Origin: Bdellovibrio sp. ZAP7
Lineage (GTDB): Bacteria; Bdellovibrionota; Bdellovibrionia; Bdellovibrionales; Bdellovibrionaceae
NCBI RefSeq assembly: GCF_006874645.1
Contig: NZ_CP030082.1
Span: 1,178,001 to 1,242,000 of the forward strand
Direction of reading: 5' to 3'
Length of the DNA: 64,000 nt
The number at the start of each line of letters is the position of its first letter. The first letter of the stretch is position 1. A program made the position numbers and the translations under genes. This document shows positions 1-64,000 of the stretch, piece by piece. The notes beneath the pieces are model-generated. The model was given only the letters and a program-made list of their open reading frames with translations, did not search any database and had not been told where the DNA came from.

Positions 1-1
1 G

Positions 2-280
2 GCGTTCGCTGGCACAAACATGTGCGCAACATTCAAATCAGATCGCATGTTGAAGGCTCTTCACACAGTGGCTGCTCGTGAAAAAGTGACATTCGAAGAA
101 ATGTGCAACTTGCCTAAAGTTTTGGGTGTAGAAGCCATGCCCTCGCAAATCGTGAACATCAATGGTGACGTGATTCCATACACGCGCGTGCAATTGCATA
201 TGTCTGAAACCAGCTGCCTCTACATGGTTCGTGACGCTGACCAAGCGATCACGGAAGCTCGTTGCTATTCAGCTTGGTAA
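2..280 (+). CDS. Exported protein, 5' end cut by window edge
   Basis: The frame is open to the left edge. The residues before the first internal Met read AFAGTN, which resembles the end of a signal peptide (Ala-x-Ala cleavage), so the gene most likely starts outside the window. The visible mature part is about 88 residues with four cysteines (CATF, MCNLP, SCLY, ARCY), suggesting disulfides in the periplasm or outside the cell. It ends in TAA and is followed at once by a terminator hairpin, so it is the last gene of its transcript. I do not recognise the family. An internal ATG at position 20 also exists but has no Shine-Dalgarno sequence. Confidence 0.7.
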   Translation, partial: AFAGTNMCATFKSDRMLKALHTVAAREKVTFEEMCNLPKVLGVEAMPSQIVNINGDVIPYTRVQLHMSETSCLYMVRDADQAITEARCYSAW

Positions 281-299
281 TAAATAAGTAAGTAAGTAC

Positions 300-322
300 G
301 CCGGGCTAAAATCCGGCTTTTG
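300..322 (+). terminator. Intrinsic terminator after the first gene
   Basis: Arms GCCGG and CCGGC with an eight-base loop are followed by a T-rich run, 20 bases after the stop codon. The remaining bases up to 427 hold the start region of the next gene and no other feature. Confidence 0.6.
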
Positions 323-427
323 ATTTCTTTTTTTCGTATTCTTCCATATTTCTTCAATGCTGTTTTCATATTCTCATCTTAAGAGATCACAACTGATTGT
401 GAGCTTAAGCCCATGAGGAACAGAACT

Positions 428-985
428 ATGGAAAGAATATTGAATGCCGTATTGTTTTCGCTTGTCTCAATGGCCACGGCCGCTGCGATTGGCGCCCAGG
501 AGCAACCGCCCCAAAGAGGTCCCGCCGGTGCCGGCGGGGAGGGGAATGAAGTTCTGCGCTGTATTTATACTCCCGCAGCTGATTCCCAAAGTTCCTCACT
601 GCCAACATCCAAAATCGGCGTTAAGTTTTTGCTGCAAAGAAATAACAGCAATCACATTGCTGCTGACACTTACACTTTGAATGATTCCAATCAACCGATC
701 AAACAAGTTGGTCATGCGGAACTTGCGGGCTCTGTCTCAGAAGTCTCAGCCACAACGAAGGCCGCTGATATAATTTCGGGGTTAGCGTTGGCAGAGGATT
801 CGCCGTTTGATTTCCAAATCACTTTAGATTCAACCGCTGCCGACAGCAATGGTCGTTTAAGCGCCGTTGTGGAATCCATGACAACTTTTACGGGACAAAC
901 TTACACGCAAGTTCCTGTAAGTTGCAAAATCCCACCAGCTCCGCAGCAAAAACCACCGCAATCACAAAACGCACGTTTAAATTAA
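428..985 (+). CDS. Exported protein of unknown function
   Basis: About 185 residues. The N-terminus has a short basic start and a hydrophobic stretch ending around AAAIGAQ, a typical signal peptide, followed by a Pro/Gly-rich linker and a mature domain with two cysteines (LRCIY near the start, VSCKI near the end) that could pair. An ATG at 413 is also in frame, but the GAGGA motif at 415-419 sits nine bases before the ATG at 428, so the later start is preferred. The C-terminal tail is rich in Pro and Gln. No family recognised. The stop codon overlaps the stop of the convergent sirtuin gene by four bases (TTAA). Confidence 0.75.
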   Translation: MERILNAVLFSLVSMATAAAIGAQEQPPQRGPAGAGGEGNEVLRCIYTPAADSQSSSLPTSKIGVKFLLQRNNSNHIAADTYTLNDSNQPIKQVGHAELAGSVSEVSATTKAADIISGLALAEDSPFDFQITLDSTAADSNGRLSAVVESMTTFTGQTYTQVPVSCKIPPAPQQKPPQSQNARLN

Positions 986-1692
986 TCGCCCAGGATCTGC
1001 TTCACAAGTTTCGGAACTTCCTCTGAAGCAGGTCCCACCAGATGTTCCTCAAAGGCGCGGGAAATTTCCGTGTCTTTCACATTGATTTCAATCTTGCGCG
1101 CTTTCCACGCAAGTTGTACGAAGCCGGCGGCAGGGTAGACATTGCCGCTGGTGCCGATGGAAATAAAAATGTCGGCGTTTTCCAAGGCGTAGTAAATCTC
1201 GTCCATGTGGTGGGGCATTTCCCCAAACCACACGATGTCGGGGCGAAGGGCGCCCTTGATGCCGCATTGAGGGCAACTCTCATTTACTTCTAAGTCTTCT
1301 TCCCACAGCATCACTTCTTCGCAAGACAGGCAGCGGATTTGATCCAAGCGACCATGCATGTGCAGAAGGTTTTGGGAGCCCGCTTTTCGATGCAGATTGT
1401 CGACATTCTGGGTGACCAGCAGGAATTCGCCCTCCCAGGCCTTTTCCAACTCTGCCAGAGCGAAATGAGCGGCATTGGGCACCACTTTTGGGTCTTTCAG
1501 TTGAGATCGTCTCGCATTGTAAAAGCGTTGAACCAAAGCCGGGTCCCGATGAAAAGCCTCGGGAGTGGCAACGTCCTCGATACGATGTTCTTCCCAAAGG
1601 CCGTCTTGATCGCGAAACGTGCGAATGCCTGACTCGGCGGAAATGCCGGCCCCAGTAAGAATCACGATGTTTTTGAAGAGATGTGAGTTCAA
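982..1692 (-). CDS. cobB: NAD-dependent protein deacylase, sirtuin (CobB type)
   Basis: Sir2-family enzyme that removes acyl groups from lysine using NAD+, giving nicotinamide and O-acyl-ADP-ribose. Visible motifs are the NAD-binding GAGISAESGIRTFRD, the catalytic TQNVDNLH followed by the general-base His in HMHGRL, and a zinc knuckle with CLSC and CPQCG pairs. The length (about 236 residues) fits bacterial class III sirtuins. An upstream TTG at 1719 is in frame, but the TTG at 1692 is preceded by GAGG at seven bases and gives a normal sirtuin N-terminus. A single-gene unit convergent with the exported protein before it and divergent from aconitase. Confidence 0.93.
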   Translation of the reverse strand: MNSHLFKNIVILTGAGISAESGIRTFRDQDGLWEEHRIEDVATPEAFHRDPALVQRFYNARRSQLKDPKVVPNAAHFALAELEKAWEGEFLLVTQNVDNLHRKAGSQNLLHMHGRLDQIRCLSCEEVMLWEEDLEVNESCPQCGIKGALRPDIVWFGEMPHHMDEIYYALENADIFISIGTSGNVYPAAGFVQLAWKARKIEINVKDTEISRAFEEHLVGPASEEVPKLVKQILGD

Positions 1693-1781
1693 AATTATGC
1701 CTCGTGACAAGATGCCCAACTCGTTGAGCTTTCAACTGATTTTCATTAGGATGTGGCGTTCTTTACAGAAAGGCAATTACA

Positions 1782-4043
1782 ATGGCTTCTAAAATCGAAA
1801 CTACACCGGAAATGGTGCAGAACGTTTACAAGAAGACAGCTGAACGTATCGCAGTTGTTGGTAAGCGTTTGAACCGTCCTTTGACTCTTGGAGAAAAAAT
1901 CCTTTTCGGTCACTTGGACGACCCACAAAATCAAGAATTAGTTCGTGGCGAAAGCTTCCTACTTTTGAGACCAGACCGTGTAGCAATGCAAGATGCGACA
2001 GCGCAAATGGCTTTGTTGCAATTCATGCTTGCTGGAAAAGACGAAGCAGCGGTTCCTTCTACAGTTCACTGTGACCACTTGATCCAAGCTTACAAAGGTT
2101 CAAGCGTGGACATGACTGTTGCTAACACTTCCAACAAAGAAGTTTATGACTTCTTGGCGACAGCTTCTTCTCGTTACAACATCGGTTTCTGGAAACCAGG
2201 CGCTGGGATCATCCATCAAGTCATCCTAGAAAACTACGCTTTCCCAGGTGGCTTGATGATCGGTACAGACTCTCACACTCCAAATGCGGGTGGCTTGGGT
2301 ATGTGTGCGGTAGGTGTCGGTGGATCTGACGCTTCTGACGTCATGGTTGGTCTTCCATGGGAAGTTAAAAATCCAAAATTGATCGGTGTTCACCTTAAAG
2401 GAAAACTTGGCGGCTGGGCTTCTGCCAAAGACGTGATCTTGAAACTTTGCGGAATGCTAACTGTTAAAGGTGGTACGGATAAAGTTGTTGAGTACTTCGG
2501 TGAAGGGACTTCTTCAATCTCTTGTACGGGTAAAGCTACCATCACAAACATGGGTGCTGAGCTTGGTGCAACTTGTTCTGTATTCCCGTACGACGACCGC
2601 ATGGCTGCTTACTTGAAATCAACTGGCCGTGATGAATTAGCTAAAGTTGCTGATGCTCACAAAGATCTTTTGTCTGCTGATGCTGACGTTGTTGCAAATC
2701 CAGGCAAATACTTCGACGAAGTTTACGAAATCGATTTGTCTGCTTTGGAGCCACACTTGGTGGGTCCTCATACTCCGGACTTGGCTCGTCCTATCTCTGC
2801 ACTTAAAAAAGAAGTGGCTGAGAAAGGTTACACAGTTAAGATTTCTTCTGCGTTGATCGGTTCTTGCACGAACTCTTCATACGAAGATATTGGTCGCGCG
2901 GCATTCGTAGCGAAACAAGCTATGGAAGTCGGCGTGAAAATGGAATCTCCATTCTTGGTTTCTCCAGGTTCTACACAAATCCAAAACACTATCGAGCGCG
3001 ACGGTCAAATGGCGACGTTCAACGAAGTGGGTGCAACTGTTCTTGCGAACGCTTGCGGTCCTTGCATCGGTCAATGGAGACGTGACGACATTAAACCTGG
3101 CGAGAAGAATACAATCGTAACTTCTTTCAACCGTAACTTCCGCGCACGTAACGATGCGAATCCAGAAACTTTAGCTTTCATCGCAAGTCCTGAAATCGTA
3201 ATGGCGTTGGGTCTTGCCGGTCGTTTGGATTTCAATCCACAAACGGATGAATTGGTTGGACCAAAAGGTTCTATCAAATTGCAAGCTCCAGTGGCGCCAG
3301 AGTTGCCTGCTAAAGGTTTCATCGCGGACACTGAAGGTTACCAAAAACCAGCGGGTGCGACGGCTCAAGTGGCTGTGAATCCTTCTTCAGATCGTTTGCA
3401 ACTTCTTTCGCCATTCACGAAATGGGATGGTAACGACTTCGTTGATAATTTGGTTCTTGCGAAAGCAAAAGGCAAATGTACAACGGATCATATCTCTCCA
3501 GGTGGTAAATGGTTGAACTACCGTGGTCACTTGGACAACATCTCTAACAACATGTTGTTGGGTGCGGATAACGCGTTCACAGGTGAAATCGGTAAAGGTA
3601 AAAACCAACTGACTGGCGAAACTGGCGTTGAGTTCGCTCAGATCGCACGTCAATACCAAAAAGCTAGCAAAGGCTGGATCATCGTTGGTGACGAAAACTA
3701 CGGTGAAGGTTCTTCTCGTGAGCACGCAGCTATGTGCCCAAGACACCTTGGCGCGACTGCAGTGATCACGAAATCATTCGCACGTATTCACGAAACAAAC
3801 TTGAAAAAACAAGGTGTGTTGGCTTTGACTTTCGTAAATCCAAAAGACTACGACAAAGTTCAAGAAGCGGACAAAGTTTCCTTGGTAGATCTTAAAGATC
3901 TAGCTCCAGGTAAGAACGTGAAAATGATCTTGAAGCACGCTGATGGATCAACTGAAACGATCGAAGCGAAACATACATACAACGCAGAACAATTGAAATG
4001 GTTCAGAGCGGGCTCTGCTCTTAACTTGATCCGCGGCCTTTAA
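1782..4043 (+). CDS. acn: Aconitate hydratase, mitochondrial type
   Basis: TCA-cycle enzyme that interconverts citrate and isocitrate through cis-aconitate in the cytoplasm, using a [4Fe-4S] cluster. The three cluster cysteines are visible as C362 in GSCTNSS and C425/C428 in [10 protein letters not shown]; the 63 and 3 residue spacing matches mitochondrial aconitase. The active-site region [13 protein letters not shown] and the swivel-domain motif [18 protein letters not shown] are present. The length of 753 residues also matches the mitochondrial type rather than AcnA (about 890) or AcnB (about 865). AAAGG lies eight bases before the ATG. Codon choice is strongly biased, as in highly expressed genes. 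Transcribed alone, with two hairpins downstream. Confidence 0.97.
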
Positions 4044-4048
4044 GAAAG

Positions 4049-4075
4049 AGCGATCGGAAGATCGCTTTCATTCTA
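4049..4075 (+). terminator. First hairpin after aconitase
   Basis: AGCGATC and GATCGCT with a GGAA tetraloop, followed by TTCATTCT. The T run is weak, so this may act as a 3' stabilising stem together with the stronger terminator just downstream. Confidence 0.5.
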
Positions 4076-4085
4076 GATAAATTTT

Positions 4086-4116
4086 AAAACCCACAGTGAT
4101 GAGCTGTGGGTTTTTT
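4086..4116 (+). terminator. Bidirectional terminator between aconitase and cyclase
   Basis: AAAACCCACAG, a short loop, then CTGTGGGTTTTTT. The A run on the left and T run on the right let it serve both aconitase and the convergent cyclase gene. Confidence 0.85.
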
Positions 4117-4123
4117 AATTGTC

Positions 4124-5560
4124 TTAGACGGATTCTAGTTCGGATTTTTCGTAGTTGCATTGGAAGCAGGTTAGGACGTAGTGGCCGTATTGGTTGGTGG
4201 CTACGTTCAGGTGGGAGTTTTCGCAGTGAGGGCAGGGAATTTTGTCGGAGTTGAGCCATGTGCTTGCTGGGGCCTGTAGAAGCTCGTACAGATTTTGTTC
4301 TGCGGGCTCGAAACCTTTCAATGAAATTTTGCCGATCGCGTGCATTTCAAATCCGTCGATGGCCAAGGTCTTTGCGACATTGGCATCGATCACGATTTGA
4401 TCAGGGGAGGCAAACCCTGCAAAACGCGATGACAGTGGTAATGGAGCGCCAATTGCCGTGTACGAGCGGAAGTATTTTGAATTTCCGTAAAAGCCAACGT
4501 TGGCATCCCCAGCAGCGATACCAATTCGAATCTGCAATTTCTTTTGCCAGTTGAATTGATAAAATTCCTGATCCTTCGTCAAGGCTTCACGGACATCCAA
4601 AGCTGCCAGGCAGGTTTTTTGGATAAATTCGCCGTGGTGATCTGCATCGTTGGCAAAGGCCATGATGCCATCACCTTGAAACTTATCAATCGTCAGATCG
4701 TACTTTAGGAATATCGAAACCACGGTATCCATAAAACGCGCAAGGACCGTGTCGACCTTGCGATAATCCAGACGCACGACTTGTTGGCTGGAATCCACGA
4801 TGTCGATAAAGATCGCGCAGATTTTCAGCTGACGAATGCTTTTTTCCAGATCCATGCGCCCATCATAAATAGCTTGGGCGATCTTGGGGCTGAATTGAGT
4901 CTTAAGAGAGTTCAGACGAATCGCTTCGGCAGTTTTTCGTTTAACAATATTATCGCGATTGGCGAGCTCAGTTTTCAAAGCGATGCGGGAGTTGATTTCT
5001 CGTAAGCGCAGACGTTCGTGAAAGAAACGAATCAAATAGCAAATGACTACGGAACCAAAGATAAAGAAGGTATTGATCAAAAGACCTGACCAGTCCTTCA
5101 TCGAATGCGCACCATAAATCACGATCCCAAAGTAAGGCCCAAAAATCAGTGCAGTCGTCAGGCAGAAAAATCCCATGGTAAATGGAATAAAAGAAAGGCC
5201 ACCCAACGCCACCAGATTCAATCCGGCGTAATAGACAGTCGTCACTTCTGGCAAAAGTCCAATCATCACATTGATCGGAAGAGCCACCATGCCGACATAG
5301 GCTGCCGCGATCCACTGGGCAGACTCAGCGGAGCGTTCGTGCTCCATCATTTTTTTGCCAAATAAGCAGACGGGGATGATTGTTAGCCGAAGAGCTAAGA
5401 ATTCCCACTTAAGATTCGGAGCATAGGCCCAGTCAGCAATCCAGAATACCAAATAGAGCGGGATGGCCATCCAGTTGGAGATCACCTTTAAGATCGCTCT
5501 AATTTCTGCATTCACTTCAAATTCGCGCATCTGCGATGAAGTGATCACTGTTTCAAACAC
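4124..5560 (-). CDS. Membrane-bound class III nucleotidyl cyclase with C-terminal zinc ribbon
   Basis: Residues 25-180 hold about six hydrophobic membrane segments, followed by a short helical linker and a class III cyclase domain at about 245-400. Metal-binding Asp residues are D253 (FIDIVDSS) and D297 (FQGDGIM). The adenine-selecting pair is K293 (KFQGD) and T368 (YTAIG), which favours adenylate cyclase. The transition-state Asn of the usual VNxAxR motif is replaced: the sequence reads GAPLPLSSR, with Pro at 375 and Arg379 kept. The C-terminus has a CPHC...CFQC zinc ribbon (C443, C446, C465, C468), unusual for this family. GTG start with AGGA six bases upstream. It lies eight bases after the PilZ/methyltransferase gene, whose TAG stop sits within its ribosome binding site, suggesting translational coupling. 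Activity is uncertain because of the missing Asn. Confidence 0.88.
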   Translation of the reverse strand: MFETVITSSQMREFEVNAEIRAILKVISNWMAIPLYLVFWIADWAYAPNLKWEFLALRLTIIPVCLFGKKMMEHERSAESAQWIAAAYVGMVALPINVMIGLLPEVTTVYYAGLNLVALGGLSFIPFTMGFFCLTTALIFGPYFGIVIYGAHSMKDWSGLLINTFFIFGSVVICYLIRFFHERLRLREINSRIALKTELANRDNIVKRKTAEAIRLNSLKTQFSPKIAQAIYDGRMDLEKSIRQLKICAIFIDIVDSSQQVVRLDYRKVDTVLARFMDTVVSIFLKYDLTIDKFQGDGIMAFANDADHHGEFIQKTCLAALDVREALTKDQEFYQFNWQKKLQIRIGIAAGDANVGFYGNSKYFRSYTAIGAPLPLSSRFAGFASPDQIVIDANVAKTLAIDGFEMHAIGKISLKGFEPAEQNLYELLQAPASTWLNSDKIPCPHCENSHLNVATNQYGHYVLTCFQCNYEKSELESV

Positions 5561-5568
5561 GGTTGTTC

Positions 5569-7032
5569 CTATTTTTTAATGACTACAAATAAGTTCACTC
5601 CAAGGGGTTCTTTTTCAATCCAGATTTTGGATCCGAGTCCGTTAAAGATACGCAGAAGATCTTCTTCCGATCTGTAAATTAAGTGCCAATCCAGTATCAG
5701 CTCCATAAATGGAACACAAGGATTTGTTTTGCTGAAGTTGCCAATGATAATGTGTCCACCATCTTTCACTGAGTTCAACATTTGCTTCGCAGCCATGTGT
5801 GCAACGTGTTCCGTGAAATAGTCAAATAAGCCAGCAGAGTAAATCATGTCGTAATCCTGCTCGGGACAGCCCATGGCAATCACATTCTTAATGGCCATAT
5901 TATTAAATCGGTAACTGAATCCTGACTTTACTGAGCGTTCGAGCGTCAGTAAACGGCGCTGAGCGTGTTTCAGGGATTCCTCGTCTTGATCAAGGCAAGT
6001 GAACTCTAGCGTTCGGCCGTAAAATTCTTTTTTGTTTTTCAAAAAGAGCTGCTGTTCCATCGCAGGGCCGCTGGCAACTGATAAAAATTTGAGGGGCTTA
6101 TCAGGTGGTGATGCTTGCACCAATTCGGATATCTTTTCGAACAAGTAGGTTCCGCGATTTTTCACCGCAGCACCGGCAGGCTCATCAATAAAGTATTTAT
6201 GCATGCATTGATCGAACAGAGTTTTGCCGACCAATTCATTGCGATAAAGATGATTCATCATTTCATAGTCACCCGCATAGCCACGCGGTTTATAGTACGC
6301 ACGACTTGCAAAAGGTGCCCCATAGATCAGGTGACCTACTTGCTCACGGGCAAATTTCGTGGCCCACTTTAACTGCTCGGGCGTTAGATATTTAATCAGT
6401 TCTGGGATCTTAGCATAAGAGCTGGGAATCACATGCCCCAAATACTGTGATAGTTGAGTTGCGATAGTGGCTTTATATTCCTGACATTCGTCAACACTAT
6501 CCTTGGGAGCGTTTGCCTCTAAGGTGTCGACCTGGGCTTTTAATTTTTCTAACCAGTCTTTCATTTCATAGACATAGTTTTTAAATTCAGCGGAAAGTTG
6601 AGACAAAGCCACGGCATATTCAGTTTGTTTTTCGATAACAGATGTCGTCGCTTGCAAAGCTTGAATGCGTTCGATCTGTAGAGGCTCTTCCATTACTTCA
6701 AACGCTACCAGCATTTGCGAAAACGCCGACAGAGCATAGGGTTCGTTACGCACCCAACGCAGTTTAATGCTTTGAGTTTTGATGTCTTTATAAGTCAGAG
6801 TCGCTTCAGGATGATTGTGTATACCAAAGGCTGCCCTGAAAGCTGCATAGTCTGTTTCCGCAACAAGTATCGCGCAACCAAAGGTGCTTAGATTTAAAAC
6901 ATCGCAGCGAAACCCGTTGACCGTGACATGGCAAAGGCCGGGCTCAAAAGGCGTGCGATCCTGACGAACCACGTTTTTCCGTTTATCCGCGACCACACTG
7001 AAGAATTCTTGCTTCATCGCTTGTTTGCTCAT
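5569..7032 (-). CDS. PilZ-like domain fused to a class I SAM methyltransferase
   Basis: 487 residues. Residues 15-110 look like a PilZ domain: an Arg-rich start (KRKNVVRQDR) and NLSTFG, which fits the (D/N)xSxxG part of the cyclic di-GMP site; the Arg motif is not the standard RxxxR, so ligand binding is uncertain. Residues 120-190 are helical. Residues 235-487 resemble the methyltransferases annotated as 3-hydroxypalmitic acid methyl ester (EF factor) biosynthesis proteins, with YKPRGYAGDYEMMN, the SAM loop FLSVASGPAME and GGHIIIGNFS. The inferred role is a methyltransferase under second-messenger control, perhaps making a diffusible methyl ester. GAGGGA precedes the ATG. First gene of a two-gene operon with the nucleotidyl cyclase. 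Confidence 0.82.
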   Translation of the reverse strand: MSKQAMKQEFFSVVADKRKNVVRQDRTPFEPGLCHVTVNGFRCDVLNLSTFGCAILVAETDYAAFRAAFGIHNHPEATLTYKDIKTQSIKLRWVRNEPYALSAFSQMLVAFEVMEEPLQIERIQALQATTSVIEKQTEYAVALSQLSAEFKNYVYEMKDWLEKLKAQVDTLEANAPKDSVDECQEYKATIATQLSQYLGHVIPSSYAKIPELIKYLTPEQLKWATKFAREQVGHLIYGAPFASRAYYKPRGYAGDYEMMNHLYRNELVGKTLFDQCMHKYFIDEPAGAAVKNRGTYLFEKISELVQASPPDKPLKFLSVASGPAMEQQLFLKNKKEFYGRTLEFTCLDQDEESLKHAQRRLLTLERSVKSGFSYRFNNMAIKNVIAMGCPEQDYDMIYSAGLFDYFTEHVAHMAAKQMLNSVKDGGHIIIGNFSKTNPCVPFMELILDWHLIYRSEEDLLRIFNGLGSKIWIEKEPLGVNLFVVIKK

Positions 7033-7124
7033 TGATCCCTCGTTGTAAGGAAGCCTACTTTTGTCTTATCGCCATTATTAAAAGTGTTATGAGCCCAAAA
7101 TTGCGTTTAACCCGAATAATTTTA

Positions 7125-7154
7125 CCCCTGTTTACCCATGAGCATTACAGGGGG
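7125..7154. promoter_or_regulatory. Inverted repeat upstream of the PilZ/methyltransferase gene
   Basis: CCCCTGT and ACAGGGG arms separated by 15 bases, about 95 bases upstream of the start codon, in the 271-base divergent region 7033-7303. Could be an operator or an mRNA stem. No other clear element was seen in this region. Confidence 0.35.
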
Positions 7155-7303
7155 CGAATGATTCCTACATAAGAGGGGTGGGTCTTTGCGGACAAATGCC
7201 TTTAATTGTCACCTTAGACACTCTTCACAAATGAAAAACACATAGTTTCCAAGGCTTAGCTGGCGATTTTCGAGGTCTAAGCTTTGCACTAAACCGCCGA
7301 GTT

Positions 7304-8491
7304 ATGAAAAATACCGTTCAATTAATGCTGTTCGTTTTGTTGATGATGATGCCTTCCCGCTATGTCCTAGCGGTGGAGGAGGGCCCACGTGAGACCGTGG
7401 ATACGGTTTTAGTGGAGGAGACACTTGATCCGGCCAAGGTTGCACAAACCACGGATAAAGAACACACCGTCATCGAGGTTAAAGGCAAAACATTCACTCT
7501 GGAAGCTTATCCAGATGTTGACGCTATGAAGGAAGCTTTGGGACTGACTATTCCCGATAAAGTGCGCGCTGAAATTTTAGCTCGCGGTGGAAAAATTGAA
7601 GACGTCAATCCACTGGAAGCATACGAAAAACTGCCCGCCGACAGACAAGAGCAATTCCGTAAAACTCGGGAGCAATTCCTAGCGAATGCTGCAAGAATTC
7701 TTATGACAACTAAGTTCGCCTTGGGGGCGGGTAGTGTTGTCGGCGATGGCATGAGCTTTATCAAAGTGAAAGTTAAAAAAGTTTTCGGTAAAGACACTCC
7801 TGCCCAAGAAAAACAGAAGCTAACTTTCGGAGAAAAAAGTGATCGCGCCGTTTTGAACATGCTTAAAGGCATGGACTATAAATTGTGGTCTCAGGCGCCA
7901 CTTCTTATTGATTCAAACGAATTTGGTCTTAGCGTGTCTGTGGGTATTGTCGCAGAAACAGGCGTCATGAAAAAGGGCGCCGGCGGAGCTGAGGAGTTGG
8001 GTTTTAGCTTAGCGATGAACAAAGCCAAGAAGGCTTTCGTTTTTGAACTTTTCCATAACTCGGAAAGATTTGATAACACGAAAGCCGCGATTTCCGTCAT
8101 TGGTGTTGTTGGAAAAGTAGGTATGACTATGGGTCATCGTGAAGGTGCCGAAACTCTTAAAGGCAGCTCTTTTTATCCACCAGCCATCCCTGGCTTTAGC
8201 ATGAACTCGCCAGAATATTTTGCTGCAGGATTCAGCAGCAGCATCGGATTACCGCCTCCACCGCTGGCTGACCTTTTAACTTTCACCAATAAGTTTGAAC
8301 GCCATTCGTTAATTCGTGTGACAGTATCGCCGTTGGTTAAAGGATTTGTGCGTATTGAAGTGGGTGATTTAAAAGGTACGTTCAAAGCTGTCACTTATCG
8401 CTTCGTGGATATCTTTAAGGCCATTGCTTATAAGACTCACTTGATGAGACGGCCTACTTTGTGTTCTGCTGTTTTTGCAACAGCAGGATAA
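7304..8491 (+). CDS. Exported protein of unknown function
   Basis: 395 residues with a clear signal peptide (about 24 residues ending in VLAVEE). The mature part begins with an acidic stretch, then a helical region to residue 130, and a second half rich in Gly and beta-strand patterns (GFSLAMNKAKKAFVFELF, ISVIGVVGKVGMTMGHREG) resembling an eukaryote-type lipid-binding or envelope-associated fold, though I cannot name it. Only one cysteine, near the C-terminus. It is probably periplasmic. The next gene starts 11 bases after the stop, so the two are likely cotranscribed. No catalytic motif recognised. Confidence 0.72.
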   Translation: MKNTVQLMLFVLLMMMPSRYVLAVEEGPRETVDTVLVEETLDPAKVAQTTDKEHTVIEVKGKTFTLEAYPDVDAMKEALGLTIPDKVRAEILARGGKIEDVNPLEAYEKLPADRQEQFRKTREQFLANAARILMTTKFALGAGSVVGDGMSFIKVKVKKVFGKDTPAQEKQKLTFGEKSDRAVLNMLKGMDYKLWSQAPLLIDSNEFGLSVSVGIVAETGVMKKGAGGAEELGFSLAMNKAKKAFVFELFHNSERFDNTKAAISVIGVVGKVGMTMGHREGAETLKGSSFYPPAIPGFSMNSPEYFAAGFSSSIGLPPPPLADLLTFTNKFERHSLIRVTVSPLVKGFVRIEVGDLKGTFKAVTYRFVDIFKAIAYKTHLMRRPTLCSAVFATAG

Positions 8492-8502
8492 GGATATCTC
8501 AC

Positions 8503-8883
8503 ATGCCCGGCATCGTTAAAAACCCAGTGCTACGAAACGTCCTTCTGGTGCTGGGATCGGTGTCCTTAATTCTTGGAATTATCGGCGCTTTTCTTCCCGT
8601 TCTTCCTACGACGCCTTTTGTTTTGCTATCGGCCTGGTGCTTTCTGCGCAGTTCAGATAAGGCCCATGCATGGCTATATCGTCAGCCCTTGTTTGGCAAA
8701 GCCCTGACTGATTGGGACCGCAATAAGGCCATTTCCAGAAGAACTAAAGTCGTCGCAATCACCATGATCCTGTGTTCACTGTGCTTTATGTGGTGGACAG
8801 TTCCTAATACCTATTTAGTAGTGTCTCTGACGGTTGTGCTTTTGGCAGTGTCTGTGTTCATCGCCACACGAAATGAAGTATAA
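8503..8883 (+). CDS. DUF454 (YbaN-like) inner-membrane protein
   Basis: 126 residues. The family signature is visible: GIIGAFLPVLPTTPFVLLSAWCF with the conserved PxLPTTPF loop, followed by the short basic segment GKALTDWDRNKAISRRTK and two further membrane helices. Function is unknown; family members are small inner-membrane proteins. The ATG at 8503 is chosen because AAGGA lies nine bases upstream and overlaps the stop of the previous gene; an earlier in-frame start at 8461 would overlap it by 31 bases. Confidence 0.88.
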   Translation: MPGIVKNPVLRNVLLVLGSVSLILGIIGAFLPVLPTTPFVLLSAWCFLRSSDKAHAWLYRQPLFGKALTDWDRNKAISRRTKVVAITMILCSLCFMWWTVPNTYLVVSLTVVLLAVSVFIATRNEV

Positions 8884-8925
8884 AGCGGGATTGACGGACT
8901 CACTGCCCTGCAGTTGAATGTTCCC

Positions 8926-9195
8926 ATGAGCCTAGAGCAATTTTTTTCAGAACTAATCCAAAAAGCCGAAGATTCGGATGAGATTACGAACGCGGGGAAA
9001 GATGATGAGGGGTTTTATAAACCCACACGTACGATCCTGCTTCGTCATCTGCATTTACTGAAAGACTTGCACAAAAAGCCTTTGGCAAAGCCGATGCTGA
9101 AGCAGTCCTGGGCCTATGTTGTCGAACACGTTCCAGCTGAGTGGCTGGTCCCGGGTACGAAAGAGGATCAGGCTGAACTTAAAAAGATGCTTTGA
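8926..9195 (+). CDS. Small cytoplasmic protein of unknown function
   Basis: About 89 residues, charged, no signal peptide or membrane segment. It contains a run of basic and Leu residues (RTILLRHLHLLKDLHKK) likely to form an amphipathic helix, and a conserved-looking WAYVVEHVPAEWLVPG block. A TTG at 8914 is also in frame; neither start has a clear Shine-Dalgarno sequence, so the first residues are uncertain. It lies 42 bases after the DUF454 gene and could be the last gene of that unit. Confidence 0.55.
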   Translation: MSLEQFFSELIQKAEDSDEITNAGKDDEGFYKPTRTILLRHLHLLKDLHKKPLAKPMLKQSWAYVVEHVPAEWLVPGTKEDQAELKKML

Positions 9196-9257
9196 TCTGT
9201 TACATTCACTTCTGATTGATTTTGATTCGGACTATGCAAAATTGGAAAATTTAGAAT

Positions 9258-10328
9258 ATGAAAAAGGTATTCCGACATGTAAATCTACACATTAGATTTC
9301 TTGAGATCATTTTCAAGGTCGGAATGATCTTTTGTTCATTTACCTCCAAGGCCTACGCGCTTCCGGATAATGGGCCCTCCGCTCAAGCACATAAAAAAAT
9401 TCTGTTCGTCGCTTCCAATTTAAGAAATGGGGGAGTGAGGGCTGTTAGTGATTCATTTCAGCGAGCCGCTGATGAACTTAAATGGCAAGTGTTGCTGGTT
9501 GACTGCGCGGGAAAGAAAAGCTGCATTCAAGCAGCACTTAAAAGCTCTCTATCAAAAGCCACTGACGGAATAATCCTGGGTGGTTTTGACGGAGCTGACT
9601 TTCGGGAAATCTTAAAAAAAGCTCAGAAGCGAGGAGCAAAAGTCGTTGGGTGGCATGCTTCCGCCAAAGCGGGAGTCACGGAGGACATGTTCGTCAATAT
9701 TTCGACAGACCCGGTGGATGTTGCGAAAGCCGCCGCACATCAGCTGGAAAAATTTGGAAGAAAACCTGGAGGCGTCATCATCCTGACGGACCGGGACTAT
9801 TCGGTTGCGACCTTAAAAACTCTTTCGATGAAAAAAGCTGTCGAAGCTATGCCGGATTTTAAATTGCTCGCCGTGGAAGATTTGGCAATTTCCAAGTCAG
9901 ATAAAGAAATATATCATCTGGTGAAATCCTGGAATCAGCGCTTTGGAAAAGCTTGGACTCATACCTTAGCGATCAATGACCTTTATTTTGATTATATGGC
10001 TGATGCTTTAAAGGGGATTCAGCGCAATGATGTGGTGGGCATCGGTGCCGGGGATGGCTCCATTGAAGCCATCGGTCGCGTGGGCTCCTCCAAATCCGCG
10101 CAAATGGTGACAGTCGCAGAGCCTTTGCAAACCCAGGGCTGGCAAATCGCTGATGAACTTAATCGCGCTTTTGCCGGAGAGCCGCCGAGCGGTTATGCGA
10201 CCCAGCCTCTGGTTATTACCAAGAAATTTACCGACGAAGTTAAAGACGGGAATATCGAGGAGCGTATTCCTTATCAAAGAACATATATGGCCATCTGGTA
10301 TCCTCATCGCGCCAAACCAAAGGATTGA
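9258..10328 (+). CDS. Periplasmic sugar-type substrate-binding protein (LacI/ribose-binding fold)
   Basis: 356 residues. A long N-terminal region ending in SKAYALPD acts as signal peptide. The mature part has the Peripla_BP_4 layout: a first lobe starting KKILFVASNLRNGGVRAVSDSF, the segment DGIILGGFDGADF, the second-lobe GRKPGGVIILTDRDYS and AINDLYFDYMADALKG, and the hinge-return VGIGAGDGSIEAIGRV. Such proteins deliver a small ligand (often a sugar) to an ABC transporter or a chemoreceptor. No permease or ATPase gene is adjacent, so it is an orphan. The stop overlaps the end of a possible longer reading of the following CapA-like gene. Confidence 0.8.
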   Translation: MKKVFRHVNLHIRFLEIIFKVGMIFCSFTSKAYALPDNGPSAQAHKKILFVASNLRNGGVRAVSDSFQRAADELKWQVLLVDCAGKKSCIQAALKSSLSKATDGIILGGFDGADFREILKKAQKRGAKVVGWHASAKAGVTEDMFVNISTDPVDVAKAAAHQLEKFGRKPGGVIILTDRDYSVATLKTLSMKKAVEAMPDFKLLAVEDLAISKSDKEIYHLVKSWNQRFGKAWTHTLAINDLYFDYMADALKGIQRNDVVGIGAGDGSIEAIGRVGSSKSAQMVTVAEPLQTQGWQIADELNRAFAGEPPSGYATQPLVITKKFTDEVKDGNIEERIPYQRTYMAIWYPHRAKPKD

Positions 10329-10414
10329 ACAAACCTTTGACACTCCTGAAAAGAATGCCGACGGCTGATCCCACAAGAGCTAACACTCGTAGGATAAAGT
10401 ATAATTTAGCAGCC

Positions 10415-11452
10415 ATGAATAAGCTGTTTTTCCTCTTCATTCTCGTCGTATTTTCAGTCAAAACTTTCGCCGCAGAGGAATCCTTTGTGACTATTTCAGC
10501 CGTGGGCGACGTGATGCTGGGAACCGATTATCCCACAGATAAACTTCCCAATGACCAGGGTCGTAAGCTCTTCAGGTATGCCGAAAGCTATATCAAAACC
10601 GGCGACATCCGTTTCGCAAATTTCGAAGGAACATTGTTTGATGGAGTCAAAGGCGCTGGAGCGAAAAGTGAAGGTTCCAATCGTCACTTGTTCCGCACTC
10701 CTACAGAGTTTGCGCGCACCTTTGCTGATGCAGGTTTTAATGTTGTGAGCTTAGCCAATAATCATGCGATGGATTTTGGTTCGGAAGGTCTTTACTCGAC
10801 TCAACAAACTTTGCGGTCGTATCAGATTCAGTACTCCACGAAAAAGGGAATGGAAGTTGCACAATTCTTAGTGCGCGGTATTCGTGTGGCTTTGATCGCC
10901 ACTGATTTCTATCCTGGTTCTCGCAGCATTTCTGCTCCGGAGAAAACTTATCAGGAAATTCGCGACCTAAAAAAACGTTTCGATGTCGTGATCGTGTCTT
11001 CTCATGCTGGCAGCGAAGGTTCTGATTCCATCAGAACTCCGAATACGACGGAATACTATATGGGCGAGAATCGCGGAAACTCTGTGGCCTTCGCCCGGGG
11101 GGCCATCGATGCGGGGGCAAGCTTGATCCTGATGCATGGTCCGCATGTGCCTCGCGGCTTAGAAGTTTATAAAGGTCGTCTGGTCGTATATAGCTTGGGA
11201 AATTTCGCAACCGAAAGAGGTATCAACGTCCTAGGCACAGCGGGATTGGCTCCACTGTTGCTGGTGAAATTAGACCCTCAAGGAAAGTTCCTAAAAGGCT
11301 CTATTACATCGTTCATCCAAAACCGCGAGCAGGGTGTGATCTACGATAAAAACCTGGGAGCTTTTAAGCTGATGCAAAGCCTGTCATATCAGGACTTCCC
11401 GGGCTCGACCCCGCTGTTTGACTCCACCACAAGTATGATTCGCCCACGCTAG
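10415..11452 (+). CDS. CapA-family exported protein (poly-gamma-glutamate/capsule type)
   Basis: 345 residues with a signal peptide ending VKTFAAEE. The calcineurin-like CapA fold is indicated by ISAVGDVMLGTDYP near the start, FANFEGTLF, NVVSLANNHAMDFG, VIVSSHAGSEG and LILMHGPHVPRGLEVYKGRLVVYSLGNF. These positions carry the metal-binding Asp/Asn/His residues of the family. Members act in capsule polymer synthesis or cleavage in the envelope, but no capB or capC neighbour is present, so the substrate is unknown. The in-frame start at 10325 would lack a signal peptide; ATG 10415 is preferred. A TATAAT at 10400-10405 would place transcription only a few bases before this ATG. Confidence 0.85.
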   Translation: MNKLFFLFILVVFSVKTFAAEESFVTISAVGDVMLGTDYPTDKLPNDQGRKLFRYAESYIKTGDIRFANFEGTLFDGVKGAGAKSEGSNRHLFRTPTEFARTFADAGFNVVSLANNHAMDFGSEGLYSTQQTLRSYQIQYSTKKGMEVAQFLVRGIRVALIATDFYPGSRSISAPEKTYQEIRDLKKRFDVVIVSSHAGSEGSDSIRTPNTTEYYMGENRGNSVAFARGAIDAGASLILMHGPHVPRGLEVYKGRLVVYSLGNFATERGINVLGTAGLAPLLLVKLDPQGKFLKGSITSFIQNREQGVIYDKNLGAFKLMQSLSYQDFPGSTPLFDSTTSMIRPR

Positions 11453-11541
11453 TTGCGCCCCTGTAACGTAGTGTGAAATAACTATATTTCTGTTTTGCCT
11501 TATTTAAATTTTGGACGCGAAAGATTACTATCTGCGTCATT

Positions 11542-12273
11542 ATGCGTTGGATTCCTCTCTTACTTTTGATTGCTGTTTTGGCTTCGTGCTCCTCTGAAAA
11601 ACCAGAGACGCGCGAGCAAAAAATGAATCGTGGTTTTGAATACCTCGATCAGCAAAACTACGATCAAGCGATTGCGTACTTTCAAAAGCTTTTGAAGGAA
11701 GACGGGCACCCGCAAGTTCGCATGGCCTTGGCCTCGGCCTATGCCGCCCGCGCCGGTATCCGCATTGAAAACATCTATAACTTCGTGGTTGTTAAGCACC
11801 GCCCGGTGATGCGCATTCAAATTGAAAATCTCACTTTTTCTGAACAAACCAACGAAGTGATTCATAACTTAGAAAAGTTCCTGGCCCAGTGGGAGCAAGT
11901 TCCCAACGTGAACGCCCAAGGACGCACAGATCTGGAAAAAGCGGTGGGCATTTTGGCTGAGACCGACAATGGCGGCGCCAGACTTTACAGTGCCATCCTG
12001 CGCGTTGTGGTTTTGAAAGCCAATGTGAGCGAGGGAATCCTCTCCTGGAATCTTGAAACTCAAAGCACAGGCAAAAAACTTTGCGTGCAAGACATTCGCC
12101 CGTGGTGGAGCTGGTGCGAGAAAGTTATCAGCTCTCTAGATAGCCTGGGTAATGACTTAGAAAAAGCCTTCCCTAAAAAACGCGAAGATCTGAAGCAATA
12201 TCGTGCACAGCTTTCTCAAGCCAAAGTGCAAATGAAAGCTGTGACGATCCCCGTGGGTGAGCAATGCTTTTAA
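11542..12273 (+). CDS. Lipoprotein with tetratricopeptide-like repeat
   Basis: 243 residues. A lipobox (VLASC, Cys at about 16) marks it as an outer-membrane or periplasmic lipoprotein. Residues 28-60 (MNRGFEYLDQQNYDQAIAYFQKLLKE) fit one TPR hairpin, followed by helical segments and three cysteines in the C-terminal half (LCVQ, WWSWCEK, EQCF). TPR lipoproteins usually bridge envelope partners. It overlaps the following OMP gene by 10 bases, the first of two stop-start overlaps in a three-gene operon. Confidence 0.8.
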   Translation: MRWIPLLLLIAVLASCSSEKPETREQKMNRGFEYLDQQNYDQAIAYFQKLLKEDGHPQVRMALASAYAARAGIRIENIYNFVVVKHRPVMRIQIENLTFSEQTNEVIHNLEKFLAQWEQVPNVNAQGRTDLEKAVGILAETDNGGARLYSAILRVVVLKANVSEGILSWNLETQSTGKKLCVQDIRPWWSWCEKVISSLDSLGNDLEKAFPKKREDLKQYRAQLSQAKVQMKAVTIPVGEQCF

Positions 12274-13277
12274 GAGTGTTGTTGATCTTGCTTACTTTAA
12301 CTTCTATCGCACAGGCGGGCCCTTTGCCAGCCTACTTGCGCGACGGCGGCACTCGTTTTTTATTTAGAACATTCGGTACCACTTGTTATTCGATGGACAG
12401 CATCGAGCGCGGTCTTCCGTGCAATCCTGCCTTTATCGCCAAGAATGATAGAAAACGTTTCGACAGTGATTTGTTCTTAGGGACAAACATGGATTACCTA
12501 AGTGACGTCGATGACATGGTAAACGGCAACGCCACTCCCGAGCAGGTGAATAGAATTTTCTCGCGCAGAGATGCATCCCAAGCCGAGGCTTCCCTGGAAG
12601 CTGCATTTCAAGCCAGAACCTGGGGCCTTTCAGTTGAACCATATCGCCTGGTTTTTTACACCGACATTCATAATTCGTCATTGCCGGCGGTGAACTTCAT
12701 TGGCGCTGAAGAGAAAAGCCTTAAGCTGCAATTTTCCTCTTACGTAAGCCATAACTTTTATGCGGGTATTCAGCTTCGCTATACGCACGTGAAATTCGTC
12801 GGGAACTACATCATGCTGACTGAAGCTTTGGCTGATGATTCCGAAGAAATTTTCAGAGCGCGCACTCAGGATCTTTTTTATATCGAGCCAGGTTTCGTTT
12901 ACTCTTGGGATGATGAAGTGTGGAAGCCACAAGTCACTGCGATGTTTTCGCAGTGGGGCTTTACTGACGAAAAATCTGAACAGTATCCCGTAAAACCCCA
13001 AGGTATGCTGGGCGCATCGATTAAGCCTCCAGTAGGTATGGGTGTATTTGAAGTGGGCACGCAAGTGGCGGTGGGTACGGATACGCAGCACTGGCAAGAA
13101 ACCGTGCGCGCTGCCATGGCTTATAAAATTGGAATTTTGCAACTGGCGGTCAGCGGTGGTCAGCGCGATCACTCCGCTGGCTTTTTGCTTGGCTATAAGA
13201 ACATCACCAGCGGTCTTTCTTACTGGGGTCAGGACCGCGACAGCGGCGTTTATATTTCCTTCGGGGTGACGCTGTGA
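12264..13277 (+). CDS. Outer-membrane beta-barrel protein of unknown function
   Basis: 337 residues with a signal peptide ending in AQAGPLP. The mature protein shows alternating hydrophobic and polar residues with aromatic girdles (FSSYVSHNFYAGIQLRYTHV, LQLAVSGGQRDHSAGFLLGY) and ends in Leu after an aromatic-rich strand (GVYISFGVTL), as outer-membrane barrels do. Two cysteines lie close together near the N-terminus (TTCYSM, LPCNP). It overlaps the preceding lipoprotein gene by 10 bases and the following gene by four, so all three are probably made together. Confidence 0.78.
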   Translation: MLLRVLLILLTLTSIAQAGPLPAYLRDGGTRFLFRTFGTTCYSMDSIERGLPCNPAFIAKNDRKRFDSDLFLGTNMDYLSDVDDMVNGNATPEQVNRIFSRRDASQAEASLEAAFQARTWGLSVEPYRLVFYTDIHNSSLPAVNFIGAEEKSLKLQFSSYVSHNFYAGIQLRYTHVKFVGNYIMLTEALADDSEEIFRARTQDLFYIEPGFVYSWDDEVWKPQVTAMFSQWGFTDEKSEQYPVKPQGMLGASIKPPVGMGVFEVGTQVAVGTDTQHWQETVRAAMAYKIGILQLAVSGGQRDHSAGFLLGYKNITSGLSYWGQDRDSGVYISFGVTL

Positions 13278-13843
13278 GATCGCTTATCTTAACGCTCCTG
13301 ATTCTTACCACGTGCTTTGCGATGCAGGCGAACGCTTACATGAGTGACGACAATCACTATCAAGGTTTGCCTGAGTGGTCAGAGTTCCGTCAGTTCATCA
13401 AAGAACAACAAGAGGAAGATGAGCGCCTGGGACTGAGCTATATGATTTCAGGTGGTATCGCTGCTGTGGGCGGGGTGATTGGATATGATCTTTCTAACGA
13501 CCCTTTAAGTCGCAGCGTTTACGCATTGACGTCCACAGTGGGGATCGCCGCCATCGGTTTGGGTGCAAGTCACTATTGGACAGGGAATGAATACGACAGT
13601 TTCTTTTACGCTTTAGAAAATTCTAACATTTCTGTTCAGGAAAAAAATCGCATTCTGCAAAAGTACCTGGAAAAAGAGCACGATAAACGCGAGGCCCGCC
13701 GCTGGATCCGCGTGGTGACTCACTCCCTGATTGCAGTGGCGAACTTTTATAGTGCTTCCCGAGAGACAAATGGTGACGTTAAGCCGATCTTTGTGTTCCT
13801 TGGTACCGTGAATACGGTTCTAGCGATCAGCTATTCTTTTTAA
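13274..13843 (+). CDS. Small membrane or exported protein, third gene of the TPR/OMP operon
   Basis: 189 residues, GTG start overlapping the upstream stop (GTGA). An N-terminal signal-like segment (LILTLLILTTCFAMQANA) is followed by a charged helix rich in Glu (FIKEQQEEDERLG) and by three or four hydrophobic stretches with small residues (MISGGIAAVGGVIGYDL, STVGIAAIGLGASHYW, FVFLGTVNTVLAISYSF) that could be membrane helices or barrel hairpins. No family recognised. The stop overlaps the convergent lipid A deacylase gene by four bases. Confidence 0.7.
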   Translation: MRSLILTLLILTTCFAMQANAYMSDDNHYQGLPEWSEFRQFIKEQQEEDERLGLSYMISGGIAAVGGVIGYDLSNDPLSRSVYALTSTVGIAAIGLGASHYWTGNEYDSFFYALENSNISVQEKNRILQKYLEKEHDKREARRWIRVVTHSLIAVANFYSASRETNGDVKPIFVFLGTVNTVLAISYSF

Positions 13844-14784
13844 AAGCCCCGTTGATAACTTAAAGACACATTGCCTCGGTCATCGGCTGAGGTCTGCGTT
13901 TTAAAGCGCTTGGTGCTCATCTCATAGCTATAACCCAGTTCAACGTCGCCGATACGGACGACGAAGCCCATGCTGCCTGCCGTGACCAAGGGACGCTTCT
14001 CGACATAGGGGCTATTACCGTCAGAGTTCCCATCTAAAAAGATATCGCGCGCCACCAGCTTTTCATAAATACGGAAGACCGAGAATAAAGAGAAGTTTCC
14101 ATCATACGCATTAATCGCTCTGTAGCCCATATCATCCGGAATATTGTAACCCCAGCGTAAGATAGCTCCGACCTCCAGATGCGTATCTACGTTCCCCAGC
14201 GACCCACCATAGAAGTATATAAAGTCAGAGCTGTCTTCGTAACGATAAGGCATCACAGCTTGTTTGATCTTTAAATTGATACCCAACTCGTTATGAAGTT
14301 GCTGGTCCCAGCCTTTGGCTTCGGGGACATTAATAAGACGGTGATAGAAGTTCTGCGTTTCTTCTGCGAGTGAAGCAGGTCCCACCACTCCGATATCAAC
14401 ACCATAGGTGTTGAGGAGATTATTTTCGCGCGCACCTAATGATGTCGTTAGAAATAACCAACCAGCATAAGGCTGATCCGCAGGATCCGGAATCGTGCGC
14501 TTGGTATCTTCAGGCGTATAGATAAATTGCGAGAGTGCTACAGAGGAATAAAGTTTTTGTGATTCGGAAAATTGATCTGCCAAACCACTCGTAAATCCAA
14601 AGAGTCCACTGCGAATAACACCGAGAGAAATGTTGTTTGTGAGATGGCGATCGGTGTGTTCGGGTCCCGTGAAGTAGTCATTGCCAATATCTAAAATAAT
14701 CTGTCTTCCGCTGTCTTCAGCGCGTGCTGAAATTATAGGCAGAAAGATGTAAATAAGAATGACCAAGAATCTTTTTGAAGTCAC
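13840..14784 (-). CDS. lpxR: Lipid A deacylase, LpxR family (DUF2219)
   Basis: LpxR is an outer-membrane barrel enzyme that removes the 3'-acyloxyacyl group of lipid A. Here a signal peptide ends at ISARAED, followed by the family motif DIGNDYFTGPEHTDRHLTNN with the Asn-Asp pair, DPADQPYAGWLFLTTS, and NFYHRLINVPEAKGWDQQLHNE, which carries the catalytic His. The C-terminal strand ends in Phe (SLSYQRGF), an outer-membrane insertion signal. The likely start is GTG at 14784 with GAGGA four bases upstream. It lies next to a lipoprotein/OMP operon, in keeping with an envelope region. Lipid A remodelling is the family role; the substrate in this organism is not shown. Confidence 0.88.
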   Translation of the reverse strand: MTSKRFLVILIYIFLPIISARAEDSGRQIILDIGNDYFTGPEHTDRHLTNNISLGVIRSGLFGFTSGLADQFSESQKLYSSVALSQFIYTPEDTKRTIPDPADQPYAGWLFLTTSLGARENNLLNTYGVDIGVVGPASLAEETQNFYHRLINVPEAKGWDQQLHNELGINLKIKQAVMPYRYEDSSDFIYFYGGSLGNVDTHLEVGAILRWGYNIPDDMGYRAINAYDGNFSLFSVFRIYEKLVARDIFLDGNSDGNSPYVEKRPLVTAGSMGFVVRIGDVELGYSYEMSTKRFKTQTSADDRGNVSLSYQRGF

Positions 14785-14965
14785 AAGTCCTCGTGATTAT
14801 TACGACTTTTATATCATCAGTGTAATTAACACGCATCGCCAAGTGCAAAGATTTCATAAATAAGGTGAAATTTACGCGGCGGCTAAAATCGAATTGTCTT
14901 TGCGCGTAATCGGGTGCATTTATCGGCCCACAACAAAAACGTAATCCATTAACAGGAGAATCTAA

Positions 14966-15454
14966 ATGAAAAACATGATCCTTGCTATCGCCGCTCTTAT
15001 CGTTGGTCAAACTGCTAACGCAGCTATCTCTGCAAACTCTTCTTGGGAAGAAATCTTCGCAGCTAAAGGTCCATATCAAATCGTAGCTCCAGCTGTATAC
15101 ATGGGCCGCGCTATTGATTACACTTTCGTTTGCCGCGACGGTGACACTCTTCGCACTCAAAAACCAGTAGACATCGTTGAAGTTGTTCAACCAACTAACC
15201 AAAACGGTCGCACTGAATTCAAAGTTGTTGGTTCTGAAGTTCTTTCTACTTCTATCAACTACACTCACAAAGAATCTTTCTGTGACCAAACTAAAGGTGA
15301 CAAAACAGTTTGCAAAGACGTAGTTTACACTGGCACATACCCAATGACTGTTAACGTAAAAGTTTACACTCAAGTTGGTAACGAAGCTCCAGCTCGTTTG
15401 GCTTTCGTTAAATCATACACAGTTCCAACTTGCGACAACGCATCTGTTAACTAA
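14966..15454 (+). CDS. Abundant small exported protein, four cysteines
   Basis: 162 residues with a clean signal peptide (MKNMILAIAALIVGQTANA). The mature protein is rich in Thr and Val with predicted beta-strands and has Cys at TFVCRDG, SFCDQT, TVCKD and TVPTCDN, enough for two disulfides. AGGAG lies eight bases before the ATG. Codon use is extreme (nearly all Thr as ACT or ACA, Gln CAA, Asn AAC, Lys AAA), as in the aconitase gene, which points to very high expression. It is monocistronic: a divergent promoter region upstream and a strong terminator directly after. Family not recognised. Confidence 0.8.
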   Translation: MKNMILAIAALIVGQTANAAISANSSWEEIFAAKGPYQIVAPAVYMGRAIDYTFVCRDGDTLRTQKPVDIVEVVQPTNQNGRTEFKVVGSEVLSTSINYTHKESFCDQTKGDKTVCKDVVYTGTYPMTVNVKVYTQVGNEAPARLAFVKSYTVPTCDNASVN

Positions 15455-15480
15455 TTAATTAGTTAATTTGGAAATGTTAA

Positions 15481-15510
15481 AAAGCCCGCTTTATCAGCGG
15501 GCTTTTTTTT
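15481..15510 (+). terminator. Strong intrinsic terminator
   Basis: AAAGCCCGCT, TTATC loop, AGCGGGCTTT, then T run. Its core is the exact reverse complement of the terminator at 17884-17910 after the metalloprotease gene. Confidence 0.92.
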
Positions 15511-15519
15511 TGCTTTTTA

Positions 15520-15539
15520 GGTAACACTTTCTTTTTCTG
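15520..15539 (+). repeat. Degenerate copy of the GGTAACA repeat
   Basis: GGTAACACTTTCTTTTTCTG, just after a terminator, resembles the better copies at 17918 and 36887. No matching right arm is visible here. The rest of the intergenic stretch to 15698 shows nothing further I can name. Confidence 0.4.
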
Positions 15540-15698
15540 TACCTCTTCCCAAGAGCTTGTTTCGGTCATCTTTTTGCAACCCTCCTAATTCTGAAAATTT
15601 AAACACGCTTAATTGGATCTGGCCCCCGATCGGGCTCCCAATTTGGTCTCGCTGTCTCATTCTTAGACAGTAGGGCCGTCGCGTATTTTGGAGTGACC

Positions 15699-17870
15699 AT
15701 GCAGTTCTTAAACCGTACGTCTGTGGCTGTGCTCTTGGGTTCGTCTTTATTGATGGCTTGTACTAAAGAGACCGTCAGAGTCGAAGAAAAGCTTTTGCCT
15801 CCCGCTAAAATCGAAGCGACGGCGACCATTCAAAAGAACACAGTGAGCTTTGCTAAGTCCTCCTTAGGTAAGCTCTTCATATTGATGCCGGTCCAAACCA
15901 AAGCTTCACGCGCGGCGGCTCCCGAATATCTGCGATCGTTGTTGGTTTCTTTTGAAAGAAACGGAAGTCGTATCGCCGTTTACAATCGCTCCACAGATAA
16001 TTCGCAGTCCGACATCGTGGTGGATGCTTTGATTCAGACCTTTGAGGTCGTATCTGAGACTGAGGAATATGTGACTTTCGATATCGGTCAGGGATTTATG
16101 AGTCTGAATATGCAGCCCGGTTTGGATGTTGTCATATTGGAGACTTATCCAGTACAAAGCCAAGTGATCGAAACAAAGTCTGAGAACGTCTTGAAGGTAA
16201 AAGACTCTTTCGTTAAATCACTCGCTTTGAAAAACAATGCGATCCAGCTGGTGCAAGATGTGCGTGTCATTCGTCCTTTCAAACCCTATGTGGAGATTGA
16301 TCCCAAAATTCAAAAGGATCTTGCGGAAATCGGAGGGATCCCCACGGAGGTAGAGCAGGGTGCGACCCTTGCTATCGAGATCAAACCTTATGTAAGTAAC
16401 GAAAGTTTTGTCGTTCGCAAGTACGACTCTGAACAGCGCTTTGGATTCTTTATTAATAAAGTCGGAAAAGGCAGTACTGAAACGAAAGAACCGTTGGGAC
16501 AAATCGCCCGTTGGGATGTTTCGGAATCGCGTGGACCCATTCGTATGTTGGTGGCTCCCAATTTTCCAGCGCATTTGCGTGAAGGCGTGAATCATTCTGC
16601 AAATTATTGGAATAAGATTTTTGGTCGTGAGGTTTTGAAAGTCGAGTTTGATTCTGCCATTGATGCAATTCAACCAGATAGAACGATCGTGGTTCGTTGG
16701 ATTCAATGGGATGAGGGTAATGGGGCCTACGCAAATATTCAGACGGATCCTTTAACCGGGGAGTCTTTGCGCGCGATGGTTTATATCACTTCGGCTTTCA
16801 CTGCAGATAAGAACTATGTCGAAGGTCGACCGAAATCGGGCGATGTCATGGGAAGCTCTTTGCGTGGACTTTGTGATTTGGAGATCGATGGATCTTCGAT
16901 TCATAAGGTTAATATCGTTGGCGAAGTGATGGCTCATGAAGTGGGGCATGTCTTGGGCCTTCGTCATAATTTTGCGGGCACTGCGAATGCGCCAGTGTCA
17001 GACCAGGAAATCAAAGAAGCTGTAGATAAAATAATATTGGATGGAACGGTTCAGCCGGTGGCCGCAAGTTCCACGGTCATGGATTATCCTCCGACAGAGG
17101 TTTATTCGATTTTGGGTGCTTATACAAAATCCAATTCACTTCCTTATGACAAAGCTGCGATCGAGTGGGGATACTACGGAAAAGAAACTCCTCGCACCGC
17201 GAATATGTACTGCTCTGACGAGCACATCATGTCTGTGGGCATGGCTGAGCGTAGGTTCTTGGGGTGTGAACGTCGTGACTTGTATGCTAACGTCTTTTTC
17301 GCCGAAAGAGAGAAAGTTATCTCCGCGGCTAAGAATATTGTCGCAAATACGGTCAGCGCGGTGAAGTATAGTTTTAACAGCTTAAAGTCTGACGACTTTA
17401 AGGCAGCTCAGTATTACTTTAGCTTTAGTCCGTCGTTAAGAATTGTAAACGATCTCTATGAATCAACTCCTCAGAAGACTCAACCTCTGGTGATTGTCGA
17501 TGATGTCGTGCCGGACTACTTGGCGAACTTGAGTCCTTATGCGACCAGAAAAGTTGGCTTCTACAATTCCTACGATGCACCTGGTGATAAAAAAATCACT
17601 TCGGATTTGGCTGTATTTGGTGGCATGAAGGCCTATGTGGAATCTTTGAACCCCATTAAAGTGTTTGGAGAGGGCTTCTTCCAAAATCAAGTCCAAGACC
17701 CTAAAACAGTAAGGCTTTTGATTGCTGCGGGTTTAATGGAGGCGCAAGCACTGCGTGTACAAGCGGGTTGGTTGATTCGTGCAAAAAGTCTGGATGAAAA
17801 AGAAGCTGCAGAAGTTGTCAGCAAGTTGGTGGATTTCACCAAGCTTCGTCGCTCAGAGTGGAAGAACTAA
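15699..17870 (+). CDS. Zinc metalloprotease lipoprotein (met-zincin)
   Basis: 723 residues. A lipobox (SSLLMAC, Cys at about 21) anchors it in the envelope. The zinc site is HEVGHVLGLRH (His413, Glu414, His417, His423), and the Met-turn follows in SSTVMDYPP, which places it among the met-zincins; the long N-terminal beta-rich region and the spacing resemble the DUF5117/DUF4953 group. It should cleave proteins on the cell surface or in the periplasm. The ATG at 15699 is preferred over the GTG at 15693 because GGAG ends five bases before it. Single-gene unit; terminators of identical sequence flank it on both sides. Confidence 0.9.
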   Translation: MQFLNRTSVAVLLGSSLLMACTKETVRVEEKLLPPAKIEATATIQKNTVSFAKSSLGKLFILMPVQTKASRAAAPEYLRSLLVSFERNGSRIAVYNRSTDNSQSDIVVDALIQTFEVVSETEEYVTFDIGQGFMSLNMQPGLDVVILETYPVQSQVIETKSENVLKVKDSFVKSLALKNNAIQLVQDVRVIRPFKPYVEIDPKIQKDLAEIGGIPTEVEQGATLAIEIKPYVSNESFVVRKYDSEQRFGFFINKVGKGSTETKEPLGQIARWDVSESRGPIRMLVAPNFPAHLREGVNHSANYWNKIFGREVLKVEFDSAIDAIQPDRTIVVRWIQWDEGNGAYANIQTDPLTGESLRAMVYITSAFTADKNYVEGRPKSGDVMGSSLRGLCDLEIDGSSIHKVNIVGEVMAHEVGHVLGLRHNFAGTANAPVSDQEIKEAVDKIILDGTVQPVAASSTVMDYPPTEVYSILGAYTKSNSLPYDKAAIEWGYYGKETPRTANMYCSDEHIMSVGMAERRFLGCERRDLYANVFFAEREKVISAAKNIVANTVSAVKYSFNSLKSDDFKAAQYYFSFSPSLRIVNDLYESTPQKTQPLVIVDDVVPDYLANLSPYATRKVGFYNSYDAPGDKKITSDLAVFGGMKAYVESLNPIKVFGEGFFQNQVQDPKTVRLLIAAGLMEAQALRVQAGWLIRAKSLDEKEAAEVVSKLVDFTKLRRSEWKN

Positions 17871-17883
17871 TATCTTTATAAAA

Positions 17884-17915
17884 AAAAGCCCGCTGATAAA
17901 GCGGGCTTTTTTTTT
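17884..17915 (+). terminator. Strong intrinsic terminator after metalloprotease
   Basis: AAAAGCCCGCT, GATAA loop, AGCGGGCTTTT and a long T run. The stem is also usable from the opposite strand. Confidence 0.92.
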
Positions 17916-17917
17916 GA

Positions 17918-17970
17918 GGTAACAGTTCCCTTTTCGTCATGCGCAGCAGTACGAAAAGGGAACTGTTACC
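17918..17970. repeat. 20-bp perfect inverted repeat of the GGTAACA family
   Basis: Left arm GGTAACAGTTCCCTTTTCGT (17918-17937) and its exact reverse complement at 17951-17970, with a 13-base loop. It fills the space between the metalloprotease terminator and the stop codon of the convergent peptide-binding protein gene. The same left arm recurs at 36887. Confidence 0.85.
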
Positions 17971-19644
17971 TTAGAAATGCCAGTTTTCGATTTGTAGGTA
18001 TTCGCTGTTATTGTGACCGGTCATCTCGTAGCCCTTGAGGCCTTTGGGAATGATCGAAGTGTTTGAGCGATAGTAGCTTGGGAGCTGGGGCAACTCGTCC
18101 GTATATGCTTTCAAAATTTTGCGCATGATAGCGGTGCGTTTTTTAGAATCAAACTCTTGAGTTGCTTGTTCTAGAAGTTTATCGACTTCCTTATTTCTCC
18201 AGCCGGAACGATTGTGTCCTGACCAGCCATTTTCTTGGGATGGAACCATTGTCGAACTCATTGTGCCCAGTGGAACCATGTTCGGCGATTCAACCCATGT
18301 TAAAGCCGCCATCTCGAATTTTCTTTGGCGCAGAATTTCTCCAAAGAACACGCGACCTGGGAAGCTTTTTAGAGTCACTTCCAGTCCCAATTGCTTCCAT
18401 TGGTTTTGCAAATAGACCGCAATCATTTCGTTCATTTTATTATCGGCGACATTGGTCATCGTCAGTGACATCTTCTTGCCGTCTTTATAACGATAGCCAT
18501 CGGCTCCCATTTTCCAACCAGCTTCATCTAGCAAGCGTTGCGCTTTGATGCGGCTATAAGGATACAAAGTCACGATTTTTGGATCGGCTGTGTACCATTC
18601 GTCAAAGGGCGTGGCGAAGTGAATTGCGGGAGGTTGCTTGCCATCAAAAAATGATTTCGCCATTTCTGCGCGGTTAAAGGCATAGTTCAGAGCTTGGCGA
18701 ACTTTAAGATCCTTAAGAATGGGATTATCAAGATTAAGTTCAATGTGTGCATACATGGAGCCTGCAACGTACTTCACTTCGTACGGCAAGTTCTGCGACT
18801 TTACTTTCTTATCAAACGCCAAGGTCTGATCGAAGCTCATGCCCGAAGAGGACGTCATATCAACATTTCCACTCATCAGATTTGCTTCCATTGATGTGGA
18901 GTTTAAAATAAATTTAAAGATCACTTTTTTAAAGTACGGCTTTTTCCCATAAAACTTTTCGTTGGGAACTAAAACCACGTGGCTGCCTTGCTTCAGTTCG
19001 CTTACGCGATAGGGGCCGTTGTAAAGACCGGGCTCGGTGATTTTAGTGGAGTACAGAGAATTACGTTCGTAAGTTAGAACTTTTCCTTTGTATTTTTCAA
19101 AGACCGGCATTTCCAGATGCGCTGGCATCAGGCGGGGAAAGGAAACATAAAAATTGTAAGCCGGTTTATCGAAAACGATCGTACACTTTTTAGGATTGGC
19201 CTTATCAATAACCAAGTCTTTGACGTTTGCATAGTCATCACGGTTGGGTGTTGCGACCAATTCGTTGCTGCCAATTTTCCAACCAGCTTCCAAGTCTTTG
19301 CAAGTGACAGGTTTGCCGTCACCCCATTGGGCATCGATAAATTCTAAATCGGCTTTCAAGTGAGTGCCGGTTTTATCTGTGAACAACTGTGCCCTTTTAT
19401 TTTCAATTGTCGGAATCTCTTTGATCAAGACGGCTTTAGGTTTTCCGTCGGGCATGATCATAACCAAAGGACGCATGATCGCATCTTGAATCAGTCCACC
19501 CGCGGCCATCGTGTTTACGATCGGATGGATGGTGTCGAATTCTGCATTCACAGCGATTTTAAGTTCTTCTTTCGGTGCGCTGAAGGCCACAGAAGAAAAA
19601 GTTGAAGAGAGAGTCAGAGAAATTAAAATTGCGTTGCGAATCAT
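17971..19644 (-). CDS. Periplasmic oligopeptide-binding protein (SBP family 5)
   Basis: 557 residues with a signal peptide ending in AFSAPKEE. Family 5 (OppA/DppA-like) features are visible: ELKIAVNAEFDTIHPIVNTMAAGGLIQDAI near the start, DAQWGDGKPVTCKDLEAGWK, GPYRVSELKQGSHVVLVPNEKFYG, and LKVRQALNYAFNRAEMAKSFFDGKQPP. It binds peptides or related ligands in the periplasm for an ABC importer; no permease or ATPase is next to it. AAGGAG lies seven bases before the ATG. The 504-base non-coding stretch upstream separates it from the OmpA-type gene, so it is probably transcribed alone. Confidence 0.92.
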   Translation of the reverse strand: MIRNAILISLTLSSTFSSVAFSAPKEELKIAVNAEFDTIHPIVNTMAAGGLIQDAIMRPLVMIMPDGKPKAVLIKEIPTIENKRAQLFTDKTGTHLKADLEFIDAQWGDGKPVTCKDLEAGWKIGSNELVATPNRDDYANVKDLVIDKANPKKCTIVFDKPAYNFYVSFPRLMPAHLEMPVFEKYKGKVLTYERNSLYSTKITEPGLYNGPYRVSELKQGSHVVLVPNEKFYGKKPYFKKVIFKFILNSTSMEANLMSGNVDMTSSSGMSFDQTLAFDKKVKSQNLPYEVKYVAGSMYAHIELNLDNPILKDLKVRQALNYAFNRAEMAKSFFDGKQPPAIHFATPFDEWYTADPKIVTLYPYSRIKAQRLLDEAGWKMGADGYRYKDGKKMSLTMTNVADNKMNEMIAVYLQNQWKQLGLEVTLKSFPGRVFFGEILRQRKFEMAALTWVESPNMVPLGTMSSTMVPSQENGWSGHNRSGWRNKEVDKLLEQATQEFDSKKRTAIMRKILKAYTDELPQLPSYYRSNTSIIPKGLKGYEMTGHNNSEYLQIENWHF

Positions 19645-19716
19645 CCGCGGGCTCCTTCGTCGATAGAAAAACTATATCTGGCCGCAAAAGGCAATTGCAA
19701 CTCTAAACAAAAATCC

Positions 19717-19736
19717 CCCACCGTTGATGCGGTGGG
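19717..19736. other. Stem-loop upstream of the peptide-binding protein gene
   Basis: CCCACCG and CGGTGGG with a six-base loop. On the minus strand a run of T follows (GGGGGATTTTTG), so it may end a transcript arriving from the region above. Confidence 0.5.
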
Positions 19737-19826
19737 AGCGGGAGAATTTATTCGAGTTGCACATTCATTTGCAGATGTACGTGATAACTTTGTTATGAAT
19801 AGATCCACCCTTCATTTTTGATAAAA

Positions 19827-19960
19827 GGCCCTCCGCATTGGAGATTCTACAGAGGGCCAGAGACACTGCCGAGATGGAGAGAGGAACATCCATGTTCTCC
19901 AGCCGCTTCTCTTGACGAACGTGCATTCAAATACGTGCAGGAAAAAACGCTCCGGAATTA
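19827..19960 (-). ncRNA. Possible small RNA ending in an intrinsic terminator
   Basis: In the 504-base gap 19645-20148 without genes, GGCCCTC (19827-19833) and GAGGGCC (19852-19858) form a stem that on the minus strand is followed by TTTTATC. Just upstream on that strand are further self-complementary segments (GAACAT/ATGTTC near 19890; AGAGAA and TCTCT flanks). This is the layout of a small RNA or a long 3' end, but I see no convincing promoter, and length and start are guesses. The remainder of the gap (19860-20085) contains the CGTCG/CGACG palindrome at 20041-20052 and nothing else I can name. Confidence 0.3.
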
Positions 19961-20084
19961 ATGCATTCAAGCTTTAACGTTCTTCTTTGCTACAGGGATA
20001 TCTTATCAAGGAAGTTTGAAATATGAGATGATTCCCATCACGTCGGGCGACGTCACACCAGTCTTGTTTATGACTTGGGTCAGG

Positions 20085-20120
20085 GAAATAAAAAAACCAC
20101 CAGGGGTTCGTCTGGTGGTT
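20085..20120 (-). terminator. Intrinsic terminator of the OmpA-type lipoprotein gene
   Basis: On the minus strand AACCACCAG, eight-base loop, CTGGTGGTT and seven T residues, about 30 bases after the stop codon. Confidence 0.88.
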
Positions 20121-20148
20121 CCTGAGTGATCTTTTAGAATTTAGCTCA

Positions 20149-20805
20149 CTAGTGATTAGACGCTTGTTTAGGTACTTTTGATTCGTCGACAGTGATTTCG
20201 ATTTCTACACGGCGATTTTTCGCGCGAGCTTCAGCCGTCTTCGCAGGGTCAACTGGATTTGATGCGCCCATGCCTACAGATGTGATTGTGTCTGCGGGTA
20301 CGCCACCCATGATCAATTGCGCGCGAACTGATTCTGCGCGATCTTTTGAAAGTGGATTGTTCTTCATGGCTGTCCCTGTGTCGTCTGTATAACCACGAAT
20401 AGTCAAAACGTTTTCAGGATACTTTTTCATGATTTGCGCAAGTTCAGCGATGCTGGATTGAGCTGCTGGTTTCAAGTTAGATTTACCGGAGTCGAACAAA
20501 ATGTCTGATTTAAGTTTCGTGATCAAACCTTGCTCAGTTCTTTTTGTTTCAGCGATTTTGGCAAGCTCTTTAGCCTGTTTATCCATGCGGTGACCTACGC
20601 CACCACCGATACCAGCACCCAACGCCGCACCAATCAATGCACCTTCGTTGCGTTTACCAGTTTGGTGACCAATAACAGCACCAGCAACCGCACCAATAGC
20701 GGCACCAATACCAGCACCTTTTGCTGCATTTGGATTTTCGTTCGCAGTTGCGCATCCAGTAGCGATCATTGCCACCGCTGTTCCGATAAGAACCAGTTTT
20801 TTCAT
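20149..20805 (-). CDS. OmpA-family lipoprotein with glycine zipper (YiaD-like)
   Basis: 218 residues. Lipobox AMIATGC (Cys at about 18), then a glycine-zipper region (GIGAAIGAVAGAVIGHQTG and ALIGAALGAGIGGGVG) likely to insert in or oligomerise at the membrane, and a C-terminal OmpA domain from about residue 105 (SDILFDSGKSNLKPAAQ, LTIRGYTDDTG, NNPLSKDRAESVRAQLI) that binds peptidoglycan through the Asp and Arg residues of this motif. It probably tethers the outer membrane to the wall. The ATG at 20805 has GGAG eight bases upstream; the longer reading to 20889 lacks this and would bury the signal peptide. Followed by its own terminator. Confidence 0.93.
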   Translation of the reverse strand: MKKLVLIGTAVAMIATGCATANENPNAAKGAGIGAAIGAVAGAVIGHQTGKRNEGALIGAALGAGIGGGVGHRMDKQAKELAKIAETKRTEQGLITKLKSDILFDSGKSNLKPAAQSSIAELAQIMKKYPENVLTIRGYTDDTGTAMKNNPLSKDRAESVRAQLIMGGVPADTITSVGMGASNPVDPAKTAEARAKNRRVEIEITVDESKVPKQASNH

Positions 20806-20948
20806 AAATAGAACTCCTTCATTTATTCTTTTGTGAATAGACAAAGTTTGCCAAGCTGCGCGAAATTCGTCAATCCCCCTGGAGCTCATATATGTTTTGT
20901 TTTATTCTGAGAAGCGTCGTTACTTGAATTATACGAAGGAGCGTTTTT

Positions 20949-21662
20949 ATGAGAACAGCGATTAAAGCTTTAGTAGTGGTTGTCACACTTTGGGCCGGGA
21001 TGGCTCAGGCGGCAGACCGTATGATTATTGTTAGTGGTACATCTGAAAAAGGCTTGGATCCAAACCTTGTCAGCATGACTGTAGAGGTTTGGAGCAAAGC
21101 CCAAACGGCGAAAGTGGCGCAACAGACAGCGGCCAACCAATTCAGACAAGTTAAGAAGGTCTTTGACGATTTTAAAATCAAAAAAGAAGACATTCAAACG
21201 GATAACTACAGCCTGAATCCGGAATACGTTTACGATCAGAAAACGCAAACGAATAAAATGGTGGGCTTCCGCGTGGTGCAATCTTTGGTTGTCACTTTGC
21301 GCAAAGTGGATGAAGCGGGACCATTCTTGGATGCTTTGGTCACAGATAAGCAAACAAAAGATTCCGGTGTGAACGTAAATTCTATCAATTGGGATTCAGA
21401 TAAACGTTCGGCTGCTGAAACATCAGCTTTGGGTGACGCAGTTCGTGCAACAAAAGTGAAGGCCGAAGAAATCGCCAAAGCTGCGGGCGTTAAAATCAAA
21501 GGCGTAACAAGAATCAGTCATGGGGCACAGACGACTCAGCCGCCGGTTCCCTTGATGCGTAATTTTGCGATGAAAGCGATGGCCGATTCTGCTCCGACCG
21601 AACTAAGTGCGGGGCAAATCAAAGTCCGCGTTGAAGTGACAGCAGAATACGAAATTAATTAG
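20949..21662 (+). CDS. SIMPL-domain exported protein (DUF541, YggE-like)
   Basis: 237 residues with a signal peptide ending in AQAADRM. The SIMPL pattern is clear: IIVSGTSEKGLDPNLVSMTVEVW, the repeated-helix segment, IQTDNYSLNPEYVYD, GFRVVQSLVVTLRKVDEAG, and AVRATKVKAEEIAKAAGVKIKGVTRI near the end. Related proteins lie in the periplasm or outer membrane and are linked to oxidative-stress tolerance; the exact role is unknown. AAGGAG lies eight bases before the ATG. It is divergent from the OmpA-type lipoprotein and its TAG stop overlaps the stop of the next gene by four bases. Confidence 0.88.
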   Translation: MRTAIKALVVVVTLWAGMAQAADRMIIVSGTSEKGLDPNLVSMTVEVWSKAQTAKVAQQTAANQFRQVKKVFDDFKIKKEDIQTDNYSLNPEYVYDQKTQTNKMVGFRVVQSLVVTLRKVDEAGPFLDALVTDKQTKDSGVNVNSINWDSDKRSAAETSALGDAVRATKVKAEEIAKAAGVKIKGVTRISHGAQTTQPPVPLMRNFAMKAMADSAPTELSAGQIKVRVEVTAEYEIN

Positions 21663-22060
21663 TTTTGTTCGGGCTTCAGATAGAAGCCCATAAGTTCACT
21701 GGTACTGACAAAGTTGCCATCCTTAAAAGTGCAGCGATCCAGTCGGTGCCAGTCTTGGCCCACCTTAAACTCCACAATCTGTGGAGTTCCTTTTAATTCA
21801 CGACAAATATTAAATCCAGGATTGCTGGTGGTGTTTAGAACTTTGTTTTTGTCGATGAACTTAAATTTAAACGCTGTCTTGCAATCAAGCTTTTGGCAGC
21901 TTGTGGAAGTTAAGATTGTCTTGTCTTCATTGTAACAATACGTCGCTTTGATTTCTGTGGTTTTTCCATCAGTGGTTTCGCGCAGCAAACCTTTTTCACA
22001 AGTCAGGGGAGTTTGTGCAAAAGACAATGTGAGTGCCAAAGTCAGTAGACTATTTAACAT
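21659..22060 (-). CDS. Small exported protein with six cysteines
   Basis: 133 residues with a signal peptide (about 16 residues, ending in SFAQTP). The mature part has Cys at LTCEKG, TYCYN, TSCQKLDC, NICREL and DRCTFK, six in all, suggesting three disulfides in the periplasm. The start codon lies inside the 3' end of the upstream papain-like protease gene (11-base overlap), so the two are translated from one message; it might be a partner or inhibitor of that protease, which is only an inference from position. Family not recognised. Confidence 0.72.
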   Translation of the reverse strand: MLNSLLTLALTLSFAQTPLTCEKGLLRETTDGKTTEIKATYCYNEDKTILTSTSCQKLDCKTAFKFKFIDKNKVLNTTSNPGFNICRELKGTPQIVEFKVGQDWHRLDRCTFKDGNFVSTSELMGFYLKPEQN

Positions 22061-23366
22061 AGGTCACATCCCACGTGCGGCGAAAAAGATCAGGTTTGCT
22101 CATCCAAAACTGTCCCTGGCTACAGTTGTAGCTTTTGTCTGGGGAAGAGCATCCCTTGCCCCATGAGTTTTTAATTTTGTATTCGCACTGACCAGTTTTT
22201 TCGTTAAAGCGACGACCTACCAAGGTGACAGCGTGAAAGCTTGCCGAGCTGGGTGTCGAGGCAGGAGCACGGCGATCATAGATTGCATGGGAGTCAATCC
22301 CAAGACTCAGGGGATTGTTGGCGCTTAATTGTTCATCGATGATCTGAGCGTATTTTTCTTCACTTACGGCGCTGTCCACGGTATCTTTAAGGCCATTGAA
22401 AAATCCCTTGCGCTGAACGATCACGACTTCCGGTTTTGCCTGAATGCGGTTTTTACAGGTTTTATTGCGTAAACCTAAAATGAAATCTTCCTCGACAGTT
22501 TTATTAACGACATCCTGCACATCAGTAAGATTGATTTTTGGGAACATTTTTTTCGCTTCAGTATAAAGATCATTACAAGCTAAATTTTGTGACAAAATTT
22601 GGTTGCGCCCATAAATATCTAATTCCTTCAAATTGGCAGCGAAGTTACCACCTTGGTTGTCTTCGCTGGGTAATTCACTTTCCAGACAGAATCCATTCTT
22701 GGATGCCATTTGAAGAGCTTTATCAGTGAAGCCACCTCTGATATCAGGTGCGGCGGTACCCAAAATTCCGCGATCCATTCCAGAGATCCAGTCATCTTGA
22801 TATGCGAGTGCTATGTCGACGGCAGAGATGTTTTTTTTCAATTTATAGGACATCAGATCTGCCGCCGTAAAAGCGTAGCACCAACCGACGGAATCTTGGT
22901 TTCGTGCTGGTGGCATATCTTTGCTCATATCCACAGAAGTGCAGACTTTGCGCTCCTTTGCTTCAGCGGCTAGGCCTTGCTGCTTTTTCTCTGCCAGATA
23001 ATTTTTGTAGTCAGCAAAGCCGAATTCCTTGGAATAGTCTGCGAATTCTTTTTCGAACTGAGTGGTGTTTCCGTATTTGGCAGAAGTATCTAGATCGTCT
23101 TTGACTCTAAGGAACTCACGCTTACGAGATTCCTTGGTCATGCCATCGAGAAACTTGTCATCAACGCCCAAGAGTTGCTGCGTCGTTTGACCGCAGGCTT
23201 TAACCGACATTTTTAGTATCTGCACAGTTCTGGTTACGATTGTCTTGTCGTAGGAATCTTTAATTCCTTCATAGAGTTCTTTGGCGTCAGAGCAAGTCGT
23301 CGATTCGGCAACGGAGATACTTGGGAATAGAAATGGTAGGCACAACAGCGGTAAGTACTTCATCAT
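22050..23366 (-). CDS. Exported papain-family (C1A) cysteine protease
   Basis: About 438 residues from the ATG pair at 23363-23366 (longer readings to 23471 would bury the signal peptide MKYLPLLCLPFLFPSISVA). After a helical pro-region, the catalytic residues appear in order: Gln157 and Cys163 in NQDSVGWCYAF, His378 in SFHAVTLVG, and Asn400 in KNSWGKG. The insert between Cys and His is longer than in papain. It would act outside the cytoplasm, in a predator perhaps on prey protein, though nothing here shows that. No Shine-Dalgarno motif is obvious. It forms an operon with the small six-cysteine protein after it. Confidence 0.88.
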   Translation of the reverse strand: MMKYLPLLCLPFLFPSISVAESTTCSDAKELYEGIKDSYDKTIVTRTVQILKMSVKACGQTTQQLLGVDDKFLDGMTKESRKREFLRVKDDLDTSAKYGNTTQFEKEFADYSKEFGFADYKNYLAEKKQQGLAAEAKERKVCTSVDMSKDMPPARNQDSVGWCYAFTAADLMSYKLKKNISAVDIALAYQDDWISGMDRGILGTAAPDIRGGFTDKALQMASKNGFCLESELPSEDNQGGNFAANLKELDIYGRNQILSQNLACNDLYTEAKKMFPKINLTDVQDVVNKTVEEDFILGLRNKTCKNRIQAKPEVVIVQRKGFFNGLKDTVDSAVSEEKYAQIIDEQLSANNPLSLGIDSHAIYDRRAPASTPSSASFHAVTLVGRRFNEKTGQCEYKIKNSWGKGCSSPDKSYNCSQGQFWMSKPDLFRRTWDVTYVK

Positions 23367-23469
23367 TAGATTATCGGATGGAAGAAAGGCTATGGGGAGC
23401 AATTTAATAGGAGAAGTCTTAACATTTTTGAATAGAAATGAAGCATTGAGTGATGGAATTTCTGTGGCC

Positions 23470-23524
23470 AAAGGATATCAGCTCCTTTAAGTTGAAAATA
23501 CACGACTAAAGGAGTGCTTTTCAC
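23470..23524 (+). promoter_or_regulatory. Switch-like leader that can hide the TerC ribosome binding site
   Basis: CTCCTTTA (23482-23489) pairs with TAAAGGAG (23507-23514), which contains the Shine-Dalgarno sequence of the TerC gene ten bases before its ATG; two more pairs are possible across one bulged A. The same CTCCTTT segment can instead pair with AAAGGA at 23470-23475 (6-bp stem, 7-base loop), freeing the ribosome binding site. Two exclusive hairpins in front of a putative metal exporter gene are the layout of a translational switch. Confidence 0.6.
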
Positions 23525-24280
23525 ATGATCGAAATGCTTTCGAATCCGCAAATCTGGATCGCGTTTTTCACATTGTTTGCCTTGGAACTGGTTCTGGGCA
23601 TCGACAACGTTATTTTCATTTCCATTCTGGCAGGTAAGCTTCCAAAAGAACAGCAAGACAAAGCCCGTGTGATGGGTTTAAGCCTTGCCGTTATCACCCG
23701 TGTGATTTTGCTTTTCTCTTTAAGCTGGATTATTGGATTAACAGCTCCGCTATTCACGGTATTAGGCCAAGAAATCTCCGGTCGTGATTTGATTCTTCTG
23801 TTGGGTGGTTTGTTCTTAATCGTAAAAAGTACGATGGAGATTCACCACAAATTGGAAGGTGTCGAGGGGAGTCAGTCTAATCACGTGGCGCATTCCTTTA
23901 ACGCCGTCATTTTCCAAATTTTGCTTTTGGACGTGGTGTTCTCTTTGGACTCTGTGATTACAGCCGTGGGCATGGTCAGCGAAATCAGCGTGATGATCGC
24001 AGCCGTGGTTATCTCTGCAGGTGTGATGATTGTTTCGGCAAAATCCATCAGTAACTTTGTGGATTCTCATCCCTCACTTAAGATCCTGGCTTTAAGCTTC
24101 TTGCTGATGATCGGTTTCACATTGATCGTGGAATCTTTGGAAGTACATATTCCAAAGGGTTACGTGTACTTTGCGATGGCATTCTCGGTCGGTGTCGAAA
24201 TGCTGAATATTAAAATGCGCAAGTCCAAGAAAACCGAACCGGTTAAACTCCGCGAGCGTATCGCTGAAGAGCCAAAATAG
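23525..24280 (+). CDS. TerC-family integral membrane protein (putative metal exporter)
   Basis: 251 residues with about seven membrane helices. The two family motifs are ELVLGIDNVIFISIL near the N-terminus and DVVFSLDSVITAVGMV in the middle, each with the conserved acidic residues. TerC proteins are linked to manganese efflux and loading of exported metalloproteins, or to tellurite resistance; the substrate cannot be told from sequence alone. The C-terminal tail is charged and cytoplasmic. The start is set by AAAGGAG ten bases upstream, which is part of the leader hairpins. Monocistronic, with a strong terminator. Confidence 0.93.
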   Translation: MIEMLSNPQIWIAFFTLFALELVLGIDNVIFISILAGKLPKEQQDKARVMGLSLAVITRVILLFSLSWIIGLTAPLFTVLGQEISGRDLILLLGGLFLIVKSTMEIHHKLEGVEGSQSNHVAHSFNAVIFQILLLDVVFSLDSVITAVGMVSEISVMIAAVVISAGVMIVSAKSISNFVDSHPSLKILALSFLLMIGFTLIVESLEVHIPKGYVYFAMAFSVGVEMLNIKMRKSKKTEPVKLRERIAEEPK

Positions 24281-24282
24281 GC

Positions 24283-24318
24283 AAAAAAAAGCGTGGCCTT
24301 AAAAACCACGCTTTTTTT
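24283..24318. terminator. Bidirectional terminator
   Basis: AAAAAAAGCGTGG, loop, CCACGCTTTTTTT between the convergent TerC gene and the small exported protein gene. Confidence 0.9.
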
Positions 24319-24338
24319 ATCTCAAATGGCGAAGATGA

Positions 24339-24698
24339 CTATTGGCGGTTCATTTCTTCACAGCTTGATCTTTGAATAATCAAGTTGCTGAACTTTGCAT
24401 CCATTGAACCATCACTGTTAATCCAGATTTTTAGATTAGCCCCACCAAGTCCACCTTCATTCAAAGTGATTGGGCTTTGTCCCTGTTTCACGGCATTTTT
24501 GAAATCTTCAGTCAGACGGAAGCCATATCCACCATGACCGTCGTTAGTTACATAACGGTATGAAACAATGTTGTTGTTTGTATCAAGAGTTACAGAGCAT
24601 TCATTGCCTTTGGAATCGTGGCCTACGTAAGCTGCTTGACCTTGGGCATGTGCTTGAAGACCAATTACTGTCAAAATAACTGCTAGGGTTACTTTCAT
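24339..24698 (-). CDS. Small exported protein of unknown function
   Basis: 119 residues with a signal peptide (MKVTLAVILTVIGLQAHAQ). The mature part has two cysteines (NECSV and RSSCEEM) and a Gly-rich middle (NDGHGGYGFRL, NEGGLGGANL). AGGAGG precedes the ATG. It lies 29 bases after the TIGR02147-like regulator gene and may be its cotranscribed target. No family recognised. Confidence 0.75.
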   Translation of the reverse strand: MKVTLAVILTVIGLQAHAQGQAAYVGHDSKGNECSVTLDTNNNIVSYRYVTNDGHGGYGFRLTEDFKNAVKQGQSPITLNEGGLGGANLKIWINSDGSMDAKFSNLIIQRSSCEEMNRQ

Positions 24699-24727
24699 AA
24701 ATCCTCCTGGGATTTTGTTATAGTTAG

Positions 24728-25063
24728 TTATACGGATTCTTTTTGTTTAATTAAACTTACCAATTTTTTTCCTAACTCATCCCGTTGATTCTTACTATCA
24801 GCAGTCGAGTATTTGATCAAAGCCCTAAAGTATTGGAGCTCTAAATCTGTGAACTTGATGTTGTACTCTAGTTTCTCGCTTATCTCAGCGTTTACACTTC
24901 GTTTGCCGGTTACAATTTGACGAAGATAAGAGCGATCTTTAATTCCCATCTCGTCAGCCCAGCGCTGATACGAAAAGCCACTTTCTACGGACTTACGGTA
25001 AACGTAGATCTGCTTCAGAAAGTGGTGCACGTTTAGGAATTCAAAAATATCAGGTATCTTCAT
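24728..25063 (-). CDS. Short TIGR02147-like regulator
   Basis: 111 residues. The sequence resembles the N-terminal half of the TIGR02147 family, known mostly from Bdellovibrio-type and Fibrobacter genomes: NVHHFLKQIYVYRKS, the helix-turn-helix-like FSYQRWADEMGIKDRSYLRQIVTGKRSVN, and FTDLELQYFRALIKYS. Full family members are about 270 residues, so this is a short form without the C-terminal part. It may bind DNA near its own operon. AGGA lies before the ATG. The gene directly downstream encodes a small exported protein. Confidence 0.65.
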   Translation of the reverse strand: MKIPDIFEFLNVHHFLKQIYVYRKSVESGFSYQRWADEMGIKDRSYLRQIVTGKRSVNAEISEKLEYNIKFTDLELQYFRALIKYSTADSKNQRDELGKKLVSLIKQKESV

Positions 25064-25138
25064 GGCATTTTTCCTATTTCAAAAGCTGATCCCATCTCAT
25101 AATCAGTAGGTTTCATCTTTACTGTCTGGACGTATTTC

Positions 25139-25160
25139 ACCGCCAGCAATTGGCGGTCTT
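25139..25160. other. Stem-loop in the TIGR02147/TetR intergenic region
   Basis: ACCGCCA and TGGCGGT with a five-base loop, followed by CTTTCTT. It could end a plus-strand transcript entering from upstream, or be part of the leader of the TetR gene. Confidence 0.4.
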
Positions 25161-25214
25161 TCTTGTCTGCCGTGAGCAGCGATTTCGTACTCAGTGTTCG
25201 AGGGGAGAATACAG

Positions 25215-25274
25215 ATGTCTAATGAGGCTCGCTATGGGCATTGTCAAAGTGTCAATATTTTAGTTTTTAACTAA
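25215..25274 (+). CDS. Candidate 19-residue leader peptide before the TetR gene
   Basis: An ATG at 25215 with a strong GGGGAG motif eight bases upstream opens a 19-codon frame ending in TAA, 22 bases before the TetR start. The peptide would read MSNEARYGHCQSVNILVFN. The good ribosome binding site is the only support; it could be a leader peptide or chance. Confidence 0.3.
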   Translation: MSNEARYGHCQSVNILVFN

Positions 25275-25291
25275 TTATTCCGATATATTAG
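25271..25291. promoter_or_regulatory. Possible TetR operator
   Basis: CTAAT and ATTAG arms around an AT-rich centre (7 of 10 paired positions match), placed just before the TetR start codon where self-repression would be expected. Confidence 0.3.
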
Positions 25292-25296
25292 GAATC

Positions 25297-25923
25297 ATGA
25301 AGAGTTTGCAGTTCGACCTTAAGAAAGCATTATTTAATAAGCGTCTGGGCGTTTCGGAGCACCGGCAGTTTCAAATATTGGAAACGGCGCTTGAGCTTAT
25401 TCAGAAAGACGGTTTTGAACAATTGCAGTTCGGGAATCTCGCAAAGAAGTGCAAGATTTCACGCACTCTTGTGCATCATTACTTTAAAGACAAATTGGAA
25501 TTGGCGAATAAACTTTTGGATTTAAGTACTTTGCATCTCCAGCACGAAGTGCAAACAGCACTTTCTCGAGAGAAAAAGACTGAAAAGCATTTTGAAGTTT
25601 ATTGTAAGGCGACTTTGGATTGGGCCGCAGAGCATTCGCTGGAAGCCACGGGGCTTTTGTTATTTATTAATTTGTCTTCTCATAACATTGAGATGCGCCA
25701 AAGGAATGATGAGCTGAGCGCGCTCGGACGGCAAAGAATCAAGCTTTTACTGACTCAGGCCGGAATGGCGGGGCCGAGCTTAGATTCAAATGCTCAAATG
25801 GTGCAGGTGTTGCTGACGGGATGTTATCTGGTTTTGCTTTCAGAGAATCGCAATTCCAAAGAGTCCCTGCAACTCCGCAAAGATTGCTTGAAAAGCTGCC
25901 TTTCGATCGCTGTCTCAAAATGA
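25297..25923 (+). CDS. TetR-family transcriptional regulator
   Basis: 208 residues. The N-terminal DNA-binding domain is clear at about 22-65: QILETALELIQKDGFEQLQF, then the helix-turn-helix GNLAKKCKISRTLVHHYFKDKLELANKLL with the typical YFKDK after the recognition helix. The C-terminal two thirds are helical and diverge, as usual for the ligand domain. It most likely represses its own or a neighbouring gene; the exported protein gene 46 bases downstream is the natural candidate. AGGA lies very close to the ATG. The ligand is unknown. Confidence 0.9.
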   Translation: MKSLQFDLKKALFNKRLGVSEHRQFQILETALELIQKDGFEQLQFGNLAKKCKISRTLVHHYFKDKLELANKLLDLSTLHLQHEVQTALSREKKTEKHFEVYCKATLDWAAEHSLEATGLLLFINLSSHNIEMRQRNDELSALGRQRIKLLLTQAGMAGPSLDSNAQMVQVLLTGCYLVLLSENRNSKESLQLRKDCLKSCLSIAVSK

Positions 25924-25969
25924 GATTTCTCTGTGAGAGATCGGATCGAGTTTTGCTCTCTAATTTAAT

Positions 25970-27292
25970 ATGAAGTTGGCCTTTCTTTTAGCAACGATTA
26001 TATCGCTTTGGACCGCTACATCTGCCTTTGCCCAAGTCAGATGTGAATCCATTTTTGTCACTGCGGAAACGCTAGGTGACTATGGCGTCAATGCGGAGTC
26101 GATGGCCCCTTACTATATCGCCATGTTTCGTACGACCCAAATCGTCAGTGGTCTTAACTCTCGTTCTGGTGTTATCACCCAAGATATTCTTAATTCAGCT
26201 TCTTCGGAATATGGCACGATCATCACGAAATTCAGACCGCGTGGAAACCTGATGAGCCAGGACGGTCAATTTCGCGATCTGGTGAACGAGAATATCGAAT
26301 TTGTTTTGCAAACTTATTCTGAACGCCGTGACTGGTCGCCGGATTTACGTATTCATCTGAAAAAAGAAGCCGAGCACTACGCTGAACAAAGCACCTACAT
26401 CGAAGTTAGAAAGCTCAATCAAGATACTTACCTTCCTGAGGGATTGATCGGCACGATGAAGATCGTCAAAGTCGGGGTGGAAACTCGACTGAAGAAGCTT
26501 CCGCTGGAAGCAGACTTCTTGGTTACTATGCCCAGCAATAATGGGAAAAAATTCGAGCCCGCAAATTTCGTGGTGGATAAAGACCAAAACAAACTTGGAA
26601 CTTCCGAAATTTTTGCGCAATTGATTTTACATGCTCGTGAACAACTGAAGGATCCGGGTCATGAGCCGGGTAAAATGATGTACTATACTCCTGCCGATCG
26701 CCTGGGTGTGAAGATGTACGGGAAGCTGGGATTTTCTGCTGTCCCTGGTTTTGAAGCTCCTATTAAAGAAGGAGACAAAGACTGGTGGATGATTGGTAGC
26801 TCCGCTGAAAATTTGGCGACCTTGCCACAACGGTTGGCGCAAAATAAAGCTCAATGGAGCCCAGAAGACGTTGAATGGATGTCAGAGCTGGTAAAAAAAT
26901 TTGAAGGCTTGCGCGGAACCAGAACTGAAATTGAGAGCCGTCGCACCCGAGATGTCATCAATGCCGAAGGTGCTCGTGAAGTTCAAGAGATGGGTGTCTT
27001 CATCACAGAGCCTTTTACTTATAATGATAAAAACTATCGTCGCTTGGACGTTCATTCCATCGGTGGCGGCGATGTGGATATTCAAGTAAGGATTCCCGAC
27101 GAACAATTCCCTTTGCAAAATGGCTGGCGCTTTAAAGAACAAGGCATTTATATGTTCTATCAAGACGGGATCTTTAAAGTCCAAGATCCGTTAATGAAGA
27201 TATCTTTAACTATGAAGGTCGACGGGGCTTTTAAAAAGCCCGAATACTTAAAGGTTAAAGAACGGCATTATGATCTAAGAGCTCGATTTTAA
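25970..27292 (+). CDS. Exported protein with a GNAT-like segment
   Basis: 440 residues, signal peptide ending in SAFAQVRCE. Residues 100-260 contain a pattern recalling N-acyltransferases: YIEVRKLNQDTYLPEGLIGTMKIV, a strand-helix section, and AGKMM-like YTPADRLGVKMYGKLGFSAVPGF, where the helix-strand MYGKLGF matches the end of GNAT domains. An exported acyltransferase would be unusual because acyl-CoA is absent outside the cytoplasm, so this may be only fold similarity. The C-terminal region is charged and then beta-rich. It follows the TetR gene and overlaps the convergent Fnr-like gene by four bases. Confidence 0.6.
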   Translation: MKLAFLLATIISLWTATSAFAQVRCESIFVTAETLGDYGVNAESMAPYYIAMFRTTQIVSGLNSRSGVITQDILNSASSEYGTIITKFRPRGNLMSQDGQFRDLVNENIEFVLQTYSERRDWSPDLRIHLKKEAEHYAEQSTYIEVRKLNQDTYLPEGLIGTMKIVKVGVETRLKKLPLEADFLVTMPSNNGKKFEPANFVVDKDQNKLGTSEIFAQLILHAREQLKDPGHEPGKMMYYTPADRLGVKMYGKLGFSAVPGFEAPIKEGDKDWWMIGSSAENLATLPQRLAQNKAQWSPEDVEWMSELVKKFEGLRGTRTEIESRRTRDVINAEGAREVQEMGVFITEPFTYNDKNYRRLDVHSIGGGDVDIQVRIPDEQFPLQNGWRFKEQGIYMFYQDGIFKVQDPLMKISLTMKVDGAFKKPEYLKVKERHYDLRARF

Positions 27293-27930
27293 GTCGGCGT
27301 TATTTGAATACCTTGCGAGCTTTTACGCACGCGATTCTTTTTTTCTAAAGAAGTCAGCGTGCGGATCACCGTTTCCACAGTCAAATTCGTCCATAGAGAA
27401 ATTTCTTTTCGAGTCAGGCGACAGAAGCCGTCCTCGTCCTTGAAATGTTCTAAAGTTCTTAGAACCTTTTCCACGGCACTTTTCGATTGCAGTATTACGA
27501 CGCGCTCATAAGTATCCATTCCACGCTGACAAGCGCTTTGCAATAATAGCAACGCCAGATTGGAATCTACTGAAATCAGTTCGCGCACAGTTTTAAGCGG
27601 GAAGCTGCACAGGCGAGACTTTCCCTCGGCTACATATTCCAGCCTTGTCGGTTCATCTGAGACGGTGCTGGTCAGGGGAAAAAGGTGATTGGCTGTGAAG
27701 CTGGAAACTAAGTGCTCCCGACCTTCGAGATCTCTTTCGATGGTGTTAATTTTTCCTTCGGCGACGCAAAACATACTCATCGGTAAGCAGCCCTGACTGA
27801 TCACGCAGCTTGCAGAATTAACCTGATGAATGGATTTGGCTTTAAGCAGCGCAGTTGCCGTTGTGTCTTTAAGCTTCAGCTTACGATTTAAAAGAAAACA
27901 GTTTTGGCATTGCTTCGAAGAGTGCTTCAT
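27289..27930 (-). CDS. Crp/Fnr-family transcriptional regulator
   Basis: 213 residues. Residues 20-130 fold as a cyclic-nucleotide-type beta roll (SMFCVAEGKINTIERDLEGREHLVSSF), followed by the dimer helix and a winged helix-turn-helix. The recognition helix LTVETVIRTL closely matches FNR (E and R of the ETxxR motif kept, the Ser replaced), suggesting TTGAT-type half sites. Cysteines C8, C11, C42, C48 and C55 are present but do not match the FNR cluster spacing, so the ligand is unclear. The ATG at 27930 has AGGGG nine bases upstream; the GTG at 27936 does not. It faces the c-heme chemoreceptor gene across a short control region. Confidence 0.88.
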   Translation of the reverse strand: MKHSSKQCQNCFLLNRKLKLKDTTATALLKAKSIHQVNSASCVISQGCLPMSMFCVAEGKINTIERDLEGREHLVSSFTANHLFPLTSTVSDEPTRLEYVAEGKSRLCSFPLKTVRELISVDSNLALLLLQSACQRGMDTYERVVILQSKSAVEKVLRTLEHFKDEDGFCRLTRKEISLWTNLTVETVIRTLTSLEKKNRVRKSSQGIQITPT

Positions 27931-27967
27931 AAACACGAGCCCCTATCATAAGGAATTTCCACGCCGT

Positions 27968-28003
27968 ATGATTTGCATCATATCCGTCAAAGATACAAAT
28001 CAT
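27968..28003. promoter_or_regulatory. FNR-type palindrome inside a larger inverted repeat
   Basis: ATGATTTGCATCAT (27968-27981) has the TGAT-N4-ATCA core of an FNR site. It forms the left arm of a 36-base inverted repeat whose right arm is GATACAAATCAT (27992-28003), with one mismatch in 12. It lies 38 bases before the Fnr-like gene start and 76 bases before the chemoreceptor start, so it could control both. Confidence 0.55.
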
Positions 28004-28078
28004 TCTTAGCCCCCCGGTGCTTCCCATCATAATTATTTCAATGAAGCATCTTTTGTTTGGTTCAGTGGAGGTAAGAGA

Positions 28079-29638
28079 GTGAAGTGGTTTAGTGGGCGCG
28101 GATTGAAATTCAAATTCATTTGCTCGGTGATTGTGTCTTGTATGATTTGCGCGATGTGCGCTCTGGCCACAGGATTGTATTTCAATGGTGTTCAGTTTCG
28201 TTCCAGTCTCGTGGATAAAGCGCGAACTATCCACTCCCGGTTGAATGCGGCTTCCAGGTACGTTGCCAACCAGGGCGGATTACAGCCGATGATTGAGCGC
28301 TATACCAAACTCTATACAGATTCTTCGCAATTGACTGAAGAGGATCGTAAGATCATTTTGCAGCAAGTTCCGATTTATGCGGGAATGGCCATCGGTGCTT
28401 CCGAATCTGAAAAAGAACATTATCGCTTCCGTGTGTTCTCTGATGAGCCGCGCGATAAGAAAAATACTGCAACCCCGGTGGAGATGGAAATCTTTAAAAA
28501 ATTCGAGCAGGATAAAAACCTCCAAGAATTTATTATCAACACCGAAAATGAAGTCAGCGTGTATCGTCCAGTGCGTTTGAAAGAGTCTTTTGGCTGTCTG
28601 ACTTGTCACGGTCACCCCTCCACCAGTCCCTGGAAAAATGGCAAAGATATTTTGGGCTATCCGATGGAAGACTGGAAGGACGGCAAGCTTCACGGTGTGT
28701 TTGCTGTTCATAGTAACGTGAAGGAAGCCAAAGCGGCGGAAATCAGTAAAGGTGATAGTTCCCCAACGACGTTTATGGCGATATTCGTGTTCTCGGGAAG
28801 TTTGGTGTCTTTAGTGATCGCGGCGTTCTTTGTAAAGGGAGCGCTGGGGCAGTTGCAGGATGTTTCAAAAGTTTTAAAAGAATCAGGTGAACATGTAGAG
28901 AAAGCTGCGCAACAGATAGCTGAATCTTCGAGCTCCCTTTCCAAGGCCTCCACGGTGCAAGCTTCCTCATTAGAGGAAACAGTGGCGACTATGGAAGAGA
29001 TGTCTTCGATGGTAAAGCATAACTCTGAAAGTGCGAAAGAAGCTGCGGCGTTGGCATTGTCGGCAACGAAAGTGGCAAGCCTTGGGGGCAAGCAGATTCA
29101 AGAACTTGTGCATTCTATGACCCAGATTTCAGCAGACTCTAAAAAAGTCGTCGAGATCACCGCAGTGATTGATGACATCGCTTTTCAAACAAATCTCTTG
29201 GCCTTGAACGCGGCGGTAGAAGCCGCGCGCGCGGGTGAGCAGGGGAAAGGCTTTGCCGTGGTGGCTGATGCTGTTCGCGGCCTTGCTCAGCGCAGCGGCG
29301 AGGCGGCTAAAGGCATCGCTGCTTTGATCAATGAAAGTGCCGCGCGCATTGAAACCGGTGAAGCCCAAGCCCAAAAAGGTGGCGCTGTGTTTGAGGAAAT
29401 TTTAGAGGCTGTCAATCGTATGGCGGAGCTGAATGGAAATATCTCTGAATCAAGTGAAGAGCAAAGTCGAGGCATTGCCCAAATCGGGCAGGCGATGAAT
29501 CAATTGGATCAAACCACTCAACAAAACGCCGCAGTCTCTGAAGAAGCAGCTGCTTCGGCAGAGGAACTCTCCTCGCAGTCCACCAAGCTGAAATCGTCGG
29601 TAGATATCTTAGAAGGCGTGGTTTTCGGGGTAAAATAG
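28079..29638 (+). CDS. Methyl-accepting chemotaxis protein with periplasmic c-type heme domain
   Basis: 519 residues. An N-terminal membrane helix (12-35) is followed by a periplasmic DUF3365/Tll0287-like domain with the heme motif CLTCH (C173, C176, H177), a second membrane helix at about 235-255, and a cytoplasmic signalling domain with the invariant tip [20 protein letters not shown] and [18 protein letters not shown]. It should sense redox state, oxygen or NO through the heme and pass the signal to CheA/CheW. GTG start with GGAGG upstream. Divergent from the Fnr-like regulator; ends in a terminator. Confidence 0.93.
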
Positions 29639-29640
29639 AA

Positions 29641-29670
29641 AAAAAGCCGCTCTTTTGAAGCGGCTTTTTC
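29641..29670. terminator. Terminator between chemoreceptor and GyrI-like gene
   Basis: AAAAAGCCGC, short loop, GCGGCTTTTT, usable from both strands. Confidence 0.88.
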
Positions 29671-29671
29671 G

Positions 29672-30214
29672 TTATTTGGCTTTTACTGGGAACAAGTATG
29701 TCGTCGTCATGGCGGCTTTTTCCGAGATCGAGTGGATCTCGTAAATTTCCACCGCAGCACCTGTTTGTTCCAGTTTCTTATCTAAAAGATAAGCTTCAAC
29801 ACGCGGATATACTTTCAAAGGTCCGATGCCTGGTGAGCCGGTAAAGACCGCTTGTACATAGGCATGAGCCGGGATTTCACCCTCTTTCATTTCTTCTGGC
29901 GCTCCTGCTGGCATCGCTTCGATAATGCACCCAACTTTAGAGCGCAGACGGGCTTCTTCAACTTGGCGAGGATCATCAAGGTATTCACCAAAAGTACGTT
30001 GGCAAGTAACGCCCTTTTCCTTCATGAATTTTTCAACGCGTTCGATTACCTTATTCACTTTGTGGTAGGGGCCTACGTGTTCAATGTAAATCGTTTTGAA
30101 CGGGCCTTGTTGAACTTCAGAAATTTGCACGCCTTTGAATGCGCCCAAATAAGTCGCTAGATAAACACCGAAAGAAATAACCGTCACCACGACGAAAACT
30201 AAAATATATCTCAT
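29672..30214 (-). CDS. Membrane-anchored GyrI-like ligand-binding protein
   Basis: 180 residues. One N-terminal membrane helix (about 3-22) with the rest outside the cytoplasm or at its surface. The GyrI/AraC-effector fold is suggested by TIYIEHVGPYHKVNKVIERVEKFMKEKG, FGEYLDDPRQVEEARLRSKVGCII and AYVQAVFTGSPGIGPLKVYPRVEAYL. Such domains bind small molecules. It starts four bases after the stop of the thioredoxin-like gene and is likely cotranscribed with it. Confidence 0.75.
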   Translation of the reverse strand: MRYILVFVVVTVISFGVYLATYLGAFKGVQISEVQQGPFKTIYIEHVGPYHKVNKVIERVEKFMKEKGVTCQRTFGEYLDDPRQVEEARLRSKVGCIIEAMPAGAPEEMKEGEIPAHAYVQAVFTGSPGIGPLKVYPRVEAYLLDKKLEQTGAAVEIYEIHSISEKAAMTTTYLFPVKAK

Positions 30215-30218
30215 TGTA

Positions 30219-30767
30219 CTACTTCCATTTAATTGAACAGCCCATAGAGGCTGTTTGTTCTTCAGTAACTTTTTGATTTTTTAAAAGTGATTGAACCGCA
30301 TCATACAACTCGCGCTGAGTGACTTTGTTGGCATCTTTCCACGAATTATCCAGGCGACCACGGTACGTAAGCTTTAAAGCACCGTCATAGACAAAGAAAT
30401 CAGGCGTACAAACGGCGCCGAAAGCCTTCGCCACTTCCTGTGATTCATCGACCAGATATGTGAAAGAGTAGTTCTTTTCTTTCCAGCGTTTTGCCAAGGC
30501 TTCAAAGGAATCTTCAGGATGATCTTTGGGATCATTCGAGCAAATTCCCACGACATTGACACCGTCTTTTTTAAGATCAGTTCCCAGAGCGATCAAGCGT
30601 TCCTCAACAGCTTGAACATACGGGCAGTGAGCACAAATAAACATCACTACCAGTGGTTTTCCATTGGAAAAATCTTTTAATGAGTAAGTTTTGCCATCAA
30701 CTGCCGGAAGTTTAAAGTCCGGAGTGGCATTCCCCAAATCAGGAAACGGAGTAAACGTAGTAGCCAT
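30219..30767 (-). CDS. Thioredoxin-family protein (AhpC/TSA-like redoxin)
   Basis: 182 residues, no signal peptide. The thioredoxin fold shows FICAHCPYVQAVEERLIALG with the C45-x-x-C48 pair placed after the first strand, and VAKAFGAVCTPDFFVYD with the cis-Pro loop. This is the redoxin subgroup with a CxHCPY-type active site, taken to reduce thiols or peroxides in the cytoplasm. GGAGG lies nine bases before the ATG. Followed after four bases by the GyrI-like gene; birA and nadC lie upstream on the same strand. Confidence 0.88.
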   Translation of the reverse strand: MATTFTPFPDLGNATPDFKLPAVDGKTYSLKDFSNGKPLVVMFICAHCPYVQAVEERLIALGTDLKKDGVNVVGICSNDPKDHPEDSFEALAKRWKEKNYSFTYLVDESQEVAKAFGAVCTPDFFVYDGALKLTYRGRLDNSWKDANKVTQRELYDAVQSLLKNQKVTEEQTASMGCSIKWK

Positions 30768-30801
30768 ATCTAATCAACCTCCATTTTCGATTTTCGAGTC
30801 T

Positions 30802-31557
30802 CTAAAGATCAGCCCAGCTGATCTTTTTTTTGCCTTGGTAAAGGCTGCCATCCGCTTCCATCGCCGTGTACTTTTCCTTTAGTAATGGATGTAGGTTCAA
30901 AGCGGTTAGCAAAGACAACTGCTCCGTCGGGCTTAAAGGTTGGTCACAGTGTGAAGCCGCATCTGTTAATTCAAACATCAAGCGATCCAAGAACGCTGTG
31001 TAGTCTTCACCTAATAAAGGCGCGCCTTCGGGCAAAGATTCCAAAATGCTTGTCGAAGTTTCCACAGACTTAGGAGATGACGTGATATTGACACCCAAAC
31101 CGATGATGAAGCGAACTTCATCCGCTTGTGCGACATTTTCTAAAAGAATACCCGCCACTTTTTTGTCACCGATGTAAATGTCATTCGGTGCTTTCAAGTT
31201 CCATTTCAAAAACGGCCAAGTTGCCGAGCAGGCCCGATACACAGCCAAACCCACCAGGCATGAAGCTGTCGGTTGCGGCATCATCGGCAAAAGGTAAGAC
31301 CAAGAACTTAATAGGGAAGAGCCCGGCTCAGAATCAGTCCACATGTTTTTACCACGACCGCGCCCCGCTGTCTGGTGATCTGTCACGAACAGACAAAGCT
31401 GTTGTTCCAACAAGTCTTCTTCGAATGCCAATTCTTTGGCAGTCAGGTTCGTGCTTTCTTGCTGATGTTTGTATTCCACATGCAGGTGATTGTTACGAGC
31501 CCACTTGGCGGTCACATCTCCGATGCGAATTTCACTCATGGGATTTTCGTTGGTCAT
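30802..31557 (-). CDS. birA: Biotin--protein ligase without DNA-binding domain
   Basis: Joins biotin to the carrier domain of acetyl-CoA carboxylase through biotinyl-AMP. The ligase motifs are TAGRGRGKNMW (biotin/ATP loop), KAPNDIYIGDKKVAGILLE (active-site Lys and GI motif) and IGLGVNI. At 251 residues there is no N-terminal helix-turn-helix, so it is not expected to repress biotin genes. Its ATG shares one base with the nadC stop (TAATG), with GGAGG just before, which indicates translational coupling. The same pairing with nadC is seen in several bacteria. Confidence 0.92.
   Translation of the reverse strand: MTNENPMSEIRIGDVTAKWARNNHLHVEYKHQQESTNLTAKELAFEEDLLEQQLCLFVTDHQTAGRGRGKNMWTDSEPGSSLLSSWSYLLPMMPQPTASCLVGLAVYRACSATWPFLKWNLKAPNDIYIGDKKVAGILLENVAQADEVRFIIGLGVNITSSPKSVETSTSILESLPEGAPLLGEDYTAFLDRLMFELTDAASHCDQPLSPTEQLSLLTALNLHPLLKEKYTAMEADGSLYQGKKKISWADL
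30804..30826. other. 10-bp perfect stem at the 3' end of birA
   Basis: AAAGATCAGC, CCA, GCTGATCTTT followed by five T residues on the plus strand. It lies within the last codons of birA, so it could stop antisense transcription or slow the birA message before the thioredoxin-like gene. Confidence 0.4.
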
Positions 31558-32381
31558 TATTCCTCCCAGGCAAAGATCAATGAAACGTCAGCAACCGGAG
31601 CTGAATGAGTCAACGCGCCGACAGAGATAAAGCTTACGCCAAGTTCTGCCACGGAGCGAACGCGCGCCAAATTCATGTTGCCGCTGGCCTCTGTGTGAAC
31701 GCCTTCTGGAACCAATGCCAAAGCTTGCTTTAGCATGTCGTTATCCATGTTATCCAAAAGAAGGTGCTTTACGTTCAAGCCAACAGCTTCTTTCACTTCT
31801 GCCAACGTGCGAGTTTCCACTTCCATCGGAAGATTGCTGTGCTCGCGCGTGCGGTTCACGGCAGCCGTGATTCCACCCATGACAGAGATGTGGTTGTCTT
31901 TGATAAGAATCGCGGTGCTTAAGTTCATGCGGTGATTGACGCCACCACCATGAAGCACGGCTTTTTTCTCAAGCTCGCGGTAACCAGGAGTGGTTTTGCG
32001 AGTATCCAGGATTTTAGTTTTTGTATGCTGAACTTGTTTTACAAAGCGGCGAGTGACCGTCGCGATCCCTGACAAGTGACCTAAGAAATTCAAAGCCACG
32101 CGTTCGGCTTTCAAGATTTGTACGAGGTCGCCTTCGATCGTGCAGATGATTTGGCCATTCAGGACTTCATCGCCCTCTTCGAAATGCCATTTCACGCGGC
32201 AGTTAGGTTCAAGGGTTTGCATCGTTTGCTCAAATGGAGCTGCACCAGAAAGAACCAGGTCTTCTTTGGCTTTTAAACGAGCTCTGCCGATTTTTGGAGT
32301 GAGTGCGAGTGATTCTGTTGTGACATCGCCATTAGGCATGTCTTCTTTGATAGCGGCGCGGATTAATTCAACCAATGTCAT
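31557..32381 (-). CDS. nadC: Nicotinate-nucleotide pyrophosphorylase (quinolinate phosphoribosyltransferase)
   Basis: De novo NAD synthesis: converts quinolinate and PRPP to nicotinate mononucleotide, CO2 and pyrophosphate. Motifs visible: EDMPNGDVTTESL at the N-terminus, ERVALNFLGHLSGIATVTRRFV, the substrate-binding ILDTRKTTPGYRELEKKAVLHGGGVNHRMNL region (Arg, Lys, His), KDNHI, VETRTLAEVKEA and EASGNMNLARV. The length of 274 fits. Transcribed towards birA with a shared stop-start; the response-regulator gene lies 53 bases upstream. Confidence 0.96.
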   Translation of the reverse strand: MTLVELIRAAIKEDMPNGDVTTESLALTPKIGRARLKAKEDLVLSGAAPFEQTMQTLEPNCRVKWHFEEGDEVLNGQIICTIEGDLVQILKAERVALNFLGHLSGIATVTRRFVKQVQHTKTKILDTRKTTPGYRELEKKAVLHGGGVNHRMNLSTAILIKDNHISVMGGITAAVNRTREHSNLPMEVETRTLAEVKEAVGLNVKHLLLDNMDNDMLKQALALVPEGVHTEASGNMNLARVRSVAELGVSFISVGALTHSAPVADVSLIFAWEE

Positions 32382-32434
32382 AGAACCTCACATGTAGGCG
32401 TACCTTGATGTGAGGGTGAACGGAAAAGAAGGTA

Positions 32435-33556
32435 CTAGATAGATTTCTCGGTTTCGCGCATAAGTTTATTCAACTCTTCGCGAACGATACGTTCTGCGAT
32501 CTCGGGAAGGAGTTTCCAGCAAACGGATTCAATCACTTCGCGAGCTTCCTCACGAACAATCTTTTCCATCATTTCGTTGGACAAGTCCACCTTGGATTGG
32601 GTTTTACCCTGAGCATTAGCCGGTGAGGGTTTTGCCCCTGCAGCACTCGGTTGCGCTTTATTTGCAGAAGGACCTTTGTTTAAGGTCTCCATCATTTGAT
32701 CTTTTACAGATTTTTCGACTTTTCCTAAGAAAGAATCCTCAGGTAAAGCTTGTGGGGGAGCCTTCGCTGCCACAGTTGTCGGTCTGTCAGTCAGATCGGG
32801 ACCGTTTTCTTCAAAACTGATCTCTTCAAAATTTCCAGAAACTTCGATGTGCGCGTTTGAAAGATCCTCGTCTTGAGGAATTACAAACTTAGACGCAAAA
32901 TCGTCTGTTTCGGCCTGAGGGATGTTCAATTTAAATTTTGTTAAATCCTGATGAGCCCAGCCATTTTCGTCCATTTCCTCTTCGCTTTTAGGCGTCGTCA
33001 AAGGAACAGAAGCGAATTCCTCATCAGGTATATCCAAGCTTAAAGCTTCGTCTTCGCTGATCTCTGGAATCGCATCTAAACTTAACTCAGAGTTTTCGGC
33101 AGGCATCTGCACTCCGCTCTCTGCCGGCATTTCTTCAAATTCAGGCATTTCGGGGAATGTCAGGTATGGGCTAACGGGATTTTCAGATGTTTTTTTAACG
33201 AGTTTGTTCACCAAACCACGCAGGTGCTCTGCATCGAAGGGCTTTTCCAAGCGGTCGTCGGCTTTGGATTCAGAGACTTTACCTTCATCGATTTCCATGA
33301 AGCCACTCCACATCAAAACGACGGGAATATTTGCAGTTTCGGGATCGTTTTTAAGTTCCTGGCTGACTTCGTAGCCGTTTCTTTTTGTCAAAAGTACGTC
33401 TGCAAAAATAATATCTGGTTTGAAGCTTTTCGTGACAGGTAAAACGTCAAGACCCACAGGGACTGCTTTTACTTCGACCGCGAAGTCGGACAATGCCAGT
33501 TGCATTACCTTTTTGATTGTGGAACTCTCATCTGCAAGTAAGACGCGTAAAGCCAT
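32435..33556 (-). CDS. Response regulator with long acidic linker and PopZ-like C-terminus
   Basis: 373 residues. Receiver domain at 1-125 with phospho-acceptor D53 (IIFADVLLTKRNGYE), the early acidic residues (LLADESS) and Lys in RLEKPFD. Residues 130-320 are low-complexity, rich in Glu, Pro, Ser and Ala, likely disordered. The last 45 residues (EKIVREEAREVIESVCWKLLPEIAERIVREELNKLM) form amphipathic helices similar to the C-terminal module found in some deltaproteobacterial receiver proteins and in PopZ. No DNA-binding domain, so it probably works by protein contacts, perhaps at a pole. The ATG at 33556 is preferred over a TTG six bases earlier. Confidence 0.85.
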   Translation of the reverse strand: MALRVLLADESSTIKKVMQLALSDFAVEVKAVPVGLDVLPVTKSFKPDIIFADVLLTKRNGYEVSQELKNDPETANIPVVLMWSGFMEIDEGKVSESKADDRLEKPFDAEHLRGLVNKLVKKTSENPVSPYLTFPEMPEFEEMPAESGVQMPAENSELSLDAIPEISEDEALSLDIPDEEFASVPLTTPKSEEEMDENGWAHQDLTKFKLNIPQAETDDFASKFVIPQDEDLSNAHIEVSGNFEEISFEENGPDLTDRPTTVAAKAPPQALPEDSFLGKVEKSVKDQMMETLNKGPSANKAQPSAAGAKPSPANAQGKTQSKVDLSNEMMEKIVREEAREVIESVCWKLLPEIAERIVREELNKLMRETEKSI

Positions 33557-33604
33557 AAGCAAAGTTAAATAGGATTTTGGACCTGAGTCAAGGAAACTCT
33601 AAGA

Positions 33605-34684
33605 ATGAACAGAATTGATCGATACACATCTTGGCTTTTCTTCGGTTACTTCCTGGGTGGCCTTTTGATTTTCCTGACGTTGTTCACGGCTGTCGATGCG
33701 ATGTCGACGATTTCTGAATACAAAGGTGTCAGCACAACCACGATTTTCACTTACTACCTTTACTCGTTTCCTGACATTATTTCGAAACTTCTTCCGGTCG
33801 CTTGTTTATTGGGCACAATCCTGACTCTGACGAACTTAAACAAGAATAATGAACTCGTCGCGTTATTTTCGGCAGGGATGAGTCTTCTACGTATCGCGAC
33901 TCCGGTTTTGTTCTGGGTGACGCTGATTTCTTTGGGTGGTTATTTTATGACCGATCGCCTGGTTCCTCGCGCGAACACTCAAAAGAACTACATCTTGTAC
34001 TATGAGCTTAAAAAAGAGCCGCATCGCTTTTCGACGGTGAAAACCAATAAGATTTGGTACCGCACGAAAGATGCGATTTTCAATATCAAAACCTTGAGTG
34101 CCAAGGGTGATCGCGCTCAAGGTTTGACGATGTACTTCTTTAGCGACGAGTGGGATTTGATTCAGATGATCACCGCTCACGACGTTGAAATTAAAGGCAG
34201 TCAGTGGCTCTTAAATACGGGGACGGTGACCTTGTTTACTAAGGATTCCAGCTTCCCTTTGACCACAGATTTTAAAACCAAAAGCATCGTGATGGCCGAA
34301 GATTCCAAGGATCTGCAAAGTGCGGGTCAGACAGCTGAAATGATGTCCCAGGGCGAACTAAAGCATTTCATCATGAAGAATAAAGATGCGGGTTTGGATA
34401 CTATTGCCTATGAGGTGGGCTATCAGTCGAAATATAGCTTTGCCTTTGCGGGGCTTGTCATGAGTCTTTTAGGACTCCCTTTTAGTGTGGGGAGAGGCCG
34501 TTCAGGCGGGACTATGATCAATCTGGGTATCTGTCTGGGCCTGGTTTTCGCCTATTACGTGATGTATTCCTCTGGAATTACTCTGGGGCAGCATGGGTCA
34601 ATACCTCCGGTGGCAGCCGCTTGGGCCCCGAATATCTTAATGACCGGATTGGCCTTGGTCCTTCTCAAAAGGCTGAAACGCTGA
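33605..34684 (+). CDS. lptG: LPS export permease, LptG/LptF (YjgP/YjgQ) family
   Basis: 359 residues with six membrane helices (three at 12-120, three at 270-355) and a periplasmic beta-jellyroll between them (KIWYRTKDAIFNIKTLS, TMYFFSDEWDLIQMITAHDVEIKGSQWLL). LptF and LptG form the inner-membrane part of the LptB2FG extractor that drives lipopolysaccharide to the LptC-A bridge. I favour LptG from VDAMSTISEY and its position as the second permease type, but LptF cannot be excluded. It lies just upstream of def, whose promoter-like -10 box overlaps its stop region. Confidence 0.9.
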   Translation: MNRIDRYTSWLFFGYFLGGLLIFLTLFTAVDAMSTISEYKGVSTTTIFTYYLYSFPDIISKLLPVACLLGTILTLTNLNKNNELVALFSAGMSLLRIATPVLFWVTLISLGGYFMTDRLVPRANTQKNYILYYELKKEPHRFSTVKTNKIWYRTKDAIFNIKTLSAKGDRAQGLTMYFFSDEWDLIQMITAHDVEIKGSQWLLNTGTVTLFTKDSSFPLTTDFKTKSIVMAEDSKDLQSAGQTAEMMSQGELKHFIMKNKDAGLDTIAYEVGYQSKYSFAFAGLVMSLLGLPFSVGRGRSGGTMINLGICLGLVFAYYVMYSSGITLGQHGSIPPVAAAWAPNILMTGLALVLLKRLKR

Positions 34685-34710
34685 TATAATGGGGGCCTCG
34701 TTGGAGGCCC
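34682..34710 (+). promoter_or_regulatory. Extended -10 box and ribosome-binding-site hairpin before def
   Basis: TGATATAAT (34682-34690) is an extended -10 box. GGGCCTC (34693-34699) and GAGGCCC (34704-34710) form a 7-bp stem with a GTTG loop that holds the GGAGG of def. A start about seven bases after the -10 box would fall inside the left arm, so only read-through messages from lptG would carry the full hairpin. Confidence 0.5.
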
Positions 34711-34711
34711 T

Positions 34712-35326
34712 ATGATCATGAAAATCCTCACTTTCCCTGACCCAAGATTGCGCGAGGTCGCAGACCCTGTATCGCTATCTGAGTTCGGCACACCTGAGCT
34801 TAAAAAGCTTCAAGAGGACATGATTGAAACTATGTACGATGCTCACGGTATCGGTTTAGCAGCTCCCCAAGTGGGCGAGCTTCGCCGTATGATCGTCATC
34901 GACACTCGCCCCAAAGACGAAAAGGGCCGTCGTTATAAAGATCAAGAAATGACTGATTTGGAAAAACAAGTTGAGCAACCTTTGGTGTTGATCAACCCAA
35001 CGATCGTTAAAGGTGAAGGTAAAACGACTTTTGACGAAGGTTGCCTGTCGGTTCCAGGTTATTACGAAACCGTTGAGCGTTACGATTACATCGAAATGAA
35101 AGCCTATGATGTGAATGGCAAAGAGTTCATCGTGAAAACGGATGGTTTGCTTGCGATCTGCATGCAACACGAATTGGATCACCTTGAAGGCACATTGTTC
35201 ATCGATCACTTGAGCTTCGTAAAATCCAACAAGATCAAAAAACAAATTCAAAAGCACGGCTATCCAACGAAAGAAGAATTGGAAAAAGCTCGTTCAAAAC
35301 AAGTTGAAGGCGAAGAGCGTGAGTAA
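34712..35326 (+). CDS. def: Peptide deformylase
   Basis: Removes the formyl group from new proteins using a bound metal ion. The three family motifs are GIGLAAPQVG, EGCLSVPG (metal Cys) and QHELDHLEGTLFID (two metal His and catalytic Glu). An insertion rich in Lys and Glu (about 15 residues) lies between the first and second motif. The ATG at 34718 is also possible and gives the usual MKILTFPDPRL start; the GGAGG motif is four bases before 34712 and ten before 34718. First gene of the def-fmt-rpe cluster; its stop overlaps the fmt start. Confidence 0.96.
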   Translation: MIMKILTFPDPRLREVADPVSLSEFGTPELKKLQEDMIETMYDAHGIGLAAPQVGELRRMIVIDTRPKDEKGRRYKDQEMTDLEKQVEQPLVLINPTIVKGEGKTTFDEGCLSVPGYYETVERYDYIEMKAYDVNGKEFIVKTDGLLAICMQHELDHLEGTLFIDHLSFVKSNKIKKQIQKHGYPTKEELEKARSKQVEGEERE

Positions 35327-36263
35327 GGTCCGCGTCTGCTTCCTGGGGACACCAGAATTTGCTGTCACATCTTTGAAGGCCTTGCTTGCAGATGAACATT
35401 TTGAAGTTGTCGGAGTTGTGACTCAGCCGGATCGTCCTGCGGGTCGCAAAATGCAACTCACTCCAAGCCCGGTAAAAGTCCTAGCACTTGAGCACGGTCT
35501 TAAAGTTCTAACCCCTGAATCCCTTAAAAAAGATCCTGAAGCCGTCGCTGAAATTCGCTCCTGGGGAGCGGAAGTCGGCGTTGTCGTGGCTTTCGGTCAA
35601 ATCCTGACTCAAGACTTTATGGATTCATTCCGCTTTGGATGCGTGAATGTCCACGGTTCGATCCTGCCGCGCTGGCGCGGAGCTGCTCCAATTCAACGTG
35701 CGATCGAAGCAGGCGATGAAGAATCCGGCGTGGCTTTGCAAAAAATGGTAAAGAAATTAGACGCGGGCGACATTATTGGTATTCGTCGCGTGAAGATCAC
35801 TCCCGAAATGCATGCTTTACAGTTGCACGATGTGCTGGCTGACTTGGGTGCAGATTTATTGCGAGTGGAGTTGATGGATTATGTGCGCGGAAATTTGGCG
35901 CCAATTCCTCAAGATGAATCTTTGGTGACGATTGCACCAAAAATCGACAAGGCAGAGTCTTTGGTTGATTGGAGCAAGTCAGCGAAGTCCATCGACGGTA
36001 AAGTTCGTGGTTTCGTTTATGGACCGGGTACTTACACAGTGATTGATGGTAAAAAATTAAAACTCCATGTTGTGCGGCCTTTGCCCGCATCGGGTTCAGC
36101 TAAGCCAGGCACAGTGACGGCGGTTGACGCAGACTCTGTGACTGTCGCAACGGGTGATGGATTATTGAAATTGCTTGAAGTTCAGCCTGAATCCCGCAAT
36201 CGTATGAAAGTTGCCGATTTCTTAAAAGGCCACACTTTGAAACCAGGAGATCACATTGGCTAA
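35319..36263 (+). CDS. fmt: Methionyl-tRNA formyltransferase
   Basis: Formylates the initiator Met-tRNA with 10-formyltetrahydrofolate. Visible are the N-terminal VRVCFLGTPEFAV, TQPDRPAGRKMQLTPSPVK, the folate and catalytic segment VHGSILPRWRGAAPIQRAIEAGD, and DAGDII. The C-terminal OB-fold follows (WSKSAKSIDGKVRGFVYGPG). The start is the GTG at 35319, inside the def gene and overlapping its stop (GTGAGTAA), with GAAGG eight bases upstream; the longer reading from TTG 35304 lacks this. Its stop overlaps the rpe start, so def, fmt and rpe are coupled. Confidence 0.95.
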   Translation: MSKVRVCFLGTPEFAVTSLKALLADEHFEVVGVVTQPDRPAGRKMQLTPSPVKVLALEHGLKVLTPESLKKDPEAVAEIRSWGAEVGVVVAFGQILTQDFMDSFRFGCVNVHGSILPRWRGAAPIQRAIEAGDEESGVALQKMVKKLDAGDIIGIRRVKITPEMHALQLHDVLADLGADLLRVELMDYVRGNLAPIPQDESLVTIAPKIDKAESLVDWSKSAKSIDGKVRGFVYGPGTYTVIDGKKLKLHVVRPLPASGSAKPGTVTAVDADSVTVATGDGLLKLLEVQPESRNRMKVADFLKGHTLKPGDHIG

Positions 36264-36891
36264 AATGGTTGCCCCTTCGATTCTGTCCGCGGACTTTGCA
36301 AACCTTGAAAAAGAGGTGAAAGCAATCGCCGCTGCCGGAGCAGACTGGGCCCATGTTGATGTGATGGACGGTCACTTCGTTCCAAATCTGACAATCGGTA
36401 TTCCGGTTGTGAAAGCCCTTAAAAAAGTTTCTCCGATTCCTTTAGATGTTCATTTGATGATCACTGAACCTGAAAAATACGTGGCGGATTTCATCAAAGC
36501 CGGCGCTGATTATTTGACGATCCATGTGGAAGCAACAAAAGATCCCGCATCGGTTCTTCGCCAAATCACGGCGTTGGGTGCAAAGGCGGGGATCACTCTG
36601 CGTCCTGGAACTTCGATCGATACGGTTATTCCATTGCTAAATCTGTGCGATTTGGTTTTGGTGATGACGGTGGAACCTGGATTCGGTGGTCAGTCTTTCA
36701 TGCACGGGCAGATCGCCAAGATCTCTCGCTTGCGCCAAGAAATTTCCAAACAAAACCTAAACTGCCTGATCGAAGTCGACGGTGGTATCAACGCCGAAAC
36801 AGCCAAGCTTTGCAACGAAGCCGACGTCTTCGTCGCCGGCAGCTACGTCTTCAGTCAAGACTACAAAAAAGCCATCGCTTCCCTCAGGTAA
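36256..36891 (+). CDS. rpe: Ribulose-phosphate 3-epimerase
   Basis: Interconverts ribulose 5-phosphate and xylulose 5-phosphate in the pentose phosphate pathway. The TIM-barrel motifs are VAPSILSADFANLEKEV, HVDVMDGHFVPNLTIG (metal-binding His and Asp), LDVHLMITEPEKYV, VMTVEPGFGGQSFM and EVDGGINAETA. The start is most likely TTG at 36256 because AGGAG lies six bases before it; the ATG at 36265 is 15 bases away. It begins within the fmt stop region. Its TAA stop is part of a GGTAACA repeat copy. Confidence 0.95.
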   Translation: MAKMVAPSILSADFANLEKEVKAIAAAGADWAHVDVMDGHFVPNLTIGIPVVKALKKVSPIPLDVHLMITEPEKYVADFIKAGADYLTIHVEATKDPASVLRQITALGAKAGITLRPGTSIDTVIPLLNLCDLVLVMTVEPGFGGQSFMHGQIAKISRLRQEISKQNLNCLIEVDGGINAETAKLCNEADVFVAGSYVFSQDYKKAIASLR

Positions 36892-36950
36892 CAGTTCCCT
36901 TTTCGGAATGCAGCGCGGAACCGCCGCGGTTCCGAAAAGTGTCGCCTTTA
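36887..36950. repeat. GGTAACA-family palindromic repeat overlapping the rpe stop
   Basis: GGTAACAGTTCCCTTTTCGG begins at 36887 and matches the left arm of the repeat at 17918. Outer arms CTTTTCGGAA (36899-36908) and TTCCGAAAAG (36930-36939) enclose a second hairpin GGAACCG/CGGTTCC. The right flank (GTGTCGCC) differs from the 17918 copy. The remaining bases up to 37102 contain only the start region of the next gene. Confidence 0.75.
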
Positions 36951-37102
36951 AGAAAAGGCTGCATTTGTACTGTATGACCCGGTTACGACTCCAGTAGTGT
37001 TTCCCTGTCGAAATTACTCTGTTTTGAATTTCTCTGGAACGGTCTTATTAATGGTTCGCATAGTTAATAAACTGAATAACCATTATTTGCCGGGAGAAGA
37101 AC

Positions 37103-39337
37103 GTGTCGAACGCGAAACTAGCACTTGCAGTTTTAACGGTCCTTGGAATGTCGTTGAGCTTTCAGGAAGAAGCCCACGCTGGTGGTGTAAAAGGCCACAA
37201 GCATCACATTAAATGTGGTCACAAACCACCGAAGCCACCTAAACCGCCAAAACCACCAAAGCCGCCGACGCCTCCAAAACCTACGACACCAACACCGACT
37301 CCTTCTCCGACTCCTGTAACGCCGGTGCCGACGCCAACACCAAGTGTTCCGGCAAACCCGCAACCGACGCCGCAACCATCGGCGACGCCAACTCCATCGG
37401 CAACTCCAAAGCCACAGCAACCTCCGGCAAAACCGGAGGAAAAGCCACCTGTGAAGCCAGCGGAGCCGACAAAGGAGCCAGCTCAAGAGCCTGCAAAGGA
37501 ACCGGCAAAAGAACAGCCAGCACAAACGGATAATCAGAACAATGAGCAAGAGCCAAATGAAGCTGCTCCAGCTCCAGAACGTCGTGACAACAAACCGAAA
37601 AGAAAATTGAAGGCAAAATTATTGCCAGCGTTTTTCTTGAACTTCGACTGGGGTACTCAGGTTGTCAATAAAACGGCATATAATCCACGTTTGGCAAAAG
37701 CCCTGACTTCTGCAGTGAAAGAAGATTTCAATGCGGCGAACGACACTTTGCTTTCTGGTGATTATTCCGGGGGCTTTCAAGTGACGAAATATAAAAGTGT
37801 TGCTGCAGGTGTCGGCGTGAACTTGATGTTCTATTTTGAAAACGCCACGGGCCTTGCTCAATCTTTCTGGGGGAGCATTGGTTTGATTCCTTTTGAAGGT
37901 CGCGACATGGTCTCCACACGTAACGTAAGAACACAGTCAGAAGCGCGTAGCTTTCCAGCTCTGTCCTTGCCAGGAAAGGCTTCTGATTTTAATGCTTGGG
38001 CGACTGGTGACAATGTAACATATGCGTCGAATGGTGGAATTATCTTCTCATCATCAGTGGGCTTTGCCTCTGTGGGCGCAGGTCCAACTTACGTAGCGCA
38101 AGGAACTTTCCAAACTTATGTTGAAAAAATTGATAGCCAAAATGTTTACGTCCGTATTGATGACGTAAAAATTGATACTTTACAGGCTCAAATGTCAGTT
38201 TCTTTGGCAACAGTGAGTACATCGAAATTCAAAAGTGTTTCTGATGGCATTTCGTACAAGATTAACGTACAGGATCCAGACGGTGCTAAAGCTTATAGTG
38301 ATTTGATCAGAGGAAATGTCGCGGGCGTGCAAAAGTATGCGGCTAAAAATCCTCAAGGTCCTGTGACTAAGTGGGAAAAAATCAATCAACGTCAAACCGG
38401 TAAGCTGAATAACTTTTTCTTTGGTATTCCAATTTTGGCTTACAAAACGTGGTCTGCAGGTAAAATCTTTGATATTTCTTCCACTCAAGCGTTCTATGAT
38501 CAAACTAACTCCGATGTTCAATACGGAATTTACTTGAAAGAAAAACGCAGCAAGCAGGGTGACACTCATACGTCTATGACAGAAGCCTTTTACGGAGCTG
38601 TCGTTAAAGTGAAAGACTTGAAAGAGCGCAGAGTTGAAAAGGCACTTTTCGGACAATACACTTGGACTGCTGATGATGAATCTTCAAGTCACAAAGACGT
38701 TCGCACTGCGATCAAAGAGTTGGTTAAAAAGACGGGCATGGCAAATGTCCTGATGGTGAATCTGCCGACGTTAACTGATTTGCAGTATGCGAAAGTGAAC
38801 TTCACAGCGACTTTGGATGAAGCACAGACTTTAAAAGTGATGCACAAGATTTCTGCTATGTCTGAATATCAATTCAAAGCGCTAGTAAATAAAAAAGCTG
38901 AAGAATACACACGCAACTCCGACACCTGGGAACTTTGCCGTAAAGACGAAGGCATGAGCAGCTGTGATATGCGCCTTAAGTGGAGTGCCAATGATGCCGC
39001 AGAAAAAATGTACTCTGCGGTTGGCGATATGGAAATGTATGCGAACCGCAACGACAAAGCGTTCGCCAATTCGTATGCAAATTTCGGTAAAGAGATGCTA
39101 CGAAGCCCGTTCTTGTTCCAAACAGTATTGGATATCGCTGGAGCAGGTGTGGAGATGAACTACTCAATCAACAACACGTTCATGTCTTCGTATAATGTGA
39201 AGTACACGACCACGAATATTCCTGGTCGTTACTTGAAAGAATATGTGAAGCCAGTGATCTCTGAAGTTCCTGGCGTCACGAAAGATGCAGTGAAAAATGG
39301 CTTGGCAACTCTGCCACCATTGAAACCAGCACTTTAA
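37103..39337 (+). CDS. Large exported protein with proline-rich linker
   Basis: 744 residues, GTG start with GGGAGAAG just upstream. A signal peptide ends near EAHAGGV. Residues 38-155 are low complexity: PPKPPKPPKPP repeats, TPTPTPSPTP repeats, then a charged EPAKEPAKEQPA segment. The C-terminal 560 residues are a folded domain of unknown family with many beta-type segments (LLPAFFLNFDWGTQVVNKTAYNPRL, GGFQVTKYKSVAAGVGVNLMFYF) and two cysteines close together (LCRKDEGMSSCDMR). The Pro-rich part probably spans the wall or extends the domain from the surface. Codon bias suggests strong expression. Confidence 0.78.
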   Translation: MSNAKLALAVLTVLGMSLSFQEEAHAGGVKGHKHHIKCGHKPPKPPKPPKPPKPPTPPKPTTPTPTPSPTPVTPVPTPTPSVPANPQPTPQPSATPTPSATPKPQQPPAKPEEKPPVKPAEPTKEPAQEPAKEPAKEQPAQTDNQNNEQEPNEAAPAPERRDNKPKRKLKAKLLPAFFLNFDWGTQVVNKTAYNPRLAKALTSAVKEDFNAANDTLLSGDYSGGFQVTKYKSVAAGVGVNLMFYFENATGLAQSFWGSIGLIPFEGRDMVSTRNVRTQSEARSFPALSLPGKASDFNAWATGDNVTYASNGGIIFSSSVGFASVGAGPTYVAQGTFQTYVEKIDSQNVYVRIDDVKIDTLQAQMSVSLATVSTSKFKSVSDGISYKINVQDPDGAKAYSDLIRGNVAGVQKYAAKNPQGPVTKWEKINQRQTGKLNNFFFGIPILAYKTWSAGKIFDISSTQAFYDQTNSDVQYGIYLKEKRSKQGDTHTSMTEAFYGAVVKVKDLKERRVEKALFGQYTWTADDESSSHKDVRTAIKELVKKTGMANVLMVNLPTLTDLQYAKVNFTATLDEAQTLKVMHKISAMSEYQFKALVNKKAEEYTRNSDTWELCRKDEGMSSCDMRLKWSANDAAEKMYSAVGDMEMYANRNDKAFANSYANFGKEMLRSPFLFQTVLDIAGAGVEMNYSINNTFMSSYNVKYTTTNIPGRYLKEYVKPVISEVPGVTKDAVKNGLATLPPLKPAL

Positions 39338-39843
39338 AGAGGTAAATCTCGGGGCGGAATCTTTCCGTCCTCCAGATACACCATCATGTAATTTTCAGAA
39401 ACAGCCTTCAGTGCACTGGCAACCCGGCGAGAAATCGCCGGGACTAACATGGAATAAGCCACGTCGATATCGACGAATTTAAAGTTTTTAATTTCCATCA
39501 TCGACACCACAACGTTTTGTGCCTGCTTCTCGCTTAAATCGATCGTTCCGAACAGAAAACTCAAGTATTCACCTTTTACGTCTTTGTTCGAGATGTAATC
39601 GATCGCCAGGACATGGGTCGGGGTGATGTTAATTCCCAGATTTTCGCGAACCTCTCGCATCAGTCCATCCATTGGGGATTCCTCGGCCTCAACCGTGCCA
39701 CCAGGCAGGATCCATCCCGCAGAATAGCTGGGTTGAACTAAAAGCAGCTGGTTTTTATAAAATATCAGGGCACAGGTGCTAACGCGTTTACCGGGGAGTG
39801 ATTCATAATATTCTTTGTCGTCTCTAAAGGCGGGTCTAGCCAT
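39334..39843 (-). CDS. NUDIX hydrolase
   Basis: 169 residues. The NUDIX box is GGTVEAEESPMDGLMREVRENLGI-like at about residue 50-75 and fits GX5EX7REUXEEXGU except that the second Glu of the EE pair is Asn. Members cleave nucleoside diphosphates linked to another group; the substrate is unknown. The ATG at 39843 has GGAG six bases upstream; the long upstream extension to 40107 is read-through in a non-coding frame. The stop overlaps that of the proline-rich protein gene by four bases. Confidence 0.88.
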   Translation of the reverse strand: MARPAFRDDKEYYESLPGKRVSTCALIFYKNQLLLVQPSYSAGWILPGGTVEAEESPMDGLMREVRENLGINITPTHVLAIDYISNKDVKGEYLSFLFGTIDLSEKQAQNVVVSMMEIKNFKFVDIDVAYSMLVPAISRRVASALKAVSENYMMVYLEDGKIPPRDLPL

Positions 39844-39928
39844 AGTGGTCTCCTTGACCTCGAGCTCAGGTGCTTCCAGAATTGTAGAGCAAGTAGTTTT
39901 ATTTTTGTTGTTACAAAAGGAGAAGATG

Positions 39929-40477
39929 ATGAAAAAAATGTGGCTCGTTCTGGCTTTGTTCTTGGGACTATCGGGCACAGCGCACGCTGGCGTTATGATT
40001 GAACCATATTTGGGTTTTGAGATGGGTAAATTCACTGACAACAATCCAGATGCAAAAACAGAGTTGGTCAACATGGGGGCGCGTCTTGCTTGGACTACTC
40101 CTGTCATGTTGTGGCTTGGTTTGGATTACAACTTGGGTGTGAGCGGTAACTACAAACCTGATTCAGGTTCTAACGAAACAATGAAGCGTAATACATTGTT
40201 TGCTGTGGCTGGTATCGACCTTCCGATCTTGCTTAGAGGTTGGGTTGGTTATGGTGTAACGAGTGAATTGAAAATGGATGGCGGCTCTAACGCGAAATAC
40301 ACTGGCAACCCGATCAAAATTGGTGTGGGTTTCACAGCTCTTCCGTTCATTTCTTTAAATCTTGAGTACATCAACGAAAACATCAACAAAGTTGAAACTA
40401 ACAGTGGTACGGACAACAGCCCAGACAACAAAGCAAGCTCTTATATGTTGTCAGTTTCCTTGCCTCTTCACTTCTAA
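39929..40477 (+). CDS. Small outer-membrane beta-barrel protein
   Basis: 182 residues from the ATG at 39929 (AGGAG six bases upstream; the ATG at 39926 is also possible). Signal peptide ends in GTAHAGVM. The mature part alternates polar and hydrophobic residues in about eight strands (IEPYLGFEMGKF, MGARLAWTTPVMLWLGLDYNLG, KIGVGFTALPFISLNLEYINENI) and ends in Phe (YMLSVSLPLHF), the outer-membrane signal. No cysteines. Function unknown. A terminator follows. Confidence 0.85.
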   Translation: MKKMWLVLALFLGLSGTAHAGVMIEPYLGFEMGKFTDNNPDAKTELVNMGARLAWTTPVMLWLGLDYNLGVSGNYKPDSGSNETMKRNTLFAVAGIDLPILLRGWVGYGVTSELKMDGGSNAKYTGNPIKIGVGFTALPFISLNLEYINENINKVETNSGTDNSPDNKASSYMLSVSLPLHF

Positions 40478-40500
40478 TTTTGATCTCACAATTCGAGAGA

Positions 40501-40529
40501 AAAAAAGCCGGTTCACAGCCGGCTTTTTT
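40501..40529 (+). terminator. Intrinsic terminator after the small OMP gene
   Basis: AAAAAAGCCGG, TTCACAG, CCGGCTTTTTT. Confidence 0.9.
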
Positions 40530-40599
40530 ATTTGATTGGGCGCAGCGTTATCGGTAAAGTCGGGCCTCGTTTTAAGACTGAACCCGAAAGGCCCCCACC

Positions 40600-42141
40600 A
40601 TGCAACTTACCGGTGAAAACATCACTATTGAAAACCTTTATAAAGCCGCGCACACACCATCCACGAAAGTGGAGTTGGCGGACTCAGCTCGCGCTGCGAT
40701 GAAAAAGTCCCGTGACTATATCGAAGGCCGTATTTCCGGTGGCGAAGTAATGTACGGTGTGAACACTGGTTTTGGTGCTTTCTCTTCAGTGCGCATTTCT
40801 GATTCTGAAATTGAACAACTGCAAAGAAACTTGATCCGTTCTCACTCCATGGGGATCGGGGCTCCTTTCACAAAAACTGAAACACGCGCGATGATGATCT
40901 TGCGTGCGAATGCTTTGGCTAAGGGTCATAGCGGTATTCGTCCGACAGTTGTTGATAAAATTTTGGAATTTTTGAACAACGACATCATCCCGGTTGTGCC
41001 ATCTCAGGGTTCTGTGGGCGCATCGGGTGACTTGGCGCCACTGTCTCACTTGGCTTTGACTATCATCGGTGAGGGTGAGGCTTGGGGAGCTGATGGCAAA
41101 CCAGTTCACGTGAAAGAATTATTAGAAAAGAAAAAAATCACAGCTCTTGAATTGAAGGCCAAAGAAGGTCTTTCCATGATCAATGGTTGTCAGGTGATGA
41201 CTTCCATCGGTTTGCTTTCTTTGTGGGAAGCGCGCCGCTTGTTGTGGATCGCGGACCTTGCGGGAGCCATGACTGTTGAAGGGATGAGAGGTTCCAGAAA
41301 ACCTTTCGATCCATTGATTCAAGCCAGCCGTCCTCACGCGGGTGAAGGTAAAACAGGTCGCAATCTTATCAAGCTTATGGGGGAGTCGAGTGAAATCGGC
41401 GACAGCCATTTGCATGAACACCAAGATCACCGCGTTCAGGATGCATACTCTCTTCGTTGTATGCCAGCGGTTCACGGTGCTGCGAAAGATGGTATCCGTC
41501 ACGCCGTTAAAGTTTTGGAAATCGAAGCAAACTCTTCGACAGACAATCCGTTGGTATTCGCTGATGCGAACAAAGTTCTTTCTTGCGGTAACTTCCACGG
41601 TATGCCCGTGGCACACGCGATGGATTTTGCAGGTATCGTAATTTCTTCTCAAGCAAGCATTTCTGAGTGCCGTATTTCTAAATTGATCTCGACACAAATG
41701 AGTGACCTTCCTCCGTTCTTAACACCAAACGGTGGTTTAAATTCCGGTCACATGATCGTGCAAGTGGCAGCAGCTTCATTGGTAAGTGAAAACAAAGTTT
41801 TGGCACATCCAGCGTCAGTGGATTCAATCCCGACATCTGCTGAAAAAGAAGACCACGTTTCCATGGGAACCATTGCAGCAAGAAAATTTGCACAAATCCT
41901 AAGAAACGCAGAACACGTGGTAGCGATGGAATTGCTTTCTGGTGCGCAAGCGATTGACTTGATCGCTCCACTAAAACCATCCGCAGCTGTTAAAGCTGTG
42001 CATGATCACATCAGAAAAACAGTTCCGTTCGCAAAAGAAGACCGTATCTTCCATAAAGACGTTGAAGCTATCAAAGCGATGATGATCTCTGGGGAACTAA
42101 TGAACATCGTCGAAAAAACAGTGGGTGAACTAGAGTGGTAA
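40600..42141 (+). CDS. hutH: Histidine ammonia-lyase
   Basis: First step of histidine degradation: histidine to urocanate and ammonia, in the cytoplasm. The self-formed MIO cofactor comes from Ala141-Ser142-Gly143 in SVGASGDLAPLSH. Other motifs: YGVNTGFGAFSSVRI, QRNLIRSHSMGIG, and NFHGMPVAHAMDF. The length of 513 residues fits. No hut genes adjoin it; hutU lies 6 kb downstream on the same strand, beyond an accessory block. A stem-loop follows the stop. Confidence 0.97.
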   Translation: MQLTGENITIENLYKAAHTPSTKVELADSARAAMKKSRDYIEGRISGGEVMYGVNTGFGAFSSVRISDSEIEQLQRNLIRSHSMGIGAPFTKTETRAMMILRANALAKGHSGIRPTVVDKILEFLNNDIIPVVPSQGSVGASGDLAPLSHLALTIIGEGEAWGADGKPVHVKELLEKKKITALELKAKEGLSMINGCQVMTSIGLLSLWEARRLLWIADLAGAMTVEGMRGSRKPFDPLIQASRPHAGEGKTGRNLIKLMGESSEIGDSHLHEHQDHRVQDAYSLRCMPAVHGAAKDGIRHAVKVLEIEANSSTDNPLVFADANKVLSCGNFHGMPVAHAMDFAGIVISSQASISECRISKLISTQMSDLPPFLTPNGGLNSGHMIVQVAAASLVSENKVLAHPASVDSIPTSAEKEDHVSMGTIAARKFAQILRNAEHVVAMELLSGAQAIDLIAPLKPSAAVKAVHDHIRKTVPFAKEDRIFHKDVEAIKAMMISGELMNIVEKTVGELEW

Positions 42142-42144
42142 AAC

Positions 42145-42165
42145 AGTGTCTCTGGTTGAGACACT
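42145..42165 (+). other. Stem-loop after hutH
   Basis: AGTGTCTC and GAGACACT with a TGGTT loop, three bases after the stop. No T run follows, so it may protect the 3' end rather than terminate. Confidence 0.5.
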
Positions 42166-42322
42166 GATAACCTAATGTTCCCAAATTCCTCTGTAATTTG
42201 ATGGCGGTTTTTTTACGTCAATCACTTCTAATTTAGCCGTGGGCAGATAGCGCTCAGCCTGCGGTTCAATTTACACCTTCTCCTTCCGATTATAGACTAC
42301 AATGGTAATCGGGGGATGAATG

Positions 42323-43423
42323 ATGAATGCACCGTCAAAAATCGGAGCCCTGCTTTTCGCTCTGAGTAGTTTAGTTGTCAGTTGCGCTCCCTCAGGCAAT
42401 TCCTGGCAATTGGATCAATCATCAAGTTCAGAAGAATCCGATCAAGGAGTTAAACCAACTCCGACGCCATCAGTGTCGCCAAAACCATCGGTAACCCCGT
42501 CGCCAACAGTTTCACCAACTCCATTTCCGACAGTTAGTCCGACGCCTTCAGTAACACCATCTCCAACCGTAACGCCAACTCCAACGGTAACTCCGACACC
42601 AACTGTCTCGCCGACACCTACGGTTTCGCCGTCACAGTCGCCAAGCCCAACGCCATCGCCGTCAGCGACTCCGTCTCCAACGGCAACACCAATGGTGACA
42701 ATCACTGAGGTCGTGAACAGTCAGATGGCGACATCTCACGAAGCTAAAATTCCTGATATCCGTTACGAGTGGCAAAAAAAGCCGGAAATAATCATGCAGT
42801 CTCCAGCGGCCGCAGATATTCCAAGTTGGTTTCCTTACACGAAACCTGCATGGTGTACGTTGCTAAATTCTTGGATGCAGGTTTTTGAAGCCGAAGGCAA
42901 CACAGCAACGAACACGCGCGTTCAATATCGTAATTTGAAAATTTACGTGCTGTCTGAATCCACTCGCACTTGGAAGCTTCTGTCCAATAATGTGGGCCCA
43001 GGAACTGACACGTGGAAATATCCATTCGATTTCGCAGCCGATGGTGGAACTCGTAATGAAACAACCGGCGGAGTTTCCTTCAAACCTAAGTACCCGCAAT
43101 TTGCCCATGGTTATGGTTCGCAAAACACCATCGTCCCGCAAGACGTACGCGCGGTGTTCGTATCGATGGACACGCGTTTGATATTGGATAAAGCAACCGG
43201 CACAGATGATCGCGCTTCTGCACGCTATCTGGTGAATGTCGGCGCTGACTATTGGCCGAACGCTCAAGCCGTTAATAACTCCTGGTCCTATGCGCCGGGA
43301 GTAGGGCAAGGCCGGTTTATCATTGCGACTCCCGAGTGGAGAAAAGCAACTATGATCGTGCCTAATGGTCGCTATGGTTCATCAATGCAGGAAATGATCT
43401 CGAATCCGCCTCCTTTAGATTAA
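42323..43423 (+). CDS. Lipoprotein with threonine/proline-rich repeats
   Basis: 366 residues. Lipobox LVVSC (Cys at about 20). Residues 45-125 are a repetitive stalk of TP and SP units ([16 protein letters not shown] and similar), coded by a degenerate DNA minisatellite (about 42450-42700). The C-terminal 230 residues form a domain with aromatic residues ([62 protein letters not shown]) that recalls carbohydrate-binding surface domains, though no family was recognised. It would display this domain on a stalk at the cell surface. ATG 42323 is favoured because GGGGG is seven bases before it. Confidence 0.82.
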
Positions 43424-43556
43424 TAATATAAATTCCTAAATAAGAAGCACTGCAGAACCTAACAAGGGTTTTGCTGTGCTTTTGCAGAAATTCGACAGCT
43501 TCTTTTGATTCCCTCGCAAAGATGGTGCTAGATTGGCGGCATCAAGAGGAGTTGAT

Positions 43557-43937
43557 ATGAAAGCATTGACGGCGTTGATTCTTACAAGTTTCCTGGTTCT
43601 TCCCGCGTTTGCGAAAAAAACGATTTGGGTGACTGGCACTGGCAGTGCTTCTGGTTCTTGCAAAGGCGGAGATTCTTTCTGCCCACGTAATCTTCAGTCT
43701 CGCGCTGAAACCACCGCGAAAAACAATGCAAGTTCAACTTGCACTATCAAGGGTGGCGTCTCGATGGGAATTCCATCTTGTTCATCCCATTGCTCGCCAG
43801 GATATATTTCCCCGGGCAATAGCGCTTGGGTAAGCTGCAATGCCAGCTGCCGTGTAAGCTGCCGCGTGGATGACAACGTTCCTGGATTTGGTTTGCAACC
43901 AAATGGTTTCTTCGAAGGCACTGACGAAGAAATTTAA
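43557..43937 (+). CDS. Small exported protein with eight cysteines
   Basis: 126 residues, signal peptide ending in PAFAKKT. The mature 108 residues contain eight Cys (GSCK, SFCP, STCT, PSCSSHC, VSCN, ASC, VSC), four possible disulfides, with Ser, Gly and Asn between them and a run SCNASCRVSCRV. GAGGAG lies seven bases before the ATG; the longer reading from 43533 lacks a signal peptide at its start. A compact disulfide-rich extracellular protein such as an inhibitor, toxin or coat component is possible, but nothing identifies it. Confidence 0.75.
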   Translation: MKALTALILTSFLVLPAFAKKTIWVTGTGSASGSCKGGDSFCPRNLQSRAETTAKNNASSTCTIKGGVSMGIPSCSSHCSPGYISPGNSAWVSCNASCRVSCRVDDNVPGFGLQPNGFFEGTDEEI

Positions 43938-43954
43938 TAAAATTAGATTTCGAT

Positions 43955-43980
43955 AAAGCGACCCACCCGGGTCGCTTTTA
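43955..43980 (+). terminator. Intrinsic terminator after the Cys-rich protein gene
   Basis: AAAGCGACCC, ACCC loop, GGGTCGCTTT and TTA. The stem is 10 bp without mismatch. Confidence 0.85.
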
Positions 43981-44095
43981 GTTTCATCTCAGACCGATCG
44001 CTCGGGGAACGCTAATTCTATGCATTGATATACGACTAGTGGCTTAAAACCATTTCATACTTGATCGGCTTGATTATGGTTGCTACTTGTAGGCA

Positions 44096-44476
44096 ATGGA
44101 TTTTATTGGTCACATATCATTTTCTGTCTCAGATTTTCAAAAATCTCTAGCGTTTTACGATGCAGTACTGGGCGAGCTTGGACATCAACGAATGTATACC
44201 GCTGCTTCAGGGGCAGGTTGGGGTAGATCTGTAGGAAGAGAGTTTTTCGAGATCAAAAAACGCGTTGAAAAGGCAAGCGCACCGAGTGAAGGTTTTCATT
44301 TGGCTTTTCATGCTAACAAAAAAGAGGAAGTTCATCGATTTTATGAACAGGCTCTGAAGCATGGAGGCCGAGACAATGGAGCTCCTGGGCCTCGCCCTGA
44401 TTACGGAACAGACTACTACGCAGCTTTTGTCATTGATCCTGATGGCTATGAGCTTGAAGTAAAATTATTCGTGTAG
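44096..44476 (+). CDS. VOC-family (glyoxalase-fold) protein
   Basis: 126 residues with the paired beta-alpha-beta layout of the VOC fold: HISFSVSDFQKSLAFYDAVLGELG at the start (metal His at about 6) and YYAAFVIDPDGYELEVKLFV at the end (metal Glu in the YELE motif). Members bind a metal and act on small molecules, for example in antibiotic or electrophile resistance. The substrate is unknown. First gene of the accessory block; a terminator copy shared with the tailspike-like gene follows it. Confidence 0.85.
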   Translation: MDFIGHISFSVSDFQKSLAFYDAVLGELGHQRMYTAASGAGWGRSVGREFFEIKKRVEKASAPSEGFHLAFHANKKEEVHRFYEQALKHGGRDNGAPGPRPDYGTDYYAAFVIDPDGYELEVKLFV

Positions 44477-44490
44477 ACTGACTAAACCTA

Positions 44491-44545
44491 TTGTTTCTAA
44501 TCAAAAGCCTGTCCCTAAAAAGACGGGCTTTGTCGCGTTTAGAGG
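44491..44545 (+). repeat. Terminator-containing repeat, copy A
   Basis: A 55-base element with TTGTTTCTAATC, a hairpin (AAGCCTGTC/GACGGGCTT) and the tail GCGTTTAGAGG. It matches copy B at 46670-46722 apart from a few changes, including sequence after the hairpin that a terminator would not need. Confidence 0.7.
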
Positions 44546-44831
44546 CCGTCCTATGGCGATAAGCCACGTACGAAATTGATTCATGCCAGACCTGTAAAAT
44601 GAAATAGTGTCCTCTGAAATAAGCGGCGGAAAAATTTGGATTCAGCTGTGAGGAGCGGTTTTAATCGTCGTCATTTAGTTTTACAAAAAAATTCAGTTTC
44701 TGCTCTCGTTTGCTCCAGGAGATTACGCCGAGCTCCTATTGCGCTTTGGTGACCACAGCCGGATCCTATTCACTCGTGATTAGGAACTCTGGGGCTGATC
44801 TCTGCAGTCTCAATTAACGTAAGGATGATTC
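44546..44831. other. Non-coding stretch before the tailspike-like gene
   Basis: About 285 bases without a gene. Possible stems AGGAG/CTCCT near 44717-44740 and CCTA/TAGG near 44767-44785 may belong to the leader of the next gene. Nothing else recognisable. Confidence 0.4.
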
Positions 44832-46664
44832 ATGCAAAGAAGACAAGTCTTGCAATCCGTTGGCAGCTCTTTGGTTACTGCTCTATCACTTGCTACTATT
44901 TCCAGAACTGCTGAGGCAGCAGTTTTGCCACCAAGTTTGGCTCAAGGAGACATCGGGTCCGTAGCAGAGCTGCGCACTACAAAACCCTCAGCTAATGGCG
45001 CTAAGATGACAGTAAGAAGCTATCATTCGGGGCTTAACGTTGGTGGTGGCGACTTTATCGGTTATTTATCAAGTGGAACAGATGATGGCGGGACTGTCTT
45101 TGCTGGCAGTGGCTTTTATTGGCGTCGTGTGATCAATGATCCCAACAATCTGACGGTGTTTGATTTTGGTGCAAAGGCCGACGGTAAAACTGATGCATTA
45201 CCGGCAGTCAGAGCGATGTTTGATTGGTCAAAAGCTAACTATCCCACACTTGGCATTCAGTTTCCTGCGGGCACGTTTTTTATGTCAGGTTTTAATTTTG
45301 GAGCAGCAGAAATACCATTCTTCCGTATGGCGGGAGCGAACGTAAATTTCGGTTATTTCGCGGGGACGACGTTGCTTTCGGATGGAGCTACGAGTTCTTT
45401 GATTAAAGTAAATGCGCGCAGGGTAGAGCTTTCAAATCTGGTCTTCAAGGGACAGGCTGATACAAAACCAAATTACCAAGGGTTCTTTGATAATATTTGT
45501 ACTGGTGGACAGTTTTTCCGAGGCTCCTGTTTGCGCTTTGATAAAGTAGGGGGCGCTTCTATAAGTCTTTTGGATACTCTAGATTGCAAAATTGACCAAT
45601 TTTACGCAAGTGCCTGTCAAAATGATGTGATCAGAGCCCGTTGGTCAGGGCGAGCAGCTGGAAATTGGGATCACAGCACTGCGATTGAACTTTCCAATTT
45701 CAATTTGCAAAACTGTAAAAGCGGCAAGGTTTTAAACTTGCCACGCTGTACTCAGTCGCTAATTTATAATGGGTGGATCGAGCACTGTACTAATCCAGGA
45801 GATATCTCCAACGGACAATGGATTCTTGATGCATTCAGTATTGAAGACTGTGAGAACCCGTTGAATGCGCGTTGGTCGCGCTTGAATTCGCGTCAGATTA
45901 ATTTGCAATCTGGAAGCAGTATTGACAATTCCATGCAAGGCACTGACCCTAGCCGCTGGTTGAGTGCTTGGGAGATGGGTTCATCAAGAGTTGAGTCCTT
46001 TGGTGCCGCTTTCGACGGAAGTCTGAAATATAATTTCCTTACTTCACGTTTTAGACTTAGCAACGATACTGGTCAGGCGACTTGGTTTCAGTTGGGAAAT
46101 TTCTTTACGCCTAACATGGGAGATAGTTGGGAAATTGAATTATTTGGTCAAACACAGTACGGCAACGGTAGTGACACTCAGGTACTAATGAATCCGGTTA
46201 ATGGGAAAACCACTGGCGGGCGCGCTGTCATTCACATGCAACACAAAACGGATAAGTTGGCAGAGGCGAGTTGGTCAGCAGAAGGAAATTCTCCGGTGCA
46301 GGAAGTGCGAATTGTGCAACGATCTGCTACAGATACTAGAGTATTCGTGAAGATTGCGAACTGGACGCCAATTGTTATGGTGTTAATGAAGACTAACGGT
46401 AAGGATCGCTTTATGGCTGGGCAATGCATACGCTTTGACGCCGTCATGACAGCTGAAACTCCTCCGAGTAACAGTCTAGTAGCTCCTCAGCGCTTTAGTT
46501 TGCACAATGGAAAAGCCGGAATCGGTGGCAACGAGCAGGGTGATTTGTTGATGGCGTCGCGAGTTCTAACTGCTTCGCAGGTCGACACAAGCAAAGCCAA
46601 AGGCTATTTGTCTGTGGTGATCAATGGTGAACAAGTCGCCATTCCTTATTTTGATGTGAAGTAA
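44832..46664 (+). CDS. Tat-exported tailspike-like beta-helix protein
   Basis: 610 residues. The N-terminus has a twin-arginine signal (QRRQVLQS, then a hydrophobic stretch and ISRTAEAA). The next 70 residues (SVAELRTTKPSANGAKMTVRSYHSG, GTDDGGTVFAGSGFYWRR) match the head-binding-like module found in phage tailspikes and bacterial capsule-degrading proteins, followed by TVFDFGAKADGKTDALPAVRAMF, the usual opening of a pectate-lyase-like beta-helix. The middle has many short Asn-rich turns, as in such helices, and the C-terminus a beta-sandwich-like tail. The likely role is depolymerising or binding a surface polysaccharide. Flanked by two copies of a repeat. Codon use is less biased than in neighbouring housekeeping genes. 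Confidence 0.75.
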   Translation: MQRRQVLQSVGSSLVTALSLATISRTAEAAVLPPSLAQGDIGSVAELRTTKPSANGAKMTVRSYHSGLNVGGGDFIGYLSSGTDDGGTVFAGSGFYWRRVINDPNNLTVFDFGAKADGKTDALPAVRAMFDWSKANYPTLGIQFPAGTFFMSGFNFGAAEIPFFRMAGANVNFGYFAGTTLLSDGATSSLIKVNARRVELSNLVFKGQADTKPNYQGFFDNICTGGQFFRGSCLRFDKVGGASISLLDTLDCKIDQFYASACQNDVIRARWSGRAAGNWDHSTAIELSNFNLQNCKSGKVLNLPRCTQSLIYNGWIEHCTNPGDISNGQWILDAFSIEDCENPLNARWSRLNSRQINLQSGSSIDNSMQGTDPSRWLSAWEMGSSRVESFGAAFDGSLKYNFLTSRFRLSNDTGQATWFQLGNFFTPNMGDSWEIELFGQTQYGNGSDTQVLMNPVNGKTTGGRAVIHMQHKTDKLAEASWSAEGNSPVQEVRIVQRSATDTRVFVKIANWTPIVMVLMKTNGKDRFMAGQCIRFDAVMTAETPPSNSLVAPQRFSLHNGKAGIGGNEQGDLLMASRVLTASQVDTSKAKGYLSVVINGEQVAIPYFDVK

Positions 46665-46669
46665 AATTC

Positions 46670-46722
46670 TTGTTTCTAATCCAGAGCCCGTCCTAAAAAG
46701 ACGGGCTTGTTGCGTTTAGAGG
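46670..46722 (+). repeat. Terminator-containing repeat, copy B
   Basis: Same element as 44491-44545, with hairpin AGCCCGTC/GACGGGCT (46685-46707) that is a perfect 8-bp stem. It follows the tailspike-like gene. Confidence 0.7.
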
Positions 46723-46827
46723 TTGGATGGAATGAATAGATTCAATATGCCTGTGCGTTTTAAGCCATGAGTTGGCTTAAAAGCATTTACTAAGTGACCT
46801 GTCAGAGATTCGTAGCTATAAGAAACT

Positions 46828-47388
46828 ATGGTTGAATTGAAACCAACGGAATTGAAAGGATACAGAATCCAACTTCGCTCCTTAAAAAAAGGGGATGCAG
46901 TTCCGTTGTTCCATCACTATTTTGGCTCCACATCGTCCTCTAAATTCCTCGCACGCCAACCTTATAAGTCCATTGAACAGGTGGACGATTTTCTAAATCA
47001 GTGGACGCAAAACGCTTGGAGTTCGGCTGGGAGTCCGTTTGCATGGGTCATTGCAGATATTGTTGCGTCGGAACCCATCGGCATCTTTCTGGTATTCCCG
47101 AAAATGCAAGAAGTTGAAATTCACTATGGAATCTCAGAAATGCACGCGGGTCACGGATACGCATCTGAAGCTTGTGATCTAGCTACAACTTGGCTGCTTG
47201 ATCAGAAAGGAATTGAACTTGTTCAGACTGCTGTTGACGTCGAACATTTTGCGACGCAAAGGGTTCTAGAAAAATCAGGATTTCAGAAAAAAGAAATTCT
47301 AAAGAATCGACTGGTACTACCGGCTTTTGGACCAGAATCTCGCGATGCAATTTTATATCAAAAAAATAAGTTAGCTTTGGCCAAGTAA
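46828..47388 (+). CDS. GNAT-family N-acetyltransferase (RimJ/RimL-like)
   Basis: 186 residues. The RimJ/L layout is visible: LKGYRIQLRSLKKGDAVPLFHHY at the start, then EIHYGISEMHAGHGYASEACDLATTWLLD carrying the acetyl-CoA loop, and VDVEHFATQRVLEKSGFQKK. It would acetylate a protein N-terminus or small amine using acetyl-CoA. The substrate is unknown. Upstream, GGCTTAAAA-CATTT about 54 bases before the ATG is nearly the same as upstream of the VOC gene (55 bases), suggesting a shared promoter element. Confidence 0.85.
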   Translation: MVELKPTELKGYRIQLRSLKKGDAVPLFHHYFGSTSSSKFLARQPYKSIEQVDDFLNQWTQNAWSSAGSPFAWVIADIVASEPIGIFLVFPKMQEVEIHYGISEMHAGHGYASEACDLATTWLLDQKGIELVQTAVDVEHFATQRVLEKSGFQKKEILKNRLVLPAFGPESRDAILYQKNKLALAK

Positions 47389-47404
47389 TCCTTATTTTCC
47401 ATTC

Positions 47405-47432
47405 AAAGCCTGATCAGAAATGATCAGGCTTT
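47405..47432. terminator. 12-bp perfect hairpin with GAAA loop
   Basis: AAAGCCTGATCA, GAAA, TGATCAGGCTTT between the convergent GNAT and DTW genes, overlapping the end of the latter. Usable from both strands. Confidence 0.85.
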
Positions 47433-48028
47433 ATGCCGCGGCCTTGAAGCGTGCCTTCAAGTTTTACGCGGTAAAGTTTCATCAAAGGTTCTTTGGCAGC
47501 TTCGCCTTCGATAATTCCGATAGCTTCCGCAATGGCTTGCAAAGTCGCCATACCTTCCGGAGTGTTTTCTGCGCGCATGTGTACTGGTGACTGGTTTGGT
47601 GTTTTGATCATCACTCGCGGGACATCTTTTAACTCATGATGACGATAGTGAACTTTACTGGCCTGGCGCCAGTTTCCATCCGGAACAATCAATTGAATGG
47701 GGCGGGGATCTTCGGCGACAAACTCTGCCGTCAATTCCCTGGCATCATCTGAAGGATAAAACATGACGGTGCGATACTCCGGCGTCAGCAAATCACTCAA
47801 GTCCAAAGCATTTTGATCGGCTCCGCGAATGCGCATTTCGCTGTTCACCAAGGCTTCAATCGCCAGTCTGCCGGTGTTGGTTGTGCGTTTGAGCTCTTTG
47901 GCATGTACGACCAGGCAAAGGCGGGTTTTTAGGTCTAATTTAGGAATGAACGCACAGACACAGCGGCTTTTGTTTAAAAAGCAGACGGGGCAAGGGTCTT
48001 TGGTCTTTCTTTTACGTTCTAGAGTCAT
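47414..48028 (-). CDS. DTW-domain protein, probable tRNA-uridine aminocarboxypropyltransferase
   Basis: 204 residues. The N-terminal cysteine cluster CPVCFLNKSRCVC and the family block VPDGNWRQASKVHYRH (a variant of the DxTW motif) place it in the TapT/YfiP family, which makes acp3U in tRNA from SAM. The C-terminal part has the family segment THxAENTPEGMATLQAIAEAIGIIEG-like. The ATG at 48028 has no Shine-Dalgarno motif but lies right at the predicted transcription start, so it may be translated from a leaderless message. It is divergent from hutU and convergent with the GNAT gene. Confidence 0.85.
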   Translation of the reverse strand: MTLERKRKTKDPCPVCFLNKSRCVCAFIPKLDLKTRLCLVVHAKELKRTTNTGRLAIEALVNSEMRIRGADQNALDLSDLLTPEYRTVMFYPSDDARELTAEFVAEDPRPIQLIVPDGNWRQASKVHYRHHELKDVPRVMIKTPNQSPVHMRAENTPEGMATLQAIAEAIGIIEGEAAKEPLMKLYRVKLEGTLQGRGIKPDHF

Positions 48029-48035
48029 CGGGCCC

Positions 48036-48064
48036 ACTATTGATGCAGAGCGCTTAATTGTCAA
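48036..48064 (-). promoter_or_regulatory. Promoter of the DTW gene, likely leaderless
   Basis: TTGACA (48064-48059), 17-base spacer, AATAGT (48041-48036). Transcription would begin near 48029, one base from the ATG. Confidence 0.55.
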
Positions 48065-48115
48065 TACCAGCGACCTTTGTTAGGTTCTAGCTCTTCAGAT
48101 TTCAAAGGAGAGCAC

Positions 48116-49762
48116 ATGTCTCGCGTCGTTAAGGCCCCAACGGGTAACAAGATGGTTTGTAAAGGCTGGTTGCAAGAAGCCGCTTACCGCATGATCCAAA
48201 ACAATTTGGATCCAAGCATCGCTGAACATCCAGAAAACTTGGTTGTTTATGGTGGTATCGGTAAAGCTGCTCGTAACTGGGAATGCTTCGATAAAATTCT
48301 GGAAGCACTTAAAGAACTGGAAAACGACGAAACTCTTTTGGTTCAATCTGGAAAACCCATCGGTATCTTGAAAACTCACGAAGACGCTCCAAGAGTTTTG
48401 CTTGCGAACTCGAACCTTGTTCCTAAGTGGGCTACTTGGGAAGTCTTCAACGAACTGGATAAAAAAGGTTTGATGATGTACGGCCAGATGACGGCGGGTT
48501 CATGGATCTATATCGGAACTCAAGGGATCATCCAAGGAACTTACGAATCCTTCGTTGAAGCTGGTCGCCAGTACTTCAATGGCGATTTGAAAGGCCGTGT
48601 GATCCTGACTGCTGGTTTGGGCGGTATGGGTGGAGCACAACCTCTTGCAGGAGTGTTTGCTGGCGCTTGCGTGCTTGCGGTTGAAATCGATCCAACTCGT
48701 ATTCAAAAACGTCTTGAAACAAAATACATCGACGAAGTTGCGACAGATATCGACGATGCGATTGCTCGTATCAAAAAATACACCGCAGCGGGTGAAGCTA
48801 AATCCGTAGCTCTTCTTGGTAACATGGCGACAGTCATTCACCAATTGATCGACAAAGGTTTCACACCGGATCTTTTGACAGACCAAACATCTGCGCATGA
48901 TCCGTTGGTGGGTTATATCCCTGAAGGTTACACTGTCGAGACAGCAAAAACTTTCCGTGAAAAAGATCAAACGGCTTACTTGAAAGCAGCTTACGATTCC
49001 ATGGCGAAACATGTTCGCGGTATGCTTGCGATGAAAGACAAGGGAGCTGTTACTTTCGATTACGGAAATAACTTACGTGCCCGTGCTCAAGAAGCGGGTG
49101 TTGAAAATGCATTTGATTACCCAGGATTCGTTCCTGCTTTCATCCGTCCATTGTTCTGCAAAGGCTCGGGTCCATTCCGTTGGGTTGCACTTTCTGGTGA
49201 TCCAGCTGATATCAAAGTGACTGACGATGCGATGAGAAAGCTATTCCCACACAAAAAAGATCTTCTTCGTTGGTTGGATATGGCTGAAGAGCGTATTGCG
49301 TTCCAAGGCCTTCCGGCGCGTATCTGCTGGCTTGAATACGGCGAGCGTGCGAAAGCGGGCGCGATGTTGAATCAGCTTGTGGCAGAGGGCAAAGTGAAAG
49401 CCCCGATCGTTATCGGTCGTGATCACTTGGATTGCGGTTCTGTGGCTTCACCAAATCGTGAAACAGAAGCGATGAAAGACGGTTCCGATGCAGTCAGTGA
49501 CTGGGCATTGCTAAACGCCATGGTGAACACAGCTTGCGGAGCTACGTGGGTGAGCTTGCATCATGGTGGTGGTGTAGGCATGGGTTACAGCCAACATGCG
49601 GGCCAAGTTATCGTGGCAGACGGCACTGAAAAAGCCGCTCGCAGACTTGAGCGTGTATTAACTGCGGATCCAGCAATGGGTGTCTTCAGACATTTGGATG
49701 CTGGTTATGATCTTGCAAAACAAACTGCAAAAGAGCGCGGCGTAAATAGCTGCTGGTTGTAG
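48116..49762 (+). CDS. hutU: Urocanate hydratase
   Basis: Second step of histidine degradation: adds water to urocanate to give imidazolonepropionate, with NAD+ as cofactor. Family motifs include [53 protein letters not shown] (NAD-binding region), [19 protein letters not shown] and [19 protein letters not shown]. The length of 548 fits the usual 550. The ATG at 48116 has GGAG seven bases upstream; an upstream reading from 48077 has no such site. hutI and hutG are not in the window. Followed by a strong terminator. Confidence 0.97.
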
Positions 49763-49808
49763 TCTCAACGCGGTTACATAATTCTACCAAAAAGACTGTT
49801 ACTTAACT

Positions 49809-49839
49809 GGCCGAAGTGAAAAACACTTCGGCCTTTTTT
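49809..49839 (+). terminator. Intrinsic terminator after hutU
   Basis: GGCCGAAGTG, AAAAA, CACTTCGGCC and six T residues: 10-bp perfect stem. Confidence 0.93.
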
Positions 49840-49972
49840 CTCACATTAACGCTGTCTCTGCTTGATAATTTCACTCTCAGCCGAGGGCTGCTTATTCTCA
49901 GCTAATTCTTGTTTGCATTCTTGTGCCATCAGTCAGACCATTAAGTGATGGTTTAAAAAACTGGAGGTCTTC

Positions 49973-50968
49973 ATGATGTCTCACAAGATTGTTTTCACCA
50001 CGCTTTTAGCTTCACTTTCATTAGCTCCCTTAAGTTTCGCAAATGCTCAAGCCAAAGGCGCACCTGATGTGGTGCGAGTGGGAAATTTGAAATTTGCGCA
50101 CTATGGTGCCATCAGTTACATGTCGGAATACTGCGGTAAATATAATTTGAAAGTTCAAGAGCGCGTGTTTGCAAAAGGTATCGATATCATGCCAGCGATT
50201 ATCGCTGGAGAAATCGATGTTGCGGCTAGTGCAGCTGATGCTGCCATCGCGGGTCGTGCTAGCAAAGTTCCTATTTACGCGATTGCAGGATTCGCTGAGG
50301 GTGGCGCTCGTATCGTTGCGGGTAAAGATTCCAAGATCACCTCTGTCAAAGATTTCAAAGGTAAAAAAGTCGGTGTGGCCCGCGGGGGAGCGCAAGAATT
50401 ATTGCTTTTGGCAGAGCTTGCGAAAAACAATCTGACTTGGTCCGATAAACCAGGCAAAGACGTGACGATTGTCTACATGGCCTTTGCCGATTTGAATCAG
50501 GCATTGGCTGCGAAACAAATCGATGCCATGGCGCAAAGTGAGCCGCAGTCTTCCCAAGCCATCAACAAAGGCTGGGGAACTGAATTGTTGAAACCCTACG
50601 ATACAGAAATGGGTAAACCAATTCGTACGCTGGTCATGACCGAAAAAATGTATAACGAGAAAAAGCCGGTCGCTGAAAGATTTGTAAAATGCTTTGTCGA
50701 AGTGACTCAGCTTTTCATGGATAAACCAGAGATCGCTGAAAAATTCGTTGTCGAAAAAATGTTTAAAGGTCAGATCACAAATCAGGATTTTAAAGATGCT
50801 ATCGGCAACTCTCCCTATGTGTATCACTTAACTGCAGAGCACATTCAAATCACGACAGACTTTATGCAAAAATTCGGTGTGGGTCGTATGCAAAATCCCC
50901 CGAAAGCAACGGACTGGGTGAAGCTTGATTTGTTGGAAGATGCGAAAAAATCTTTGGGTGTGAAATAG
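49973..50968 (+). CDS. Substrate-binding protein of a nitrate/sulfonate-type ABC importer (SsuA/NMT1-like)
   Basis: 331 residues with a signal peptide ending in LSFANAQAKG. The family pattern is VVRVGNLKFAHYGAISYMSEYCGKYNLKVQERVF, then GIDIMPAIIAGEIDVAASAADAAIAG (ligand pocket), DFKGKKVGVARGGAQELLLLAELAK and KQIDAMAQSEPQSSQAINKG. Ligands in this family include sulfonates, nitrate, taurine and pyrimidine precursors; the sequence does not decide. GGAGG lies five or eight bases before the two possible ATG codons at 49973 and 49976. Followed directly by the permease and ATPase genes. Confidence 0.9.
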   Translation: MMSHKIVFTTLLASLSLAPLSFANAQAKGAPDVVRVGNLKFAHYGAISYMSEYCGKYNLKVQERVFAKGIDIMPAIIAGEIDVAASAADAAIAGRASKVPIYAIAGFAEGGARIVAGKDSKITSVKDFKGKKVGVARGGAQELLLLAELAKNNLTWSDKPGKDVTIVYMAFADLNQALAAKQIDAMAQSEPQSSQAINKGWGTELLKPYDTEMGKPIRTLVMTEKMYNEKKPVAERFVKCFVEVTQLFMDKPEIAEKFVVEKMFKGQITNQDFKDAIGNSPYVYHLTAEHIQITTDFMQKFGVGRMQNPPKATDWVKLDLLEDAKKSLGVK

Positions 50969-50976
50969 GGGCGTTG

Positions 50977-51804
50977 ATGGCTAAGGCTAAAATAGATTTC
51001 CTATCGCGTATCAAAGGGATTTGGGTGCCAATACTTGCCATCGCCATTTGGGAGCTGGTGGTCCGTATTGGGTGGGTGAACCCGCAAGTTCTTCCGGCCC
51101 CCTCGGCGGTGATCGTTCGTTGGTACCAATACCTGATGCCCCAAGAAGCCTATGATCCTGCTTCAGGAGTTTCCAGATTTTCCTGGATGTTTTCTGGCGA
51201 ACTGGTTCACGATTTGTGGGCCAGCTTTTATCGTGTGATCCTGGGATGTGTGATTGGCGGAGTTTTAGCGTTGCCACTGGGTCTATTGATGGGAGCAAGC
51301 CAAAAGGTTTACGATTACTTTAATCCTTTGGTTCAAGTGCTTCGTCCTATTCCCCCGATTGCCTACATTCCGCTTGCGATCTTGTGGTTCGGTTTGGGAA
51401 ATCCTCCGGCAGTATTCCTGATTGCTTTGGGAGCTTTCTTTCCGATTCTAATGAACACCATCGTGGGAGTGCGCGCCGTGGATTCTATCTATATCCGTGC
51501 AGCTCGTAACTTAGGTGCGGGATCTTTTTTAATGTTTAGAAAAGTCATCGTACCTGCAGCCATGCCGTACATTCTAAGTGGCATACGTATCGGTATCGGA
51601 ACGGGATTTATCTGTATGATCGTTGCAGAAATGATCGCTGTAAACTCCGGTCTTGGTTACCGCATTCTGGAAGCTCGTGAATATTTCTGGTCTGATAAAA
51701 TTATTGCAGGGATGTTCTCGATCGGTTTGTTGGGGCTTGCGATCGATACGGTGGTGGATAAATTGAACAACTACTTGCTCCGTTGGCACCGAGGTCTTGA
51801 ATAA
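50977..51804 (+). CDS. ABC importer permease (SsuC/TauC-like)
   Basis: 275 residues with about six membrane helices. Features are GVPILAIAIWELVVRIGWVNP-like N-terminal helix, the long cytoplasmic coupling loop with AARNLGAGSFLMFRKVIVPAAMPYILSGIRIGIGTGF (the EAA motif), and the C-terminal helix before LLRWHRGLE. AGGGG lies five bases before the ATG at 50977, overlapping the stop of the binding-protein gene. The stop shares one base with the ATPase start (TAATG). Confidence 0.93.
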   Translation: MAKAKIDFLSRIKGIWVPILAIAIWELVVRIGWVNPQVLPAPSAVIVRWYQYLMPQEAYDPASGVSRFSWMFSGELVHDLWASFYRVILGCVIGGVLALPLGLLMGASQKVYDYFNPLVQVLRPIPPIAYIPLAILWFGLGNPPAVFLIALGAFFPILMNTIVGVRAVDSIYIRAARNLGAGSFLMFRKVIVPAAMPYILSGIRIGIGTGFICMIVAEMIAVNSGLGYRILEAREYFWSDKIIAGMFSIGLLGLAIDTVVDKLNNYLLRWHRGLE

Positions 51805-52616
51805 TGGCAAACACAGAAACACAAATCAAAGTTCAAGGCGTCGATAAAATCTTCGTTGGTGGCGAAGAGGGTAAAGACGTTATCGCTCTGAAAGACATCA
51901 ATCTAGAAATTCCCCGTGGGCAGTTCTTGTGCCTGCTGGGGCCGTCAGGCTGTGGTAAGAGCACTTTGTTAAACGCAATTGCGGGATTCTCGCTGCCCAC
52001 GAATGGCCAAGTTCTGGTCGAGAATAAAATGATCGAAGAGCCAGGACCAGATCGTGGAATGGTTTTTCAGGAGTACGCATTGTTTCCGTGGATGTCGGTT
52101 GAAGACAACATTACTTTCGGTCTGCGCATTAAAAAGAATGTGCCCGAAGAGCAAATCCAAAAGACTTTGGAATCATTGTTAGAGAAATTGAAGCTAACAG
52201 AGTTCCGTAAGCGCTTCCCGAAAGATCTTTCCGGTGGTATGCGCCAACGTGTGGCGATCGCGCGCGTCTTGGCCTTGGATCCACCGATTATGCTTATGGA
52301 TGAGCCCTTTGGAGCGTTAGATGCCTTGACCCGCAGAAGTCTGCAAGACGAGCTGATCAAGCTGTGGCAAGAAACCAAAAAAACCGTGGTCTTCGTCACT
52401 CACAGTATGGAAGAAGCGATTTATCTCGCCGACCGTATTGTGGTCATGACGTACCGACCAGGAACTGTGAAGAAAGATCTGATTGTGGATCTTCCTCGTC
52501 CAAGAAATCCAGCGGCCACTGATTTCAATGCCCTTAAACGTGAAATCAGCGACATGGTTATGGCCGAGCAAAACCGCTTCCAAAACGCTCAAATTCGCGG
52601 TTCTACCGGCGACTAA
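51804..52616 (+). CDS. ABC importer ATPase (SsuB/TauB-like)
   Basis: 270 residues. Walker A GPSGCGKSTLL, Q-loop QEYALFPWMSV, signature LSGGMRQRVAIARVLAL, Walker B IMLMDEPFGALD and the switch His in TVVFVTHSMEEA are all present, so it should be active. It powers the importer formed with the preceding permease and binding protein. Its start overlaps the permease stop by one base. The stop overlaps the stop of the convergent exported-protein gene by four bases. Confidence 0.95.
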   Translation: MANTETQIKVQGVDKIFVGGEEGKDVIALKDINLEIPRGQFLCLLGPSGCGKSTLLNAIAGFSLPTNGQVLVENKMIEEPGPDRGMVFQEYALFPWMSVEDNITFGLRIKKNVPEEQIQKTLESLLEKLKLTEFRKRFPKDLSGGMRQRVAIARVLALDPPIMLMDEPFGALDALTRRSLQDELIKLWQETKKTVVFVTHSMEEAIYLADRIVVMTYRPGTVKKDLIVDLPRPRNPAATDFNALKREISDMVMAEQNRFQNAQIRGSTGD

Positions 52617-53182
52617 ATCAAATTCCTATTCAATAGTGCACTCAATTCGAGCGAGTTCTCGGCATCAGCCGAGAGCTTGATACGAACTTTCACAGGGGCT
52701 AAGCATGCTTCAGCGTAAGTCATCCTATAAGTTATCCTGGCATTCATCTTATCTTCGCTGATCGCCACATTAAAATGATTGGGAAAATAGTTTTGATTCG
52801 TTTCGAACTGTAAATAGGTCGAATCAATCTCCACATGCAAGGGTTGGCTAAGGAAACCTATGGCTTTTGAAACATCAAAGTCTAACGTCCAAAGAATGTT
52901 TTCATTTTGCACTTCAGCGGGAACATCACCACGCTGAATGATGTCTAGAACGCGGTTGATGTGTTCTTGAGTTAGGTTCCCCTTGTTCATCGCCGCAGCG
53001 ACGGCCGCTTCATTTGAGCGTTGCAGAAAGGTATCGATTCTTTTGCGGTACAGTCTGCAGCTCGTCTGTTCCTGGGTCTCATTCAGCACCTGGGCTGTTT
53101 GAATTTTAATTTCACCGACCAACTGATCGGCGAAGGCGGACGGTGAACTGATTAAGATAAGACTCAAAAGAAACCATTTCAT
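52613..53182 (-). CDS. Exported protein F of the six-gene operon
   Basis: 189 residues, signal peptide ending in PSAFADQL. Two cysteines (QTSCRLYRK, EACLAPVK). The first half is helical, with a possible coiled region (NRVLDIIQRGDVPAEVQNE), the second half beta-rich (HVEIDSTYLQFETNQNYF, ARITYRMTYAEA). It is the last gene of the operon, nine bases after the preceding one. No family recognised. Confidence 0.75.
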   Translation of the reverse strand: MKWFLLSLILISSPSAFADQLVGEIKIQTAQVLNETQEQTSCRLYRKRIDTFLQRSNEAAVAAAMNKGNLTQEHINRVLDIIQRGDVPAEVQNENILWTLDFDVSKAIGFLSQPLHVEIDSTYLQFETNQNYFPNHFNVAISEDKMNARITYRMTYAEACLAPVKVRIKLSADAENSLELSALLNRNLI

Positions 53183-53191
53183 AAATCTTCC

Positions 53192-54433
53192 TTAGTCTTT
53201 TGAAAAGCCAACAGATCCGCTAAACATGACAGGCGTTGTGATTTCGACCGTCTCTTCCGCCTTGGAGTTATTCGCTGAAATATAGGAGTCTGTTTTAGAA
53301 GCTCCCCCGAATGTTGAGTTGGCGATATCCAACACAATCGCGCCAGCCTGGCAATAGGGATGAGCACATTTTCTTAGGCCCTCAGCTGCGGCAGAAGCCC
53401 CGTTTTTACCTGGCGTTCCTGATTCCACAGGCGGAAGTGAAACCCCAAGCCTTGCCATGGAAATGTCATCTAAAACTTCCTGCATCAGTCTTTGTTTAAT
53501 ATCCCAGGCGGTCTGGGCTTTGACTTCTGCACAAACGCGAGAGTCATTACAACTCATCGTCAGTGAAAACCAGCCCGAGGTTTCGGCAGTTTCTATGAGT
53601 GAAGAGGCCGTGGCGGTTTTAAAGAATCCACCTTTGGATGAAGACTCGCGAATTTTTTTAGCTAACAATCCTTTATTGTAAGTGGCAGTGTAACCAAATG
53701 TCGCACCTACTTCGTATTTGTAGAAGGCAGTTGGCGTGATGAGGCCTGCTAAAACCTGGGAATCGATTTGCTCAGGAATTTCGCGCGTGAAAGGATCCCG
53801 AAGTTTACAAGCTCCAAACAAGCTTAAATCCAATCGGGCAGAGTAGCTTCCGGCTCCAACATTGCTATCCTTGGGAAGCGGCAGGTCCTCGTTAAAAGCA
53901 ATACGCATATCAGGATCTTGGTTTTTTGCCTGATTCCAAGCAAGCGTAACTTCTTTCAGCGGGACCGCCATGAAGGCCACAGGAACAGCGGTATTGTATT
54001 GACGAAAGCGTTGAACATTTTTTTCGATGTTCATATCAAAGATCATTTCCACCGAGGCACCTAATGCCGAAGCCAAGTCGCCATAGTCGGATTTAATTTT
54101 TTCACGCGCCTCGCGAATGGTGGTCAAGGCCTCCTCGTTGACCTTTCCCTTGATAGCTTCTGTCGTCTGTCTGTTGAGTTCTGCCATCATTTTATTCAAG
54201 GAGCTGATCTCTGAGCAGCGGCCCAGGTTGCCACTGGTGATTCCTGTGACTTTGCGGGAAGCTTGCGCCGGAGGCAGTACATAAGCCGTCTTGCAATCCG
54301 CGGTTAGAAAATAGCCACCGCTGTTCGGTGGCGTGCGGATGCTTTTTGCTACTTCACAAGATGAGGAAATTCTTGGACCTATAGCAAATGCCGAGCTTGA
54401 AATCATCGATACGACGAGGAACCATTTTTTCAT
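53192..54433 (-). CDS. Exported protein E of the six-gene operon, paralogue of protein B
   Basis: 413 residues, signal peptide ending in SAFAIGPR. Near the N-terminus it shares with protein B of the same operon the pattern of a first Cys, then DCKTAYVLPP, and a further Cys before EI (GRCSEI). The middle is helical (residues 80-130, KGKVNEEALTTIREAREKIKSDYG), then a beta-rich region with Cys at FGACKLR, TMSCNDSRVCAE and KCAHPYCQAG. The last 35 residues are strand-like. Overlaps the upstream lipoprotein gene by four bases (ATGA). Function unknown. Confidence 0.78.
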   Translation of the reverse strand: MKKWFLVVSMISSSAFAIGPRISSSCEVAKSIRTPPNSGGYFLTADCKTAYVLPPAQASRKVTGITSGNLGRCSEISSLNKMMAELNRQTTEAIKGKVNEEALTTIREAREKIKSDYGDLASALGASVEMIFDMNIEKNVQRFRQYNTAVPVAFMAVPLKEVTLAWNQAKNQDPDMRIAFNEDLPLPKDSNVGAGSYSARLDLSLFGACKLRDPFTREIPEQIDSQVLAGLITPTAFYKYEVGATFGYTATYNKGLLAKKIRESSSKGGFFKTATASSLIETAETSGWFSLTMSCNDSRVCAEVKAQTAWDIKQRLMQEVLDDISMARLGVSLPPVESGTPGKNGASAAAEGLRKCAHPYCQAGAIVLDIANSTFGGASKTDSYISANNSKAEETVEITTPVMFSGSVGFSKD

Positions 54434-54813
54434 AAATTTTCCTTTTTCAAAAATTCCTTCGCCAGATTCAACATTTCGTACGAATCACTTCTTGGGTCCG
54501 ATATTTTAGGAAAGTCTTCCAGAAGCAATTGAATGCTTTCTGATTTGGGTTGGTTCTCCAGTTGCAGTATCACTGAGCCCAAGACATATGCCTGAGTGAT
54601 CGTCAAAGACTTCGGATCAGGTTGTTGCCACTGAATTTTGCCCATTTGCGAGCTCCAAGATTTGTGCAATTGACTTAAAATCGTCGCTTGCATCTGAACC
54701 TGCGAAGAGACACCCGGCGTATTCTGTCCATTATTTTCAGGCGGGGGAGTGCCGGGATTTTCACAGGCTGTTAGCAGTGAAACTAAGCAAATGAGTCCGA
54801 GCAGGTTTTTCAT
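54430..54813 (-). CDS. Small lipoprotein D of the six-gene operon
   Basis: 127 residues with lipobox SLLTAC (Cys at about 17), followed by a Pro/Asn-rich tether (ENPGTPPPENNGQNTPG) and a short helical domain (QMQATILSQLHKSWSSQMGK, QAYVLGSVILQLE). It probably anchors the operon products to a membrane. One base separates it from the gene before, and it overlaps the one after by four bases. Confidence 0.8.
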   Translation of the reverse strand: MKNLLGLICLVSLLTACENPGTPPPENNGQNTPGVSSQVQMQATILSQLHKSWSSQMGKIQWQQPDPKSLTITQAYVLGSVILQLENQPKSESIQLLLEDFPKISDPRSDSYEMLNLAKEFLKKENL

Positions 54814-54814
54814 T

Positions 54815-55798
54815 TTAGTCTCCGATATTTACATCCAACGTTTCCCCAATAACGCAATTCAACGTGTATTTGGGATTTTCAGGTTTTACGTAGTCAATGT
54901 TCATTCCCCAATTATTATAAAGCTCAGAGTCTTTCGCAGTCGCTTTCTGGGTGGCATTTAGAGTCACATAATCGGCTTTCACCGAATTCAAGAAGGTTTG
55001 AATTCTTTCGGCAGAATTAAGCATTTCTGATGTTGCCACGACAGAACGAGCGGCAACACCCAATGCGAAGGCCTCTGCAATTTCATTTTGCTTCGGAGTG
55101 TTCTTGTTGCTGACTACGTTGGGTTGGAATTTCCAGAACTGTTGGTAAATGGAAGTATAAGCACTTTGCTTGATCCACATGGTTTTGTCTGGAAGGGCTT
55201 TTTCATATGTGATATCTCTTACGACCGAGAATTGAACAGTTTGCTCCATAAGATCACAGGCCAAAGCGTTCTTATCCGAAAGATCAATTTGAATCTCCCG
55301 ACCATCGGACTCACGAACTTTAGCACCGATCAAGGAAATTTCATTTTCTAAAGATCCTTTGCTTTCGCGGTACTCCGTATCGTTAGAAATCCAGTAGCCA
55401 TAGTTTTTTGTCAGGTTTATTTTTGGTTCACCTACCACGACAGAGTTTTCAAAGGTCGAAAACTTGGCAAGAGCTGCCGCCGAAATTCCATCCCCGGGAA
55501 TAACTAGTTTCGCTTTAAATCTCTTTCCAAGAAAGATCGACAATTTACAAAGATCGCCAGCTTTCGAATTTCTTTTTGCGTCGACAATCACCTTTATCGG
55601 TGTGTTTTTAACGAACAGGCGGTGAAAGCGAGAAGCACCTGTGGGCAATTTGTAAACTTCAGCGCGCAATCCCGTATCAGGATCCAGATAAATACTTTCG
55701 CTTTTAAGGGAGGGAGCCCACTTTCCAAGTGAACCCCAATCTGTTGCCTGAGCGTTCGCAGTCGCCGCGATTATTAGAATGAATGTTGCGAATTTCAT
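54815..55798 (-). CDS. Exported protein C of the six-gene operon
   Basis: 327 residues, signal peptide ending in TANAQATD. GGAG lies six bases before the ATG at 55798; the longer start at 55810 would spoil the signal. The mature part has a first beta-rich domain (SIYLDPDTGLRAEVYKLPTG, KLSIFLGKRFKAKLVIPG), a helical section near 230-300 (IAEAFALGVAARSVVATSEMLNSAER) and three cysteines (DLCKL, LACDL, LNCVI). No family recognised. Confidence 0.76.
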   Translation of the reverse strand: MKFATFILIIAATANAQATDWGSLGKWAPSLKSESIYLDPDTGLRAEVYKLPTGASRFHRLFVKNTPIKVIVDAKRNSKAGDLCKLSIFLGKRFKAKLVIPGDGISAAALAKFSTFENSVVVGEPKINLTKNYGYWISNDTEYRESKGSLENEISLIGAKVRESDGREIQIDLSDKNALACDLMEQTVQFSVVRDITYEKALPDKTMWIKQSAYTSIYQQFWKFQPNVVSNKNTPKQNEIAEAFALGVAARSVVATSEMLNSAERIQTFLNSVKADYVTLNATQKATAKDSELYNNWGMNIDYVKPENPKYTLNCVIGETLDVNIGD

Positions 55799-55810
55799 AT
55801 AATTCTCCAA

Positions 55811-57241
55811 TTAATTGAAACCTGATGTGTGATCCACGGTCGTTGTTTGATTTGCTTCCAAAGTGATATGTTCACTGATCCAGGAATCATCTTTAATGTC
55901 TTTAGTCAGCTCGCTCACACCATTGCGGTCTACTCTTGTGTAGATCGTTTGAGTGCTGCAGCTTCTGGATGCCCCGATTCCAAAGAAACCCGAATTGCTT
56001 GAGCAGACCTGTCTTGTACCGGTTGCCACGTCATCGGTGCCCGGTTGAATTTCAGGAGCGCCTGCAACCGGTTCTTCACTGAAAATACCCAGCTGCTTTA
56101 ACTTGTTCTCTGCACGAAGAAAGTACTGTTGAATACTTTTGTTGATAATGCGAGCGAATGGGGAAAGCTCTTCGCCATCAGCGGTGCCTTTCATATAGTC
56201 GTCAAAGCTGTAAGGGCGACCTTTGTCGTCGATAGTAATACTGAGGGAATTGTCAAGTCCGCCGGCGATCACGCCTTGGGTGAAGTCTCTGCGAGTGTAC
56301 TTTCCTCTTTCAATGAAACTTTCGATGTTGTTTAGGAAATCCGTTGTCTTGATAGTTGCATTCACGTCCAGCTTGATCCCAGTTTGCACATTAACCTTAT
56401 AAGCAAGATTCAGTGCGACAGTTTCGCTAATCAGTCTATCTAGATCCTCGCGGTTGTCTTTGGTATTACAATAAGCTGACGTCGAAATATCAACCAGACC
56501 AGTCAGTCCACCGTTCATCGCCACATATGTTGCCTCAGAATCCAGAGTCACCCCTGAAGCCGCGGGCACGCGATAACTTGGAAAATCGACATTCAGAATC
56601 GTTTTTCCGACTGTGGTTTTTGCTGACTTTCTTGAAATAACCAAAGTTGAGCTGGTGATTAATGCCGGTGTGAACTTCGTTGGACCATTAGAACCATCAG
56701 GCAATGCATTTGCTATACGGTAAGCTTCCACGTTTTGCATGATGCGATCTTCAAGAGTGTACTTAACACGCAAGGCAGGCATGAGGTCGTAGATACCAAA
56801 GATATCGTTCTTTCTTTTCGTGTAATAGGCAATTTGCTTTCTGAGCTCTTTGATTTGCAACTCGTAAAGATCTTTCTTGTCAGCAGGGGCCTCTGTGATT
56901 TTCAAGATCACTTGATCAAGTTCTGCACTCAGGCTGGCGATTTTTGCATCGTAGTCAAATGATTGGGATTTTTTATTAAGGATTTCCTTACAAAAACGAT
57001 CGGAAGCCCCTGGCAGTTTTGCCCAAGTTTTAACCGCCTTAATTGTTTTCTGAGGCAATACATAAGCAGTGCTGCAGTCTTTGCTAAAATAGATCGGGGC
57101 CTGGTTTTCCATCGACGGAGCTTTGACCTGACAGGATTTCTCTGGCTTAAGAACGGCGAACTGGCTTTCCTCAGGCGCGGCATGAGTAGGCTGGACCATG
57201 CTCAATGACAGGATGGTTCCTACGAGCAATTTATTTTTCAT
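55811..57241 (-). CDS. Exported protein B of the six-gene operon
   Basis: 476 residues, signal peptide ending in PTHAAPEE, AAGGAG six bases before the ATG. The N-terminal region has Cys in KSCQVK, DCSTAYVLP and RFCKEI, shared with protein E. Residues 95-150 are a strongly charged helix likely to be a coiled coil (AKIASLSAELDQVILKITEA, YELQIKELRKQIAYYTKRK). The rest is beta-rich with a Cys-rich stretch (QVCSSNSGFFGIGASRSCST). It ends in beta-type residues. No catalytic motif seen. Confidence 0.78.
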   Translation of the reverse strand: MKNKLLVGTILSLSMVQPTHAAPEESQFAVLKPEKSCQVKAPSMENQAPIYFSKDCSTAYVLPQKTIKAVKTWAKLPGASDRFCKEILNKKSQSFDYDAKIASLSAELDQVILKITEAPADKKDLYELQIKELRKQIAYYTKRKNDIFGIYDLMPALRVKYTLEDRIMQNVEAYRIANALPDGSNGPTKFTPALITSSTLVISRKSAKTTVGKTILNVDFPSYRVPAASGVTLDSEATYVAMNGGLTGLVDISTSAYCNTKDNREDLDRLISETVALNLAYKVNVQTGIKLDVNATIKTTDFLNNIESFIERGKYTRRDFTQGVIAGGLDNSLSITIDDKGRPYSFDDYMKGTADGEELSPFARIINKSIQQYFLRAENKLKQLGIFSEEPVAGAPEIQPGTDDVATGTRQVCSSNSGFFGIGASRSCSTQTIYTRVDRNGVSELTKDIKDDSWISEHITLEANQTTTVDHTSGFN

Positions 57242-57269
57242 GGAGATCTCCTTTATGTAGGTTCGGAAA

Positions 57270-57800
57270 TTATTTAACTTCTTTTTCTCGTTGTGTGCCG
57301 CAGACGATCCATCTCTTGGAGGTCTTGTTGGCCCGTTGGCTTTGACTGCTGTATCCGATTTCGATGTACTCTAATTTTTTTAAATCAGGAGTTTTTACGA
57401 ACTCGACGGCCCAGCGTTCATCACGGCCCGTGGCATCGTCGTAGTTTCTGTCGCGAAATCGATAATGCAGCATTCTCGAATTTTGGATTTCCAATTGATG
57501 TGTTTTTGAGTAGTCGAATTCAGGAATATAAAAGGGGACGTAGCGCTCAAAGCCAGTTTTGTCGACAACGAGCATATCGGCGATGATGGTACCATGAATT
57601 TCACGGGAGGATTTTGCGACTCTGCAGACCTGAATTTCAATGTGGCAGCTACCGAGGTCGTAGCGGCCTTCCATTTCTCTAAGAAATTCGATCATGCGCA
57701 GATCTTTGGGATTGTGCGCAGCATGCGTGGGACACGCGCCTAATTTAGCCCAGCTTTGCTGTGCCAAGAGTACCAGTGCGATGATGAAGAAAGTCTTCAC
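57270..57800 (-). CDS. Exported protein A, first gene of the six-gene operon
   Basis: 176 residues, GTG start with GAGGGGG just before it; signal peptide ending in QQSWAKLG. Cys at GACPTH, GSCHIE, QVCRVA and IVCGTQ. A repeated strand pattern (HIEIQVCRVAKSSREIHGTIIADMLVV, RWAVEFVKTPDLKKLEYIEIGY) suggests a small beta-sandwich or lipocalin-like fold, not identified. It is 28 bases from the next gene and probably shares its promoter. Confidence 0.75.
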   Translation of the reverse strand: MKTFFIIALVLLAQQSWAKLGACPTHAAHNPKDLRMIEFLREMEGRYDLGSCHIEIQVCRVAKSSREIHGTIIADMLVVDKTGFERYVPFYIPEFDYSKTHQLEIQNSRMLHYRFRDRNYDDATGRDERWAVEFVKTPDLKKLEYIEIGYSSQSQRANKTSKRWIVCGTQREKEVK

Positions 57801-57951
57801 GGGGCCCCCTCGTCAGAGTGACGTGAGGCTATCGAGCAAAGGGGATACCAGTGACTTTAGAGCTTGAATTCGATTTTAGATGAGCTGAGTGAATTTGGTC
57901 CGGTGCCCGAGACTTGAATTTCGGACATCGGCCGGACGATTTTCGTGCGGG
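57801..57951. other. Intergenic region with hairpins between two exported-protein groups
   Basis: 151 bases. GCGGGC/GCCCGC with TATT loop (57947-57962) overlaps the stop of the upstream membrane-anchored gene. GTCCGG and CCGGAC at about 57898 and 57932 could form a longer stem. No T run follows on the minus strand, so read-through into the six-gene operon is possible. Confidence 0.45.
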
Positions 57952-58650
57952 CTATTGCCCGCATTGGCAGTCGGTACCAAGGCAAGAAAGAACCTTGCCA
58001 TGATTGTTAAACTGAAACTGGAAAACTTTATTGTCGTGCATTTCCAAGCTCACGGAAGAATTATCCTTAAGCTTCAAATCCATCTTTTTTTCAACGCGGG
58101 TGATTTTTCCAGTTGCTAAAAGCTTTTCAACGGTGTCGTCAACTTTTAACGGAATTTCTTCCGGAAGATCTTGCGCATCCAATTTATAGAACTTTACAGT
58201 CTTTTTGGATTTCGCATTCGTATTATCAGCACCGATCACATGCACACGACGTTTTGTGCCGTCGGGTTGGTCCAGGTGATAGTTTTCCAAAGTCGTTTCT
58301 TCAGTTTTAACACCCAAGCTTTTACGTAAGTATTCGACCAAAGCTTCTGGCGTTGCCACAGCTTGAGCAGCGATTTCGGGAGCACAGGCTTTCAAAGAGT
58401 CATTGAATGTGTCTTTGTCAGAAACTGCCACCGGTGATTTTGCCACTGTTGCAGTTCCGGCCTCAGAACCTGTCACAGCTGTATTCGGTGCAGAAGCGCT
58501 TTCTCCGGCAGAGATCACGGCCGTATTGGCACCACTATTAACTGGTTTTTCGTGAAAAAGAATATGCAGGAAATAATAATCCGCAGCCACTCCTAAAATG
58601 AAAAGTACTGCAGCCCAAAAAAACCAATGCCTAAACTTAATTTCTTTCAT
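57952..58650 (-). CDS. Membrane-anchored protein of unknown function
   Basis: 232 residues. One N-terminal membrane helix (about 8-28) faces a periplasmic part with a Ser/Ala/Thr-rich linker (GANTAVISAGESASAPNTAVTG) and a C-terminal domain of alternating strands and short helices (RRVHVIGADNTNAKSKKTVKFYKLDA, KKMDLKLKDNSSVSLEMHD), with cysteines in SLKACAPE, LSCLGTDCQCGQ. The last four Cys-containing residues form a possible metal or disulfide cluster. Seven bases after the NlpC/P60-like gene, so they are likely a pair. Confidence 0.72.
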   Translation of the reverse strand: MKEIKFRHWFFWAAVLFILGVAADYYFLHILFHEKPVNSGANTAVISAGESASAPNTAVTGSEAGTATVAKSPVAVSDKDTFNDSLKACAPEIAAQAVATPEALVEYLRKSLGVKTEETTLENYHLDQPDGTKRRVHVIGADNTNAKSKKTVKFYKLDAQDLPEEIPLKVDDTVEKLLATGKITRVEKKMDLKLKDNSSVSLEMHDNKVFQFQFNNHGKVLSCLGTDCQCGQ

Positions 58651-58657
58651 AATTCCT

Positions 58658-59965
58658 TTAATCCTGTTTCAGATTCGGAACCCAAACATCCCATGACTTA
58701 CAGCTTCTTGCACGCTGCGAAGGTCCACGGAGCTGACCCCAACGGTACTGTGCTTCGTCCATGGGATTGTTTGAAATGAGTCCCGCAAACAATCTGCGTT
58801 TGAACTCGGCTAAGTCAATGTACTGACCAGAAGAATATTCAGTGGTACAAACAGAAATTCCGTCAACGCCCACCGGGGCCATTTTTCGAGTTTCGCTGAG
58901 CATGCTTTCTTCGATGAAAGGATAAATCTTGTTCAGACGCACACGCATGTCCAAGCTTAAATCGGATGCATTGTTGGCCAGAACCAACTCGCGGTAAACT
59001 TTGCGCAAAGTCACATAGTCATCAAATACGCGTTGGTCACGGCTTGGTGTGGAGTAAGTGTCATAGTCTTCATACGACATACAACCACGAGTGGAGCGCA
59101 AAGCATTCAAACCATCGTTCACCGCACTCACTCGGCCGACCAAACCTTGGCAAGTTACTTTCATCAAACGCGCCATCATTTGCTCATCCGTTTCGCGACG
59201 AAGTTGCAAACGGCCTTGTGCGTATTTCACCCAGCGTTTCAAAGGAACTTTGTATTGTTCTTCGCTGTAGCCCGGAACTTTCCAAACAGGTTGGTTCAAA
59301 TACTCAACCGGTCTCCAGTAACGGAAGCCCGCGCCACCCGCCGGAGTTTGATCGCCTTCAAAAACCCATTCAGGGTTTGGCCAGGATTGGCGCTCTTGCA
59401 AAGTCGAACCTGAAGTACGACCCACCGTGGAGTTGTAAACCAAGTGAGGTACACCGATCGGCAGCATTTCTTTGATTGTCCAAGAATGGTGATTTACCGC
59501 AGTTGTCAGAATCAAAGAGCCTGCACGAACAGTGTTGCGTGAAATCGCAACAGGGTAGGTGTCATTGGCAACGGATTTAGTGCTGACCATGTCATAGATA
59601 TACAGCAGGAAACTTTTCACACGTTGTTCTTCACGCTGCTTATCGAAACGCTTCATTTGATTTGAAATCGTGCGACCATAAGCCGTGGGATCTTGAATCA
59701 CGAAGGGAAGTTTATTTTCGTAAGCGAAAATCAAACGCATGGAATACACAGTGTCGGCGCAGTCCGTACGGAGACCGTAATAAGGATTGCTTTGGCCATT
59801 CGGAAGCTTTTTGCGGGCAAAGAAATCAATTTGCCAATTGTTTTCAACCCACTCAGAGAAGCGGTCTTCCCAAGCCGGTGACCAAGAGTTAACTTCTGTC
59901 CACACGGCCGCGTGGGCAAAACTACAAGAAACCAAAACCACAAGAAGCAAAATCAAACGTTGCAT
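58658..59965 (-). CDS. Exported NlpC/P60-like protein (candidate cell-wall hydrolase)
   Basis: 435 residues from the ATG at 59965 (GGAG five bases upstream), signal peptide ending in SFAHAAVW. The pattern LRTDCADTVYSMRLIFAYENKLPF (Cys69) followed by RNTVRAGSLILTTAVNHHSWTIKE (His159/160) has the Cys-then-His order and the strand after GSLIL that papain-fold NlpC/P60 enzymes use to cut peptidoglycan peptides. The third catalytic residue is not clear. The C-terminal half is helical and Arg-rich. In a predator such an enzyme could act on wall; that is inference. Confidence 0.62.
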   Translation of the reverse strand: MQRLILLLVVLVSCSFAHAAVWTEVNSWSPAWEDRFSEWVENNWQIDFFARKKLPNGQSNPYYGLRTDCADTVYSMRLIFAYENKLPFVIQDPTAYGRTISNQMKRFDKQREEQRVKSFLLYIYDMVSTKSVANDTYPVAISRNTVRAGSLILTTAVNHHSWTIKEMLPIGVPHLVYNSTVGRTSGSTLQERQSWPNPEWVFEGDQTPAGGAGFRYWRPVEYLNQPVWKVPGYSEEQYKVPLKRWVKYAQGRLQLRRETDEQMMARLMKVTCQGLVGRVSAVNDGLNALRSTRGCMSYEDYDTYSTPSRDQRVFDDYVTLRKVYRELVLANNASDLSLDMRVRLNKIYPFIEESMLSETRKMAPVGVDGISVCTTEYSSGQYIDLAEFKRRLFAGLISNNPMDEAQYRWGQLRGPSQRARSCKSWDVWVPNLKQD

Positions 59966-60164
59966 GATGACTCCACAGATTACGCGAGGAAAACGGTACA
60001 TTGCCGGTTTTTAAGATTCAAACAAAATGCCCTGCGGCCAAGCCCCATTTTAGCTAGAGGTGACGTGTCATAAAATTCGGGCGAGTGCGTATTGAAATTC
60101 ATCTGGTGAGTCATAGAATAAAGAAGTCGGCCGTTGCTTTTGCGGTCAGCACTCTGGAGGAGAT

Positions 60165-60593
60165 ATGAACAACTTGAAGTGGGTCCTAGGTCTTGTGTTC
60201 CTTGTGGGGACAGCAAACGCGGCCATTCGAGAGATTCCCGTCACGAGCGGCCGTACGCTGCGAGCTCAGGTCGACAGCTATGTCGAGCTTCTGCAGAAGG
60301 AAATGGGCCTGGCTAAGAATAATAAAGAGCGTTTTCGCGCGATTCGCCGGGTGACTGACGAAATTAAAGTCGTGCGTGAAAATAATATGCCTCAGACAGC
60401 AGCAGATGAGGCCTACATGGATTTAATGTTGGCTGTTTTTGATTCCGTACCAACCGAGAAAAATTTCAAAAAAAGTGACTGCACACGCTACGAAAGCGAT
60501 ATCTTGAATCAATACGAACCCACGGCGGATATAGAGCCAATGGAGCCTGCGGTTAAGCCTGCTTGGTTTGCCCTCTCCGTACTGTGTAGATAA
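60165..60593 (+). CDS. Small exported protein
   Basis: 142 residues, signal peptide ending in GTANAAIR. The mature part is helical and charged (LRAQVDSYVELLQKEMGLAKNNKERFRAIRRV) with two cysteines (SDCTRY, SVLCR). GGAGG lies six bases before the ATG. The next gene follows after 75 bases. No family recognised. Confidence 0.74.
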   Translation: MNNLKWVLGLVFLVGTANAAIREIPVTSGRTLRAQVDSYVELLQKEMGLAKNNKERFRAIRRVTDEIKVVRENNMPQTAADEAYMDLMLAVFDSVPTEKNFKKSDCTRYESDILNQYEPTADIEPMEPAVKPAWFALSVLCR

Positions 60594-60668
60594 TGCCCTT
60601 GTGATTTAAGTCCAAATCCGCTAATTCTTCGGGGGATTAATGTTTAATGCCCTACGAGGAGTTATAGA

Positions 60669-61115
60669 GTGAAAAAGCTTATTTTGATGATCGCAGTGAC
60701 GGTGTCTTCTTCAGCATTTGCAGCCCCTAGCACGCCAGAATTCGTCGATACTTTGGTAGATACAATTAACGCGAAACTTGTGGTGATCAATAACGAGCGC
60801 ACACAAGAGGGTGCTAAACTTTATTGCAATCAACTGAATGCAGACCAAGTAAATCTAATCGCTGCGTATTTCCGTAACAAAAAAGCGAATGCTTGGAAAA
60901 CGTTGAGTTCGGTAAATGCCAGCAGCTTTGTGAGCTCTGTAGGTTTCAATCTTTCCTGCTTCCCGAAACCGTGCAAAAACTATGATGATTTGGTTCATGG
61001 TATTTGCAATGCAAAATCCTATAAAATGGATCGCGCGCTTTTGACAAATTCCTTAGAAGCCATCAAGGGTGGAAAAATCTATGTCAACACGACAATGGAT
61101 GAAGTGGCTCGCTAG
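60669..61115 (+). CDS. Small exported protein with four cysteines
   Basis: 148 residues, GTG start with GAGGAG upstream, signal peptide ending in SAFAAPST. Cys at KLYCNQL, LSCFPKPC and GICNA. A helix-rich domain follows the signal (EFVDTLVDTINAKLVVINNERTQ). Followed by a strong terminator, so it ends the unit that begins at 60165. No family recognised. Confidence 0.75.
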   Translation: MKKLILMIAVTVSSSAFAAPSTPEFVDTLVDTINAKLVVINNERTQEGAKLYCNQLNADQVNLIAAYFRNKKANAWKTLSSVNASSFVSSVGFNLSCFPKPCKNYDDLVHGICNAKSYKMDRALLTNSLEAIKGGKIYVNTTMDEVAR

Positions 61116-61145
61116 TAGCCATTATCATTGTAAAGTTGAAATTTA

Positions 61146-61173
61146 AAAAGGGACCTAATGGGTCCCTTTTTTT
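61146..61173 (+). terminator. Intrinsic terminator
   Basis: AAAAAGGGACC, TAAT, GGGTCCCTTTTTTT: perfect stem and long T run. Confidence 0.92.
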
Positions 61174-61250
61174 GTCCTGCATAATCACATCTTGAACAGA
61201 CTTTCAGTTTGGGTCGAAATATTTAAAACAAATATTTCCAAGGAACATCC

Positions 61251-62093
61251 ATGACTGGTCGGTCGTTTAAGGTCTTGCTCGTTTTCGTGGCTTTGGTATT
61301 TCAACTTCCTTTCCAAGCGGCACACGCCGAACCGGAACCGGGAGCGGAAATGTTCATCTTCCATCTGGGATATTTTCTTCCTTCCTTTGATACAACTTTG
61401 CGCGTGGATAATAAGGCTCTCGGCCGCGGGGATGAAGTAAACCTTGAAAACGATTTGGGTCTTGATGTTGAAGAAACGACCATTCGCGCAGATGCCCTCT
61501 GGCGGAAGTCAGAGCATAATCGCTTAACTCTAGGAATATTTAATTTTAATCGAACGGGCAATCGGGTTATCAACCGTCAAATTCAAATTGGTGATCAAAT
61601 TTATCCGGTCGGCGCGACTGTGAATACCAATTTTAATTTCACGGTGATTCCCATCGCTTGGTCTTATGCATTTATCAAAAACTCAACTTGGGAAGTTGCT
61701 GCAGGAGCCGGTCTGCAGTGGTCGCAAATTAGTTTTAAAGCGGAAGGCAGTGCTTCACTAAGTGGGCTGAGTGGCAGTCGCGAAGCCACAGCCTCTACAA
61801 ATGCGCCGCTCCCCCTAATAGGAATCGATGCAAAATACTATATCTTTGATAACTGGAGCGTGGGCTCGAATCTGGGGGTATTTGCTTATAAAGTTTCAGC
61901 GTCGAATATGGACATGCAGGGTAATGTCGTGAATGCCACTATTTCTACGGATTGGTGGTTCACTAAGTATGTGGGCGCTGGTGCTGCACTGAACTGGTAT
62001 TATGTTGGTGTTGACGTGCAAGGCAGTAAGTGGACGGGGGAGTTTAACTACCAATACTTGGGACCCCAACTCTTTTTATCAGGGCGATTTTGA
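61251..62093 (+). CDS. Outer-membrane beta-barrel protein
   Basis: 280 residues, signal peptide ending in AAHAEPEP. The mature part has about ten beta-type segments (TTIRADALWRKSEHNRLTLGIFNF, TVIPIAWSYAFIKNSTWEVAAGAGLQW, NWSVGSNLGVFAYKVSASN) and ends in Phe (GPQLFLSGRF). No cysteines. The pattern resembles OmpW- or OmpA-type barrels with long loops; not identified further. Confidence 0.82.
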   Translation: MTGRSFKVLLVFVALVFQLPFQAAHAEPEPGAEMFIFHLGYFLPSFDTTLRVDNKALGRGDEVNLENDLGLDVEETTIRADALWRKSEHNRLTLGIFNFNRTGNRVINRQIQIGDQIYPVGATVNTNFNFTVIPIAWSYAFIKNSTWEVAAGAGLQWSQISFKAEGSASLSGLSGSREATASTNAPLPLIGIDAKYYIFDNWSVGSNLGVFAYKVSASNMDMQGNVVNATISTDWWFTKYVGAGAALNWYYVGVDVQGSKWTGEFNYQYLGPQLFLSGRF

Positions 62094-62138
62094 TATTTTT
62101 GTTCGCCATAGCAATCAGTGCGACGTTAGAATCAGAGC

Positions 62139-63212
62139 ATGAGCAAAGTCGCAGTCTTTTTTCAAAGTGAACCACCTCCAGCCATCGATGGAATTAAAAA
62201 ACCTTTTAAACCCGGCGGCTACAGTGATAGCGGCGCTGATATAGCCTATGCCCTTAAGGAAAGTGGTCAGTTTGTGGCGACGCCGGTGGCTTTTCCTGAA
62301 CCACAAAATGATAAAGACTGGGTCTTTCCTGATAGCGAATCAGGCTTTGCGAAAGCCTATGAAGCTGGTGCCAGAGTCTTTTGGCTGAACACTGTTTTGT
62401 ACGTGGGCCATCCCGTTGAGAAAATAAAATATCCTGATGTAAAGTTCGTGGGACAGCTTCCTGCGGATGTGCAAAAGGCTGACGATAAGTTCGCGACCAA
62501 TAAGCTTTTGCGAGAGCGTGGACTTCCGGTGGCTTTTTCTGAAGTTATTAAGCTTGAAAACTGGCAGTCATTAAATTTAACGGCTCCCATGATGATTAAA
62601 CCTATCCGTGGTCGTGGCAGCCAAGGTGTGGAAGTCGTCAAGGAATCCCCAGCATTGAAAGCGTTGGTTGAAAAGTGGAAGGCCTCTGGGGAGTTTGGTG
62701 ATGCTTTTATGGCCGAAGAGTTTTTGCCCGGTGACGAGATAACGATCACGGTGATGCCGGCAGGGACTTATCGTGTTCAAGGGGAGAACGTCGTTAAAGA
62801 CACTCCCTGGGCATTGCCTCCGGTGCGACGTGTGAATCATGTCGAAGGGGTTGCGCCTTACAACGGTGTCGTAGCGGTGACCTCTAATAGTGTTCTTCTG
62901 TCGCCAGTTGAGGCGCAGGAAGCCGCTATTCACAGTGCGGTACAGGCTTGCGAGCGAGCTGGAACTCTTTTGGAAATTCATGCGCCGATTCGCATTGATT
63001 GCCGTCAAAACTCCGACGGAAAGTACCTGATTTTTGATTTAAATATGAAACCGAATATGACGGGGCCAGGAAGGCCGGGGCGGGATAATCAAGACAGTCT
63101 GTCTGCTATTGCTGCCCGAGGAATTGGCTGGGACTTTAAAGACTTGCTGCTAGCGATGCTAGAGCAAGCCTTTAAGATGGTCGTTAGTAGCCAAGGATAT
63201 CTACGTAAGTAA
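62139..63212 (+). CDS. ATP-grasp enzyme (D-Ala-D-Ala ligase superfamily)
   Basis: 357 residues, cytoplasmic. ATP-grasp motifs: PMMIKPIRGRGSQGVEVV (ATP-binding Lys and Gly-rich loop), MAEEFLPGDEITITVMPAG, and near the C-terminus LIFDLNMKPNMTGPGRPGRDNQD, with the metal-binding Asp and Asn. The N-terminal half (SKVAVFFQSEPPPA) is not the usual Ddl start, so it may join a different amino acid or peptide by an acyl-phosphate. Its 3' end overlaps the convergent S4-like gene by 29 bases. Confidence 0.85.
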   Translation: MSKVAVFFQSEPPPAIDGIKKPFKPGGYSDSGADIAYALKESGQFVATPVAFPEPQNDKDWVFPDSESGFAKAYEAGARVFWLNTVLYVGHPVEKIKYPDVKFVGQLPADVQKADDKFATNKLLRERGLPVAFSEVIKLENWQSLNLTAPMMIKPIRGRGSQGVEVVKESPALKALVEKWKASGEFGDAFMAEEFLPGDEITITVMPAGTYRVQGENVVKDTPWALPPVRRVNHVEGVAPYNGVVAVTSNSVLLSPVEAQEAAIHSAVQACERAGTLLEIHAPIRIDCRQNSDGKYLIFDLNMKPNMTGPGRPGRDNQDSLSAIAARGIGWDFKDLLLAMLEQAFKMVVSSQGYLRK

Positions 63213-63456
63213 TGCCTTTAGCAACGCTGGAAGAAACTTTAGCGCGTTGGCCTTTGATTTGAATTCTGCCATCCAAGAACAACTGTTTGAAAGTTGTGCG
63301 AGTGATGTTGAACAGATTCAGGTTTTCTTTTTGATTGCGAAGGGCGTTTAATAAAACCACATCCAAACGTTTGGCTGATTTGTGAAGCTCAATCGTCACG
63401 CGAAATGATTTAGGTGGTTGTGGTGGAACGTGATTTACGCCTTCGTATGCATCCAT
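63184..63456 (-). CDS. Small S4-like RNA-binding protein
   Basis: 90 residues. The segment AKRLDVVLLNALRN, then NITRTTFKQLFLDGRIQIKGQRAKVSSSVAKG, follows the S4 pattern (a Leu-rich helix, then ISR-type turn, K-x-L-x-x-x-G-x-V-x-V). The ATG at 63456 has GGAG five bases upstream and gives MDAYEGV as start; the longer reading from 63513 lacks it. S4 proteins bind structured RNA. Its 3' end runs 29 bases into the ATP-grasp gene. Confidence 0.7.
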   Translation of the reverse strand: MDAYEGVNHVPPQPPKSFRVTIELHKSAKRLDVVLLNALRNQKENLNLFNITRTTFKQLFLDGRIQIKGQRAKVSSSVAKGITYVDILGY

Positions 63457-63589
63457 GGGGTCTCCGAATTTAATAAGGCCGAAAGATGCCACGGGAAGGC
63501 CGCATTTGTCCATTTTCTTTGAGGTTGAGGGCTCTTATGGGGTCCGAGCCCTAAAAAAATGCCACGAATTGGGCTCAAACCAGCTGTTT

Positions 63590-64000
63590 TTAGTTACATT
63601 TGCCGACCGGGCCGTAAGTAACGACACTTTGGCAAACGAAAGCAAGCTTTTGGCCTTTTTTGATATTTAAAGTCTGAGAGATTTTCTTAGAAACCTTTTT
63701 TACGACAGCGTATTCAACTGTGACTTCGGCTTCATTCTCAAAGCATTCTTCAGTATAATTTTTCGCTTCAAATTTTGTCCTATTGGTTTGCTTTAGAACT
63801 AAATTGAAGATGTTGCCATCCTCGTCCTTTTCAATGCCATCCCAAGTTACCAGATTTTCTTCTTCAGAAAGTTTGTCTGATTCAATTCTGTAGGCATCCA
63901 TGGGACGGCCCGCGACGCCGATTTTCACTTGGTTGCCGTCGATCGTATACGCTGTGCAATTAGAAGTTAAATAAACACCACCTGCAAAAACAGGGTTAGC
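63590..64000 (-). CDS. Exported protein, 5' end cut by window edge
   Basis: The frame is open to the right edge: upstream of the first internal start the residues ANPVFAGGVYLTSNCTAYTIDGNQ continue, with VFAGG resembling a signal-peptide cleavage site. The visible part (about 136 residues) has cysteines in SNCTAY, EECFEN, AFVCQS and GKCN, enough for two disulfides, and is beta-rich (NIFNLVLKQTNRTKFEAKNY). A GTG at 63928 would be an internal start and is unlikely. No family recognised. Confidence 0.65.
   Translation of the reverse strand, partial: ANPVFAGGVYLTSNCTAYTIDGNQVKIGVAGRPMDAYRIESDKLSEEENLVTWDGIEKDEDGNIFNLVLKQTNRTKFEAKNYTEECFENEAEVTVEYAVVKKVSKKISQTLNIKKGQKLAFVCQSVVTYGPVGKCN

Follow-up and report, generated by a model that had tools for sequence, protein, structure and literature searches.

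The textbook FNR box is TTGATN4ATCAA. In Escherichia coli FNR, the main contacts to the box are made by Glu209, Ser212 and Arg213 (PMC4505428), and a Pseudomonas FNR carrying Cys at the Ser212 position was suggested still to bind the FNR box (PMC4505428), so Ser is not the sole residue permitting TTGAT. We analysed a window of 64,000 nucleotides (bases 1178001-1242000 of the genome) from Bdellovibrio sp. ZAP7, in which a Crp/Fnr-family regulator and a c-heme chemoreceptor are encoded head to head. Like E. coli FNR and Pseudomonas ANR, this locus combines a 14-bp TGAY-N4-RTCA core, the Crp/Fnr fold and an E-x-x-x-R recognition helix with a box found in the vicinity of respiratory genes. Unlike them, it has A/T instead of T/A as the outer bases of the box, Ile at the Ser212 position and three rather than four cluster cysteines. 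With the DNR/NNR-type NO regulators of denitrification it shares a box class that relatives have beside nirK and nnrS, as well as a partner receptor that is probably an NO sensor. It differs from them in that the link to NO is a predicted one and that the window regulator groups loosely with ccoI-linked Fnr proteins, away from the nirK-cluster Crp/Fnr proteins, on a weakly supported branch.

The receptor resembles the sCache_heme (DUF3365/Tll0287) proteins, including Geobacter GSU0935 and GSU0582 (PMC12889525), in its periplasmic Cache-type fold, CXXCH heme c and chemoreceptor fusion, and it resembles their NO-binding type in that its sensor has no conserved axial cysteine. In a 2026 preprint (PMC12889525), a signalling-associated Tll0287/DUF3365 protein bound NO stably, with slow release, and formed no stable O2 complex, and the stand-alone type was reported to have an axial cysteine and redox-like behaviour. 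Unlike the proteins described there, the window receptor is divergent from a Crp/Fnr regulator with which it putatively shares an operator; the preprint mentions neither Crp nor Bdellovibrio. Our literature search found no paper with ATGATNNNNATCAT and none linking a Bdellovibrio Crp/Fnr protein to a chemoreceptor.

The regulator and the chemoreceptor

A reading made earlier from the letters alone (the sequence-only reading) had proposed that an Fnr-like regulator and a chemoreceptor with a CLTCH heme domain share an FNR-type palindrome and form a redox or oxygen module. The gap of 148 nt that it placed between the two genes (ATG 27930 to GTG 28079) and its assignment of the receptor were both borne out (Table 1). 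The regulator belongs to the Crp/Fnr superfamily, its matches to PF00027 (cNMP-type sensor domain) and PF13545 (HTH_Crp) exceeding the cut-offs. An upstream GTG (27936) is a possible alternative start; a well-spaced AGGGG is present for ATG 27930 only. The recognition helix, described earlier as close to that of FNR, is FNR-like except that Ile replaces Ser212. Against the NCBIfam Fnr, FnrL and FixK models the protein scored far under the curated cut-offs (for Fnr, 17.9 versus 228 bits), it forms a very long branch in the Crp/Fnr tree, and within the genus a near-identical orthologue (97%) is found in G022 alone.

Table 1. Features of the divergent locus (window coordinates)
Feature	Position	Strand	Support
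Crp/Fnr-family regulator, 213 aa from ATG 27930	27289..27930	-	PF00027 E 3e-8, PF13545 E 2.6e-6
Recognition helix LTVETVIRTL, E-x-x-I-R, Ile at FNR Ser212 position	27355..27384	-	sequence, alignment
AGGGG, Shine-Dalgarno-like, 9 nt before ATG 27930	27940..27944	-	sequence; inference
Extra ATCAT half-site; minus strand TATGAT, -10-like (putative role)	27945..27949	.	sequence
Proposed Crp/Fnr operator, ATGAY-N4-RTCAT class	27968..27981	.	sequence, shuffles, cross-species recurrence; same in G022
Imperfect inverted repeat, 36 bases, right arm ending in CAAATCAT	27968..28003	.	repeat search and shuffles
ATCATAAT, extra half-site overlapping -10-like CATAAT of receptor	28026..28033	+	sequence
GGAGG ribosome-binding site of receptor	28067..28071	+	sequence
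Methyl-accepting chemotaxis protein, periplasmic c-heme sensor, 519 aa	28079..29638	+	PF11845 E 1e-22, PF00015 E 8e-46
Tll0287-like (sCache_heme) sensor domain, receptor residues 41-210	28199..28708	+	PF11845 profile, fold match
CLTCH heme-c attachment motif (C173, C176, H177)	28595..28609	+	alignments

Our alignment shows C-x2-C-x8-C plus a C122-like cysteine in the order's canonical Fnr proteins. Of these cysteines, the window regulator has C8, C11 and C108 (numbered from the ATG) but is without the third cluster cysteine, and thus retains three of the four [4Fe-4S] ligands of O2-sensing FNR. Its extra cysteines, C42 and C48, might substitute for the missing one. The genome encodes at least two further ETVIR Crp/Fnr proteins, which are putative binders of ATGATTTGCATCAT. 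An Fnr-like ETVIR paralogue (L199, genome 2809000-2815000, at 2622-3233 of that locus) is devoid of cysteines and nests in the canonical ccoI-linked Fnr clade with no ccoI-like gene beside it; it may be a clusterless Fnr.

The receptor is a methyl-accepting chemotaxis protein by its MCP signalling domain, and its sensor is Tll0287-like by profile, fold and CXXCH, the predicted model of the domain (pLDDT 89) having Tll0287 (5b82) as its best PDB fold match (E 1.1e-6). In both alignments made (12 and 18 sequences), the two Cys and the His of CLTCH were invariant, and these were the only conserved cysteines of the sensor; an MCP fusion with no axial cysteine is the combination seen in NO-sensing (Cluster 2) sCache_heme proteins. 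Because of the fusion, the CXXCH-only cysteines and the data of PMC12889525, NO is more likely than O2 to be the ligand of the receptor. The redox part of the proposed module is consistent with a box class found by ccoI-like, nirK, nnrS and c-heme receptor genes; its oxygen part is disfavoured by the likelier ligand and by the regulator's missing third cluster cysteine.

The palindrome and its box class

The palindrome ATGATTTGCATCAT (ATGAT and ATCAT around TTGC; position checked) fits TGAT-N4-ATCA exactly, as had been claimed. It differs from the FNR box TTGATN4ATCAA at two positions, both outer bases, and fits the class ATGAY-N4-RTCAT. The earlier description of a shared FNR-type palindrome is therefore upheld as to family, the site being very likely a Crp/Fnr-type operator and the head-to-head arrangement recurring with a matching box in other lineages, but the box is an order-specific variant and not the standard one. 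We dropped the plain FNR-box reading because TTGATN4ATCAA with up to two mismatches occurred at chance level in the window (50 versus 52) and because 28 of its 29 exact genome sites (about 20 would be expected given the window's half-site counts) lie within genes. The lone intergenic copy belongs to a cluster with copper nitrite-reductase-like, SCO1-like, DUF2249-like, nnrS and two Crp/Fnr genes. In this cluster, which is of denitrification type (L165, genome 1306469-1316482), the nirK-like gene is fused to a c-heme domain, two hybrid boxes precede nnrS, and anaerobic ribonucleotide reductase-like genes are present.

ATGATTTGCATCAT forms the start of the 36-base inverted repeat noted in the sequence-only reading, whose arms (27968-27979 and 27992-28003) are 12 nt each with one mismatch and a 12-nt spacer. 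A sigma-70 consensus scan of the gap found no promoter for either gene, and the canonical -41.5 geometry is absent at both. Between the window genome (G000) and G022, 3.4% of the gap and 9.5% of the regulator gene are changed and the site is unchanged, which is consistent with constraint without deciding for it; since G022 holds the sole close orthologue, the window site has no footprint from more remote relatives. Neither the regulator neighbour nor the box accompanies the closest receptor orthologues (G003, G013 and G019). Within the start of the receptor gene, ATGATTTGCGCGAT (28142-28155) contains the nine bases that open the palindrome, probably a chance effect of coding.

A scan of the 4.12-Mb single-contig genome, as the sequence-only reading had suggested, returned ATGATTTGCATCAT as a single copy. 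The ATGAY class was strongly enriched beside the regulators: intergenic DNA by Crp/Fnr genes held 19 ATGAY-N4-RTCAT sites in 16 kb, versus none in 30 kb of own-genome control. In nine genomes a ccoI-like P-type ATPase gene adjoining a canonical Fnr gene has the box 49-63 nt ahead of it; two of the ccoI-like genes gave Pfam E1-E2 ATPase matches, and one relative has a fused cbb3 oxidase gene in this cluster. The box also precedes the unpaired receptors of a second c-heme group in six of ten genomes, with differing spacers, only eight of these ten loci being unbiased because loci were fetched after two had shown the site. Further copies stand before a nirK-like gene in G028, in the nnrS-receptor gap of G084 and before a UspA/LuxR-type gene in five species. 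In the own genome, other intergenic ATGAY copies face putative etfB and sdhC genes and putative lpd and PadR genes; the half-sites of the lpd/PadR box are kept in G022, with the spacer changed from CCAG to CCCG. Since ATGATTTGCATCAT is very probably a genuine binding site of this variant class, which the order uses near respiratory and NO genes, the control of movement is probably tied to NO or redox signals. Counts of ATGATN4ATCAT did not distinguish the window genome and G022 from genus members without the window regulator, and site number therefore cannot assign ATGATTTGCATCAT to this regulator.

Two of these genomic copies may be described further. ATGACAGGGGTCAT (genome 20380-20393, L284) occupies the divergent gap between putative genes for an electron-transfer flavoprotein subunit and a succinate dehydrogenase cytochrome b. 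ATGATCTCGATCAT precedes the gene of a cysteine-rich LuxR-type-HTH protein (L190, genome 2384922-2389935, at 1953-2536 of that locus), with UspA-like and TetR genes near, and ATGATN4ATCAT is found before the orthologue of that gene in G022, G018, G001, G005 and G010.

Head-to-head pairs and the helix-box association

Among about 75 surveyed receptor loci, all with the same c-heme receptor type, a head-to-head Crp/Fnr neighbour was found in five lineages (window/G022, G055, G052, G035 and G072), against a chance expectation of 0.08 (P about 2e-8, a rough estimate that assumes about eight Crp/Fnr genes per genome). The start codons of the G072 pair overlap, leaving no gap; all four existing gaps contain an exact WTGAY-N4-RTCAW (ATGATTTGCATCAT, TTGATTGTCGTCAA, TTGATTATTGTCAA and TTGATTTATATCAA), and in the first receptor-locus survey only one unpaired locus had an exact box. 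In each of the pairs with a gap, that is, four of the five, the box fits the adjacent regulator. The partner regulators of G055, G052, G035 and G072 form one clade (support 99/94) with the window regulator outside it, indicating that no fewer than two kinds of Crp/Fnr protein were recruited into such pairs; the finer branching order is unsure because several branches are long.

Box type followed the recognition helix. Regulators with E-x-x-[I/M]-R had adjacent intergenic boxes of the ATGAY kind only at 16 loci, of both kinds at two and of the TTGAY kind only at none, versus five TTGAY-only loci (including G052, where a spurious ORF covers the box) and one ATGAY-only locus for E-x-x-[S/A]-R regulators; that one exception also has an ETVIR regulator nearby. 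The association gave a Fisher P of 2e-4, or 0.03 with related loci collapsed, the latter being fairer because many loci are orthologous and being based on few groups. The window regulator, with its ETVIR helix, and ATGATTTGCATCAT match the E-x-x-[I/M]-R/ATGAY class. With as much doubt as conviction, we propose that predators of this order repeatedly paired Crp/Fnr proteins of two subfamilies head to head with an NO-sensing heme chemoreceptor, that in their Fnr-type regulators a simple code at the Ser212 position selects TTGAY (Ser or Ala) or ATGAY (Ile or Met), and that the ATGAY regulon is connected with NO or redox taxis through the window module.

Candidate explanations of the palindrome

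Judged from these comparisons, the two divergent genes very likely have the palindrome in common as an operator of the Crp/Fnr type, and we take the locus for a genuine module of regulator and chemoreceptor that carries a variant Fnr box and is probably linked to NO or redox. Joining the observed site, its recurrence across species, the helix-box association and the receptor domain, we infer an arrangement that we regard as the probable one on balance. A Crp/Fnr dimer, most likely of the adjacent ETVIR-helix regulator, would occupy the palindrome and serve both promoters; the half-site would be ATGAY rather than TTGAY because E-x-x-[I/M]-R regulators of the order appear to read the outer A, whereas FNR (E-x-x-S-R) reads T. 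The regulator would control its own gene and adjust the amount of receptor as NO or redox conditions shift, and the receptor would steer swimming according to the NO (or redox state) sensed at its periplasmic heme.

The less secure part of this proposal is control of the receptor, since the spacing speaks for the regulator promoter: measured to the regulator start the site is 38-51 nt away, closer to the usual distance, and measured to the receptor start it is 98-111 nt away, beyond the usual 50-80 nt. This spacing would suit a site that serves only autoregulation of the regulator gene beside an independent receptor promoter, as would the varying distance from the box to the called receptor start in other pairs (56 nt in G055, 40 nt in G035 and 151 nt in G052). 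We consider such an arrangement unlikely, given that an extra half-site overlaps the -10-like element of the receptor and that in several genomes the box class precedes c-heme receptors with no adjoining regulator, which suggests that such receptors are regulated through the box elsewhere. The operator could also be real but belong to a global ETVIR Crp/Fnr protein, either the cysteine-less Fnr paralogue near 2.812 Mb or the regulator of the nirK cluster at 1.310 Mb, in which case the adjacent regulator would be no more than a target or would have other sites. The two further ETVIR regulators speak for this, as does the presence of the box class before c-heme receptor, ccoI-like and UspA/LuxR genes in genus members without the window regulator; however, the helix of the adjacent regulator matches the box, other lineages show such matching too, and cross-binding and self-binding are compatible, so that we rate exclusive use by a global protein as rather improbable.

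That the palindrome arose by chance in an AT-rich gap seems to us very improbable. ATGATN4ATCAT does occur 12 times in the genome versus about seven expected, half of the copies inside genes, but among 1,000 dinucleotide shuffles of the gap any WTGAY-N4-RTCAW appeared in only five and ATGAT-N4-ATCAT in none; moreover, the five ATGAT/ATCAT half-sites of the gap were equalled in none of them, and the paired loci repeat the box. Inverted-repeat arms as long as those observed arose in ten of the 1,000 shuffles. The existence of this 36-nt repeat might point to a structure acting in the RNA, a hairpin or terminator, instead of a site bound by protein, an explanation that we rejected and find scarcely credible, since single-strand folding of the gap was not unusual (z -1.0) and neither a T-run nor a terminator-like site was found in it. 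If the preferred explanation, an operator of a Crp/Fnr dimer between two divergent promoters, is true, it would provide a binding-site rule for the respiratory regulons of Bdellovibrio-like predators, whose sites standard FNR-box searches would miss, and, for the FNR family, a specificity switch of one residue. It would also put a partner redox regulator in control of the recently described c-heme Cache receptors that bind NO and suggest how NO or redox state could be coupled to swimming direction.

The same genome contains a second head-to-head Crp/Fnr-chemoreceptor pair (L200, genome 3204000-3210000, at 905-3510 of that locus) with TTGACTAATATCAA between the genes, which in G022 reads TTGATTAATATCAA. 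Its chemoreceptor has no recognised sensor or heme domain, and its Crp/Fnr protein is of the other subfamily, the partner clade. In G046, a Crp/Fnr gene of this clade adjoins a CheX gene and a response-regulator gene (L246, 1498-3630), a neighbourhood that suggests a broader link of the partner clade to chemotaxis.

What the first reader, a model, noticed from the sequence alone, without database searches (positions are those of the whole stretch)
44832..46664. Bacterial tailspike-like protein with a Tat signal
The N-terminal module and TVFDFGAKADGKTD opening are typical of phage tailspikes and capsule-degrading enzymes, yet the protein has a twin-arginine signal and no phage genes lie nearby. 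In a predator it could act on prey capsule or on the cell's own polysaccharide.
Basis: partly seen in the sequence, partly recalled or inferred. Interest (0 to 1): 0.6.

Follow-up and report, generated by a model that had tools for sequence, protein, structure and literature searches.

The report
Headless WceF-type slime enzyme in predator
A probable predatory bacterium carries a secreted enzyme of a type otherwise seen in the slime-making gene clusters of plant-associated bacteria and in their phages, which suggests it cuts the slime coat of its prey.

Summary
Window 44832-46664 (+) is an intact 610-aa gene with an N-terminal RR motif, a tailspike "neck", a right-handed beta-helix and no phage genes nearby. 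It is not an orphan tailspike: it is a relative (62% identity, full length after the signal) of Pantoea stewartii WceF (PDB 6tgf), a published Tat-exported, trimeric beta-helix hydrolase of the exopolysaccharide stewartan. It differs in three ways: the P22-tailspike-like head domain is missing, no EPS synthesis cluster surrounds it, and it sits in a predator-type genome. Of 24 genomes in the genus, 4 carry it (one twice), at three kinds of site; no other genus of the class does (68 examined). In two Erwiniaceae loci inspected, the counterpart lies among glycosyltransferase and flippase genes. None of the 24 has a Wza-type exporter, so prey EPS is the likelier substrate (inferred). Codon use matches the host and dN/dS is about 0.1, so it is a settled, selected gene. 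Best reading: an enzyme shared by gene transfer with prey-type bacteria, exported by Tat, that cuts galactose-rich EPS during predation. Substrate, oligomer and final location are untested. A solid, moderately interesting new variant of a known kind.

The parts
44821..44829 (+). ribosome-binding site AAGGATGAT, the only clearly conserved upstream stretch in all five copies of the genus
   Evidence: alignment of 250 nt upstream of the five copies
44832..46664 (+). gene for headless WceF-type exopolysaccharide hydrolase, 610 aa
44832..44918 (+). twin-arginine type signal peptide (residues 1-29, MQRRQVLQ...AEA), similar to that of WceF
   Evidence: cleavage site by eye, not by a predictor
44943..45146 (+). 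neck domain (about residues 38-105); the head domain that precedes it in WceF is absent
   Evidence: head = PF09008 in L103 protein, none in the window protein
45147..45986 (+). right-handed parallel beta-helix (about residues 106-385)
45573..45845 (+). stretch holding the invariant candidate catalytic residues D248, D251, H281, E286, E317, E338
   Evidence: acidic (or His) in all 79 rows; catalytic role inferred
45987..46661 (+). triple-helix, beta-sandwich and C-terminal stem region (about residues 386-610)
   Evidence: alignment to WceF up to residue 735; strands
46684..46708 (+). terminator-like hairpin after the gene
   Evidence: related copy 44483-44520 upstream

Best explanation
The gene encodes a headless member of the WceF family: a protein exported by Tat, probably a homotrimer of right-handed beta-helices, that slowly hydrolyses a galactose-containing exopolysaccharide of the stewartan/amylovoran/colanic type between its repeat units. 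It is shared by horizontal transfer with Erwiniaceae-type bacteria, where the counterpart trims the cell's own EPS. In this predator it stands alone and most likely acts on the EPS of prey, either thinning the slime coat at attack or cutting the polymer inside the invaded prey. Shown: homology, fold, RR motif, TatC in the genome, absence of the head domain, solitary context, patchy distribution, purifying selection. Inferred: trimer, catalysis, substrate, prey as target, and how it crosses the outer membrane.
For: 62% identity to WceF over 563 aligned residues, Z 50.0; phmmer E 9.2e-255. Tree: 17 Erwiniaceae-type WceF rows and the 5 rows of this genus form one clade (100/100) apart from phage and paralogue rows. 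D248, D251, H281, E286, E317 and E338 are acidic (or His) in all 79 rows. WceF is an experimentally shown stewartan hydrolase with a Tat signal and a trimeric fold (PMC7949094, parts 1-3 of 6 read). 0 of 24 genus genomes have Poly_export/Wza, while the E. coli control rings. No glycosyltransferase among the neighbouring proteins scanned, whereas two counterparts sit in EPS clusters. dN/dS 0.097 between G000 and G022.
Against: WceF lacking its head domain was soluble but aggregated (PMC7949094), so a headless protein might be unstable; against that, another headless form stands in an EPS cluster (L104). 38% of residues differ from WceF, so the substrate may differ. Bdellovibrio HD100 is reported to have capsular polysaccharide genes bd1677-bd1702 (PMC3539863, passage), so a polysaccharide of its own is conceivable. 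No expression data. Tat takes it only to the periplasm.
Confidence: 0.6

Rival explanations
1. The enzyme trims or remodels a polysaccharide made by the predator itself, as WceF does in Pantoea.
For: WceF acts on the producer's own EPS (PMC7949094). HD100 is reported to have capsule genes bd1677-bd1702 (PMC3539863, passage).
Against: 0 of 24 genus genomes have a Wza-type exporter. No glycosyltransferase among the neighbouring proteins scanned at the three kinds of site. 20 of 24 genomes of the genus do without it.
Confidence: 0.2
2. It has become a polysaccharide-binding lectin or adhesin rather than an enzyme, comparable in role to the mosaic adhesive trimer fibres of Bdellovibrio.
For: WceF clusters with stewartan in a lectin-like way and cleaves it slowly (PMC7949094). 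Bdellovibrio uses tail-fibre-like trimers to handle prey (PMC10769870, passages), and the genome has four S74 matches.
Against: The candidate catalytic residues are all kept. It has no S74 domain and no sequence match to fibre chains in the PDB.
Confidence: 0.12
3. It is a remnant of a prophage tailspike that gained a signal by chance.
For: Tailspike fold, and Erwinia and other phages encode relatives at about 33-46% identity.
Against: The RR signal is shared with all 17 bacterial WceF rows and absent from 7 of 7 phage/viral rows. The closest relatives outside the genus are bacterial at 55-66% identity. No phage genes nearby. Purifying selection.
Confidence: 0.04

Closest known systems
WceF of Pantoea stewartii (PDB 6tgf) and its Erwiniaceae orthologues
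   Same: 62% identity from neck to C-terminus, RR-type signal of the same sequence pattern (MKRREVLQTAAS / MQRRQVLQSVGS), same fold (Z 50.0)
   Different: Head domain (PF09008) absent; gene not in an EPS synthesis cluster; host of a different class of bacteria
EPS depolymerase tailspikes of Erwinia jumbo phages (phrog_4250; PhiEaH1 amsF, Deimos-Minion gp79)
   Same: Neck plus beta-helix, same invariant acidic residues, 41-43% identity
   Different: No signal peptide, phage-encoded, parts after the helix only 22-33% alike
Headless WceF-like protein of Pantoea sp. A4 (L038/L104)
   Same: RR signal, no head domain, neck, beta-helix; 57% identity
   Different: Lies in an EPS cluster; keeps the linker that precedes the neck in WceF, so head loss looks independent
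Mosaic adhesive trimers (MATs) of Bdellovibrio bacteriovorus
   Same: Secreted tail-fibre-like trimeric beta-helices, one resembling the P22 tailspike (PMC10769870, passages)
   Different: No sequence match to them, no S74 chaperone; described as adhesins

Membership tests
WceF-type EPS hydrolase family | full-length sequence homology from neck to C-terminus | tested here: met
   residues 38-610 on 167-735 of 6tgf, 62% identity
WceF-type EPS hydrolase family | right-handed parallel beta-helix with neck and C-terminal sandwich | tested here: met
   (monomer model)
WceF-type EPS hydrolase family | homotrimer | not testable with these tools
   only a single chain could be predicted
WceF-type EPS hydrolase family | twin-arginine signal | tested here: met
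   RRxVL motif with AEA cleavage-like site; no dedicated predictor run
WceF sensu stricto (Erwiniaceae) | P22-tailspike-like head domain (PF09008) | tested here: not met
   present in L103 protein, absent from window protein
WceF sensu stricto (Erwiniaceae) | gene inside an EPS synthesis cluster | tested here: not met
WceF-type EPS hydrolase family | hydrolysis of stewartan or a related EPS | not testable with these tools
   candidate catalytic residues kept, activity unknown
Phage tailspike depolymerase | virion protein in a phage genome | tested here: not met
   no convincing phage genes among 10 neighbouring proteins; signal peptide present
Bdellovibrio MAT fibres | sequence relation to MAT tips or S74 chaperone domain | tested here: not met
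   no S74 match at E 1 and no match to MAT chains in the PDB at E 10

The most novel reading that the evidence does not exclude
A lineage of intraperiplasmic predators has taken a slime-trimming enzyme of the type its prey use on themselves, dropped the head domain, holds two copies in one species, and uses it to breach or digest the EPS coat of Erwiniaceae-type prey: a prey-type tool turned against prey.
Probability: 0.4. Interest if true: 0.65.

Novelty: new variant of a known kind. Interest (0 to 1): 0.42.

Why it matters
How Bdellovibrio-type predators deal with capsules and slime is, to my knowledge, poorly explained. A single, solitary, selected gene whose relative is structurally and biochemically known gives a direct handle: purify it, test it on defined EPS, delete it and measure predation on mucoid prey. 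It would also show that tailspike-type glycanases circulate between phages, EPS producers and predators. The natural headless forms bear on the open question of what the head domain of WceF does.

Tried and rejected
Direct phage origin: rejected on tree, signal and identity. Recent transfer seen by composition: GC 0.460, GC3 0.421 and codon index 0.739 lie within the range of the window's other genes, so composition gives no sign of recent arrival. Strict monophyly of the five copies: the free tree puts G021's hut copy next to Erwiniaceae WceF, but one clade is not rejected (AU p 0.249), so I do not claim two acquisitions. A promoter scan found no sigma-70-like site in 43900-47500. The neck is more alike than the rest between some copies (G022-G011 third positions: 8 of 68 differ against 168 of 502, p 0.00014), which suggests exchange within the gene, but this is marginal for G000-G011 (p 0.051) and absent for G000-G021b (p 0.59), so I do not build on it. 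Searches for print: Bdellovibrio with tailspike (4 papers); with exopolysaccharide and depolymerase (15); with Erwinia amylovora, Pantoea, predation (65 holding 3 of 4 terms, 12 listed); WceF with Pantoea stewartii and tailspike (7). No listed title reports WceF in a predator; only titles and abstract starts were seen, except for the papers named in the report. MAT fibres are not among the 50 entries shown by VIA-align; this says nothing against relation.

Rows dropped before counts: L051 (internal TAG), L009 and L045 (internal stop), L021 (partial), L060, and L041-L048 (mostly the same genes as L007-L018) were left out of the 41-row tree; phage_L058b, vir_L020 and para_L014 (long branches) were left out of the second tree. 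In the 79-row alignment, L061 and L074 repeat L019 and L020, and stop signs in IMG/VR rows were written X.

Full report
The window has an intact ORF of 610 codons at 44832-46664 (+). It matches phrog_4250 'EPS depolymerase' at E 1.8e-199 over residues 38-608, and 13 further PHROGs (10 of kind tail, 3 of unknown function) mostly through its N-terminal part. Pfam gives only a sub-threshold Pect-lyase_RHGA_epim hit and NCBIfam nothing.

The nearest solved relative is Pantoea stewartii WceF, PDB 6tgf (phmmer E 9.2e-255, query 38-610 on 167-735). The published work (PMC7949094; I read parts 1 to 3 of 6, plus a term search that found no mention of 'catalytic' or 'active site') reports that WceF is encoded in the stewartan cluster, has a Tat signal, crystallises as a trimer of right-handed beta-helices with head, neck, helix, sandwich and stem, and hydrolyses stewartan slowly to single repeat units. 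Mutations in wceF gave longer stewartan. Its final location was not determined. So a bacterial tailspike-like protein with a Tat signal was already known as a kind.

A model of the window protein from a 29-row alignment (A2) has mean pLDDT 84.1 and pTM 0.67. Foldseek ranks the three chains of 6tgf first (E 9.0e-72 for the best). VIA-align gives Z 50.0 with 563 residues aligned at 62% identity; the rmsd of 14.7 A over the full length probably reflects a shift between domains in the single-chain model (inference). The next best rows are phage tailspike depolymerases at Z 27.7 and below.

The main difference from WceF is the missing head. Of 17 WceF counterparts in Erwiniaceae-type genomes, 16 are 736-741 aa long and one is 634 aa; the long one scanned has PF09008 Head_binding at residues 49-147. 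In the window protein the signal peptide runs almost directly into the neck. The signal itself is alike in both (MKRREVLQTAAS in WceF, MQRRQVLQSVGS here), so the likely history is loss of the head between signal and neck. The 634-aa counterpart (Pantoea sp. A4, L038) is headless too, but keeps the linker that precedes the neck, so its loss looks independent. This bears on the report that WceF constructs without the head aggregated (PMC7949094): natural headless forms exist.

Distribution. In the genus, 4 of 24 genomes carry the gene: G000 (the window), G022 (96%), G011 (75%) and G021 twice (73% and 68%). In the class, 4 of 143 genomes and 1 of 68 genera. By hutH identity the three others are the nearest relatives of G000 (99, 97 and 94%; the next is 89%). 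In 11 of 11 Erwiniaceae-type genomes searched there is a WceF counterpart at 61-66% identity plus further paralogues at 38-43%; these 11 were chosen because they held a relative, and a twelfth locus was not held. In a sample of 295 genomes of the family of G197, 9 have a counterpart at E <= 1e-180. In 369 genomes of its class only the centre genome itself matched at E <= 1e-60.

Phylogeny. In a 41-row tree the 17 WceF rows and the five rows of this genus form one clade with support 100/100, away from phages and paralogues. Within it four of the five sit outside the Erwiniaceae rows, and G021's hut copy is sister to them; one clade for all five is not rejected (AU p 0.249). Donor and direction are therefore open; gene transfer between the two groups is the plain reading, because the gene is patchy in both and the hosts are only distantly related.

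Site. In 16 of the 22 genomes with hutH and hutU on one contig, the two genes lie within about 130 bases of each other (worked out by hand from the coordinates). G000, G022 and G021 have the WceF-type gene in an enlarged gap between them. G011 has two of the other genes of this gap but carries the WceF-type gene elsewhere, about 210 bases from a tRNA-Leu gene. G021's second copy is at a further site. The five copies share a ribosome-binding site but no longer upstream stretch, and the window copy has a terminator-like hairpin of its own, so the gene seems to travel as a single unit.

Selection and age. GC 0.460, GC3 0.421 and codon index 0.739 are within the range of neighbouring genes, against GC 0.547 and GC3 0.641 of an Erwiniaceae counterpart. 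dN/dS is 0.097 for G000 against G022 and 0.22-0.32 for the other pairs; for hutH of G000 against G022 it is about 0.009. The gene has the host's composition and is under selection.

Active site. In a 79-row alignment of bacterial, paralogous, phage and IMG/VR rows, D248, D251, H281, E286 and E338 are invariant and E317 is always acidic. They lie in the helix; that they are catalytic is inferred. The helix is the part best kept between the window protein and phages (54-57%, against 22-33% for the parts after it).

What it does here. The two WceF counterparts inspected lie among glycosyltransferases, a flippase-type Polysacc_synt protein and a pyruvyltransferase (L103; L104). In this genus none of the neighbouring proteins scanned is a glycosyltransferase (7 proteins, 8 each), and 0 of 24 genomes have a Wza-type Poly_export domain, while the same search rings in E. 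coli and three other controls. An EPS of the Wza-exported type is thus unlikely to be the predator's own, which favours prey EPS. Against this, HD100 is reported to carry capsular polysaccharide genes bd1677-bd1702 (PMC3539863, passage seen), so a polysaccharide exported in another way is possible.

Is it a predator? Four S74 matches in long open frames; two of these proteins weakly resemble 'bd2133' (E 5.4e-5) and 'cell wall surface anchor' chains (E 6.5e-6 and 8.1e-5) in the PDB (the top row is a myelin regulatory factor, 3.2e-6), which fits the mosaic adhesive trimers of Bdellovibrio (PMC10769870, passages). I take it as Bdellovibrio-type with fair confidence, as an inference. TatC is present. 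[quoted passage not shown] 2011, seen only in the reference list of PMC3539863. PMC2797640 (passages) gave nothing on this gene.

Verdict. A headless, solitary member of the WceF family in a predator lineage, probably exported by Tat and probably acting on prey EPS. The kind is known; the host, the absence of the head there and the likely use are new as far as my searches went.

Noticed in passing
window 42142-48076; L022, L023, L026, L106, L107: The hutH-hutU junction is a gene-gathering spot in the genus: adjacent in 16 of 22 genomes, but filled in others, often with secreted or surface-type genes, including a 1627-aa lipoprotein-type ORF in G005 and a small lipoprotein-type ORF in G008.
   Followed up: partly
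window 44483-44520 and 46662-46699: Two related terminator-like stretches (79% alike over 38 nt) flank the gene, one after the glyoxalase gene and one after the WceF-type gene; G022 has a related stretch on both sides without the glyoxalase.
   Followed up: partly
window 44096-44476 and 46828-47388: A glyoxalase-family gene and a GNAT acetyltransferase gene flank the WceF-type gene in G000 but not in G022, so they were gained or lost since the two split.
   Followed up: partly
window 42320-43423: Secreted lipoprotein-type protein with a long TPSPTVSP-like repeat that varies between G000 and G022.
   Followed up: no
L003 and L004, codons 38-105 of the gene: The neck of the WceF-type gene has far fewer third-position differences between G022 and G011 than the rest (8 of 68 against 168 of 502, p 0.00014), which suggests exchange within the gene.
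   Followed up: partly
L058 157-2664 and 2767-4809: Xanthomonas phage XaC1 has two adjacent genes related to this family, 32% and 39% identical to the window protein.
   Followed up: no
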